Origin: Rhizophagus irregularis
Taxonomy: Eukaryota > Glomeromycota > Glomeromycetes > Glomerales > Glomeraceae
Length of the DNA stretch: 64,000 bases
Direction: 5' to 3'
Assembly: GCF_026210795.1 (NCBI RefSeq)
Contig: NC_089455.1
Span: 558,001-622,000, forward strand
Shown piece after piece: positions 1 to 64,000 of this stretch. Each line of letters opens with the position of its first letter. The stretch's first letter is position 1. The notes under the pieces are model-generated. The model saw only the letters and a program-made list of their open reading frames with translations, ran no database searches and was not told the DNA's origin. The translations under genes were made by a program, and so were the position numbers.

Positions 1-1965
1 ACAAGCCAGACTTCCATATTGAAGGTAAACCTTCGAAAAAAAAAATTATTTTTTTTAAATTAATATAATGAACATTAAACTAATGTTCATTTATTTTTGT
101 TTTAGTTAAAGGAAGCCGAAAATGAATTTTGGACTTCCATATTGAAGGTAAACCTTCGAAAAAAAAAATTTTTTTTTTTAAATTAATATAATGAACATTA
201 TTAAACTAACGTTCATTTCCTTTTGTTTTAGTTAAAGGAAGCCGAAAATGAATTCTGGACTTCCATATCGAAGGTAAACTTGAAAATTTTTATTGTTTTA
301 TTTAATGAAACGTTTCTAACATTTCGTTTTTATATTTTGTAGGAACACGGCACTCCAGACTCCTGGACAGAATTTCGAAGGTAAACTTCGAAATTCTGTT
401 TTTTTTTGTTTTTATTTAAACGAAACGTAGCTAACATTTCGTTTTTCTTTTTCTTTTTTTTTGTAGTTTCGGTACTTCAAAGGTTTCTGAAATGGATAAA
501 GGGTAAGTTTTGCAACGTCTCGTTGCGAAACTTTATAATTTTTTTTTCTTATAAAAGAACATTTCTAACATTCTTTATTCATTTTATAGGTAGAGCTCCG
601 AATGAGTCGAGTTGAGTTGAGTTATATGTAAACTCGATTCGACTTGAGTTAAATCGAGTTGAGTCGAGTCGAGTTAAAATTATAAAAATATAAACTCGAC
701 TCGATTCGAGTCGAGTTGAATTAAATCACGTGATTTTATTCGGCTATGCTGATCATTTCTTTTTTTTGGCGATAGCCGTTCCACAAAATTCCATTTTTGT
801 AATTTTCAAAAATTTTTCGTCTTGGATTTTGTGTAACATAATTTCCAAAAAAGGAAATTCCATAAATTTGGCCGGAATTATGTTTAATTCGGCTTAACTC
901 GACTCAACTCGATTTTATTAAATTATTAACTTGACTCGAATCGATTCGATTTGATTGTAATTTTCAACTTGACTCGACTCAACTCAACCAACTCGCGAGT
1001 CAACTCGACTCATTTCAGAGCACTATTTATAGGTTGCCGGGCTTCTTTGGACGAACTGGACTTGGAATGTAAGGAATAGGAGGAGGAATTTCGAAGGTAA
1101 ATATCTTCGAAATTATATTTTTATTTTTTTTTTGTTTAACGAAATGTTTACTAACGGTTTGTTTGTCTTTCCTTTTGTAGTTTAAGGTTTTCTGGTCGCC
1201 ATCTGGATTGGACGGAATTTCGAAGGTAAATACAGGTACCTTCGAATTTCTTTAATTTTTTTTATATTTTTTTAAAAAAAATTAAACAAAATGTTGGCTA
1301 ACGTTTCAATTTTTTTATCTTTTGTTGGTCCATGGCTTTCTGGGTGCCTTCTTGACGGAATTTCAAAGGTAAAACTTCAAAATTCTGTATTTTTTTATTT
1401 TATTTAAACGAGACGTTAGCTAACATTTTGTTTTTTTTGTAGATTCTCAGTTTTCTGGACACTTCTTAGACAAAATTCAAAGGTATTCCTTCGAATAAAA
1501 TTTTTTTTGTTAATTTTATTTAATAAACGTGAACTAACATTCATTCTTCTTTTATTTTAGGTTCCAGGTTCATATTTTGCTAAAAGTCCTTAGGACAGTG
1601 AACTGTAATGGTGAAGAACTTCGAAGGTAAATACTTTGAAGTTCTTTTTTTGTTTTGCTTTCTTTAACGAACATTATACCAATGTTCATTTTTTTCTTTT
1701 ATTTTAGGTTACAGTTTTCCATTATGAAGAACTTTAAAGTATTTAAGAACTTCAAAGATAAATGCTTTAAAGTTCTATTTTTTAATGATCGTTATACTAA
1801 TGATCGTTTCTTTTATGTTTAGATCCCGGACTGCTGGATTATATATTTCGAAGCTGCTTGCTTCGAAATTTTTTTTATTTGTAGGTCTCCGTTGTTTGTT
1901 GGAATCGAACCAACTGAAACAATGTTCCAAACCATTAACAACATGTAAATGTGCAGTAAAGAGAT
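1..1965 (+). repeat. Array A: tandem mini-exon/intron modules
   Basis: About twelve intron-like segments separate short exon-like segments. Clear GT-AG segments lie at 25-105, 148-231, 274-342, 381-466, 503-589, 1097-1180, 1369-1442, 1483-1560 and 1627-1707. Three more have lost one splice site (about 1226-1327, 1758-1822, 1857-1884). Exon-like pieces are 36-66 nt, most near 40. Two (106-147 and 232-273) are near-identical 42-mers encoding LKEAENEFWTSI(L/S)K. Splicing the first five pieces in the + direction gives one open frame (…QTSILK, LKEAENEFWTSILK, LKEAENEFWTSISK, EHGTPDSWTEFR, SFGTSKVSEMDKG). Most exons end in TTCGAAG or a close variant, followed by GTAAA. Later units carry stops or lost splice sites, so that part has decayed. 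The array starts before the window. It could be a repetitive protein gene, a spliced non-coding transcript or part of a mobile element; no family is recognised. Confidence 0.75.
591..1025. mobile_element. hAT-like MITE inserted in array A
   Basis: A 435-bp non-coding foldback element. It is flanked by a perfect 8-bp direct repeat TTTATAGG (583-590 and 1026-1033). The terminal inverted repeats read TAGAGCTCCGAATGAGTCGA on the left and, reverse-complemented, TAGTGCTCTGAAATGAGTCG on the right. An 8-bp duplication with YARNG termini is the hAT superfamily signature. More than 100 bp at each end is packed with GAGTC/GACTC repeats in opposite orientation, as expected for subterminal transposase-binding repeats. 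The centre has no coding capacity. The left insertion point coincides with the 3' splice site of the fifth intron module of array A. Confidence 0.85.
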
Positions 1966-2277
1966 AATAAATAGCAATAACTAGTAATAGATTTCAATTG
2001 TATTTGTAAACTTGTTAATATATAATAAAAAAGTAATTTTGATTATATAAATAAATTAATAATTAATGCAATAAATTAATTTGTATTATTGTGACGCAGA
2101 TTTTTACTGAAAAAAATTGCTGAGGTATTTCGAAGGTTTTTTATTTAAAAATCTGCGCAGAACTTTGTTATTTATAAAATCTGTGCAGTTTTTTATTGGA
2201 TTTTTCCTCTAATGTTTTGTGCCAGGGTATAAGATCTGCGCAGAAATAATTTCTGAAAATCTGCGCAGATCTGCTCC
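1966..2277. repeat. AT-rich spacer with CTGCGCAG palindromes
   Basis: No gene is seen. Several copies of the palindromic core CTGCGCAG (or CTGTGCAG) occur between about 2150 and 2272. The last two copies (near 2233 and 2262) face each other as part of an inverted repeat immediately next to the Helitron remnant. They may be part of that element's end, but no convincing Helitron 3' terminus (hairpin plus CTRR) was identified. Confidence 0.5.
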
Positions 2278-2958
2278 CTAAAAAATTTCCCGATGGTAAT
2301 TCTCCAAGAATCGTAGGATCGAAGTTCCAGGCATTATATTTAATCTATTTTGTATTTCATGATCAGTATCATAAATATATATTTGAGCAAATTGAGGTTG
2401 GGTTTCAGAATTGGGTAATAAAGAACCAATTCTATGATACATTTCTCCATGAATACGAAAAGTATAAATACCACTAGTACTAGTAATCTGTTGGTCAATT
2501 TTTGCTTCTATTGATGTAAAAGATAAAGCAGAATTATATATTCTAATATTTTGTCTAAATGTACATGAGCGTGGATCAGTTTCAGTAAGAAGTATATTAA
2601 GAGGTAATGGTAATTCTTGAAGAAAAGGAAGTATTACTTTGCCTTTTGCATAGCAAATACTAAATACTAATAATTTTACTGATTTATTAATTCTTTCATC
2701 TAACCACATCATAGCTCCACACTCATTACATTTATAAGTCATATTACCTAATGTATGATGATGTAATCCAAGAGAAATCCATAGATAAATACGTGCTTTT
2801 GGAATTGGTAATAATTCAATAATTTCATCAGTAACTTCTTTTGTTCTTTTTGATGATGCTGTATTTTCTTTTTCAATTCTCCTTTTTCGCTTATGATAAG
2901 TTCATTGATGGTCAGCCTGAAGTATTTTTTGACATTCTCTAAGTATTTCACTATTCAT
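2278..2958 (-). pseudogene. Helitron-type replicase/helicase N-terminal remnant
   Basis: The minus-strand reading resembles the region leading into the Helitron-like N-terminal (Rep-associated) domain of Helitron/PIF1-type transposon proteins. It has a CNECGAMMW zinc-like motif, then IYNSALSFTSIEAKID, TFRIHGEMYHRIGSLLP, QFAQIYIYDTDHEIQNRLN and a stop. The frame can be followed upstream to an ATG at 2958 (MNSEILRECQKILQADHQ), but an in-frame TGA follows directly, and the same frame then resumes with a basic segment and a PKARIYLWISLGLHHHTLG stretch. The HUH nuclease and helicase parts are absent downstream. It is therefore a truncated, broken copy of a rolling-circle transposon protein. The family call rests on remembered motif similarity. 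Confidence 0.75.
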
Positions 2959-3429
2959 GTTATTTATATTTTAAAGTTTAAATTAATATAAATTGTAATT
3001 TTTTTTGATTTATTTAAATAAATTTAATATATATATATATAATATTAAAAATTTGATTTTTTTAAATTCCACTTTATTTATACTTAAATTTAATAATTTA
3101 AATAAAAAAAATTTTAAAATTGAACTTTATTAATATAACTAATAAACTTAATTTTTTTGTTTTACATATTTAGAATTTAAAATGATTTTTTTTTCTTTAT
3201 AATCCTAAAAAAAAATGCATAAATGGTCTTTTTTTCTTTATAATCCTTAAAAAGATACATAAATTAAAGTAAGTACTGCATTTATAGAAATCAAACAATT
3301 TTTGTTAAAATAAAAATTGGCCTCAGAACACTTAGGTTACCAAGATTTTTAACCTTAAGAATCAAAAATGCAATAAGTGGGTTGAGCTCTTCCGGCAGGG
3401 TCTACTTCATTAGAGTATCCCTTAGGTCA
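2959..3429. other. AT-rich intergenic stretch
   Basis: Long A/T tracts and a TA-dinucleotide run near 3028-3042. No open gene, RNA gene or element end was recognised. The right-hand 130 bp is less AT-rich and may belong to the same decayed unit as the minus-strand remnant that follows. Confidence 0.4.
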
Positions 3430-3769
3430 TCAGCCATTAGCATCCAACTGCCTATGACCCAATAATACATCACCACTACCTTCTGATACTACAAGATCCC
3501 AAGTATTACATAGGAGTAGAGGTGTGCTCCGGTGAAATCCATTCAATCCGTCATTGATCCGATCAAAAAATGGATCATCCGAATTAAGAATAAATGGATT
3601 GCAGATAATCCGGATGGATCCGTTAGATAACATCAGATTGATCGGATATTACACAGATGACCAGATTGACCGGATTGATCAGATAATCTGGTCAAATTCA
3701 AACCTTTTTTTTTTTTTTAACATAAATGTTTTTTTTTTAAAAAAAAAACACCTTTTTTTCTTTAGGACG

Positions 3770-5450
3770 GACTTGGACTTGGACTTCGGAATGACTTGGA
3801 CAGCTTGAATTTCAAAAAGTAAGTGTAAATTTCTTTTTCTTTTGTCTTGGGAACGTCACTAAACGTTCCTTTACTTTATTTCTTTAGAAGACGCCTGCCT
3901 GGAACTCAATTTCGGCTTAGGCTATAAAGGTAAGTTGGGGAGGGTAATTTTGATTTTTTGTTTGTCTTTGGGAACATCATTAACGTTCCTTTTGCTTTTT
4001 TTCTTTAGGGGACACCCTTCCGGATTTGGATTTCGGCTTGGGCTATAAAGGTAAGTTGGGGGAGAGTATTTTCAGGTTTTTTTTGTTTTTTGGAACGTCA
4101 TTAACGTTTCTTTTGCTTTTTTTCTTTAGGTGACGCCCTTCCTAGACCTGGATTTCGGCTTGGGCTATTAAAGTAAGTCGGAGAGGTTATTTTTGGGGTT
4201 TTTTTTGTCTTTGGGAACGTATTGACGTTTCTTTTGCTTCTTTTCTTTAGGTGACGCCCTTTCTGGACCTGGATTTCAGCTTGGGCTATTAAAGTAAGTT
4301 GGGGAAGGGTTTTTTATCTTTTTTTTTGTCTTTGGGAACGTATTAACGTTCCTTTTGCTTTTTTCTTTAGGTGACACCCTTCCTAGACCTGGATTTTGGC
4401 TTGGGCTATTAAAGTAAGTTGGAGAAGTTATTTTTGTTTTTTTTTTGTCTTTAGGAACGTCATTAACGTTCCTTTTGCTCTTTTCTTTAAGTGACGCCCT
4501 TCCTGGACCTGGATTTTGGCTTGGGCTATTTAGGTAAGTTGAGGGAGGGTGTTTTGCTTATTTTTTTTTTAGGAACGTCATTAACGTTTTTTTTGCTTCT
4601 TTTCTTTAGGTGATGCCCTTCCTAACCCGGATTTCGGCTTAGGCTATTAAAGTAAGTTGGGGAAGTTATTTTTGGGTTTTTTTTGTCTTTGGGAACGTAA
4701 CTAACGTTCCTTTTGCTTCTTTTCTTTAGAGTTTCTTTCTACTGATTTTGGATTGCAATTTATTAAAGTAAGTTGAGGGAGGGTGTTTTGCTTATTTTGT
4801 CTTTGGGAACGTAACTAACGTTCCTTTTGCTTCTTTTCTTTAGGTGACGCCCTTCCTGGATCTGGATTTCAGCTTGGATTATTAAAGTAAGTTGGGGAAG
4901 GGTTTTTTATCTTTTTTTTGTCTTTGGGAACGTATTAATGTTCCTTTTTCTTTTTTCTTTAGGTGACGCCCTTCTAAGACCCTGGATTTTTGGGTTGATA
5001 ACTTTATTAGTCTCTATTACTGCGAAAGTCGAGAGGATCTTCTCTGAAATTAATGGTAAACTTACCGCAAAACTTAATACCAAAATTTCTAATTAATTCA
5101 CCACACGTCTATCCTTGGCTTGGGTTATTAAAGTATGTTGGGGAGGGTATTTTTGGTTTTTTTTGTCTTTAGGAACGTAACTAACGTTCCTTTTGCTTCT
5201 TTTCTTTAGGAGGACGCCTTTTGGATTTGGATTTCGGCATGGGTTATAAAGGTAAGTTGGGGGAAAGGTATTTTTGTTTTTTTGTTTTTAGGAACGTAAT
5301 TAACATTCCTTTTGCTTCTTTTTTAAGGACTGGCATTAACCTTCTTGGACCTGGATTTCGGCATGGGTTATAAAGATAAGTCGGAGAGGGGATTTTTTTG
5401 TTTTTTTAGTCTTTGGATAGTCTCTTCTTTTTTTTTCTTTAAGGGTCTTC
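3770..5450 (+). repeat. Array B: tandem mini-exon/intron modules in the hAT element
   Basis: Twelve to thirteen units of about 120 bp. Each has an exon-like part of about 42-43 nt (core GACGCCCTTCCTGGACCTGG then a GGCTTGGGCTAT end) and a 69-80 nt intron-like part. The intron starts GTAAGT, is T-rich, contains a near-perfect inverted repeat GGAACGT…ACGTTCC around AACTA, ACTAA or CATTA, and ends TTTCTTTAG. Examples are introns 3819-3887 and 3930-4008; the best hairpin is 4692-4710. Exons are often 43 nt, so the frame drifts and stops appear after splicing. One frame reads LPGPGFRLGLLK, resembling the GPGF units of array C. One exon (4963-5130) is enlarged by the hAT-like remnant. The array is probably transcribable and spliceable but no longer protein-coding. 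Confidence 0.75.
4998..5096 (+). pseudogene. Possible hAT transposase C-terminal remnant
   Basis: A short frame reads ITLLVSITAKVERIFSEING then KLTAKLNTKISN and a stop. The pattern A-x2-ER-x-FS followed by a lysine-rich stretch resembles the hAT C-terminal dimerisation domain core (SA-x2-ER-x-FS). It lies within the enlarged exon of array B, inside a hAT-ended element, which fits a leftover of an autonomous parent's transposase. The match is short, so confidence is moderate. Confidence 0.5.
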
Positions 5451-5871
5451 AAACTGGTTCGATCCAAATCTTAAACTTTTTATAAATATTGTGTCAACTA
5501 ATTTGTTAAAAACCATTTGTAATAACGTAAAAATAAATACTATGTTTATTATTAAAAAATTCCTAATTGTTAATTAATATTAATAAAAGTATTAAGTAGA
5601 AAAAACTGAATTCAGATTCATCAGATTTACCAGATTGACCGGATTATTCAGATATCCAGTCAACCATCCGGTCAAATTGGTGAGCAAGTATTGACCGGAT
5701 ATCTGATGATCCATTCAGTCAATCCGATGAATCATCTGGATCAATCTGAATCCAGTCAAATTTCGGATGGATGACTGGATATCCGGATTGACTGGATTCG
5801 GAGCATACCTCTACATAGGAGCATGACACTTTCACTATGTGCATACCTTGCTTTCATGATACGGTCTACCA

Positions 5872-6516
5872 AGGACCCTGGACATCACATATATAACTCA
5901 TAACTGATCTGCATGAATTTAAGTACTTTTTGCTCCTGCTAAAATAGACCTAATTTGCTAAAAATCAAATTATCACATTTCAAATCTATATCTTAATTTG
6001 CTAAAACTCAAAATATGAGTTAATAATCTTTTTTTTTTATTATTAATAAAAAAATAAATGATTAATATAAATTAAACTGCCAATTTTTATAATTAAAATA
6101 TGTAGATTATGGATAAAATAATAATTAATAAAAATAATAAATTAAATAAATAATTATTAAAAAATAAAATGTTGCGAAACTAAACAGACGGTTTTTGGCC
6201 CGCATTATGCTTAATTTTGGCCGGAATTATACTTAATTTTGGCCAAAATATGACCCAGACCCCGAAACCAATATTTTTAAAAATATTATTTATAAAGTTA
6301 AAAACAAAGGATAAGTTAAATTTAAAAAAAAAGTACCAATTTGCTCAAATATAAAATATGACTTTGTAAAATCAATACAATTTGCTAAAACTCATAATTA
6401 TGACTATTAATTAATTTTCAATCAATTTACTCTTTCTAAAATTATGAGTTTAACCTAATTTTGATTGAATTTGCTAAAACTCAAATATGAGTTATATATG
6501 TGATGTCCGGGGTCCT
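5872..6516. mobile_element. Non-coding TIR element with near-perfect 8-bp duplication
   Basis: A 645-bp element whose ends are about 30-bp inverted repeats: AGGACCCTGGACATCACATA on the left and AGGACCCCGGACATCACATA as the reverse complement of the right, both continuing into TATAACTCATA. Flanks are GTCTACCA (5864-5871) and GCCTACCA (6517-6524), an 8-bp duplication with one mismatch. The interior is AT-rich, repeats AATTTGCTAAAACTCA motifs and has TTTTGGCCGGAATTAT segments also seen inside the MITE at 591-1025. No coding capacity. The duplication length suggests hAT, but the AGGAC terminus is not a clean YARNG match. Confidence 0.7.
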
Positions 6517-6534
6517 GCCTACCATATAGAGGTC

Positions 6535-7240
6535 TTAATGGTGTATTTCATCAGCAGGTCAAAAAAACTCTCGAATGATCTCCTAATTACAGTAGTACCT
6601 TGTAATCTACATATAGTTTTCATTTTAGTTGGTTCTCATGGGTGAGTCTTTTTTCATTTTCATTGTTTCTTTTTTTTATTTGTTAAAGAAAAAATGAAAT
6701 AAAAAAAAAACGAGTTAAAAAAAAAAGGAAATTTTTTTTGTAAAACGAAAAGAACAGTTGATAAGGGAGGAAAAAAAATGTTTTTTTTTTTAAAATGAAA
6801 AAGAATGATCAATAAAGAGACAAAAACAAAATAATAATTTTTTTTTAATGAAGGGACTGAAAAAAAAACAAAAAATTTAAAAAAAAAAGGATTTTTTTTT
6901 AAACGAAATGAATGACCAATGAGAAAGAAAAAAAATGCATTTTTTTTTAAAAAAAAAATGAAAGGGGGGAAGTTAATTTTTCATAAACGGAAAAAAAAAT
7001 TCTGATTTAATTGAGCTATTCGAAGTAATTAAATATATCAGTTGATGTAAAATAAGTATTTACTTTAATATCCCGCACTAAATACACAATATACGCCAAA
7101 TTTTTTTTATTTTACGGGTTAATGAAGACTCACTGAATCCAGAGGATGCCTTTGGTGATTTCTTGTATGAAACGAAGCTTATCAAAATATGTTAAGTCTT
7201 TGTTGTATTCAAGATACTCTCGCAAGCTCCTCGCTTTGAA
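6535..7240. repeat. Purine-rich degenerate tandem repeat and flanks
   Basis: No gene seen. From about 6660 to 6990 the + strand is a degenerate repeat of about 65 bp made of A-tracts, T-tracts, AAAACGAAAAGAA-type and GAATGATCAATAAAG-type motifs. It is purine-rich on this strand, opposite in polarity to the pyrimidine-rich introns of array C just downstream, so long transcripts could fold back here. Confidence 0.45.
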
Positions 7241-8770
7241 ATTTAAGGTGAGTTATTGTTTTTCGTTCTCTTTTTTTTCATTTTCACTTCATTCTAATTT
7301 TGTTTCTTTTTAGGTCCTGGTTTTTAGCATTTCGGCTTTTCAGTTAATTATCTAATCTATGAACTAACTGTGGAGAATCAGGATAATCAAACTGCAATAT
7401 TGGAAATATTGGAGAAAAAAAATTAAAAAATCCTGAACGTCTTTAGAATAAGCTGATTAAGAAATCAAATACTATGTAATAAACTATCAACATGATTAAG
7501 CATTTCGGTCCACCTTTCATAGAACGAAGGTACGTCTTTTTTTGTTTAGTTTCTTCATTCTTTTTGGTCTTTTTTCGTTCTTTTCAGTTTTGTTTCATAC
7601 TTTTTGGTCTTGTTTTGTTTTTTCTAGTCTTGTTTTGGTCTTGTTTTTGGTCTTGTTTCGATCTTTTCAATCTTGTTTCGATCTTATTTTGTTCTTTTCG
7701 ATCTTATTTTGATCTTTTTAGTCTTATTTTGGTCTTGTTTTTGGTCTTGTTTCGATCTTTTTGATCTTATTTCATTCTTGTTTCGTTCTTTTTGATCTTG
7801 TTTTGATCTTGTTTTGATCTTGTTTTGTTCTTTTCGATCTTATTTTGATTTTGTTTTGATCTTTTTGATCTTATTTCAGTTTTATTTTCGGTCTTGTTTT
7901 GTTTTTTTCTGATCTTGTTTCGATCTTGTTTTGTTCTTTTTGATCTTGTTTTGATCTTGTTTCATTCTAACTTTTCTCTGTTTTTAGGTTCCGGTTTTTT
8001 GGTATTTCGGCTCTTCAGTTCAAAAATATGTCTTTTTTTCGTTTCTTTGTTGTTTTCATTTTTTTCGTTCTAACTTTTCTCTGTTTTTAGGTCCCGGTTC
8101 TTTAGTATTTTGGCTCTTCGATTTGAAGGTATATCTTTTTTTCATTTCTTTGTTGTTTCATTTTTTTGTTGCTTTCGTTCTTTTCGTTCTAACTTTTCTC
8201 TGTTCTTAGGTCCTGGTTTTTTGGCATTTTGGCTCTTTGGTTCGAAGGTATGTCTTTTTTTTCGTTTCTTTGTTGCTTTTGTTCTTTTTGTTTTAACAAA
8301 CTCTTTTTTCCTCTTAGGTCCTGGTTCTTTTTTCAACAACTTCGGCACTTTGGCATTTAGTTCCACATTTCGGTTTTAAGATGTGTTCTTTTTTATTTAT
8401 ATTTATTTTCTTTTTCGTTTTCGCTTTGTTCTAACTTATTTTCTCTTAGGTTCCAGTTCTTTCTTTGGCTACTTCGGCACTTTGTCATTTCAGTTTTACA
8501 TACAGGTGGGTCCTTTTTTTTTGTTTTTTTTTGTTTTATAAATCATTTCTAACTTCTTTTTCTTTTTTTTTTTTTTTGTTTACTTCTTTCAGTTCTTCTT
8601 TCTTTTTGTTTCTTTTTTGTTTTTTTTTACTGCGTTTTTTTTATTTTTTTTTAAGAAAAAGGAAAAAGGAAATGACTAAACGCGTAATTATTTTTGACAT
8701 GTTATATATACATAAATATCAAGATTGGTACTTTTGCGCACGATGTGGTCATACAATTGTAAATGGTTAA
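7241..8770 (+). repeat. Array C: mini-exon/intron modules with a TCTTG minisatellite
   Basis: GT-AG intron-like segments lie at 7248-7313, 7530-7987, 8129-8209, 8248-8317 and 8506-8592. Two others have lost their donor (ending 8090 and 8449). Branch-like TTCTAAC sits about 20 nt before several 3' ends. Exons at 8091-8128 and 8210-8247 are 38 nt; the latter is open in all three frames, giving GPGFLAFWLFGSK, VLVFWHFGSLVR or SWFFGILALWFE. Exons start GTYCYGG and several end GAAG. The 458-nt intron holds a minisatellite of 11-12 bp units (TTTTGATCTTG, TTTCGATCTTT) at about 7550-7975. A terminal open segment ends in YFCARCGHTIVNG at 8770. No family recognised; the architecture is like arrays A and B. 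Confidence 0.65.
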
Positions 8771-9139
8771 TTTATATGGGTAGTCTAAACATAACGTCTA
8801 CGTGATTGCAGTATTTTTAAATATTTAGATAAATGTATAATAACTTTGGCTTTAGTTTAACTTATAAATAAAATTTATTTTTATTTTTTATATTTGCAAA
8901 AAATAAAATTAGCCAATCAATTTAAAATATTAAAAACATTAAATTTATAAATTATTTTTTAAAGAGATGATTTAATCTGAATTATAATAATTCAGGATAA
9001 TAAGTTAGTAAAATTCATAATAAAATATATTATAAAAAATTTTTGCTTAAAAATTTATATAAAAATAAATTTGAACAATTAATGATAGAAAAAACTGCTT
9101 ATTAATAGATTTTTTTTGCAGAATTATACTGTATATAAC
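8771..9139. other. AT-rich spacer
   Basis: Mostly A/T homopolymer-like sequence. No gene, RNA gene or element end was recognised. Confidence 0.4.
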
Positions 9140-9141
9140 TA

Positions 9142-9894
9142 TAGTTGTTTCTGAAATTCAATTGGCAAATCCGAAATCCAAAATTACGAAATCGTAATTA
9201 ATTACGTAATTACATAATTAATTACGTGTTACAAAGTTAATTACGTATTCCAAAATTCTGAAATTTGCATAATAGTGTGAAATTGCGAATATCTCGGGAT
9301 CTAGTGAACAGATTTCGATGATCTTACTACCATTCGATTCGTCTCATCGAGGCGTATCTAATGATATGTGTTTCATTTCTATAGCACCGATATTGATGGA
9401 GTAAAATTACTATAAACATTTAATGAATTTTGGTGTCTGAGCACGATCTAGTGATTAGATTTGAATGAATTTACCACCATTCGATTCGTCATGACGAGAC
9501 GATTCTAATGGCGGTAAGATCATCTTTCTAGCATTGAAATTGGCGGAGCTATTACGCTATAAATATTTAAAAGTTATTAGTATCGGATCGCGATCTAGTG
9601 ATTGGATTTAAATGATCTTACTACCATTAGAATCGTCTTATCAAGACGAATCAAATGGTAGTAAGATCATCCAAAACGGATCACTGGGTGCCAAGTTATT
9701 ATTTGTTAAAGTTTTTATATATAAATCGGCCAAAATTAAGGCTAATTCTGGCCAAATATTTTCGTAATACGAAATTAATTACGGAGTCCGAAATCAATTA
9801 CGGAATACGGAGTTTTTCTAATGAATTACTTAATAATTACAGAATTATGTAATTACGTATTTTCGTAATACTAAAATAATTTCGGACACAAGTA
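9142..9894. mobile_element. Mariner-like TIR element with three palindromic modules
   Basis: The probable ends are TAGTTGTTTCTGAAATT (left) and TACTTGTGTCCGAAATT (reverse complement of right), each next to a TA dinucleotide. Both then run into ATTACGAAA and TACGTAATTACATAATT motifs, giving imperfect inverted arms of about 70 bp. Between them are three diverged modules of about 145 bp starting near 9297, 9446 and 9590. Each has a GATCTAGTGA-type start and a palindrome of the GATCTTACTACCATT type. The third palindrome is the best: GATCTTACTACCATTAGAAT faces ATCAAATGGTAGTAAGATC. No coding capacity. The Tc1/mariner assignment rests on TA flanks only. Confidence 0.55.
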
Positions 9895-10095
9895 TATATA
9901 TAACCTTTTATTATAATTTTTTTACTAATGATTTAGGTTTAAGTATTATTTTATATTGCTTTAACATTTAATAAAATTTATAATAATATATTTTATAAAA
10001 CAAAATATTTCAATTAAATACTTATATTTTACAAATTAAATATATAGCATTAGTATTTTTATTCCTATTTTAGGATTTTGATAATTGGGATTAAG

Positions 10096-10795
10096 GGTTA
10101 TTTGGGAAGTGGGCTTTTTCTTGTTAATAGTTGTTGTTTGAGGGGTTTGAAGTGATAGACGGAGGCTTGGTGTTTATTACCCTTTTTACTTAGTTTTTCC
10201 CTTAGGGTTTTCTGAGGTTATGACTTTCCTTTTTGTTTTTTAGTTTTTTCATTTTCCTGGAATTTCAGCATTTTCACTCTTAGTTTCAGTTTCTTTTGGG
10301 GGAGCTGGGGTATTGGAATGTTGATCATCTGGCTGAAGGTTTGGTGTTACTTAACTTTTTTGGATTTATGTAGATCGGTCTATTTAGGAGGGCTGATGGG
10401 ATTGGTGGATTTTAGTTTTTAATTTTTACTAATCAAGTTGATCAGCGGTTGATACATCAAAAGTACTAATATTAGATTGCTTACAATGTCATTGACTGGA
10501 TCTGGTGTATCCGCTTAGATTTAGTAAAATACCGTAATATTGGGAAGTGCATCTCCTATCGCTGTGAGCTTTTATTCCATTTCGTGCCTCCTCTATATAA
10601 GGACTTCATAGGGATTATGAAGGGGTTTGGCTTTTATTTTTGTTTGTTTTTAATGTTAATACAATGGTAATATGGATTCTTGGTGGTTGCATCCTTATGG
10701 GTGGGTATAACTAATTTAGAAAATAGTTTTCATTGTTGTTAACTAATTTTAATGTAAGCATATATAAATTATAAAATTAAAATAAAAAAAAAAAA
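10096..10795 (+). mobile_element. PolyA-ended retroposed segment (LINE-like 3' end)
   Basis: A 700-bp segment that is richer in G and C than its surroundings and ends in an A-rich tail (about 10772-10795). It is flanked by a perfect 16-bp direct repeat GATAATTGGGATTAAG (10080-10095 and 10796-10811). A long target duplication plus a 3' A tail is the mark of target-primed reverse transcription. No reverse transcriptase frame is visible, so it is probably a 5'-truncated non-LTR element or a retroposed non-coding RNA. Confidence 0.75.
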
Positions 10796-11013
10796 GATAA
10801 TTGGGATTAAGATTTTAGGTGTTAGAATTTTATACTAAACTTATTATAATATATTAATTAATAACAAATAATTTACTATTTAATAATTTATTAATAATAT
10901 TAAATTCCAATTATTTTGAGTTGTTTTAAATAATATTAGTTTTATTTAAATAAAAATTGTAATAGTAAAACCTTTATTTAATTATATTTTGCTATAGTAT
11001 TATTAGATTATTA

Positions 11014-11485
11014 CAGTCAACTCTCTATAAATGCACCCTTTATAAAAAAATTTTATATAGTTTACTTATAAAATTTTTGTATTACCTTAATTTTAGATTA
11101 ATATCATATAAATTTATATGTATTCTATAAATGCACACCCTTTTTAAATATACTCTTATATCTGACACTGGTAAAAAAATGGTCTATCCTACACATATCC
11201 TACACATATCTTACATATATCGGGTACTCAAAATGTAGAAAATCATACACAAATAATACACGTATCATATACGTATCAAGTACTTATATATATAGTATAC
11301 CTATCGAATATACTGATAATATATGTATGATATATATATTAGTACCCGATATGTGTATGATATGTGTATTATTTGTGTATGATTTTCTACATTTTGAGTA
11401 CCCAATATGTGTAAGATATGTGTAGGATAAATCATTTTTTTACCAGTGTGATTCCAAGGGGGATGCATTTATAGAAAGTTGACTG
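11014..11485. mobile_element. Pogo/Tc1-like MITE
   Basis: The ends are inverted repeats CAGTCAACTCTCTATAAATG (left) and CAGTCAACTTTCTATAAATG (reverse complement of right), one mismatch in 20, with TA on both flanks (11012-11013 and 11486-11487). A CAGT start with TA duplication fits the pogo branch of Tc1/mariner. There is no coding capacity; most of the interior is a second, nested MITE (11166-11448). Without it the element is about 190 bp. Confidence 0.8.
11166..11448. mobile_element. CACTG-ended foldback MITE nested in the pogo-like MITE
   Basis: A 283-bp element, nearly one palindrome. The ends read CACTGGTAAAAAAATGGTCT on the left and CACTGGTAAAAAAATGATTT as the reverse complement of the right. 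A 3-bp direct repeat TGA flanks it (11163-11165 and 11449-11451). CACTG termini with a 3-bp duplication suggest the CACTA (CMC/EnSpm) superfamily. Inner arms repeat ATATGTGTA-type motifs. No coding capacity. Confidence 0.75.
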
Positions 11486-11487
11486 TA

Positions 11488-12487
11488 TATTTTTGCTACC
11501 AATATAATCAATTGCATACAGTATTTTTAAATTATGAAATTAGATGAAATTGTATAAATATAATGAAAATTTATATTTTAGCTAATTAAAGCTATTTTAA
11601 TAAATTTGCTATATCAATTTAAAGAAAATATTTAATGATTGACTAGTAAGAATAAGTATAGTATAAAAAATATAATATTAAAAATCTTAAAGGTTTTATT
11701 TAAATTATATTAGTAGTAAGAACTAAGAAGATAAAAGTATAAAAAAAAAAATTTTAAATTAATAAAAATTAATTTTAATAATTACTACTGTTTTTTAAAA
11801 AAATAAGAGCAGAAATTAAAAAAAAATTTATTGGCAATTTAAAATTATACAAGTCTATTTTTCTATTTAGTAAACTGAAAATACTGTACAATTTGTCAAT
11901 TAAAACTTAGACAATAAATATAAAAATATGAAAAATGATAATACTTTATAAGAACTGCTGCTTGGCTATAGAACACAATACTTCTAAGACATACTTCTAC
12001 CTCTAGCTTATAATTTTAAAGAGAATTGAACCTATTTATAAGTATTCAACAATGAATTCAAGTTGTATATTATACAAATTATCAAATTATCTAAAAAAAA
12101 GGATCAAAAGGAGATGGAAAAAAGAAGTGACAAAAAAGAAAAGAAAAAAATAAACATTAATGTGACCTACTTATTTTTACCAATATGAATTCATATCTTA
12201 TTATTAGGAGAATGGGCTGTATTTAATTTGTTAATTTGTTTTATATATAAATGCTGTAGAATAGGCATTTGTAAAATTATAGTATTTCAATTTAGTTTAC
12301 TGCAAATTTATTAAAATTATAAATGTATATTATATGTATGATATACTTTATTAACAGAAATGGCTTTCAATTAAAGAAAAAATAAGCAAAATATGACATG
12401 TTTTCTAGGATCTTTAAAAAAATAACATTTATTAGTTATGCTAATATAATAAAGAAATTATCATTAATCATAAAAATGTCATGTAAG
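11488..12487. other. AT-rich downstream flank of the RRM gene
   Basis: No open gene or element end was recognised. It probably includes the 3' untranslated region of the minus-strand RRM gene that ends at 12488. Confidence 0.4.
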
Positions 12488-13292
12488 TTACAAATTATAA
12501 AAAGGTTTTTCATTCCAGCGTGGTTTCCTACGTTGAGCACGAGCAGCTTGAACAGAATAAGCACTACCGTCAATGTAAACATTTCCTTTCTTTATAGCAG
12601 CATCGTACGTTTCAAATGATTCGAAAGTAACGAAAGCACAACTCTAAATTATAAAAAAATTAATAAAAATCATACCGAGATCCGTTAAATAAACATTACC
12701 TTACTGATTACCAAATCCATATGAATTACACGACCAAATTGCTCTTCCAATATCCTTCTCAATTTAGTCTTAGTTATATCAGGTTTAACGGATCCAATAA
12801 AAACGCGATATTCTAAAGGATAAATAGGAAATTAGTTAAATGGAATACATCTGGAAAACGCGAAGAAAATTTTCTTTCTTTCCTTTGCCTTCATATGGAT
12901 TTGCTTGATTAGCATGAATCCAATCGCAATCACCCTCTATGTCAATAAAATCCAATTTAGCGTTACCGCTGCCACAACTATATCCATTATTATTATTATA
13001 CTCATTGAACGGTCTCCCATTCGCTACATTCATTACACAATAAAATTGATACATTTTAAACAAATAAAATATGTATAAACTGCAAACTTTATTATTGCAT
13101 ACTTGTAGGGTGTTTAGGATAATCTTTCAACACCGTTATTAAATCCTTTTGTGACTTGATTAAAGCATCTTTATACGAGATTAAAGCTTCTTGTAACTGG
13201 GCTATTTTGTCTTCTTTCGACCTAATAACCGCGTCCTTCAGCTCAATTTGTAACTTTAATACATCACAGTTAGAACATTTTTGGTGTCCCAT
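12488..13292 (-). CDS. RRM-domain RNA-binding protein with N-terminal coiled coil
   Basis: A small four-exon gene. Exon 1 (13292-13103) starts MGHQKCSNCDVLKLQIEL and continues as a heptad-like coiled coil. Exon 2 begins at 13023 and encodes an Asn/Gly-rich and acidic stretch (NEYNNNNGYSCGSGN, DCDWIHANQANPYEGKGKK). Exons 3 (12812-12700) and 4 (12643-12488) form one RRM: RNP2-like RVFIGSV, a helix KTKLRRILEEQFGRVIHMDL, RNP1-like CAFVTFESFETYDAAI, then a basic C-terminus with RRKPRWNEKPFYNL. The exon 2/3 junction is the weak point: frame and acceptor fit only a GC-AG intron of about 49 nt or a frameshift. The role is RNA binding; the partner RNA is unknown. It lies tail-side to the repeat region and head-side to the isomerase gene, on the same strand. 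Confidence 0.8.
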
Positions 13293-13486
13293 TGTAATAA
13301 CGTAATAACAAATATGCAACACGAAAATGACGAAAATGGCAATGGCAGTGAAATGATTTTTAGTCGCGTCTTCAAAAATATTTACGGAAATATATTTGAT
13401 TGATCTGTGATTACTGAGAATTTATTATTAAATATGATTGGTTGGTTTCGTGTAACACACGGGTACTTCGCGTCTTCACATTTAAA

Positions 13487-14355
13487 TTATAATTTTGCGT
13501 ATTTCCAATTTTTCACGCTCATATAATTAACCCCTTCAACATACATTTCTTGTTTCAATGACCCATAAATAGCTCCAGCTTTCGCTTTACCAGACCATTT
13601 TAATCCCAACTCTTTTGCTTTTCCTAATAATTCACTCTCTGATGCTAAAACATCTACAAGTTCTTTTTCTAATGCTTCTTTTGCTGCGAATCTATGAGCT
13701 TGTAAAATACAATCTCGATAAGTTTTAGGTGTCATTTTAATACGAACTATAGCTGCCATCCCGGGATGAAGAGGAGAGGGAATGTCAACTTCATTCTTGT
13801 AAAAAAAAGTATCCAGAAATGTCAATCAGTAATATATATTGAATAATGAATATTTAATATTGGTCACGTACCATACACAAATACCCTCTATCATTTCTCA
13901 TAACACGATAATCTATTTAAAATTATTATAAAGCTTAATCAAAGTTAAAATTAAATCAAATTTCCATTTTTCTTACCATGTGCCAAGGCTAACATGAATC
14001 CTCCAGCAAAAGCATGTCCATTGATTGCAGCAACAGTAGGGATGGGAAACGTTAAAATTCTTACTAATAGTTTTAAATAATAATCGTCAAAAAATCCTGG
14101 TGTAGTAATGGCATGTTCCAAATCTAACCCATTACTAAAAAATTTTCCTTCTCCTGTAGTGATAAGCGCAGCAGGTTCGCCATCTTCCTGTTCACGAACT
14201 TTTTCTATTTCGTCCAAAGCTCCAAAAAGTGCTTCAATAAATTTTGTATTAAATCGATTTTCTCCGGTTTTCATTGTCAAAATAAATAATGGTCCTTCTC
14301 GAACAAGTGTAACCATTTGATTAGATGCATCAGGAAAAGCGGTTTTTAAATTCAT
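13487..14355 (-). CDS. Peroxisomal enoyl-CoA hydratase/isomerase
   Basis: Three exons (14355-13977, 13912-13872, 13795-13487) give 242 residues, normal for a single-domain crotonase fold. Exon 1 has the crotonase core: a GKFFSNGLDLEHA oxyanion-hole segment and PTVAAINGHAFAGGFMLAL. Splicing gives ALAHDYRVMRND, then RGYLCMNEVD, which fits Delta3,Delta2-enoyl-CoA isomerases, where the acidic residue of the NEVD segment is the likely catalytic base. The protein ends KYAKL, and AKL is an accepted PTS1 peroxisomal signal, so it probably isomerises unsaturated fatty acyl-CoAs for beta-oxidation in peroxisomes. Both introns are GT-AG with clean frame. Hydratase rather than isomerase activity cannot be excluded. 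Confidence 0.88.
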
Positions 14356-15171
14356 TTTCGAAATTCGTTGTCTGTAAAGTATATTTCTAATGTTTAAAAT
14401 ATATCTCTTGAATTTAACTTTTGAACTGATGTAAGATCAATATACCTTTACGATTGTCCTATCAAAGATTTGTGTTTTTGAAGAATAAAATTTTGCGAAA
14501 GGATTATTCTTATTTTATATTTTAAATAAGGTAATTGGTATCACTTATATTACATTATCTTGATGATCTTCTATAAAAAAAGGAATCTGAAAATATTCAA
14601 ATGTTAAAAAACACTACAAGTGGATCTAATCATCTAAATGTGAAGCAATATTAAATAAAATATTATACGATTGAATCATAGGAATATAAGCGCGTCGTTT
14701 TTAATAACTTTATGTAGTATTATAACAATAATAAGCTAACAGGTAACGATTTCGTGATAAAAACAATTGTCAATATAAAATGGAAAAAATAAAACAGTTC
14801 GCTTTATTTTAACAACTTATACTTTTTTTCATGTGACAAATGCCATTCATGGATTGCTGGAAAGTTGAAAATGCTTTGGCATTCAGTCCAATTCCAATAA
14901 AATTATTAGAAGCTCATGGAAATATGTATATGTAAAATAATATTTATTGTGTTATTGAAATTGGGATTGAAAGGGATTGAAAGGTCAAGGAATTATTGGA
15001 AGCTTTCAAGAACATTACTGAATGCCCAATCGAACGAAACGCGTGAATTGTTTGCAACTTCTAAACTGCATAACTATGACATCACTCCGATCACATCGAT
15101 CACATCATTCACATGATTTTGGTCTACAATAAAAGGATAAAAAAAGATAAAGTACAGAAAAACTTCTTTTT
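14356..15171. promoter_or_regulatory. Divergent intergenic region, isomerase and DCAF6-like genes
   Basis: The region separates two head-to-head genes. A short open stretch at 14916-15116 has no recognisable similarity and is not called. An imperfect inverted repeat is present (GGCATTCAGTCCAATTCC near 14880; GAATTATTGG and TACTGAATGCCCAAT near 14990-15030). ACGCGT occurs near 15038. No TATA box could be singled out in the AT-rich background. Confidence 0.35.
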
Positions 15172-17536
15172 ATGAACATGGAACACCAAAGGATCCGGAT
15201 TAGTCACGGTTCATACTCTCAAGTAAATAAACTTCTCGTTCAGAGAGAATTATATCCAAACCAGAAGCCATACACAAAAGCATTTTATTCAGATCCTTAT
15301 GTTGTTAAACGTTTTAGTAAACCCGTGAGTCTCACAGGTCATGACGGGTGTGTAAATACTGTCATATGGAACGACGCAGGTAACCTTATACTGTCAGGCT
15401 CAGGTATGTACAAATTACAATGGGCTAGTTTCAAGAATAATCACTAAAAACTTATTATCAAATTTTATTAGTAGAAATTATTATATGGCTGAGTTGATTA
15501 ATTATCTTTTTTCTACTTTTGATTAGATGATTGTCGTCTTAAGATATGGTCTCCATTTGATAGACCTGAAAAACCTCTCGTCCATTCAATACCATCAGGC
15601 CATACTTCAAACATCTTTTCTGCTAAATTTATGCCAAAGACGAATGATCGACATATAGTTTCATGCGCTTGTGATGGAATTGTTAGGTTCACTGATCTTA
15701 ACGATTATATTGCTAATTCTCCTTCACATAGTTGGCGTCCTTCACCAGAATTTCGATGTCACAGTAATATGGCGTAAGTTTTTATTCATATACTTGTTAG
15801 GGTATCATCCGTTAGTTTTGAATCGCGTCTTAAGATATATTTTATTTCGTTATATTTGAGATAGATATGAAGTTTTGCCTGATCCCGATGATTCAAAGGT
15901 GTTTTTCTCTTGTGCCGAAGACGGCCGAATAAATAAATACGATCTCCGCATGAACACATCTTGTAATCGCGAACCTTGTAAACGTCACACATTTTTAGAT
16001 TTGAACGTTAATCATAATCCGAGAAAGCGTGCTAGTAATCAACAATCTAGTGATAATAATGAGGATCGTTCACAAAGCGAACCGGAGTCAGAACAACGAT
16101 CAGAACGTAGAAGACGACCTTTTGCATTTCGGGCGGGTTCAGATATGAGTGTTACGGCTATATCAATCAGACCAGATTATCCTGTTTATTTGGCTGCTGC
16201 ATGTGGAGATGATACTATACGTATTTATGATCAACGATTTGTGAGGTCATCATCGCCTTATCATCGAGATGTTCAAGTATATCAGTTTATTCCTACAGTA
16301 ATGCGTCAAGACCCATCGAAGCGCCATCAAATGACTAGTTTGAAATTCGATCCAAATGGTGGAGGTGATTTATGTGCTAGTTACAGTAGTGATAAAATTT
16401 ATTGGATTAGACCTGGAGCTGGTCTAGTCGATAATCCAAAAAAGATGAGAAAAGGCGCAGTGAGAATATCGAAAAGGGAAAAACAAGGTGATTCAGATAA
16501 TCATTCGGAGGATAAAATGAAAGTAGATAATATGCAAGTAGATAATATTAATATGAACGAAGAAAAGACAAAAGAAGAAAATTTGTTTGATTTTGTTGGA
16601 GAGAGAGATACGATTCCAACTTCTGAAAATATTAAGGATCAAGTTGATATTATGAACGAAGAAAAGACAAAAAAAGAAAAATTAATTGATTTTGTTGGAG
16701 AGAGAGATACAATTCCAACTTCTGAAAATATTAATAATAATATTAATGAAATTAGACAAAATTTATATGCCGAAATGCAAAATATGAACGATATAAAGGA
16801 CGAACAAGAAGAGTATGAAGATGATTACATGTATAGCTCTGATGAAGAGGATAACGATATGGAAGAAACACACGATGAAGACGTAGCTATGACTTATACT
16901 GGTCATTTAAATTCCAGAACTATGGTGCGTTTGAATTAATTATCATTCTGATTATATTTTGGAGAAACATTAATTAAATCTAATATAAATTGATATTAGA
17001 TTAAAGAGGCATATTTCTTTGGTGCAAAATCAGAATATATTCTTTCTGGTTCGGATGACCGTCGTATATTTATATGGAATAAGTTAACGGGAAAAATAGT
17101 AAATTCATTTATTGGTGACCACGTAAGAGTTATTTACTCCCTTCTAAGATTCAATCATCTTTGCAACAGTACTAACCTAATTTTTTGTTATATTAGAAAG
17201 TTGTAAATTGTGTTCAACCACATCCATATTATCCGATTATATGTACTTCTGGAATTGATTACGACATAAAACTTTGGTATCCTGAAGGAGAAGAAAATGA
17301 TATTTCAAATCTTGAGGAAGTTATGAGAGAATCACGGCAAGAAAATAATGATTGGGGTGGTAATGTCTTAGTTTTACCCTTAAATCAATTAAATCAATTT
17401 ATGCAATTTTTTGGTAGGTTTTTTATTTTAATTAAATTTTTTTAATATTAATTTTAATAAATAACTTAATTCTTTTCTCCTTTTCTTTTTAGCTTTATTA
17501 GGTAATGATTCCGGAAGTATTTTTGATTTTGAATAA
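15172..17536 (+). CDS. DCAF6-like WD40 protein (CUL4-DDB1 substrate receptor)
   Basis: Six exons (15172-15403, 15527-15773, 15865-16924, 17000-17122, 17197-17413, 17493-17536) give 640 residues in a clean frame. WD repeats are visible: [87 protein letters not shown]. The C-terminal pair has [26 protein letters not shown] and [20 protein letters not shown], which match animal DCAF6 (NRIP/IQWD1) closely. The family docks on DDB1-CUL4 ubiquitin ligases; that role here is inferred. Between the repeat groups lies a long acidic, low-complexity insert with a 33-residue tandem duplication (ATGs at 16553 and 16652). The start is the first in-frame ATG after stops and gives the family N-terminus. Confidence 0.9.
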
Positions 17537-19337
17537 TCAATCATCAACATTTAAGTAGTATATACTATTATATTTAATTGTTTTATAGTTTATGGTATAA
17601 TCCATTTAGTATTAACACAATTTTGGACATTAGATTATAATATTTACTTTGTATTTTAGTCTTGTGGGTTTGATAAATGAACAATATTTTTAGTAATATA
17701 TATATATATATATATTTATTATTTGTAACCGTGTTTTACGCGTGTTCTTCATTTTTTAAAAAAAACAACAAACAAAAATTTAAAAGATTTTTTTTTTTGT
17801 GTTCAGAGTTTTTAATGCCAATTATTTTTTTTATATATAAAGTACGAAAATTCAGAAAAATGCCAGATTTTTATGCGAAAATTTTATGCGAAAATAATAA
17901 ATGCGAAAAATGTAAAGGTTGTGTTAACGGATATTGTAGGAAAAGATGAACTTTTTGTTACTTTCTACAAATTCCTCTCTTTGATGGAGAGAAATTAAAC
18001 TAGGACTCTTCTAAATATCTAATTAAAATTTCCTAATGGAAGAACTAAAAGGAAATAATAAAAAAAAAAGTCGAATCTTTTCCTTCAATTTAAAAAAAGT
18101 AAAAGAAAAATTTCATATTTTGCGTAAAAAGAAAGAAAAAAAAAAGAGAATCCTATCACGGTCAAAATCGGAAAAAAACTTATTAAATTATGTTGGTGGA
18201 AAAATTATATAAAGAAAATAAAAAAAAAAATATATATAAATGATTGAGGTTTTTTATAATTTAAAATTCAATTATAAAAATTAGAATTAAAGAAATAATA
18301 AAACCTAATATAAATGAAAGATTGAAAATTTTTTCATAAAATGTAAAAAGATTGAAAAAAAAAAAGGTTTCTTTTTTTTTTTGATAGGAACTTTCTTTTT
18401 CTTTTTTTCTCCTCGAAAAAAAAAAAATTATGATGCGAAAAAGATTAAGAAGAATGCATATATGAAAAATTATGATGTAAAAATGGAAAAAGAACTAAAT
18501 GAAGTAAAATTATCTATATAAAAAAATTTGTCGTGTGAAAGTAAATCTAAAAAAAAAATTTTCGAATTTTTTTTTATAAAATGAAATATATTCTCGTCTA
18601 TTATTAAGATAAAAAATTGTTGGGATAGAAAAAAATGATTAAAAATTTTTTTTTTTTTTTGACCCTTTTTCCCTTAGAATAAAAAAAAAATATATTTTTG
18701 TTTTGAACTTTTGTAAGAAAGGGAACGCTGATGTCAATTTCTTTATAATTCTTCTATTATTTTAGCAACCTCCCTATCATCTAATCTTAATCATTATGGA
18801 AGAACATTATGAAAGAGTATTTATGGAAGAACATTTTTTTTTTTTTACAATGTGAAAAGGGAAAAGGACTAAAAAAAATCATTTCATTTTCATTTTTCAT
18901 AAAGTGTTGAAATACTAGTGATCCTAATCAATAAAACATCACGAATGTCGATATCTTGTTCCTCGTAAAAACTATTTTCTTTTTCCCAACAAGGATATAA
19001 GGGGGGGGGGAGACGATAAATTTTACTGAAGCAAATGTCACATATAAAAATAAAATAAAAGTGTTCATCGAAAAAAATTAATACGAAAAAAAGTCCGACA
19101 ATCGCGTCATACTTAAAAAAAAAATTATTTTTCATCTTAATAATTATGACATTCCCACCATTCAACCATGTAAATAATTCTTACATCCCAAAACTTTGAA
19201 TAATTTCCAACTGAGTAAAAAATTTCGGGAAAAAAATTTACTTTTTTTTTTTAACGGATATTGATTTGGAAAAAAACTAAAGTTGGGGATATAAATTTTG
19301 TCAAAAATCATAAAGTATATACTTGTAACTTGTATAC
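17537..19337. other. AT-rich convergent intergenic region
   Basis: Lies between the 3' ends of the DCAF6-like and zinc-finger genes. It has long A and T runs, a TA run at about 17696-17714, and a G run of about ten near 19001-19010. Open stretches at 17677-17949 and 18890-19344 are low-complexity and show no family features. No element ends were recognised. Confidence 0.4.
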
Positions 19338-20847
19338 CTAACAATTTCTCATAATAGCTCCATGATTCAACATTTTAACACCTTCTACTTCACCATCATA
19401 TCTAACTTTTTTGACAGGTCTTCCTAATCGATGAACTCTTAAATGTCTTCGCATATTACTTTGAACAGAGAATTTTCTTCCACATCCAGGTTCTGTACAT
19501 ACAAAAGGTTTCTCGCCTGTATGTGAATAAGTATGAATGCGTAGTGAACTTGGACGAGAAAACCTTTTTGAACAATAAGGGCATTGATATCGATTATTGT
19601 TAACGCTTGTAGAAGGTACTATTCCAGTAATAGGTGAAGTTAAAGTATCATTAATGATCTTTGTTGATATTGGTGCGCTCAATCTTCTTGTAATAACACT
19701 TTCATTATTCAACATTGGAGAAATTGGAGGAAGAGTTGTAGAAACTGTTGATCTTGATTCAAATGAAGGATATGAAGGTTGAATGGTTGTTGGAGAAGTG
19801 GTTGAAGATGAATAAGCACGATGTTCAGTATAAGAACGATCATAAGTAACACGTTCTTGATGATATCTTTCAAAACCACGCTCCGGTTGTACATAAGATT
19901 GAGAAGCATAAGATTGATGATAGTGAGGAGGTTTACACAAAGGAACTATATTTGAAGCATAAACAGGTGAAGTCGTCTTTTGATAATGATATTCAGAATG
20001 TTGTGGATGAACCAATCTAGGGCGTTGCTCCGCTGTAACGTGATTATTATGACTCACATAATCATTAAACGGATTATTAGCCATATCTGGAGATTCTGGT
20101 GGCGAAAGCAAAGATTGAATACTATTAGGACGAGAATTTTTTTGTACAATTGTTGTAGTATTCCTATTATTGTTGCTACTATTATTCAAGACACTGTCAA
20201 ATTGTCCAATAGAAGGAAGTCTTGGTAAATTATTTTGAAAATGATTTCCTTTTTGGTGATATTCGGACATATTATTATTTTCTTCTACTGGAGAAATAAG
20301 GTAACCTTTTGGAGAAGGTATGTTCAAAGACAAAGTTGGTAGCTTTCGTGAAGAAGAATTGTTATTAGAGTTAATATATGAATTGGTTGGACTTCGAGGT
20401 TCCACCGGAACTTGACGATCTGCATTTCGGTTTCAAATTTAAACAAAATAGGAAAAAAAGAAGGTGATTAGAAATTTTGTAAAAATGCCAAGTAAATTTT
20501 AGAACATGATCTGGCGCCATTTTTAATTTTTTTTTTCCCTCATTTCCGGCACATCTCAAAAATAATAGATTCACCGATATAGTAAATTTAATTTTAACCG
20601 AAACCAACTAATTTTCATTGAATTTGAAAATCGGAATTACGATTATTTGATTATTTTGTGCATTTGTTTGTTGTTGACATATTTGAACGCCAAATTGCAG
20701 TATTTAAATGTATAACAAGAAAAATAAATCATATATCGGGGAAAGTCCGTAATCGTTCAAAATTTTTTTGCGGTCGATATTATGATGATGATTAAATGAT
20801 GAAATAATAAAATTAAGAGATTAATTTTTAATATTATTTTCTACTCA

Positions 20848-20880
<33 letters not shown>

Positions 20881-21657
20881 GACTAACTGTTTGTTATGAT
20901 ATGAGTATTGGGGAGTCTATTTGCGGAGGAATCGGAGCAATTATCGGAGAAACCCGTATAAATAAAAATTTCTCATATTCGGATTATTCAGATTCGGCAG
21001 TCTATGTTTACATATGGAAGAAAGAAATTCCATAACCACGCACATGACTTGTATTAATATGTCATTAATGTCATTAAAAGTCGACGATCTTTTCAAAATG
21101 GGGGAAGAGAAATTTCCGCAGCACTTTCTATTGTTGATATTGTTGATATTGTTGATACTGTGATAACCCGGAATTTCATATCAAGTTTTGATTTTCCTAA
21201 AGATCTTCTTCCATAAAGAATTGTCTATGGAAAAAATAATTTTTTCTTTTTTTCTTCTACTTTTTTGCCTTTTTACTTTTTTTGTGTAAACTTTAATAAC
21301 GAACATCTCGAAAATCTTGTTGATCGTCATCTGTGACCTCAAAGGTAGATCTTTTTCAAGTTCTTGTTTACCAAATTTTTTCCCATCAAAAGTTAAAAAA
21401 ATTTTGTTATCCAAATAATAAAACCCCAAAAAATTACCAATAACTCCTTTCAAACTAAAAAAGCGCCAAAATCATTTTCCATATTGTGATACATTGTAAA
21501 AAAGACCAATCAAAAAGAAAAAAGAAAGAAAGAAAGAAAAAAGGGATAAATAAAATAAAGATTTTCACTTACCACCATTAACACCATTAAACATTTCTAC
21601 CGAAGATTCCAACAAAAATTTAATAGAAGGAAGAGTGGGAACAGTTGTAGTTTGCAT
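19338..21657 (-). CDS. C2H2 zinc-finger transcription factor
   Basis: Two exons. Exon 1 (21657-21573) encodes MQTTTVPTLPSIKFLLESS… and ends in a GTAAGT donor. Exon 2 (20419-19338) follows an intron of 1153 nt, the longest clear intron in the window; the frame joins as NGDRQVPVEPRSPTNSY. The product is 388 residues. The first 300 are Ser/Asn/Pro/Gln-rich and likely disordered. Near residues 303-355 are two adjacent fingers, YQCPYCSKRFSRPSSLRIHT and VCTEPGCGRKFSVQSNMRRH, joined by a TGEKPF linker. A basic tail RLGRPVKKVRYDGEVEG follows. This is the layout of fungal two-finger DNA-binding regulators; the target genes cannot be read from the sequence. The long first intron may hold regulatory sites. 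Confidence 0.87.
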
Positions 21658-23906
21658 TTTTAAGGTTTAAATTGATAAATAAAAAATTTGATCCAACTTT
21701 ATAATCGAAAATCGTCGAATCGATTTTTGTTTGTTCTTAATAAAATAAAATGAAATAATCGTTTTTCTTTAAAAAAAAAAATAAGGTAAGTTATTAACGT
21801 AAAAAAAAATTTTTTAAGGTGTAAAAAAATAACGTAAAATAAAATAAGCGAATTATTTGATTAATAATACAGAAAAAAAATAAAATAAAATAAGAATGTC
21901 CACGAAAAAAAGCGTAAAAAAAAAAAATTTCGTGGAAGAAAAAAGATAACGTCGTATAAGTGCTTTTTAAAAAGAAAATATAATAAACGAAAAAAATCTA
22001 CGAAAATAAAATCTAACGAAAAGAAAGAAAAAATAAAAAAAAATAAAAAATATCTATAAAAAAAAAACTACGGGAAGAAGAAAGAGAAAAATATAAAAAA
22101 GTAAAAAATATATAATATAATAATAAAAAAAAGTATATACGAAAAAAGAAAAAAAAATATGTATATAATATAATAATATATATATATATAACGAAATATT
22201 TTATATATTTTTTATATTTTTTTTTTTATGAATTTTTTTTTATTTATAAAACACTTGTAAAAGAAGTTGAGTGTTATAGACACCAACAGTTTAAATGTGA
22301 GTTGTAAAAATCACACTATTTATTTATTTTTTTTTTATGGATGAATTTGGATGTTCATTTGACTAACCATAAATTTACGGTCCCGGTAAAAAAAAATTTT
22401 TTTTTTTCCTCTCTAGATTACTAAGTAAAATGACGATCCTTTTTTTTTCTTTTAAATACGACTTGAGAGTAACCAACAAACAATCATACTATAGTTTCAG
22501 AAATCCATCTGTTTATCGGAGTATTTTCTGACAAGAAATAATAAAATTATCATAATAATATTAACTGAATGGTGTAACACTTAATAAGTAATGCTTGGTT
22601 CATATGTTCTGCGGTGACAAGTAAATCAAATATATCGTTGTTATATCAGTGTTACAAATAAAATTTAGTATTGGTACATATTACGTCAAGTCTTTTAGTA
22701 ATTATTTGCAGGATCTCCAACCACCGCAGATCTAAATTATGACTTTCAATCAACTGATTAACCACATGCAGAGCATAATCTCCTTACCCGCGTTATTAAG
22801 GTCATAGCGGGGAATCGCGAGTTCCCGCGGATCGACGGGATCTTCCAATAATATATCTTCATAAAGTTTTCCTTATTCAGTTTATATTTTTTTTTTACCA
22901 TATGACAAATTATTTGTTTATATAAACAGAAAAAAAAAATATGAATAGGTTGATAATCACATTACATGATAGTAGCATGAAAACATCGTGGTGATCATCA
23001 TCTGCCTTTTAAAAAAAAAATCTATTTGAACCTTTTTTGCTATTTTATTTATTCAAATAACAAATAATTTTTTTAAATATTCACAATATCGATAGATCTT
23101 ATTGTTCTCTTTTTTTCTTTTTCCCCAGACAATCGATTTCAATTATTTGACATCTTATATTAAAAGATTTAGTCACAATCATCTCACGTGTGAATTTTGA
23201 CGCGTCCTATCTGTCTGTTGTCTGCGTCTGTCATGCACTCATATTAACGACAACAAGAAACGATTTACATTTTGATCATTTTGAGATTGGTCAATTTTTG
23301 TTTGTTTGTTTTTTTATTGTTTTTATCTTTCTTTATTCTTTATTAACAAAAATAATTCCTTATTGCATCTGCACGAACTTAACTTAATTCCTTTTGTTAA
23401 CTTTTTAAATTATTATTATATGATTTATATCATCTTATGTCGTTTTTATGTCCATCCTCCTTTTAAACGCGTTTAATTAAGTTACCTTAAATATTCTTTT
23501 TATTTATTTATTTATTATAATAATAATAATTGTATTATAATAAAAATTTCGATATAAAAGTGATTATTTCAACCAAATATGTATATATATAAATGTACAT
23601 TTTTTTAAAGTTTCATCTATAAAAAAAAATAAAGTTTATAAATTTCCGTATTTCCTAATTTCTGATTTTTTTTTTCAATTGTCCTATTGTATATTCGGCA
23701 ATAATCCACTTTTTTTTTTTTACTCACTTAATTATCGCATTGCATATCAGTCAGTAATTTGTTCATCTATTATGAACGTCCGTTAACTTTAATCTAATTT
23801 CGGCTATTATTCAGTTAAGTTTGTAGATCATGTGAGATGCGAGATAACGCAAACCTTTTTTGATCAGAAATTGTTCTAGACACGACCCTTTTATAAAGAT
23901 AAAATA
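21658..23906. promoter_or_regulatory. Divergent promoter region, zinc-finger gene and APC2
   Basis: A 2.2-kb head-to-head region, mostly A/T tracts. A GC-rich island at about 22785-22850 stands out and contains GCGGGGAA…TTCCCGC as a bulged inverted repeat around TCGCGAG (22807-22828). Two ACGCGT boxes, the MBF-type MluI cell-cycle box of ascomycete yeasts, lie at 23200-23205 and 23467-23472, about 440-700 bp before the APC2 start. No gene is supported here. Confidence 0.45.
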
Positions 23907-26900
23907 ATGGAATCTTTGGAACAACAATGGAATAAAGCTATTTTAAATTTAAATCAGAATAAGGAAGGTCTAGAAGGTTTAATAGAAACAACAAAGGTTT
24001 TTTTTTTTTTATATTCATATAATTTTTTTGTTATTTATTCGTTGGTTAATAAATAATTTTCGCGAATTGTAAATGATATATTGTATTAGGCTTGGTCGGT
24101 GGTCACTAACTGGCTAAACCCTAATAATTACAACATAAATCAAGAAAGTAATTAATGAATTTCTTACTTATTATCATACATTTATGTTCACTAACTCAAT
24201 TTTATCTTTTTTTTTATAATAGTACCGGCAGACGTTAAAGAAAATTTACAAATTCTTGTACAAACTTCTCTGGCCACCCGTTTAATTGAATGGTACCTTG
24301 GTAAATATCGTTTATTGGTTAAAAAAAATTCTTATTTTTAACATATATTAAAAATTATTAAAATTTCATCTATTTCAAAGACGCTGTGTGTCGAAATTTT
24401 AGAGAATGTTTTGATGAAAGATTACATCAATGGCGTGAAACGTGGGTGGTACGTATTGAATAATTATTTGGTTGATTTAAAATTTAATTATATTTATTAT
24501 ATTTAAATTTTTGTTATATTTTAAAATATACTAAAAATATAGCAATTACAAAAAGATAATGTTAAATCACCTAATAAAGATCAAATATTTGAAAATTGGA
24601 TATGTAAATCTTATATAGATTTTATACATAATATTTATTCTCATTTTAATAAATGTCAACATCCATTAATACTTATAGTAGCGAGGTTTGTCTGTATTTC
24701 AATCTTTTTTTTTAAAAAAAAAAACAAAAAAAATAATATGATTTTTTTAAAATTTTACATTTCTAATTAATTAGTGATGAATCCATGAAAGAATTTTTAA
24801 TTCGATATCATACCACTTTATATTTATCTTTAATTGATAAATCAGAACCCTATTCTACTATACCATCATTATTTAAGGAAATGACCAAAATTTTTTTTAG
24901 ATCTTTTTTTCGTAAATATGAAAATTTAATAAGATATAATCCACCAAATTCTTCCGATTCATCATCATTACTTCTTTGTAAGTCAAAACAGCCAGATGAA
25001 AAATTTGAAAATATACTTTTCGTCTGGAGATCAACAGATGATATAAATATACTATTTTCAAAGCAAGAAGATAATATTGAAAATGAAGAAAATTCATTCT
25101 CGGCAATGGAATTAGATGATACGGATCTTGAAGAATTTGATGTTGAGTTACCATTAGAAGATGGAACGAAATTGGAGGATCTTAATGATGAGATTGAGGC
25201 CTTTTCAAAATTATGTAAACAAATGCATTCATTGGATTTAATAAAACGTACAAATGATGCTTTAGAAGAATTTTTATGTGATGAAATTGAATTAAGAGTT
25301 CAAAATACTTGTAAAGGAACTTTTGATAAACCTATGCTTAGACATTCAACAAAATGGTTATATTCTACGCTTTATCCTTGGTTACAAATTATATTTTCCT
25401 CCAACTCTCAACTTTCTCATGAATCTATTGAAAGTAACAAAATTATTATTATTATTGTTGTTGTTGTTGTTGTTTGACTTTTTATTATGTGAGAATATTA
25501 ACCTTTTTTTTTTACTATGAAATTCTTTTATCCCGTCCTTAAAAAAACAATTGAAAGATAGATTAGTAGCTTGGTCAAAACGATTAAATTACCATTTTTG
25601 CATGATATTCTGTGATTCGAGGTAGTTTCATAACTTAAATATTTGTTTTTTTAAGTATCGCCTATATTAATATTTGTATATCACGTTTTATTACAATTAG
25701 GATTTCAGAACTATTTGACGTAATTGTTGATTTTCCCGACTCAAAAATTGCTATCGATGATTTAATTGTGTGTTGAATATTTAATATGTTACGTAAAAAA
25801 TTTTTCAAAATGATATTCTTATATATATGTATTTTATGTAGGTGTGTATGAGAAGATTAGATAAAGATTATAGGTATCGACTTGTCGAATCACTTCATGC
25901 AGCGTAAGATGATAAATATAAGTTTTCTCGTAATTCAATCTAGTAATTTTTACTGATCATTTTAATTTATTTTAGTTTCCGTAAAAGATTGTTAATTCCA
26001 GGAGCTGGTACAATGGATATAATTAATACATACATTTCTACAATAAAATGTTTGAGATTATTAGATTCATCTGGTGTACTCTTGGAAAAAATTACTGGAC
26101 CATTTAGAAATTATTTAAGGTACTGATTATATGATATCATGTTTTTGTAAAAGGAATATATCCTATCTTAATTATTTTTAATTTAGAACAAGAGAAGATG
26201 CTGCTAGATGTTTAGTAAGTAGTTGGATGGACGAGAAAAATAATAACAATGAATTAATTGAAGAGTTGGGTCGTACCGAAGAGCCCATTGATAATCAACA
26301 AGATGTTCGGTTTAATGATGATAACTGGCTGCCTGATCCAATGGATGCTGGTCCAGGTTAATTAAGAGTTTTTTTTTTTTTTTTTGAAAAAAAATGATTT
26401 TTTTTTATTTAAATTATTATATTTTTGTAATAGATTATAAATCATCAATATATCGGTCTGCTGATATAACAAACTTACTTGTTAGTTTATTTGATACAAC
26501 GGATTTAATCATAAAAGAAATTCAAAATCAGATGGCTTCTTATTTATTAACTAAGACCGATTATGATACAGAGAAAGAAGTAATTTGATTTTACAATTTT
26601 CTATGTTTTTTTTTATAACCATAGATAGTAATTGGTAATTAATATTTCAATTTTAGCTTACCAAACTTGAATTATTTAAACTTCGGTTTGGTGAATCAAA
26701 AATGTCAACAACCGAAGTTATGATTAAAGATATTTCTGATTCGAAAAGAATAGATTCATTTATTCTTGGTAATGATAACCCATTAAGAAGAAATATGTCA
26801 GGATCTTCATCAGAAGTGGTAAAAAAATTTATGAGATATGAATCGAATGAATCAAATATCTTTTATTTCTTTGTAATGATATTTCTTTAAAATATATTAG

Positions 26901-27841
26901 ATGATGTTACATGGTACTGTAATATCAAGATTATTCTGGCCTACTCTTAAGGGTGAAGATTTTGATGTACCTGAACAAATTTCCAAGTACGTATTGAACT
27001 AATTTAAAAGATTTTAATTCCATGAAATTTAAATAATTGTATGTCAATTTATATTTAGCGAAATGGTAAAATATGATGAAGGATTTCAGATATTTAAACC
27101 AAGAAGAAAATTACAATGGTTAAAATCATTAGGAAAGGTTCAAATAGAATTAGAATTACAAGATCGTACATTAGAATTTGAAGTCGCGCCTATATATGCT
27201 ACGATTATTCATAATTTTCAGCAACAAGGTAAATTTTTTTTATACAATGTGTATATTTATTTACTTTGAATTTATTAACAACATTAATTTTATTTAATAG
27301 ATAAGTGGAATTTAGTAGACTTGGCAAAAAAAATTAAAATTGATCCGATTATATTAAAAGGCAAAATGAATTTTTGGAGTGATCGTGGTATTTTGAAAGA
27401 ATTACCGAATGATGAATGGTTGTTATTAGAAACTGCAGAAGAAGTCGATCCAAGTAAAAGAGGTTAATGTCATAAGATTGGTTATTTTTTCAATATTATA
27501 GATAAGAAAAAAATATATTAACTTTTCCCTTTAATAATTCATGAATAGCTTTTGCATCAAACGAAGAAAATTGTGATAATATTATACAATCATTAGCGGA
27601 ACAAAAAGCTGAAGAATTTAAAATGTACTGGGCTTATATAGAGAATATGTTAAAAAATCTTGGTGGAATGACATTAGAAAAAATTCATAATATATTATGT
27701 TCTGTAGCCGAACCAACAACATCATCATCAAATAGTAGTTTTGATAATAATTTAGAAGATTTAAAAAGCTTTTTAAACCAAATGGTAGTTGAAGATAAAT
27801 TAGAATTTCAAGGTGGACTTTATAAAGCTAAAATAAACTAA
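23907..27841 (+). CDS. APC2: Anaphase-promoting complex subunit 2 (cullin-like)
   Basis: About 17 exons. N-terminal exons encode MESLEQQWNKAILNLNQ, AWSVVTNWLNPNN and IPADVKENLQILVQ (23907-23996, 24090-24147, 24223-24300 and on). Middle exons give RLVAWSKRLNYHFCMIFCDS, FRKRLLIPGAGTMDIINTYI and CLRLLDSSGVLLEKITGPFR. The cullin-homology part includes YRSADITNLLVSLFD, MSTTEVMIKDISDSKRID and HGTVISRLFWPTL. The C-terminus is a winged-helix APC2 domain: YWAYIENMLKNLGGMTLEKI and FLNQMVVEDKLEFQGG. With APC11 this subunit forms the catalytic core of the nuclear APC/C ubiquitin ligase that drives anaphase and mitotic exit. An acidic stretch (FSAMELDDTDLEEFDVEL) sits mid-protein. The intron after HESIE (donor near 25436) contains ATT/GTT triplet repeats and its acceptor is inferred from frame. 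Confidence 0.9.
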
Positions 27842-30123
27842 TTAAATTAGACATACACTTGGTATATATTGTAATGTTAGTTTTACTATAGAACATTTTA
27901 TTATAAATTTATACTCTTTTAAAATTATTAAAAAACATATACAGTATAATATTTTTTGACAGGTTTATTTGATTTCTTGATGCAATAACCATGCATTGGC
28001 TTTATTGGCTTTCTTCATTTTTTTATATCAATAAATGTATTGAATAAATTAAAACTGAATAAAATTATAAAATAATATTAAATAAAAAGTTTTTTTAATA
28101 AATAGTTAAAAAATGTATTTCTAATAAATAATTTTTGGATATTTTTTATATAAAAAGAAAAATCTTTTAAGATCTATATAAAAATTTAAAAATAAAAAAA
28201 AATTTAATTTCCATAAAGTAGATTATAATAATATTATACTATTACTTACTATAATAAAATACCTGGAATTTTATTCTTTTTAAAATAAATAGTATTTGCC
28301 TTTTTTTACCAAAATTAAAAATTTTTTATCATATATAATATTTGAATTTAAAAAAGTATTATTTTTGAAAGGTATTTCATATAATAATTAATAGTATTTT
28401 ACTTACTATTATTTATATAAAAAAACTAGATAATTTTATTAAAATATTGCTTATAATTTTTATTAATTGAAATTTATAGATTAATTTTACATTTTCTTTT
28501 GATGAATTTTATTAAAATAATACTTTATATATAAATTTAATAAATTTTACAATAAAATTCATTTGCTAATAAAATATTTATCAGAAAAAAAAAAGAAAAT
28601 CTTACATATTTTTATTTATTTATATTATATTTATATTATATTTTTAATTATATAATAAAAATTTTAATTTTTTTTATCACTTTTTTTTTAAAAATAAAAG
28701 TTTAAATTTTTAATAAATCAGATAATATGATGAAAATTACCTGATGGATTTCACTTTTAATAAGTATTAAAAATAATCTTATTTTTAAATTAATAATAAC
28801 CAAAAACCTATTTTTTTATAAAATTTAAAAGCCAATAGTATTTAATAATAAATAAAAAGTTATTAATATTTAAACTTAAATAATTTTTGTATAAATAATT
28901 TCAATTTAAAATAAATTATACTATATAAATAAAATTTTATTGGTTAAAATTTTTATAATTTAAGCTGAAATTGTAATTCTATCATTAAAGCCTTTAAGTT
29001 GAGCAATTTTGTGAGTAAATAAGTAAAGTATTAGTTAAGTAAATGAGTGAGCAAGAGTAATTCACGCTTTTGACATACCTTCAAATACAATCCTAATATA
29101 TGAGTAAACTGAATGGATCAAGCAGATATGATGTATAATCTGGGATACATAAGTGATAGCCATTATGGAAATTTACCAGAAAAACTTACTAGAAAAACTT
29201 ACTAAAGTAAATGTATTACTCTAATATAGTATTTGGATTAATACAATCCCAACATATGAGTAAACTGAATAGATTGAGCAGACATGATGTATAATCTGGA
29301 ACACATAAGTGATAGCCATTATGGAAACTTACTAGAAAAACTTATTAGGAAAACTTTTCAAAATAAACATATTTTTAATTTTTTAAAAAATTATTAAAAT
29401 TATTATATTATATTTTAAAGAAAAATTTTTACTAAAATTTAAATGGTAAATAATTTTTTATTAATTTTTTTTTTAAATTTAACAATATACTTAATTTTAA
29501 TTTTTAAATTTTTTTATTAAAAATTGAAATAATATTTAAAATCAAATGGTAATTAAAATTAAATAAAATAAATATATACTGATTTATAATAAATAAAATT
29601 TATATTTAAAATTAAATATTTTATGCAGTGTTTGCAAAAAACAATATATAATAAACATAAATATACAAGCAGCAAAAGTATTGAATAAGAGATCATAACT
29701 GTAGACTAAGAGTCACAACTTGTGCTCATTTAAGTGTTAAACAAAAAGTTCATCACTATAGATTAGCCAGGAATTATAGCTTCTAAGAATTCATAACTGT
29801 TTAAATCACTATCTTATTAATAATAAAACATACCTTCCAGGTGTCAATTATTTTTTGGGGTTTCTTTTTACATGTCACATCAAAACCAGATTCTGACTTT
29901 ACTACCTTTTTGAGATTTTTCTTTATGTTGTCTAGTACTTTTTTACATTCTTTTTGTTTGAATTGGCATAATAAAACTCTACAAGATTTACACAAGTCCA
30001 GTTTTCCATGTTTTTGTAAAAATCCATGAGTATTGAGAGAGATTGGGAAGAGTACTGGGAACTGGAAAGCTAGTACTGGAGCTAAGTATATATATATAGT
30101 ATCTTTTATTAGTTGATGTTGAT
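27842..30123. other. Very AT-rich gap with a direct duplication
   Basis: No gene found. From about 27900 to 28950 the sequence is almost pure A/T. A segment at 29086-29201 is repeated at about 29242-29350 with roughly 90% identity (shared ATATGAGTAAACTGAAT, GATGTATAATCTGG, CATAAGTGATAGCCATTATG), a direct repeat about 156 bp apart. A stretch at 29801-29995 on the minus strand has several Cys and Lys but no recognised family. Confidence 0.45.
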
Positions 30124-30776
30124 CAGGGATGATAAAGTCCTAGGTCCTGGACCTAAAGACCTGGTCTGCAGATCTTTAAGTCCAAATTTTGGACCAGAAG
30201 CGGACCAGGTCTTAAAAAGTCCTAGCCAATAAAGTATCAATATATATTAGATAGTAGAAATCAAACATTAAATATGTAGGTTATAAGAGATCTATATCAA
30301 ATTATATTATGTTTAAATTATATATGTATAGTTTGTTGTAAATTTGATTTTAAGTAATGCAATACAATTTTTATATTATTAAAATCATATTAAAAAATGA
30401 GTTGCGATATTGCGATTCACATTTTTATATTAAAATCATATAAAAAGGTGAATCGCGATACCGCAACTCACTTTTTTTTATATAAAATCAATATAAAAAA
30501 GTGAATCGCAATACCGCAACTCACTTTTTTTATATAAATCAATATAAAAAAGTGAATTACAATACCGCAACTCACTTTTTTTTTATATAAAATTAATATA
30601 AAAAAGTGAATCCCAATATCACAAATCACTTTTTTTATATTTAGTTATCACTAAATTCATAAATCTATAAATAACTTAGTTAAGACCAGGTCCGCAGGTC
30701 CGTTCAATAGGACTAATAGGACTTATAGGTCCCAGGACTAGGACCGGACCAGGACCGACCTAACCATCCTTACCTG
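30124..30776. mobile_element. Foldback element with GGACC subterminal repeats and hairpin array
   Basis: The left end CAGGGATGATAAAGTCC and right end (reverse complement CAGGTAAGGATGGTTAGG) are imperfect inverted repeats. Both subterminal zones are dense in GGTCC/GGACC motifs, again a hAT-like layout, but no 8-bp target duplication could be matched. The centre (about 30390-30640) is a tandem array of about five units of 60 bp, each with AAAAAGTGAATCGC…GCAACTCACTTTTT, a hairpin with some mismatches. No coding capacity. Confidence 0.55.
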
Positions 30777-30993
30777 CTATTCCGATATGATACAGATTAT
30801 CTAATAGACCTTTCACTACTATGCAATATTAATTAATAGTTTTTATATAATGGTAAATTTGCGAAAAGAAAAACAAGTTTAGCAAGTTGCAGCCGATCGA
30901 GTTATTTAAATAAAAGATCACGTGAAATATATCGATCACGCAAAAAAAAATTTTAACACGTAAACCAACCAATAAAAATGTATAATATGTAAA

Positions 30994-31035
30994 ACGCGTC
31001 ATATTTTTTTTTTTGATTTGGGATTAAAGACGCGT
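30994..31035. promoter_or_regulatory. Paired ACGCGT (MCB-type) boxes upstream of WEE1
   Basis: ACGCGT occurs at 30994-30999 and 31030-31035, about 150-190 bp before the WEE1 start codon. In ascomycete yeasts this hexamer (MluI cell-cycle box) is bound by MBF and drives G1/S transcription. A G1/S role here is inference from the site and the gene's function. A TCACGTGA E-box-like site lies further upstream near 30912. Confidence 0.5.
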
Positions 31036-31184
31036 AAGTTGAATAAACTATTTAATTTAATTACCAGTATAAAATAAATAATTATATGCTTAAGTTTCCT
31101 GTTCCCATTTATCCCATTTACTAAAGAAATTAATACACCTGTGACTACTGTGACTACTGACTATTTTTATAACGCGCTCTTTAA

Positions 31185-32816
31185 ATGGAAACTCCAAACA
31201 ATCAAAGAAACAAATTTTTTTTTCAATCAAAAAGAGAGTCGGAAGTGTTAGCAAAGCGAAAGTTTGACCTAATTGAGTTTGCAGAAGCATTAGAAGAAGG
31301 TCCTAAGTCAACACCAAAGAAGTGTCGCACTCATTTTCCACTTTCGGAAAAATTTTTATCTAAAAGGCATTCAGATGAAGCTTTAAGAGATTTATCAGGA
31401 TGTAAAAAATGGCGTCAACAAAACCTAGATAAGGGTAAGAGGAAAGATATGCTCGATAAATTCTTTTTGTCGTCATCAACTATCGTCAAAGCCATGAAAA
31501 TGGATGAAATTGACGAATTTTTCACATCTGCAACAATTTCGTTCAAACCGATTGAAAAACATTATGACGATGCTACTACCGGATTCATAAACAAATTCAC
31601 AACATCATTTGCTCATATATTGAGTAAAGAGTATTTCGATAGGACAACATTCGAGGATAGACGTAATTATCAATTATTTGATTACACTATTTTGAATTTT
31701 TAAAATTTCTACCATTTATTTAATACAGAATTTTTTTTAGAGATCTTTGTTCCTGAACAGTATTCCAATGAAATATATTTTGATGAAGAATTTGTAAATA
31801 AAGAAAAGCTCGGTGAGGGAGAATTTTCCGAGGTTTATAAATGTGCCATAAAAAAAACGGGACATAAATGTGTGGTGAAGAAGTCGAAGGTGCCTTTCAA
31901 AAGCCCTTTAAATAGACAAGAACGACTCGAGGAGGTGGAAATTCATTATAAAGTCGGTAAACACCAAAATATAGTTGAACTCATAGGTGCTTGGGAACAA
32001 AGAGGTTACCTCTACTTACAAACCGAATTATGCGAGAAAGGCAGGCAAGTAACGATATACTTATTATTTTGAATTTTATGTTAAACAAACTGATGAGTAT
32101 TACTATAATAGTCTTGCAGCTTTGATAAAGGATCGTAAAAAGAGCAATAGGTTCTTTTCAGAAGAGGAAATTTGGCAGATAATTAATAGCATTAAATTGG
32201 TAAGTTTTAATAAAAATGTAATAAGGTGGTGAATATTACTCAGCAGTAATTTTATTTAGGCTTTCGCTCATTTACATGGGAAATCAATTATACACTTGGA
32301 CGTTAAGCCGGAGAATATTCTCATAAAGAAAATGAATTGTCACAATATATATAAACTTGTCGATTTTGGCTGTGCCACATCAATTCCACCGGTCGGTATC
32401 TTTTTTTTTAAAAAAAAATTTTATATATATATTATTAAATTACAAATACAAATATAGAGAAAAGGTTTTGACAAGGACGGCGATCGACGTTATTTATCTA
32501 ATGATGCGCTTAACGGAACATATTCACCAGGTGCTGATTGGTTCAGGTATGAATAAATGTACTATCGTAACTATATCTATTATTTTTTATTTATAATGTT
32601 TTTTTTATTAATTATAGTCTTGGGATTACTATTCTCGAATTAGCTACACTCAGACGAATGGAAGACAACGGTGAAATTTACCAACGACTTCGTAGGGGTG
32701 ACTTGACTGATTATAAGGAACAATTATTGATGTATAGTGAAAAATTAGAAAGAGCTATTGAATTAATGCTCTCGCCAAATCCTGAAGAGCGCTATGTTGA
32801 CGCATTTTTTATTTAG
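31185..32816 (+). CDS. WEE1: Wee1-family protein kinase
   Basis: Six exons (31185-31662, 31741-32044, 32112-32199, 32260-32391, 32458-32546, 32618-32816) give 429 residues in frame. The N-terminal third is basic and probably regulatory. The kinase domain has a glycine loop LGEGEFSEVYKC, lysine in CVVKKSK, hinge YLQTELCEKGS, catalytic loop HLDVKPENI, DFG in VDFGCA, and the Wee1-typical segment GDRRYLSNDALNG followed by SPGADWFSLGITILELA. Wee1 phosphorylates the CDK inhibitory tyrosine and delays mitosis. The second intron (32045-32111) uses a GC donor (AG|GCAAGT) with a normal AG; no in-frame GT donor fits. The fourth donor (GTCGGT) is weak. The gene lies next to APC2 in the same orientation. 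Confidence 0.9.
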
Positions 32817-33271
32817 ATGTTTTTAGAGGAAAATTCTTATAACTTGGTATCGGGAGAATAAATCTCCCACATGTGTATGAAACCATTATTTCTAATATGT
32901 AATATTTAATAATTTTTACTATTTACAAGTATAATAAATTGAAAATTCGGTTTAGAATTTTTTGTATTTTTATTTTAACATCAGTATCTTATCTGTTATC
33001 CGAGAATTCAATATTTTAACTTGACTAATAAAGGAGTATGATTTTAAATTGTCATATAAGTTCGGTATATAGGGAAATATATGTATTTAACTAGCCAAAT
33101 GAATAAATTAAAATTAGACAACTATTTGAAAAAGAAATTAGTTATCAATGATATCAAATATTTATTTATAGATCCGCATACATAGTCAGTAAATAATATA
33201 ATTTTAACCAGAAATAGGTATTCTACGGGCTGATCATACTAATTATAATATATATTTATATATTAAATTTA
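32817..33271. other. Convergent intergenic region WEE1/URB1
   Basis: AT-rich sequence between two convergent genes, presumably holding both 3' untranslated regions. No further feature seen. Confidence 0.4.
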
Positions 33272-36200
33272 TTAAACTTCAATATCCATTTCTTTTTCTT
33301 CTGTACCATAATTCCTTTTATCAGCCAAGCACTCAATAATCCATTTTCTTGCTTCAATACTAACGCTACATCTTAAAGACCTTCCTATAATTTTCTTTAC
33401 AAGATCGTCTTCAAACGTATTACAGCTTATAACTATCATCTCAAACATCATCCTGATTATTTCTTTATACATTTTGACTATATCATGATCCATTGTATAA
33501 AGTTCATCCAAATTATCCGTTAATGAAGGATTAAAATTATGTTGTATTTCTGTTGGATCTGATAAAGATGCACTATTTATAACGTCCATGGGATTCAAGT
33601 GTATTTCACATTTTTCTACTAAAGAAATCAGAATCGACGCGTTATATTGTGATAAAATATTGCCTGGCATAGGAGATATTAATGTTAAATAATGAAATAT
33701 TCGAAGAATTGAGTTTAAGTAATTAAGCGTCCATAATAACGTTTTTTCTTCAACATTTCTAATTCCTTCTATTTCGAATAATTAATTAGTTAGTAGATCA
33801 TACATTTATAAATATAAAATCTAATAAATGCAATATAGAAAAATTTACCTAACGATCTTAATAATCCAGTTAAAATACAAATAGATTGTTTAATTAGAGT
33901 ACAATTTGACCATTGTAAAGCAGAATTTTTACATCCAAGTAAAACTCTCAATAAAATTCTTGATCCAAATAATGATTGTTCGGATAATGATGAAATACAT
34001 ATATGATATATCCATGTTAATAATCCTTGATTTTTCATCATATTTGTAATAACTTTTGGAATCGAAGCTGCTTGAAATAAAATCTAATATAAAAAAAAAT
34101 TTAATAAGAAAATTATATTTAAAAATTACGCTTTACTAAAATATTTTATAATACCTCGATAATAAGCTTGCGGGTTATATTATCTGCTAATGGGGAAGTA
34201 TAATAACAAGATATTATATTCCAAATATGTCTTCTATTAAATATCTTATAATCCTACGAAAATATATATATATATATTCTTTTTATTAATATTTTTAAAA
34301 ATGATTATTTTTAAATTTTTTGATATGCTTACATCGTATGTTTTTAATCCAGCAGATAAAAGTCTTAAAATCCAAACTTTTTCTTTTTGATAATTATTAG
34401 TAGAAGATTGAAATAAACTATAAAACATTGGTATATCTTTTAAATCCAAAAATGGTCTTTGTAATAAAAATCTGTTAATAAGAGGATACATAAAATGTCC
34501 AGGATTCATGAATATATATAAAGAATGTGCTATAAATATTGTTATTATTGTTGGAATTCTTTGTATATCATCATTATCACGATTTGTTATTGAATTTTTC
34601 AATAAATTCAAAAGTAATAAAATTTGCTTTTTTTCTCGAAAATTTGTAGTCTATAATAAAAGGAATTGTAATTATATATTATATTATACGAAAAAAAAAA
34701 ACATTTAATATTTGCATACCTCTAATAAAACATAAAATTCATCTAGTAAATAATATGCAATTCTTCGCACATTAATAACTAAAGATGATGTAGCAACAAC
34801 GATAAATCCTAAAGCATTAATCTCAATAAACTTTCTACAATCCAATAAATTACCATATGATAATAAACTGGCAAATAATGGTAAAAAATAAGATAAATCA
34901 TAAACAGATATTTTTTTCTCCATAATTATTATTGAAAAATTATTATCAAATAATAATTTTTCTATATAATTGTAATCAATTTCCAATTCCAATTCTTTAT
35001 CAATTGGAAAATGTGTAAAACTTCTCATCATAAACATTGGATCTATTAATTCTAATGTTTCCACTAAAATTCTTTGTCCTATAATTAAATTTTTTTTATC
35101 AAATTGATATTTGTTATTCAATGTTGATAAATTTGTTTTCCATTTAATTGCAGAAGATATAATTGATACTTTTGTTGTTTTTTCATATAATATAAAAATA
35201 TCTAATAATAATTGATCTGATACTGATGTTGTTGCATTATAAATAGGTAAAAGTGAAACCAAATATGATAATTTACAACATTCTTTGGAGTTTATGTGAT
35301 ATATTAAATTGAGTAAATAACATATTATAGGTCTTATAGTATATATTGAAGATTCTGTTGATTCAGTTGATGATTCTGATGAATTGATCAAAATATTAAA
35401 TTGAGGATTATTTATTATAGCTTCTATAACTTTATCCAATGAAGGGCCAAATACGTTCTATATAAATAAAAAAAAATATGTTATTAAATTTATTTAATTA
35501 AAAAATTACAATTAATAAAAATACCTTTTTATTATATGCAAATTTAATTAATGAAATAATACAATTTAATATTGTTGGATCTTCAAATTTCTTTTCCAAA
35601 AGTACAAAAATAAATTCACCAATTATATTTGCATCAAGACTTGAAGATTTAGGTACGCAAAGCTTTATTAATATATCTAATATAATAAATAGTAAGTTAA
35701 TATATATAGGTATATACAAAAAAAAAATTATCATCATCTTACCAATTTTTCCAAAAATAGTTTGAATAAATTTAATATTATATTTCTTATACTCATCTTT
35801 TTCTATAAATAATGTTGCATAATGCAAATAATTTGAAATGAATTTTTTTAATTCATTTTCATTGTAATAATTAATATTATTTATAAAATAACATTCAACT
35901 ATACAAAGAAAATCCAAATTAAATAAATCTGAAGATAAATTATTTTTAATATTATTTTCCAAATTATCAAGAACTTGTTTGGAAGGACTTAGATTTAATA
36001 ATGCACAAGTTATCAAAGCATAAATTGATGGATTCTCTTGCATTATTATTGACTTTGAAATATTTTGAAGAAATTTTAATGCAAATAATTCGGATATTTT
36101 ATGAATAGATTTCTTTTCATTCTCTTTAGCTAATTTTGTCCAAGTTACTCCAATATATTTAAAATCCAATGAATTTGTGTGAATTGTTGAGATAATTTCC

Positions 36201-39200
36201 AATAATGAATTAACTAAGATTACTATATCAGAAATAGCAATTTGTTCTAAAAAATTCTGATTATTTAAAGTCCAATAAACAAATAATTCTCTAATGTCTG
36301 AAGTGCATAGCATAAGGTGTCCAATAATTTTAGCTCTATTACTATTTAAATTATCCAGAAAATATTGAGTAACCTTCATACATTTACTTATAATAGGATG
36401 AAATAATTGTTGTTCTGAATTATATAATATATAATTATTTTTTTTCTCAATTAATCCAGATGGCAAATAATTTTCAATGATTTGTAAGATTATAGAATCC
36501 ATTTCAACTATATGACATGAAAAAAATTCCAAAAGAATTTCTTCATTAATTTGTATAATTAGTAAAGTATTAGATAATTTGTTTAACAAAAAAGAAAGAA
36601 ATTTCTTGTAATGCTTATTATTATTAATGTACTTATTATTATAAAATCTAGACTCTAAAGTACTTAAAAAAAGTTGAAATGTTTCCTCTTCATTCCAAAA
36701 GTTGTTGAATTTGTAACATAATGTAAATGTCTGTAAAAATAATTGTTATAAATATTATAAATATAAAACAATTTTTTTAAAACAAATTAAATTTAATTAT
36801 AAATTACTTACCTTTTCATATATTAACGTATTTTTGTTTTTATATAAATCAACTGAATTTATTATATATAAAAGTTGATTGAACAACTTATTTTTAAATG
36901 GTTGAAGACTATTTAAAGCCTTTGCACTGTGTGTTTTCCATACTATACTTTTAATTTCTCTATTTGTAAAATAAACAACAAGCTCTGCAATAACTAATAT
37001 AATAAATAAAGACTATTAATATACTATAACCATTACTATAACCATTAAATAATATAACAAAAAATCAATACTTACATTCGTCCAAAATAGAATAATTCTT
37101 AAAATTCAAAGTAGATTGTTGACTTTCAGACATACTTGCTAAGAAAAATGGTAACAAATCTTGTTCAAATATTAAAATTATAATATCATTAAAAATCTTC
37201 GATATATCTTCATCCTCTACTTCTTCAGTAACTTTTTCAATAATTATCTTTAACAAATTAAAACAAGTTTGCAATTTTTGTATTGATGAATTATAGTAAG
37301 AAACTGATAACAATACTTTTGTAGTAACTAAAATTTGTTTTGTTATGCGAAATATATGTTGTAAAGATGTGGATTGTAATGATTTAATTAAAATCAAACT
37401 AATGTTCTTATCAGCCAAATAGGAAGGAAATGAGTTGTCAAATAAAATAGAAAAAGGAATCAAATTTAATAATTCAATAAATGAATTTAACGAATCTATT
37501 CTACTAAATATAAAATTAACGTTAATATAAACCAATTTTTTTTTTAAAAAAAAATCTTTAATATCTACCTTGTTTCAACATTATTAGGCAAAACATTATT
37601 ATTCTCTTTATTAAAAGAAAATATATAATAATCAATTACTTCTTTAATGGTTTGAATATCGAATAAACTACTTGAACCTGGATATCTCTCACAAATATAT
37701 TCCAAAATGGGTTCAAACTTTATCCATACTAAAATATTTTTGACATAATTTACAATTTCCACTAAGTTTCTTTCAAAAATCAATGTAGGTAGTATGTAAA
37801 GCATATCAAGAAATTTAGACCTTGCTTTAGTAATGTCAGCAGGGCTTTTATCTAATAAATAAAAATAATCTTAATTCGAAATATGAATATATCTTAAATA
37901 AAAATAATCATTCTACCATTTTACCTCTTAAGATTTCCAAACACAATTTTTCAGCTTTCATCAGATTTTGATTTAATACATTAAGCTCCTCTTGTGGGAT
38001 TTCAGAAATTATGACAGGAATGTCTACTATTTTATTAACACTAAAAGGCTCTTCATTTTGATATTTATATAAACTTGAAATATGCTTCAAACTTGAAATA
38101 TACTCATCAATATTCCATTTTCCTCTACATTCAAGAAATCCGATACTTTTAAGTCCAATATTATTTTCTAATTGTTTAATATATTCATCAAGATAATATA
38201 CTAATATCTGCTTGGAAAATAATTTCTTAAATAACATATGTAAGAATGACATGATTTCAATTTTGTTATTCGTAATATTTTTATAATTCCTTACAAGTGT
38301 CACTATTAGTGGACTAAATGGATAAGAAATATTTGAGTTTTTAGAAATGTCTTGAAATTTTAAATATAGTTCAACATCCTTTTTGGTTTCTCCATCGCCA
38401 ACTGTATCCTTTCTCCTTTCATTTACATTATTTACAACTTGATTTAAATTATCAATATATGAATTAGGATCCTTTAGAAATGATGTAAAACAACTGTCAA
38501 GAAATTGTAAAACAACTGCTTGGCCATTGAATTTTTCAACATCTATATTCTCAGGAAAGATTCGAGGTAAAGAATCCAACCAAATTGAAACTTCGTCTGG
38601 GTCATGTTGGAAAATTATAGAATTGGAAAGTAACTGCTCAAGTATATGTTGTGTAATTGAACGGATCTGTGTATAAGATGTGGTCAAATATATCTTTAAA
38701 AGTGTTCGAAGGTGATTAAATTCTAAAATGAAATTAATAAATACGTGGTTCCATAAGTAATTAGCTAAAAAATAAATAAATAAAAGCGAATATATATAAA
38801 ACTTACCTGGATTTATTGTCCAATTAGATTTAGCAACTAAAAATAATAATTCCAATATATTTAATTGAAGGACTAATTGATACTCTTGAAAATCCATTGG
38901 GATCAAATTATCAACATTCAATTTTACTTCCGTTACCATTTTTGGAAAATTAAGATGATAAAACTTGATTAATTTTAAAATACATTCATGCATCATATTA
39001 TTTCTTATTTGCTCATCACTATCCTCATTTCTCTTCATATTTAATAACAAATCTTTATACAAACTCAAAAGAATCTGAATATCAGGAATTCTATGCATCA
39101 TTTCTTCATATAAAGAATCAATCATCTGATTCCATTTTAATGATCCCGCTTTATTAATTAAATGTACAACAGTGTCCAACTTTTGAATCGCCAAATATAA

Positions 39201-41126
39201 AACAATCATAGTTTTGTATTTGATTAGTGAACTGGAATGATTAAGACATTCGACCAAAGTAATTTGATCAAATATTTTTGGAAGTATATTGTCCAAAATA
39301 GTGTTTAACTCTGGGGGATTTTCTGGATAAGTTTGTGTATTCGGAATGTAAAGTGAAGGAAAAGGTAACATTATTATCTTTTGAATCAAAGTCATATTTG
39401 TCAACCACTTGTATGAAAGATTAGGTTTGAAAGAAAGTTTTGATGCATCCCAATATCTACAATAAAATTTTTTAATTAATAAAATTATGCAATAAAATTT
39501 ATCAAAACAAGTTATACTAACGGTTTAACTAATTCTGGACATGTTTCCAAAATTTTCAACAAAAGTTCTTGTTGACGTAAATCTTGCGTTGGCTTCAGTA
39601 ATTTAATAAATTGGAGCAATATTATATTATGTACTTTCATATGCCTCTCATTTGTCTCATCTATTGATGCGTTAAAGGATGCATTCATAAAATTAAAAGG
39701 ATACAATCCTGCATCACGAAAGCAGATTCCTACGCCAGGCGTGCAACAAATTGATAACAAAAATTGATGAATAATATTTGCTACAATATTATCAGATTCA
39801 GGCTGTTCTGGCTCACGCCTATTATAAAGAAGTAAAAGCTATGGATCATAAGTCAGTATTCTGCAATTTAGAAAATCCAAAAAATCTATGAAGAAAAAAA
39901 ATCAAATTTAATATTTTATTACTTTATTGAAAAGCCACGTATTGTTGAAAAACGATAATTTTATTTTTCGGTTGATATCATTATCAAGGATTATGTAGTT
40001 ATAAACTTTTCTAAACACTTCATCAACAAACTATAAATCAAAAAAATTAAAATAGTTGAAATAAGAATTAACCAATTAAGAATTTGAGAAACTTAAGGAC
40101 GATATATCATTTACTTACTTCATATGAATCATTTGATAATCCTTTAAATATTGAACTTACAAAATCTTTGATTTCCAATATATTTGATTTGATTTTTGCA
40201 TCTCCATGTACAAAGAATGATAAAATAAATCGAACATACAATGTCCGAATGTCTAAATAAAAGGAAAGGATGATTTGAATACAAATTTAGTGTTAAATTA
40301 AACTATTAAATTAACCAACCATTTTGTACATGAAACGACTTTAATTTGTCTTTTGGTGTATTTCTTCTGATATTTAATAATCTTTCTAGTTCCTAATAAT
40401 ATATGCATCAGTAAACAAATCTCAATTTTTTCAATCAATAAAAGTTATATACCTTAAGATTAAGATTATAAGTAAATGATTCTAGTAATTCCTTTGTGGT
40501 TACAAGGTCATGGGAATTCATTACAATTAATAGTTTTAAAGTATTTTGACATAGAGGTAATTTTTCAGAAGATAAACTATTCCTAATTATTTTCATGTAA
40601 TTTCGTATAATATTACGAATTATTATTGTTCCCGTAGGTTTTAATGAAGGAACGGTTGTTGTAAATTTTATAATTTTTGAAAATAAATCGGGCATCGAAA
40701 GTTCCAGTCTTGTTAGATTATTCTTTAAAAAAAAAATATGTTATCAGTTTTATTTAAATATGGAATAATATAATAATTATTTGCTAAAAAACTTACACGT
40801 AATTGCATATCCCATATTCTAAATAATTCTTTACAGTCTGTAGAAGTTTGTAAATATTCATAAACTATTGAAAATTTTTCATCATTGCTTAGATCAATAT
40901 CTTTTGTACTTTTGTCTTTTGAGTAACTAAAGTGTTGTTTGAATCTATTAATTCCTTTAAGATTTAACAATAACGGAAAAAATAAATTTGATCAATATAT
41001 CGCAAAGTAAAAAAAAAAATTAATAATTATATCCAAATAGTTACCTTGATACAATATTTCAGTATTATCAGAGTTCAAGAATTCTTGTAAATCTTTTGAG
41101 GATTTGAAAACTTCCCAATTTGCCAT
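33272..41126 (-). CDS. URB1: URB1/NPA1-like nucleolar pre-ribosomal protein
   Basis: A very large gene of about 20 exons, roughly 2000 residues. It starts MANWEVFKSSKDLQEFLNSD at 41126. The second exon gives GINRFKQHFSYSKDKSTKDI. The next exons form the Npa1-type N-terminal region: NLTRLELSMPDLFSKIIKFT, IIIRNIIRNYMKIIRNSLSS, CQNTLKLLIVMNSHDLVTTK. The rest is alpha-helical, HEAT-like and low in sequence conservation, with a CCTPGVGICFRDAGLYPFN segment near 39720. The end is EARKWIIECLADKRNYGTEE. Npa1/URB1 acts in early assembly of the 60S subunit in the nucleolus, in a complex with helicase Dbp6 and other Npa factors. Many introns are short and exon edges were inferred from frame, so internal boundaries are approximate. 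Next on the same strand upstream is RRN3. Confidence 0.8.
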
Positions 41127-43732
41127 TTTGAGTTGTAACAGAAGTAAAACTTTTTTTTCTGATAATCTCTGTAACGCGATGTCAAAAGCATGACTGTACG
41201 ACCGAAAATCTGGATATCGTAAGAATTACCCAATCAGGTTCGAGAAGCACTAAAATTAAATTTGTCCAAAATAAAACTCGATTATAGTTTAAGTGGGAGG
41301 ATTTTATGAAAGGATTTGCTCAGGTATCCATGCAAATGGAGTCATCCTTGACAGGACATAAGCACAAAGCCAATCAAATAGATAATGAGCAAGAATGTAC
41401 AAATCAAAGCAGAAAAGGTCCTTGCCTGTATTGTATGGCTATTAGAAGAGGCACAAAAACCAATGAAGATTCACAAAGAAGAGATAGGGATTTAAAAAGG
41501 TCAAGTCATCAAGTAATCTTGGGTTAGAACTTGCCTTTAGGATGTAATAGTTATCATAAAGTTCACCATCTATCGCAGGCATAGACCAAAACTATTGTAT
41601 TTTATTTTTGTGTTACATCAACGTTATAATGTAATAAAAAATATTTTTACAAAATGTCATTTATTTTTCGTTATAGCTGTTTGTACTTATATTCCGTGCA
41701 CAATCTATGATATTTAAAATAGACCCAACATCGGGGTACTTCAACATTCATGTCATTATCTGAAATAAAGATTAAGTGTGGTTAAAGTAGTTTCATCAGT
41801 GCTTTCAAGATCCCCACTTCTTGGTAAAAAGCCACCTCGGCATCGTCTGATATCATAGGAGCATTTTTCGATATTTCTTTAACATCGTCCTCAAGCCAAT
41901 CAAAGTAGATTTTACAGGCATTTTTTAAAGCTACCAACCTACTTCGTTATCTCTTGCAAGTATTGTTGCTAAGTCACAGGAAAAAAAATATTATGAGCCG
42001 AACTTGCTTCATTAACAACAAAGTTGATACTTTCAACGACACACTCTTTACTATATAATTCTTTCTCCAGTTTTTTACTTGCTCTTTCATTTTGCTATTC
42101 AGCATTTTTTGCTCTTTTCCCACTTTTTTATTCAAATTTTTTTTGAGTATATTACTGTATAATATTTATTTTTCACATTTATATATAATATAAAATTATA
42201 AATAATGATTACCAGCTGAGCTTAATATAATGTAGGTCAAAATTGTTATAATTCTGGAGGAAGGATTTTATGATATATGATGTTTAATATTGGAATTGAC
42301 GTATTATCTTAATCTTTATTGTAAAATATATGTGCAAGTCAATTAGTACCGTATAAATGTATAATGGGCTAAGTCTAATACTCAGTTTTACTTAATATAA
42401 TATAATATAATATACATTTATAATTATTTACATAGATTTCTAAGTCTCTAATACTATTTATGCGAATTTTATCAGGCTAAATAGAAATCATATATCAGTT
42501 AAAAAAAAAGTTAATTAGTTAATATTTTTTTTTAATAAATGAATAAAATTTTTAATTTTATTTTCGTGTACATAATTATGAAAGGTTACGAAATTCATTT
42601 TACATATACATATTTCAATATTTCATGTGAGAGTCTGAGAGAGCTCCATTGTTATTATGATTTTGATCAAGAAATTATTTTTTATAATAAACCTTAATGT
42701 GATTAAAATATTTTGTAATTCTATCCTAATCAAACATGATGATTTATTTGTTCAGTCGATTAGGAATATGCGGGATTTTATCGAATCGTTATTAGTATCA
42801 TTAATTCCTACTGGTCACCAACTCATGACCGAAGTTATTGGAAATACTGTACAAAATTTGTTTATCATTTTTAAAACCTATTGTAATAAAGAAAAATAAT
42901 GATACGTAATTTTTTCGTATCTTATATAAATAAGACACGAATTGAATTCATAAGGAAGTGCTACTCTTATCAGATCAATTAGGATTAGAATTAAGATAAC
43001 GTTTCTAAATCTGTCTCACTTCTCGGCTCGTCATTATTATAATAACTTAAGAAAAGTGTACAAATTTTTTATAAAAAATGATTTTTAATATAACGAATTT
43101 TAAAGTAAGACTTTGTAATTCGAATTTAAATATTAGGACGAATATAATAAATCATTAATGAATTTTATCACGTGATATTTGTTAGTCGACAGTCACTTGC
43201 ACGACTAACATAAGATCGACAACAAAAATACAATCCAATATAGTTTAATTGTGGTAAATTTTATAATATTGTTCTAAATTGTCAGAATAATGGTATAATG
43301 ATTTGTCGAGATTTTGACCTGTCAAGGTTGTTCTTGTGTCAGTCTATTTCTATAGTAAAATTATTCAGTTCATTATATCCAATATCGAGATTTTATTAGT
43401 ACGAACAAGATTTATTATAAAGTGAACTGGTGAAATAAAAAAAAAGATCACTATAAGCCAAATTTACTATATCGAGCTTCGTCACGATCTTTGACTGTAA
43501 TGTAGTTAAAGAAAAACTTTTTTAAGAAACATTTTTATTTATTTAATAACTTCTTTTCATCAAATTTCATTTTTTAGAATGAGTGATTTAAACTGAATGG
43601 TTGTTCTTGAAGAAATAAAGAATTATTGTTTTGAATGGCTTGAAAATTAATAGTTTAGATCTTTATTATTTAAATGAAAATATTTTAGCTAGCAGAATAA
43701 CATTTAATTTTTTTTTTTTTTGTGTCTTTCAA
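41127..43732. other. Intergenic region between URB1 and RRN3
   Basis: Mostly AT-rich. It contains a broken minus-strand coding remnant (41770-42105). A perfect hairpin GTTAGTCG…CGACTAAC lies at 43181-43209, just after a TCACGTGA site near 43168. Open stretches at 41306-41527 and 42657-42899 show no recognisable family and are not called as genes. Confidence 0.4.
41770..42105 (-). pseudogene. Frameshifted remnant of an unknown protein
   Basis: The minus strand reads as protein-like sequence in two frames: KLEKELYSKECVVESINFVV and ASSAHNIFFSCDLATILARD, then after a frame change and stops LVALKNACKIYFDWLEDDVK and PMISDDAEVAFYQEVGILKA. The amphipathic, charged composition differs from the AT-rich surroundings. 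Stops and at least one frameshift make it a pseudogene. No family recognised; it could be a fragment of a fungal multigene family. Confidence 0.4.
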
Positions 43733-45804
43733 TTATTCCTCCTCATCTGATTTTTCCGGGATTTCTTCCCAAACCTGATATAGCCCTTCCAAATAAGTTT
43801 GAGAAGTCTTCAGTCGGAAAGGATCGAATGGAAAGTACTCCCCCATCGACAAAACAGAATCGTTCTTAATTTTAGTACATTTATATTCCTTACATGTCAT
43901 AAACCCTATGGATTTTGCAATAAATGTGAACATTTTAACTGTATTCTCAGCGCAAAACTATAAAGTATAAAATAAATTAAACTATCAATCAGTACAATTA
44001 AATACTTGAATAAGTATATTAAATTAATAATTATGTTATTATGTTTAACTTACTTTTAAGGGGCAGAATACTGATTCAACGATATCTTTTAATTCTTTAA
44101 TCTCCTCGTTCCAAATATTATTTCCTGAAGTGGTATTACGAAAATCTCTCCATCGAAAACAAAATACGTACATTACCGTTTGAACAATACGATAAAACTT
44201 TTCGTGTTTCGATTCATCTCGAACATGTATGAGATTTTTATGAGCGGAAACATAATTTTTTGCCCACCCTATCAAAGCTCGCATGCACTGCATTACATCA
44301 TCATCGTCTAAATATTTAGCACGAGCAATATATGATGCAATGTACTGTGCGGCAGCTTCTCTAGTAATTTCCTTTCCTTCATCATCAATTAATTTATCAA
44401 GGAGTAACTTAATGAATCGACTTGCATACAATTTGTCCAATGAAAAATACCAAAATGGTATGAATTGAATATATCGTGACTTGATAGTATATAATATACT
44501 TTCCTTGAATATTGTAAAAATAGTTTCAGTTAATTTCGTTCGTTGTTCTCGAGTTCCATTTTTGTGAGAATAATCAAGATAATCTAACACTAGTTTGATA
44601 ATACAATCTAATTTTTGGATTCCATTTGCAATATCAACAGCAATGACAATAGGTGCAGAATCTTCAATGTCCGAATCAGAATTGTCCGCATTTGTGTCAT
44701 TAAAAATTTCAAAATCTGGCTCTTCAGGTTTTGACTTGTAAAAATCAGTCGATCCGTCTTGAGAAGTGTGAAGGTCTATGTTAAGTTTATTTAAACCCTC
44801 CTCCATATCTTCGATCTCATCAATTTGTCCCTGAACTTCAGTCTATTATCCAAACAAAAAAAAATGAAATATTATATACAATTTTCTTTTTTTTTAATTG
44901 AATATAAATGAAACGCACTTACGTCTAATTCAATCATTCGCTCAAATATTAAAGTCAAGATTTTATGTTGTAAAGACGGAGTGTATTCTATTAATTGTAA
45001 TAAATTTTTTACATACACTATATATGCTCCAAGAGATTCTCGTTTATGTGGAAATTCCCTATATAGTACATGAAAAAGATCCTTTTCTTCTTGTGGAATA
45101 CTTGGAAGAAGAGTTTTGATCGCATAATGTACTTTGCCGTGTATTTTTTCCATTTTTGACACTTCGTCTTCTTCTGCAAGATATAATAAAAAATTAACAT
45201 AATATTTGTATAACCTTGTATAACAGATTATATAAAAATTAAGCAAGCTTACTATAAAGAAAATTTTGGACCAACATTTCTAACATTGCTTCTGTACAAG
45301 ATGGATAAACTGCCACCAAGTTGGCTAACATCATCACGTACGCAATGGCCAAGTTATTATCATGATTTGTCCAATTAAAATTCAATAAAGTATAGACAAG
45401 ATCTGAGCAAGTAGCATCGAATTTATGCATAATTCGAGAAAAAGCCAAACACCATAATCTTAATTTTTTTGGATTTGGATTGACATTCGAAATATCGTTT
45501 ATTTGACGAATCAGCTCATAGAAGGGACTCTTATTACCCTATACATGTATAATAATCATAATATTAACGTACGTATATATTATAATTTTATATGTCACAA
45601 CAACTAACATACCTCTTTCTTTTGTTTAATTGCATCTTCAATGACTCTTGTCATCATTATAAGTTCTTGTTTCCGTATACTTGATTCATCTTCACTTTTC
45701 GCTTGTGGTTTCTCAAATAAACTATTCTTTTCAGCCAGATTTGGACGAGATAAGATTGCATTATAGCGAACGGACTTTATTTTCATAGACTTTGAAGCAG
45801 GCAT
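43733..45804 (-). CDS. RRN3: RRN3, RNA polymerase I initiation factor
   Basis: Multi-exon gene of about 600 residues. It starts MPASKSMKIKSVRYNAIL at 45804. Later exons contain GNKSPFYELIRQINDISN, MLANLVAVYPSCTEAMLEML, YREFPHKRESLGAYIVYVKN and the family core FIPFWYFSLDKLYASRFIKL, then AAAQYIASYIARAKYL and YVFCFRWRDF. The end is LEGLYQVWEEIPEKSDEEE. RRN3 (TIF-IA) is the HEAT-repeat factor that bridges Pol I to the rDNA promoter complex in the nucleolus. A central acidic insert (NADNSDSDIEDSAP) matches the phospho-regulated acidic loop seen in other RRN3 proteins; regulation here is inferred. The long exon at 44045-44806 holds the core. Confidence 0.9.
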
Positions 45805-46247
45805 GTCTAGTTAGACAATCAACATATTAGATCTGCGGAATGAAAAAAATTTTTTATGTTTGATGATCATCCTGATCCGATAATCTTTTTTTTTTATAAC
45901 GAAAATAACGAAAATTCAATTCCCCATTATTTCTTTTATAGCGGAAATTTATTTTTCTATTAATATCTTTTTAAAAGATAATATTACTAAATAAAGTTAA
46001 TGCACTTGATGACTATTTCACATAATATTAGTGCAGAATTGGAGTGAAATTTATCGAGTAAATGTGTAAAATTTGGGCACTGCGGGCCATCTCTATATCG
46101 ATATTGAAACGACTTTTTGATTAACTGTTAAGAATTTTGAGTATTGTCATAGCCTATTCTAATTTCTAAAACTGAATTGTTTATTTAATAAAATATATTG
46201 TTAAATTCTTTCTTACTGAAAATATTGCGTTGGGAATTGAGCATATA
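45805..46247. promoter_or_regulatory. Spacer between RRN3 start and SGD1 end
   Basis: About 440 bp of AT-rich sequence holding the RRN3 promoter and the SGD1 3' region. No distinct motif or element was recognised. Confidence 0.35.
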
Positions 46248-49200
46248 TTAAAGCAAATCGTTACTACTAGTGCTAAATCCATTTTGAATAATTTCTTTAA
46301 TAATATTACAACCCACTTTAACTAATCCTTTTTCTTTTTGTTCTAATATTTCACTTTTTCTAACAAAATTATATAAAAAGAATAAAATTCCTTTAGCTAA
46401 TGTAGGATTCGTTAATGATTTACTAAATATATTATAGAGCATTTGTTTTTGATTATTTGATTTTCTTGAAAATTGTGTTTCGTTAGATAATAAAATTATA
46501 TTAGAAAATAATAATTGAAAAAATAATCGTGATTGTTGTTGAAGTTTAGGAAACGATACAGTCTTCATTAATAATTGTCAATTCGAAAGAACGATTCCCC
46601 GAAAAGGCGTAGTTAGTATCGGTAAAGAAAAATAAAATATATAACTAAAATAAACTTACTTTAAGTATTATCACAGATAATTGGCCGCCAGTTATTAAAA
46701 ATGCATAAAGTTTACTCAAGTTCACAATTTTTCTTAAAGGAATTTTTTCTGCAGTTGATGATGTCTGAATGGTTTTAACAAGTTCCATGCCACCGATATC
46801 ATTTTCTCCACATTCTCTTAAAAAATCCCATAAACAATATTGAAAAGTAATTTTAAAGCTATGATCATGTTCACAAAGCTTTTGTGATATCAATGCATAA
46901 TATGGATTATGTGTTTTTTCCTGTGTTAAAAATAAAATTTTCGCGTTCAATTGATATTTTAATATGTATGCTAAATGGAATATCTTAAATTATAATTACA
47001 TTTCCACAGCAATGCAATAAAACTCTGGGAATTTCACGTTCTTGGACTTCTTTTAGATTCAATTTCAAAAGTCTTTCAAACGCATCAACATAATCCTACA
47101 ACCAACAGTCAGATAAAAAAATTTGTTAAAACTTAGAAAAATACATCATTAAACTCAATATTTACCTCGCTACTCATTATGACCACAAAAATACTTCTTC
47201 TAACATCCGTATTCATTTTTTGTTCTTTAGCTAACTTTAATAAAGCGCTAGATGCAGAATTATCAATTTTCTCAGCGCGTTGCGTAATGATTGAAGTTGA
47301 TGAATCATCAGCCAAATTAGCGGTCCACGATGATCCAACAAGCCACCATTTTCCTTCAAATTATGAATAAATGTGTAACCAACGTTGCGTTTTCAAATGA
47401 ACTTAATGTACGTTCGTTTCACGAGATTTTCTGCTAGATAATTCATACCTTTTGTTTCAACAAACCTAATGTCATCAAGACTGACTCTCAATGCTTCCGT
47501 CGCTTGAACTATAAGATAAAATATATTTTTAAAAAAATAAAGAAAATAATGTTTATTTTCAAAAAGTACAACTATACCTTGGATCTTTTTTCCTAGATTA
47601 TTAAGAAATTTTTTCATTTTAAGAATGCTTTCAATATTCACCATTACATTCTGCTGTTTTAGACGATTATTTTTAAGATTTGTTATAGTTTCAATCATAA
47701 ACTTCGTACGTGATCTTTTTATTAAGAGAAAATACGATCATCATTAAATGATAACAAGAACGTCAACAAAAAAGGTTAGTAATTACCCTAATGACCCTGA
47801 ATCTTTTTTTGTGATTTCAGTTTGAACTTGTTGAATAATTTCTTTCAATGCAGTCGGATCATCTTTTCTAAGTTGATATCCAGAACCTAATATCACACGC
47901 GCAGCGAAATAAAATTAGTAAATATATGTAGAACAAAACTTATTAAAAATGTTACTTACTTCTAATCACTTTTAATAACAACTCAACATTAAGTTCATTC
48001 AAATCAGAAATAAATAATTTAATTAAATCATAAACCAATACACATGATATGACTTGAAAATTATAAAGTTCTGAAACCAAAACTACTAAATTTGTACACT
48101 CTTTTCCACCTTCTTCTTCAAGGCTTTTAACACCATCGATAGAATTGGTATTATATTGTCTATGGTATCTCTCAAATTCTTCAACCATCTCTTGAACAAA
48201 ATGTGCGCCTATTGATTATTATAGAAAGTAAATTAGTAGACTGTTGTTTTTTTTTTAAAAAAAAAGTCTATCTAAAGAGATTTTTTCAAACTTACAAAAA
48301 TCGATACCAATTATTTTGTAAAAAGCCGCTATTAATGTAGCATATAAAATCACAAATTGATCTAATAACGTGGATCTTGAGGTAATTGAATTCAAGACAA
48401 GGGATGTAATGGTAGAAGTAACATCTAATGTAGTTTGAAATTAATAAGTCTATTATATTATCTCATGGCAATGTATATAATAAAAATATAAAGATTATTA
48501 CCATGTCGGGTAAATTTTTGATACAATTCATCAATGTTCATGATGATACTCTCAATATTAGACTCGCTCAGTCTATTCATAAATTATAAACAGTCAATTA
48601 GCAACAAAACGCTGTATAAAAATACCGATAAAAAAGGATAATGGACCTGTTTAATAAGCCTTGTAATTGCCGTTGTAACCGTATTTGTTGATCTTTTTTT
48701 GCTTTGTCACACTCGGATAAAGCTTTGTCTCGTAGATGAGGAGGAACATATTTACCTAAGAGAAACAAAGTATTAATAAAGTATTAGGAAAAAAAATTAC
48801 GCTAACAATAATACAACCTTTTGCCTCATAATTTCCATCCTCTTTGTTATATTCTTTATCGTACATATTGGAATCATTTTCTGTATCGTCCTCTTCCATG
48901 ATATTAGTATTTTCTTCTTCATCACTTTTATACTCCAAATCATCAGAATAATCTTGCTCTGATATTCCTATATCACACCCCTATCAAATTTGGACTATTA
49001 TTATGCAGTATATTAACAGAGGAAACATTGAATGCACTTATTTACCTCTTCCTCCTCAGATAAAGAATTCGAAAATTTCAAATTTTTTGAACCAACATCG
49101 ACCCCTTGCAGTAACTCTTAAAAAAAAATTATTATTAGGTATTGTACTGTACATAAATTTGTTTATAAGCATGCATACCGTCCAACCCATCATCTTCAAA

Positions 49201-49969
49201 TGCTTTTGTTAATTTTCCTCCTGATTTTATTCCCAGTTTTTTTTCTAATCGTCTAATTTCCTTTTCATCAGTATTTTTAGATTCTGCTAAAGTGTCTTCA
49301 CTTGAGGTGGAAATGAGATTAGAGTCCTTAAGCAACGAGTAAAAATTTGGATTTGTTATAGAAAGTCTTTCTAACTTCTGTGAATAAGAACTCATTTTTG
49401 TGCTTTTTGGTTTTTTGGCAGAAAATTTGATGATCTTTGATGAGGTAGCTGTATTTATAGATGATTGTGATTGATGGTTTATTTTCTGACGTTTCTCAGG
49501 CGGCTGAATGTTTGTTTCTACTTGATTTCGTTGAGCCTTAAAGTTTTTCAATAAATATCTCATATTTTAATAATCTTAAGTGTGTTCTATAAAATATAAT
49601 AATACCTTTTTCTTTTTCCTATCTATTCGATCTTGTTTTCTTTGTTCTTTTCTCGATTGTGCTTGATTTTTGAATCTCTTCCCAAACTTACTATCACCTA
49701 AACAAATAATTATATTTCAATTTAAATAGTGTATATATCAAATTACTCAAACGAATAATTATAAGCAAATATATACCAACTTCAAGTTGTTCTTGAAGAG
49801 AACTAGGCAATTTAGGCCCATTCGACTTAGCTTTACGTTTCGGTGGCATCCTACAAATTTCAGTGATAAAATAAACATGATTTTAAATTAAATTCAAAAC
49901 ATGAAAATATTGATGTTCTTACCTTAAATTGTTATGAGAAAAATAGAGATTATCTCCATGTGAATCCAT
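46248..49969 (-). CDS. SGD1: SGD1/NOM1-like MIF4G-MA3 nucleolar protein
   Basis: Multi-exon gene. The conventional start is MPPKRKAKSNGPKLPSSLQE at 49849. A spliced leader exon (donor GTAAGA near 49922, acceptor TTTGTAG before GATGCC) joins in frame to an upstream ATG at 49969 giving MDSHGDNLYFSHNNLR, so either start is possible; the span includes the upper one. The protein has a basic N-terminus, an acidic stretch (DEEENTNIMEEDDTENDSN), the MIF4G entry KYVPPHLRDKALSE and LNRLSESNIESI, then FVETKGKWWLVGSSW. The MA3 domain has MNTDVRRSIFVVIMSSEDYV, EIPRVLLHCCGNEKTHNPYY and ALISQKLCEHDHSFKITFQY. NOM1/Sgd1 acts in nucleolar 40S assembly with the DEAD-box helicase eIF4A3/Fal1. The C-terminus ends in SNDLL. 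Confidence 0.85.
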
Positions 49970-50059
49970 TAAATACGATATGTCACCGGTCACGTGGAAT
50001 TAAATAAGTAATATAAATAAGCTTTCACTGATTCTCGGTCGGAATTCTAGTCTTACAAA
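49970..50059. promoter_or_regulatory. Short bidirectional promoter SGD1/PRP5
   Basis: If the upper SGD1 start is used, only 90 bp separate two divergent genes (210 bp with the lower start). The gap has a TCACGTGG E-box-like site near 49990 and an ACCGGT palindrome just before it. The two genes act in ribosome assembly and pre-mRNA splicing, so shared control is plausible. Confidence 0.45.
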
Positions 50060-54362
<4,303 letters not shown>

Positions 54363-55149
54363 ACGGAAAAAATTTTATTGTTTTAGTGAAAGTTCGATGT
54401 TGGCATTATTTCTTTTTATCCCTTTTTTGTTTTATTATTAAATTTTTCTATAGACGATTTGTACGCAAATTCTCGAAGATTTTATTCACTGTTTTTAATA
54501 AAGGTGGTAGCCAGTTTTTTATTCTATTTATATCCTTATCCTTTACTTATCCGGGTCGCCCAGTTGACAAATTTCTTTTTTGTAAATTTGCTAAGCCGGC
54601 ACTTTTCCAACATCCGAATTATTTACAGTTCTGGTTAGCGTATTTCTATTATAGCTCTTACTATGGATTAAGGACATTTCAGTTAAACATGGGCAAGTAC
54701 ACTTAGATTTTGACCCACGATTTATTATTATATATCACAATGTGAATATTTGTTAGATTTAAATTTGAAATCAACTATTTTATTATTGTTTAAATTATCC
54801 GTTTTTTTTTTTGGAACATATATTTTGAGTTTATCACTGAAGAATATTTAAGGCGACGATATTCATTAATGATGAAATATGAGGTACGTAAGGAGATTTA
54901 ATTTAATCCTGGATGAATTGAGCCTTGTTTTGTGTTATTGAATGGTGTTATAAGCTTCATTTTTTATAATTTATAAATAAACCTATTTTGTATTTACATG
55001 TCTATTACTTAATAATATTAGTACTAGAAAGAGTAAAGAGTATATAATTACTCAACTATATTACTTAAATACTTAACTAAGGTCTAAGGATAAGTTTATA
55101 GAGTTTATATATTAAAAATAAGCAAATAAAAATTAAATTAAGATGATAA
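54363..55149. other. Convergent intergenic region PRP5/YIH1-like
   Basis: Presumed 3' untranslated regions of both genes. A 106-residue open stretch at 54386-54706 (ending QFWLAYFYYSSYYGLRTFQL, NMGKYT) is aromatic-rich, has no recognisable family and starts 24 bp after the PRP5 stop, so it is not called. Confidence 0.4.
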
Positions 55150-56192
55150 TTACCTTTTCTTTTTATTTCTTCCCGAAGATTTTTGTTCATTACTATTTGT
55201 AATATAACCACATTTTTCTAAAAGATCTCTGGCGCAATTTTGAATATCTTTAAATCTCTCTGGGCCTAATAAAATTCCGCCAAACCATCTTGAAACTATT
55301 ACAATAACATTTTTTGCGTCAACTAATTGCAACAGATGAAGTAATCTGCCTCCAGCTGCAGTTTCACCATCATCATCATTATCTACAAAAATTACAATAA
55401 AGTAAATCTTAAAATAAAGAAAGTTAAAAGGAAAATTGTATTAAACATACCCTGTAATATTATACCATTTTCTTGAACAATTCTGTAAGCCATTATATTA
55501 TGCGAAGCTTTGGCTATTTTTTTATCTAATAATAAAGTAGATCTTACAAGTTTAACTTGTTGTAAATTATATACAGAAGCTAGATGAGCAACAAATATAG
55601 ATTTTTTATGTTCGAATTGATCTCCATGTGTTATTTGAGGACACTCAATCTTCTCCTCATTCAATTGTTCTTCAGTATTTGCAACATTTGCGAAATGCAC
55701 TATTTCAATTATCTGATGCTCGGACTGTATCATATTTTTTAACGTAGCATCTTCATTTTCATAAATTTTTAACTTATTTATCATAAAATCTTGAAGCCAC
55801 TCAATCCAAGAAAATATAACAACTTCACCAGGAATAAATAATCGTTTAAAATTTTTTTCAATGTCATCTTTTATACTTTGATCTATTTTTAATGTACCAC
55901 AATATAAACTTTTTATTTCGTAACTTGGAGGTTCAGAAGAAGGATATTCAGGCGGAAAATGAAATCTTAGAGTAAATTCTCTGGATGATTTATTAATAAA
56001 ATTTCTATCTTGTTCTGTTATGTTTGATTTTTCTTCGGGAAGAATAACATTATTTTCTAAAGATAATTTAAAAGTGTACGCAAGATATGGTTCAGAGGAA
56101 AAAGTGTCTAATTGAAAAGCTTCTTCACCAAATATTGAAGAAAGTGCTACGAATTCTTCTTGTTGTAACTCTTGATTTTCGTTGGTTGTCAT
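55150..56192 (-). CDS. YIH1: YIH1/IMPACT-like RWD protein
   Basis: Two exons (56192-55451 and 55382-55150) give 324 residues with a clean phase-1 junction (LQ, then DNDDDGETAAGGRLLHL). The N-terminal RWD domain shows LQQEEFVALSSIFGEEAF, FTLRFHFPPEYPSSEPPSYE and a YPSSEPP turn, as in GCN2/IMPACT proteins. The C-terminal ancient UPF0029/Impact domain has HKKSIFVAHLASVYN, DDDGETAAGGRLLHLMQL and NVIVIVSRWFGGILLGPERF. Yih1/IMPACT binds GCN1 through RWD and restrains GCN2, so it tunes the amino-acid starvation response in the cytosol. The C-terminus is lysine-rich. It shares a 188-bp divergent promoter with the PDCD2-like gene. Confidence 0.92.
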
Positions 56193-56380
56193 TTTCCTGC
56201 TTAACGAAAAAATAAACGTACCAGGATCTATGTTAGGGATGTTTGGGATTAAAATTCATGGTAAATTCGTAATACGCGTAAAAACCGGCATGCAAACCAA
56301 ATTCGGGAATTGCTGTGTAATTTAAAAGCCTAAAAAAATATTACGATGGGTATTTATTTATTAATTTATAATAAAAGGCC

Positions 56381-57845
56381 ATGGCAGCCTCTTCGACCGC
56401 GGTCGTAGAACTTGGCTTCGCCGAGCCACCAGAAAGTCCTCTTATAGCCGAAAATTTTCCTAGTAAAATTGGAGGAAGGCCGGTATGTAATTTTTATTTG
56501 AACAATTTGTAAATAAATAAATTTATGCGTTTAACTTTGTCGAGAAAAAATTTTTTATAGGCATGGTTAAATCCAGAGCATATATTATTAGCAGAACAAG
56601 TTCGTTGTGAAGTTTGTTGTAAACCAATGATACTCTTGGTTCAAGTATATAGTATTATACTTTTTAGTTTATGTTAAACCGAATTTATATAAAATAGAAT
56701 ATAGAGCATTTATTTATACACTTTTTAGCTATACACTCCTGAGGATTATCCTCCCGAAGCATTTCACCGTACTATATATGTATTTTGTTGTAAAAATGGA
56801 TCATGTCACAAAATTTCTTGGAGAAAAAGGTTGGTTTGTATACCCTCTGGAATATTAATTTAAACTAATAGTTTTTTTTATAAATAGCTTTAAAGTATTT
56901 CGAAGTCAATTACCCAAGAATAACATTTATTGGCAAGAAAATGAATCATCCCTTGATAGTACTACTAAAAAGAAGTCACCTGGTATAATCAATATTCATT
57001 TAAATTATGTAATTTACAGACAATTAACTGTTTGTTGTATTTCGTAAACTATTAGCTAAGCAATGTATAGTTTGTGGATTACTTGGATCTAAAATGTGCG
57101 GGAAATGTAATCAAGTTAACTATTGTTCAAAAGAACATCAAATTGAACATTGGACTTCCGGTCAACATAAAATTCACTGTAATACAATATCAACAACATC
57201 AATTATTGAAGAGCATAACAACCATTGTAGAAAATTGGTTTTATTTCCCGAATATGAGATTGTTACAGAACAGGAAGGAAAAGATCAAGAAGAGGAAGAA
57301 GATTATGGTGAAAGAGATGGCGATAATAATTCATCTAACTCTAAAGCACTCGTTCCAGTTGGAGATGAAGTTTATGAAAATACTGGTGTTGATGTTGATA
57401 AAGCATTTTTAAAGTTTCAAAAGAGAATTGAACCATATCCTGAGCAAATAATAAGGTATAATAGAATTGAGTATGAAAGTGAAAAAAATCCCGAGCCTTT
57501 ATGGGTTAGTGATATCGATAAACCAACTGTACAAGATATAAATCCATGTCCACACTGTGGACAAGAAAGAACCTTGGAATTCCAGGTAATTTTAATCTCA
57601 AAAAAAAAAAAGAATTTTCTCTGTTAGAAATAAGTTACCGATTATTTTTTAAATAGATATTATCTACGCTTCTTAATTATCTTGAAATTGATCATTTGCA
57701 ACAAAGTTCACTTGATTGGGGTACATTATTTATATATAGTTGCAAATATAATTGTCATGTAGAAAACATGTATTACATTAATGAAATTTTGTGGAGACAA
57801 AATTTTAGCGATGATGGTCTGAATTGGAAAAGAAATCTAAAATAA
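56381..57845 (+). CDS. PDCD2/TSR4-like protein with MYND finger
   Basis: Six exons (56381-56482, 56561-56644, 56729-56829, 56888-56982, 57056-57585, 57657-57845) give 366 residues. The N-terminal half has GFAEPPES, IGGRPAWLNPEHI, RCEVCCKPMILLVQLYTPED, and FHRTIYVFCCKNGSC, the PDCD2 signature. Splicing gives a MYND-type zinc finger (CIVCGLLGSKMCGKCNQVNY, then CSKEHQIEHW…H…C). The C-terminal domain has FQKRIEPYPEQIIRYNR, PCPHCGQERTLEFQILSTLL and DWGTLFIYSCKYNC. Yeast Tsr4 and animal PDCD2 are chaperones for ribosomal protein uS5 (Rps2) in 40S production; the same role is expected. An acidic linker lies between finger and C-terminal domain. Confidence 0.92.
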
Positions 57846-57888
57846 CATTATATTTTGTATAGATTGTAAAACAAATAAAAGTCAATTA

Positions 57889-58010
57889 CAGTCAAACTCG
57901 ATGTACCGATACCTATGTACCGATAATTGCATGTACCGATATTGTATATAATTTCGCGATATAACATGTACCGATATCTTTTGTCCCTATATAATAGTTT
58001 AATGACAGTG
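57889..58010 (+). mobile_element. Pogo/Tc1-like terminus with TGTACCGAT repeats
   Basis: TA followed by CAGTCAAACTCGATGTACCG at 57889, the CAGTC start of a pogo-type terminal repeat, then three more copies of (C/T)ATGTACCGAT within 80 bp. No matching right end was found before COX17, so it looks like a single-ended remnant. It starts 44 bp after the PDCD2-like stop codon and probably lies in that gene's 3' untranslated region. Confidence 0.5.
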
Positions 58011-58181
58011 GTGTACGATATTAACGTACAAACTGGCCAGAGTTAACGTAACGCTATCACGTGCAAGTGCATAACTTCTAAACTCGGCCCAGTTCGTACG
58101 CTCACTGGTCAAAATCGGCATGTCATGTGATTATATCAAGTGATTAACGTTTCTAAAATTTCTTTTTTTTTTTGCAAAAAA

Positions 58182-58442
58182 ATGTCTTCTACACTTTCGA
58201 CCAAAACTACGACTCAAACAACTAGTACCAACTTTACAAGCTCCGTTTCAATTTCACCAACACCAACAACGTTAACAACGTCAACTACGTCAACTACAAC
58301 AAATATTAAACCTTGCTGTGCATGTCCTGAAACAAAAAGAAATAGGGATCAATGTATTTTTGAAACCGGTGATGAAGAAAAATGTAAAGATTTAATTGAA
58401 GCTCATAAAGCTTGCATGCGTAATTTGGGTTTTAATATTTAA
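58182..58442 (+). CDS. COX17: COX17 copper chaperone
   Basis: A single-exon 86-residue product. Residues from about 43 on match Cox17: [20 protein letters not shown], then [20 protein letters not shown]. The CC-x-C copper site and the twin CX9C cysteine pairs that form the helical hairpin in the mitochondrial intermembrane space are present. Cox17 passes copper to Sco1 and Cox11 for cytochrome c oxidase assembly. Typical Cox17 is about 65-70 residues; here a roughly 40-residue Ser/Thr-rich leader ([20 protein letters not shown]…) precedes the core. The ATG at 58182 is the lower of two in-frame ATGs; the upper one (58140) would add [14 protein letters not shown]. Confidence 0.93.
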
Positions 58443-58726
58443 AAAAAAAGAGAGATGAAAATTATAAATTCATTAATATTACTACAATTTTATTTTTATT
58501 AATCCAAAATCAACCTACCCGCTCCGCTATATACTTGGAATAAATACATTTAAATTATACAAAATAATTAATTTATTGAATAGAAAATTATGAATTAAAT
58601 TATATTAATATCTAACTAAAAAAGGTGTTTGTTTTTTAAAGGAACGAGAATTATTAGTTAATTGTTTTTGAGTATATCTATTCCTCTTAATAAATCAATG
58701 TAAAAATTTAAACCTAAAATACTCTT

Positions 58727-60062
58727 TTAAAAGAAGTCACCTTGTCTATTAATTCTATCAGGACCACGTGGACCTGTAAGTAGAGCCCCCTGTCTATTTC
58801 TGTTATCCCCTTCAAATTGCCTAATATTATGATTAAATCTTCTTACATCATGAGGAATAAATTGTTGATGTTGATGTGAACGAGGAGGGTTTGGACTAAC
58901 ACTTCTAGACCTATTTGTAGGAATTTGAGGAGGATTATGAACTCCTGTTCGTAATTGTTGATGTGATTTTTTATGCATTAACCTTCCTCCATCATCAGAT
59001 GTTGAACGCACATTAGGGGAAGGTCTTGGAGGTAAAGTGTTGTTTATACTTCTATCATTATAACTTAAATCCGGTTTTTTTGGATTATTGTTTCGGTATT
59101 GATCATTATATGAATTTGGTGGATGAACATTTCTATCCCTGCTCCTATCCCCACTCCTACCTCTACTCCTATCTCTACTCCTTTCTCCTCCCTTATTCAC
59201 GGGTGATGAAGGATAGTTCATTGAAGTTGGTGAAGGATAGTTCATTGAAGTTGGTGATGAAGGATAGTTCATTGAAGTTGGTGATGAAGGATAGTTTATT
59301 GAAGTTGGTGATGTTAATAAGTCTCTTGAATCATAAATTATAGGCTGACGACCTCTTTTAATATTATCATTTGATTTTTTATAATTACTGTCATTATTAG
59401 CAGCCTTATTTGAATCCGAATTCATTTGTGTTGATGAAACAGACGTTTTTGAATCTAAATCATATAGCCAATCAGGAAGGTCGGCCCCTTTATTTTCATA
59501 ATATTCCCGTAATATACGTGAAATATGAGTTTCTCCTTCCCACTCATCTTTTTCTGATTCTATAAAGTAAATTGAAAAAAATTAATTTTTATTTAAAAAT
59601 AAAAAATGTCATTATTTTTTCATACCATTGTCGGATTCATCAGCATTGTTGTTATTTAAGGCTAAAATCTTGTTCCACAATTTTGAATTTTGAGTATTAT
59701 CCGTTACATCTAAACAAAAGAAAATGATTATTAAGATTATGCATAGAAATTTCTGAAGAACTATTTTTTTAAAATAATTAAATTTTGTCACCTTCGACGC
59801 TAGTATCCTTCCAATTACGAATAGATCGAAGTTTACCCCATAAGCTTTCACCAGAGTAATCATTATCTGAATTATTAGACGGTATATTGGAACCAGTCTT
59901 TTCTGCAGAAAGATATTTTTTCGGTATTGATGGTAAGGGTGGTGTTTCTGAAGAAGGTATTCCACATTTATGTCTAGCAGGGTATAGTCCAACGTCTTGA
60001 CCACAATCCTTGCAAAGAATTACGACTCTAGAAACTCGGTAATCTATGACTTTCGAAACCAT
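58727..60062 (-). CDS. Mso1-like Sec1-binding protein with N-terminal zinc motif
   Basis: Three exons. The N-terminus MVSKVIDYRVSRVVILCKDC continues GQDVGLYPARHKCG, a compact CxxC…HxxC pattern likely to bind zinc. Then SLWGKLRSIRNWKD, an acidic Asn-rich linker, and a joined segment EGETHISRILREYYENKGAD followed by LPDWLYDLDSK. This W-x-KLR plus ET-x3-L-x2-YY…P-x-WL pattern resembles the Sec1-binding region of Mso1, which aids SNARE-driven fusion of secretory vesicles in yeast. The rest is low-complexity: repeated SPTSMNYPS (59217-59322), an RSRDR tract and Pro/Asn-rich sequence ending NRQGDFF. The zinc motif is clear; the Mso1 link is from remembered pattern similarity and is moderate. Confidence 0.65.
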
Positions 60063-60588
60063 CTTTATCGTATTAGAGTAATTACTTTGTGTGTGTAAAG
60101 TATAAAAATGAGCGGGAAAAGCTGGAAAAATGTATATTTTTTTTTTGTTTTGACTACAAAATTTTAGGCTGATACGGAGAAAAGGTTATGAAAAAGTAGG
60201 AAGGCGGAAGAAAATGGTATTAAAAGGACAGTTATTCAAACCGTCAATTTCTTTTAAAAGAGGAATTTATACAAGAAGGTCGGTTACCAATAAAACCGTA
60301 TCTCATGTATTTTATTGCATCCGAGTGCATGTCGTACATTCATTATACGCGTGTCGTAAATCTTTTTTTTCGCGTTACCAATTTAATTTACGAAAAATAG
60401 AAATATTTTTCGGTTAGTTTTTTTTTAAATAATCAATCTGCGCCACTTAACAAGTTTAGTGGTTACATATTAGGTTCCATACTGACTAATGAAAAAATCA
60501 ATCTTAATTTTTTCTTTCCTAAAAAAATGTCTTTACTAAAAATAAAATTATCATTTAGGTAGGATGATAAATTTTTTAATTATTTTTA
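60063..60588. promoter_or_regulatory. Divergent promoter Mso1-like/URM1
   Basis: A head-to-head region of about 525 bp. An open stretch at 60214-60417 has no recognised family and is not called. ACGCGT occurs near 60348. Confidence 0.35.
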
Positions 60589-61079
60589 ATGGATATTTTA
60601 TTAAATAAAATTCTTTTAAAAAGTGGTGGAATAGAATTATTATTCGATAATATTAAACAAAAAAGTGTAGAAATACCATCGTCGATTAATCCACCAAATT
60701 CCACTACAATGAAAGATTTGGTTTGTATTCATCCTATTTATACATTTACTCATTAATTTTATTTATCTTTTTTTTTATTAATTTTTTATTAAATTTTAAA
60801 TTTTTGTAAAAGATATCATGGATGAAAGATAACTTATTAAAAGAACGCCCAGAATTATTTATGAGTGGAGATACAGTGTAGGCCAAAATTTTCTTGCATA
60901 TTATTATTCAAAATTTTACTGATTAATCTTTTTGCTTAAAAAAAAAAAAAATTATTTATAGTCGCCCGGGTATATTAGTATTAATAAATGATTCTGATTG
61001 GGAGTTAGAAGGAGAATTAGAATATGAAATTAAAGATGGAGATGATATAGTATTTATATCTACATTACATGGTGGATAA
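60589..61079 (+). CDS. URM1: URM1 ubiquitin-related modifier
   Basis: Three exons (60589-60720, 60813-60877, 60962-61079) give 104 residues, the usual Urm1 size. The sequence has [60 protein letters not shown] and ends [11 protein letters not shown]. The C-terminal Gly-Gly is intact and needs no processing, as is normal for Urm1. Urm1 is a beta-grasp protein: its thiocarboxylate donates sulfur to wobble uridine of certain tRNAs (with Uba4, Ncs2/Ncs6) and can also be conjugated to proteins. All junctions keep frame. Confidence 0.95.
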
Positions 61080-61894
61080 GAAAATTATTTAATGAAAAAT
61101 GATATATGATTATTTAGAAAAGAATTTTTTAAAACAAACTAGATGTGTGCATTTTTAGCGTTCTAAATAAAATACGCAATTGAATCTAACCCAAAAAATA
61201 ATCTGGACATTAGTATCTCAACGCTGTCTACAACTATATATGAAAATTCCCTATAATCAGATTATTTTGATATTTGTCATACAAGATCGGAAAAATCAGA
61301 TAATCAGTTATATTATATAATTGATGCACTGTCTGTATAAAAATAATTCGAACTCAAAAATTTAATCTCTATTTGATGTTAATGAACTTTGAGCTACAAC
61401 ACGGGATAAATAATTAGTTACCCGGGTCATGCCCGGGTTAGGATATAAACGGATATTACCCATTTTTACCCGTTATGACATTATCTTTTCTTAGGTTTTA
61501 GCTGAATCGGAATTAAAACTGGTCAGACTTGTTTAATGCCAGCCAGAATTAGTTTTCCGGTTGCTGATTTAGCGTGGCTTTTAAAATATGATTTGTCTTT
61601 TAACGATTGAGAAACGAAATTTACTTACCCTCTTTGATTTGTGAACGAGAAGTTGGAATTGTGTTTTACTTTCAAAGCTGTATATCACATGACTGGAATT
61701 TCCAAGTTCCGAATGACAGGGGTAGGGCTTGGACATTGGCTATTATTTACATAATACTTACTATATTTGAATAGGACAGTTCTGTCATAATTAAATCAAC
61801 AATGTCGGGGACCGATCCATTTTTGTTTGTACTTTGTAGTGGTATTGTTATATAAATACTCAAACTTCGCCTATTTCCTTTTCTTATAATTAAA
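61080..61894. other. Intergenic region with CCCGGGT repeat
   Basis: No gene is seen. ACCCGGGT CAT GCCCGGGT at 61420-61438 is a GC-rich palindromic/direct repeat in an AT-rich background. A TAGATGTGTGCA motif near 61140 looks like a hAT-type end, but no partner end was found. The right part holds the transporter promoter. Confidence 0.35.
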
Positions 61895-64000
61895 ATGGAC
61901 GAACTTCAACGTTTAAATTCTAACGAACCAACTAAATACAATTCGACAAACAGAAATGATATTGATTATGATAACAATTCTTTATCAACGTGGGAAATGA
62001 TTAAGCTAACAGCATGTATGGCCGGCCTTCAATTTACTTGTGAGTACTTGAATAAACTTTTTAAACAAGCGAGGGTCGTGTTTAGTTTAAAGTTTAAGTA
62101 GTCTATCTTTTTTTCTATATATATTTTTTCTATGTTCCGTTTTTCCTTCCTGTAAATTTAATACCATTAAAGTTTAAATAAATTATTATTTTAGGGACAG
62201 TCGAATTGGCGTGAGTACTTTATAATTTTGAATAAAAATTTTTTTTTTCTTTACGAAATTTTCGTTGTAAATAATTTTCGTTGTAAAATAATTTTCAATT
62301 TAAAAATTATAAATCAATTTATTAAATAATTCAATCGATCAAATTCTTCGATCGTAATCAATGCAAAATATTTCAATTCGGGCAAAAAATATTCGCGTTG
62401 TATACCAGTTACGGTTCACCATATCTACGGTCTTTAGGCCTTACTACAGAGCTAATAGCTTTAGTATGGCTTGCAGGACCTTTATCGGGTTTATTGATAC
62501 AACCTCTTGTCGGAGCAATCAGTGATAAAAGTACTTATAAATTAGGTAGAAGACGTCCTTTTATTATAGTTGGAGGATTTTTAGTCTGTCTCTCGATGGC
62601 AGGTATCGCGTATTCAAGGGAATGGGCTAAAGTATATCTTGGAATGATTAACTCGAAGAATGGGGATGATCGGGATGAGGTAAATTATTAATGGAGATTT
62701 TGGAAAAAATGATAATAATTGTTTATATTATTATACTTAATTCAAATAATATTTATTTTAGGCCAACAAGATTGCAGTGTATATTGCAGTATTAGCATTT
62801 TATTGCTTAGACTTTTCCATAAATGCGGTTCAAGCGTCATGTCGTGCATTGATACTTGACATTCCTCCTCTTTATCAACAAGAAACAGGAAATGCGTGGG
62901 CAGGAAGAATGTTGCACATAGGAAATGTCATCGGTTATTTTACAGGCTTTCTGGACTTAACTGCGTTATTTCCAATGTTAGGGGATACTCAGTTGAAGGT
63001 ACTCTGTATTGTTGCCTGTGTAATATTTATATTATCATTACTTATAACATCTTTAAGTGTGAAAGAGAAAGTATTTGAAGCAATTGATGATGACAAGTTA
63101 TGTATTTGAGGAATTTCATTTTAAAATAATTATAATACATATATTAAATTAATTTTAGCAATTAATCTTTAAAAAAATTTTTAATCTTATCTAGACCGTG
63201 GTGGCATACCATCGTATATATTTATAAAGCTTTTAGATACCTTCCGGTACCTATTCAAAGAATTTGCAATGTTCAGTTTTTCGCTTGGATGGGATGGTTT
63301 CCGTTTTTGTTTTTTAGGTAAGATTATTTCTAAAATTTATTTTTACCTTTTTTTTTGCATGAATAGTTAATTTGGTCCATTTCATAGTACAACTTGGGTG
63401 GCAGAAATTTATGCACAAACACACCCAACAGAAGATCCAAATGATGAAGATTTCATTTATAAAGCCACAAGAGCTGGCTCGTTCGGTTTATTATTATTTT
63501 CATTTGTATCAGTAGCAGCTGGTGTTATTATACCACTTTTTACTCCATCAACTTATCCGAGTCGTAATCCATTTACCGTTTATAACATATATATCGCATC
63601 ACATATTATTTTCTTCATTATAATGATGACTACATTTTTTGTACGTACCGAATACCATGCAATATCAGTTATTGCTAGTGTTGGTGTTCCATGGGCAATC
63701 GCTATGTGGATTCCTTTTGCGCTCGTAGGAGAATTTGTTCAAAAGGAAAATGTTGAAGCTATTGTTGAAAACACACATGTTAGACCTATCGAGAATCCCG
63801 ATATCGAGCATGTATCATCAATAGCTTCGTCGTCATCATCATCTCCTTTGGTTACTCCAGATGAGCAAAATGAAGAAGAGGAGGAGTTCGATGCAGGAAT
63901 GATGCTTGGAGTTCATAATATGTATATTGTATTCCCTCAATTTGTCATTTCATTAATAAGTTCTGGAATATTTAAACTTTTTAATGCAAATAGTGAAGAT
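61895..64000 (+). CDS. Sucrose/glucoside:H+ symporter (GPH family), partial
   Basis: The gene runs off the window end. Exons: 61895-62039, 62195-62210, 62409-62679, 62762-63096, 63195-63317 and 63388 onward. The 16-nt second exon completes WTVELAYGSPYLRSLGL, the conserved first transmembrane segment of sucrose-type transporters. The loop after TM2-3 has DKSTYKLGRRRPFIIVGGF, carrying the family RRRP motif. Further segments include VQASCRALILDIPP, GNAWAGRMLHIGNVIGYFTG, CNVQFFAWMGWFPFLFFSTT and FGLLLFSFVSVAAGVI; about nine membrane spans are visible before the end. A cytoplasmic Ser/Glu-rich loop (SSIASSSSSS, NEEEEEFD) lies late in the visible part. In fungi such carriers take up sucrose or alpha-glucosides with protons at the plasma membrane. 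Substrate is inferred. Confidence 0.88.

What the first reader, a model, noticed from the sequence alone, without database searches (positions are those of the whole stretch)
1..1965. Splice sites placed in hairpins: 5' splice site in the loop of a junction-spanning stem
In array A almost every exon-intron junction is an inverted repeat whose loop is the GTAAA donor. At 368-398 the arms CAGAATTTCGAAG and CTTCGAAATTCTG pair perfectly (13 bp) around GTAAA. Similar stems occur at the junctions near 1097, 1226, 1369, 1483 and 1627, with sequence changes that largely keep pairing (for example AAGAACTTCGAAG with CTTTGAAGTTCTT at 1614-1646). Even the unit at 1848-1871, which has lost its donor, keeps the stem. 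Weaker GAAG…CTTT forms occur in array C. A repeated, compensating structure caging the donor is not an expected feature of ordinary fungal introns and suggests selection for the fold, regulated splicing or a structured-intron family.
Basis: partly seen in the sequence, partly recalled or inferred. Interest (0 to 1): 0.88.

Follow-up and report, generated by a model that had tools for sequence, protein, structure and literature searches.

The report
Transposon built from palindrome-bearing introns
The stretch is part of a repeated jumping DNA element in a soil fungus whose body is a row of small exon-and-intron-like units, most with a self-pairing sequence centred on the point where the intron would begin; the self-pairing is real and shared by many copies, but the copies decay without any sign that selection on the RNA fold keeps it.

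Summary
The stems are real: 8 of 11 tested windows in array A have z below -2, and the pattern recurs in hundreds of related units. But array A is not an ordinary gene. It is the right-hand part of a 4.17-kb transposon with inverted ends (CATCGGGAAATTTTTT) and 2-bp target duplications, one of at least 40 places in a 146.7-Mb genome, inferred to be Rhizophagus irregularis DAOM197198, and it sits in a Helitron remnant. Its body is about 20 tandem exon-intron-like units. Most introns have two palindromes: one at the donor, one over the branch-site region. In strong unit types the donor GT is paired (16 of 31) as often as looped out (12 of 31). Public R. irregularis gene models join exons at these donors, so splicing is plausible but not shown. 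Arms pair better with their own partner than with swapped ones, yet G-U and A-C mismatches are equally common (102 vs 94) and copies show no excess of compensation. So the structure is ancestral to the element; RNA-level selection is not supported. Array B is a second, hAT-like element with the same exon-intron-array plan but no donor hairpin. None of the papers listed by nine searches described such elements.

The parts
1..2296 (+). Right-hand part of transposon copy A (whole copy C27:556131-560296, 4166 bp; 1870 bp lie upstream of the window). Ends ...AAAAAATTTCCCGATG at 2296; target duplication GT at 2297-2298 (and C27:556129-556130)
   Evidence: End matches in many copies stop within a few bases of these positions; end sequences and flanks
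1..1890 (+). Array A: tandem exon-intron-like units; donors at 25, 148, 274, 381, 503, 1097, 1226, 1369, 1483, 1627; array continues upstream to about L009:2840
   Evidence: Direct reading, profile hits, folding
366..400 (+). Junction palindrome J around GTAAA at 381-385; best example in the window
   Evidence: -21.1 kcal/mol, z -6.1
1087..1114 (+). Junction palindrome at donor 1097
   Evidence: -12.2 kcal/mol, z -3.4
1214..1251 (+). Junction palindrome at donor 1226; donor GGTA can pair with TACC
   Evidence: -17.0 kcal/mol, z -4.7
1355..1388 (+). Junction palindrome at donor 1369; CA in the core of both arms gives two A-C mismatches
   Evidence: -10.7 kcal/mol, z -3.4
1474..1497 (+). Weak junction palindrome at donor 1483
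   Evidence: -7.6 kcal/mol, z -2.2, 10 of 200 shuffles as good
1614..1646 (+). Junction palindrome at donor 1627, arms AAGAACTTCGAAG / CTTTGAAGTTCTT with one G-U
   Evidence: -17.4 kcal/mol, z -5.4
1746..1776 (+). Junction palindrome of a unit whose donor reads AT here; a cluster of 4 related units has GT
   Evidence: -8.4 kcal/mol, z -2.4; cluster L018_3638
1845..1869 (+). Palindrome of a unit without GT donor
   Evidence: -12.9 kcal/mol, z -4.3
68..90 (+). Branch-site palindrome B (ATGAACATTAAACTAATGTTCAT); similar at 191-216, 304-328, 419-443
   Evidence: Direct reading; family-wide B stems
1893..2296 (+). 3' part of the element with CTGCGCAGA repeats and right terminal inverted repeat
   Evidence: 91-97% identity at the 39 other main places
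3517..5813 (+). Array B element: inverted ends TAGAGGTGTGCTCC / TAGAGGTATGCTCC, 8-bp duplication CATAGGAG, body of ~121-bp exon-intron-like units with a branch-site hairpin (by eye) but no donor hairpin

Best explanation
Array A is the body of a transposon with terminal inverted repeats; the window copy holds no open frame longer than 90 residues, so it has no transposase of its own. It spread through the R. irregularis genome by transposition (shown by ends, duplications and copies), and its ~120-bp exon-intron units multiplied within it by tandem duplication (inferred from variable unit numbers in a conserved order). Its transcript is probably spliced at these donors (inferred; public gene models do so). 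Most introns carry two palindromes that were already in the ancestral units: one at the donor (core TTCGAAG|GTA...CTTCGAA) and one over the branch-site region. The core is conserved across unit types as sequence. Because TTCGAA is its own reverse complement, two copies of it flanking the donor must pair, so most of the stem follows from a repeated self-complementary motif rather than from selection for a caged donor; most likely (inferred) the motif serves recognition of the intron or of the DNA during the element's active phase. After insertion the copies decay by CpG loss and the stems erode.
For: Matching 2-bp duplications in 12 of the 15 copies whose two ends are printed (window copy included). 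Forty candidates scored for each end (of 189 for the 3' and 94 for the 5' end): 40 places each, 91-97% and 83-94% identity apart from the window copy. No frame over 90 residues in the copy. Unit order conserved between copies with variable unit number (by eye). 593 donors located, 566 with GT; GT in 109 of 116 non-redundant unit types. In 101 types exon -7..-1 TTCGAAG and intron CTTCGAA at 60-98% per position (inflated, because types were found with a profile of such units and kept only if the inner six positions paired). R. irregularis proteins P0003 (144 of 144 residues in exact exon pieces of L013) and P0004 (100 of 113 in the window's own copy, L009) are joined at these donors. G-U equals A-C in decay; no excess of compensation in CG/CG types.
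Against: Outer arms do covary between unit types (own 451, permuted 401, sd 10), which a plain sequence motif does not need. Double compensating changes on one branch (45) exceed a tree-based null (mean 10.5, max 20 of 300), although 29 of the 45 are at the CpG pairs. Not all types have the stem: 60 of 109 fold at or below -8 kcal/mol. No read data seen, so splicing is not shown. What would bind the motif is unknown.
Confidence: 0.55

Rival explanations
1. One reading: the stems act as RNA hairpins that cage or present the donor and the branch site and thereby time or regulate splicing; selection in active (master) elements kept the pairing, and what we see in the genome is mostly decay after insertion.
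For: Strong stems in majority sequences of many unit types (e.g. -22.5, -20.5, -19.3, -17.4, -16.5 kcal/mol; 31 of 43 types with three or more members at or below -8); outer-arm covariation between unit types such as CAGAATTT/AAATTCTG, AAGAACTT/AAGTTCTT, CATTTC/GAAATG; overall pairedness 0.73 vs null maximum 0.58; a second palindrome over the branch-site region.
Against: In majority sequences of 43 unit types G-U and A-C mismatches are equal (29 vs 34). Per-pair covariation on the tree does not exceed the null (best fractions 0.06-0.10). Donor GT paired in 16 and unpaired in 12 of 31 strong types, so no one geometry is kept.
Confidence: 0.2
2. The palindromes are DNA features: either sites or hairpins used in replication or transposition, or self-perpetuating products of template switching at inverted repeats, and splicing is incidental.
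For: Strand-symmetric deviations; stems with hardly any G-U (5 of 264 Watson-Crick plus G-U non-core J pairs in types of three or more); inward extension of the palindrome through the donor (GGTAAA...TTTACC, GGTATA...TATACC) in several types.
Against: Template-switch correction should make complementary double changes among copies; no excess in CG/CG types (17 vs 26). The palindromes stay at donor and branch site across types with unlike exons.
Confidence: 0.2
3. The arrays are an unspliced minisatellite inside a transposon; GT..AG resemblance is inherited by duplication from one ancestral intron and the gene models are prediction artefacts.
For: 26 of 486 adjacent unit pairs have no acceptor by my rule; exon lengths are mixed modulo 3 (208/109/143 of 460) and no single frame runs through; model P0003 passes over some units; array B exons of 43 nt by eye.
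Against: Donor GT in 566 of 593 units; acceptors TAG/CAG/AAG after T-rich tracts in 460 of 486; several gene models, one set made with RNA-seq hints.
Confidence: 0.15

Closest known systems
Internally symmetrical sister stwintrons and derived introns of Hypoxylaceae (PMC8469720; passages read)
   Same: Fungal spliceosomal introns of one family with strong internal inverted symmetry, multiplied in a genome; the authors report that the symmetry is not necessary for removal by the spliceosome
   Different: There the inverted repeats are the two intron ends and the introns integrate at new gene positions without flanking duplications; here one palindrome straddles the exon-intron boundary, another lies inside, and about 20 units sit in tandem inside a transposon with target duplications
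Introners / introner-like elements (PMC9860276; search listing only; otherwise recalled)
   Same: Transposon-borne splice signals
   Different: An introner is one intron that inserts into genes; here one mobile element carries a row of exon-intron units and its ends lie outside them
Non-autonomous DNA transposons with terminal inverted repeats (kind recalled; ISL2EU and hAT duplications from PMC4482050 passages)
   Same: Inverted ends, short duplications, many copies, no transposase in the copy examined
   Different: Body is an exon-intron array; 2-bp duplications of many sequences rather than AT as in ISL2EU
Saccharomyces introns with secondary structure (PMC12350175; search listing only)
   Same: Structure within spliceosomal introns
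   Different: No repeated donor-centred palindrome recalled there

Membership tests
DNA transposon with terminal inverted repeats | Inverted terminal repeats at fixed ends in many copies | tested here: met
   CATCGGGAAATTTTTT at both ends
DNA transposon with terminal inverted repeats | Target-site duplication | tested here: met
   2 bp in 12 of 15 copies with both ends printed; L054/55, L058/59 and L016 do not match
DNA transposon with terminal inverted repeats | Own transposase (autonomous member) | tested here: not met
   Window copy only: no frame over 90 residues between its ends; longer copies not read in full
ISL2EU | AT target duplication | tested here: not met
   GT, TT, TC, AC, TG, AA, AT and TA found; AT rule from PMC4482050
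Introner | Element equals one intron, splice sites at or near its ends | tested here: not met
   Element ends lie about 700 bp and 400 bp outside the array
Sister stwintron | Internal intron splitting a splice element of an outer intron | tested here: inconclusive
   No nested donor-acceptor pair noticed in unit majority sequences; not searched systematically
Self-splicing group I/II intron or other Rfam RNA | Match to an Rfam model at gathering score | tested here: not met
   0 matches in the window; other copies not scanned
hAT (array B element) | 8-bp duplication with short inverted ends | tested here: met
   CATAGGAG; 13 of 14 end bases match; PMC4482050 gives 5-8 bp for hAT; no transposase looked for
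Ordinary protein-coding gene | One reading frame kept through the exons | tested here: inconclusive
   42-nt exons commonest (149 of 460) but 252 of 460 not a multiple of 3; stops in three frames are fewer than in shuffles in all 10 loci tested, longest frame above all 200 shuffles in 3 of 10 (L012, L016, L024)

The most novel reading that the evidence does not exclude
R. irregularis hosts a class of multi-intron DNA transposons, in at least two families with different ends, whose bodies are tandem spliceosomal introns with donor-centred and branch-site-centred palindromes; the spliced, hairpin-rich transcript is what the element needs (for example to pass as a gene, to escape or exploit RNA silencing, or to be removed from host transcripts), which would make intron arrays a transposon survival strategy.
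Probability: 0.25. Interest if true: 0.85.

Novelty: new variant of a known kind. Interest (0 to 1): 0.6.

Why it matters
Two thirds of R. irregularis transposable elements are unclassified (PMC11075540 abstract). A family made of exon-intron arrays would explain part of them, warns that evidence-guided annotation counts such elements as genes (P0003, P0005), and offers hundreds of natural variants of a donor-centred palindrome for testing how structure and sequence act on donor choice. It also gives a new setting, besides introners, where transposition and spliceosomal introns meet.

Tried and rejected
SP7-like effector gene: considered because SP7 genes carry repeats and introns; PMC11333574 passages describe a characteristic signature and one conserved intron before the first repeat, not about 20 tandem introns; not tested by sequence. 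Rfam: 0 gathering matches in the window; the best low-threshold hits (628-737) are the unrelated inverted repeat inserted in the array. tRNA-like look of the minus strand near 1893-1950: ARAGORN and Rfam gave nothing there. Coding test by joined frames: inconclusive. Tree-based per-pair covariation: not significant. B stem: 96 of 109 unit types reach score 6, but so do 47 of 109 shuffles, and the stem was chosen as the best one, so the own-versus-swapped count (806 vs 451) leans towards pairing. Inverted ends for array C: none convincing. The ten extra loci were picked by a core pattern, so only their outer arms are informative. Rows dropped: 593 donors to 591 (edges), to 585 (GT or AT) and 552 (register found); with the extra loci 628 units in 116 clusters, 109 with GT, 101 with register; 1 of 39 six-kb loci (L040) gave no unit hit.

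Full report
WHAT WAS CHECKED. The arms at 368-380 and 386-398 pair perfectly around GTAAA, and the junction stems near 1097, 1226, 1369, 1483 and 1627 exist. Folding of 48-nt windows with 200 dinucleotide shuffles each gives -21.1, -12.2, -17.0, -10.7, -7.6 and -17.4 kcal/mol for these six; the two donor-less units give -8.4 (1746-1776) and -12.9 (1845-1869); the first three donors of the window are weak, -8.0, -8.2 and -2.7. By z below -2 this is 8 of the 11 windows folded; the unit with donor 503 was not folded. Controls outside the arrays: 30 motif-chosen donors average -4.3 kcal/mol, 1 of 30 at or below -8; 130 GGTA sites average -4.8, 9% at or below -8. Array B donors and array C forms look like controls.

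WHAT IT IS. The window is C27:558001-622000 of a 146.7-Mb, 32-contig genome. P0003 (OCT59_026838) and P0005 (OCT59_028390), annotated in R. irregularis, come from contigs of 5,728,094 and 5,296,510 bases, the lengths of C6 and C8 here, so the genome is probably the DAOM197198 assembly of PMC10234402 (inference; passages read). A query of 241 bases from array A gave 85 matching pieces in the 40 scored of 215 candidates. I fetched 39 loci of about 6 kb; a unit profile hit 38 of them, 697 hits on both strands in the third round, 593 donors after orienting. The array continues upstream of the window to about L009:2840.

ELEMENT. Queries with the two flanks of the array gave matches that mostly stop within a few bases of the same position on each side: the copy runs from C27:556131 to 560296, that is to window base 2296. 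Copies show CATCGGGAAATTTTTT... and ...AAAAAATTTCCCGATG at their ends; of the 15 copies whose two ends are printed (ten fetched as end pairs, the window copy, and L015, L016, L029, L030), 12 have matching 2-bp flanks, while L054/55, L058/59 and L016 do not. Forty candidates were scored for each end (of 189 for the 3' and 94 for the 5' end) and gave 45 and 44 matching pieces at 40 places each, so 40 is a lower bound; identities, apart from the window copy, are 91-97% (3') and 83-94% (5') at the main places. Between its ends the copy has no open frame longer than 90 residues. The left flank carries Helitron_like_N fragments (E 4e-24 and 1.5e-9), so the copy sits in a Helitron remnant; the right-flank frame 2278-2742 has no Pfam match.

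UNITS. Units fall into 27 recurring types (406 of 591 units) whose order is largely conserved between copies while the number of central units varies (by eye). Majority sequences show the plan: an exon of about 42 nt, a donor palindrome J, a T-rich stretch, a second palindrome B with a branch-site-like YTRAY in 63 of the 96 unit types that have a B stem, a T-rich tract, and TAG/CAG/AAG (375/52/33 of 460; 26 further pairs without acceptor by my rule). Not every type has J: 60 of 109 GT types, and 31 of the 43 with three or more members, fold at or below -8 kcal/mol; in those 31 the donor GT is paired in 16, unpaired in 12, mixed in 3. In the commonest type the whole GTAAA is paired (ATTTCGAAGGTAAAGTTTACCTTCGAAAT). 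Ten further loci were taken from the list of a genome pattern search (173+136 hits; 1+2 for the reversed control); eight of them hold two or more such units, with other outer arms, for example AACATTTCGAAG / CTTCGAAATGTT and GACATTTTGAAG / CTTCAAAATGTC.

IS THE FOLD UNDER SELECTION? Against. (a) Among 552 units, one-arm CpG changes give G-U 102 times and A-C 94 times (p 0.62); in unit types whose majority is CG/CG, copies changed in both arms are complementary 17 times and not complementary 26 times; over all 552 units the figure is 100 against 62 (odds ratio 2.2, p 0.03; stratified by unit type 1.6), which is in favour of pairing but includes inherited changes. (b) Over 109 non-redundant GT unit types, J and B together hold 85 G-U and 97 A-C; in the 43 types with three or more members 29 and 34. 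(c) With a substitution-replacing null on a tree (my own version of the R-scape idea), no single pair is significant; best fractions 0.06-0.10. For. (d) Swapping intron halves between loci weakens folding from -9.4 to -7.7 kcal/mol; shuffling gives -3.6. (e) Outer pairs 6-13 over 101 unit types: 451 Watson-Crick own, 401 (sd 10, max 432 of 2000) permuted, a control that ignores relatedness. (f) Double compensating changes on one branch: 45 against 10.5 (max 20 of 300), but 29 of 45 at the CpG pairs 4 and 5, where the null probably understates mutation. (g) Pairedness 0.73 against a null maximum of 0.58. Reading: stems are ancestral, differ between unit types in a partner-matched way, and erode in copies without strand preference. 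The inner seven positions on each side are conserved as letters at 60-98% (inflated by the way units were found and filtered); since TTCGAA is self-complementary, this alone makes a stem.

ARE THESE INTRONS? A search with joined exons of L012 found one protein (P0001), and P0001 found four more, all five named as R. irregularis. P0003 consists wholly of exact exon pieces of L013 joined at these donors and acceptors, passing over some units; P0004 (RhiirA5_434334, another strain's model by its name, recalled) matches the window's own copy for 100 of 113 residues, joined among others at window donors 25, 148, 274 and 381. P0001, P0002 and P0005 matched the fetched loci only in part. The DAOM197198 models were made with RNA-seq hints and refined with Nanopore reads, with full or partial boundary support (PMC10234402 passages); I have not seen the reads for these loci. 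Reading frames are not kept consistently (252 of 460 exons are not a multiple of 3), although stops are fewer than in shuffles in all ten loci tested and the longest frame beats all 200 shuffles in three of ten, so protein function is undecided.

SECOND ELEMENT. Array B lies between inverted ends TAGAGGTGTGCTCC / TAGAGGTATGCTCC with the 8-bp duplication CATAGGAG. The left end plus four bases, one mismatch allowed, occurs at 22 places; 18 of the 22 lie within 1.5 kb of an array B match on the same strand in the listed part (compared by eye; that list was cut). So two element families with different ends and duplication lengths share the exon-intron-array plan and, by eye, the branch-site hairpin; only A has the donor palindrome.

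NOVELTY. None of the papers listed by nine searches (open-licence PubMed Central only, top of the list only where hundreds matched) was about transposons made of exon-intron arrays or donor-centred palindromes in them, judged by titles and starts of abstracts. The main texts of PMC11075540 and PMC8647823, on R. irregularis transposable elements, hold no word beginning with intron or splic. Nearest are the symmetrical stwintrons of PMC8469720. I rate it a new variant of known kinds.

Noticed in passing
window 3517-5813: Array B is the body of a hAT-like element with inverted ends and 8-bp duplication CATAGGAG; 22 sites of its left end in the genome, 18 beside array B matches
   Followed up: partly
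window about 599-1017: GAGTCGAGTTGAG-rich inverted-repeat insertion (MITE-like) interrupts array A between units; it gives weak miRNA-precursor Rfam hits below gathering score, probably only because of the inverted repeat
   Followed up: partly
L009:1-1140 minus and window 2297-2950 minus: Helitron_like_N remnant (E 4e-24 on the left side) in which element A appears to be inserted; right-side frame without Pfam match
   Followed up: partly
window 5870-6525: Inverted pair TATATGTGATGTCC... (by eye) suggests a further small inverted-repeat element between arrays B and C
   Followed up: no
window 1893-1950 minus: tRNA-like T-arm sequence GTTGGTTCGATTCCAAC near the 3' end of element A, also in L014 and L021; no ARAGORN or Rfam match
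   Followed up: partly
window 500-545: One unit has a GTAAGT donor (503) with an inverted repeat shifted wholly into the intron (AAGTTTTGCAACG...CGTTGCGAAACTT)
   Followed up: no
window 7230-8520: Array C, multi-copy (57 matching pieces), exon-intron-like, without donor hairpins and without inverted ends found
   Followed up: partly
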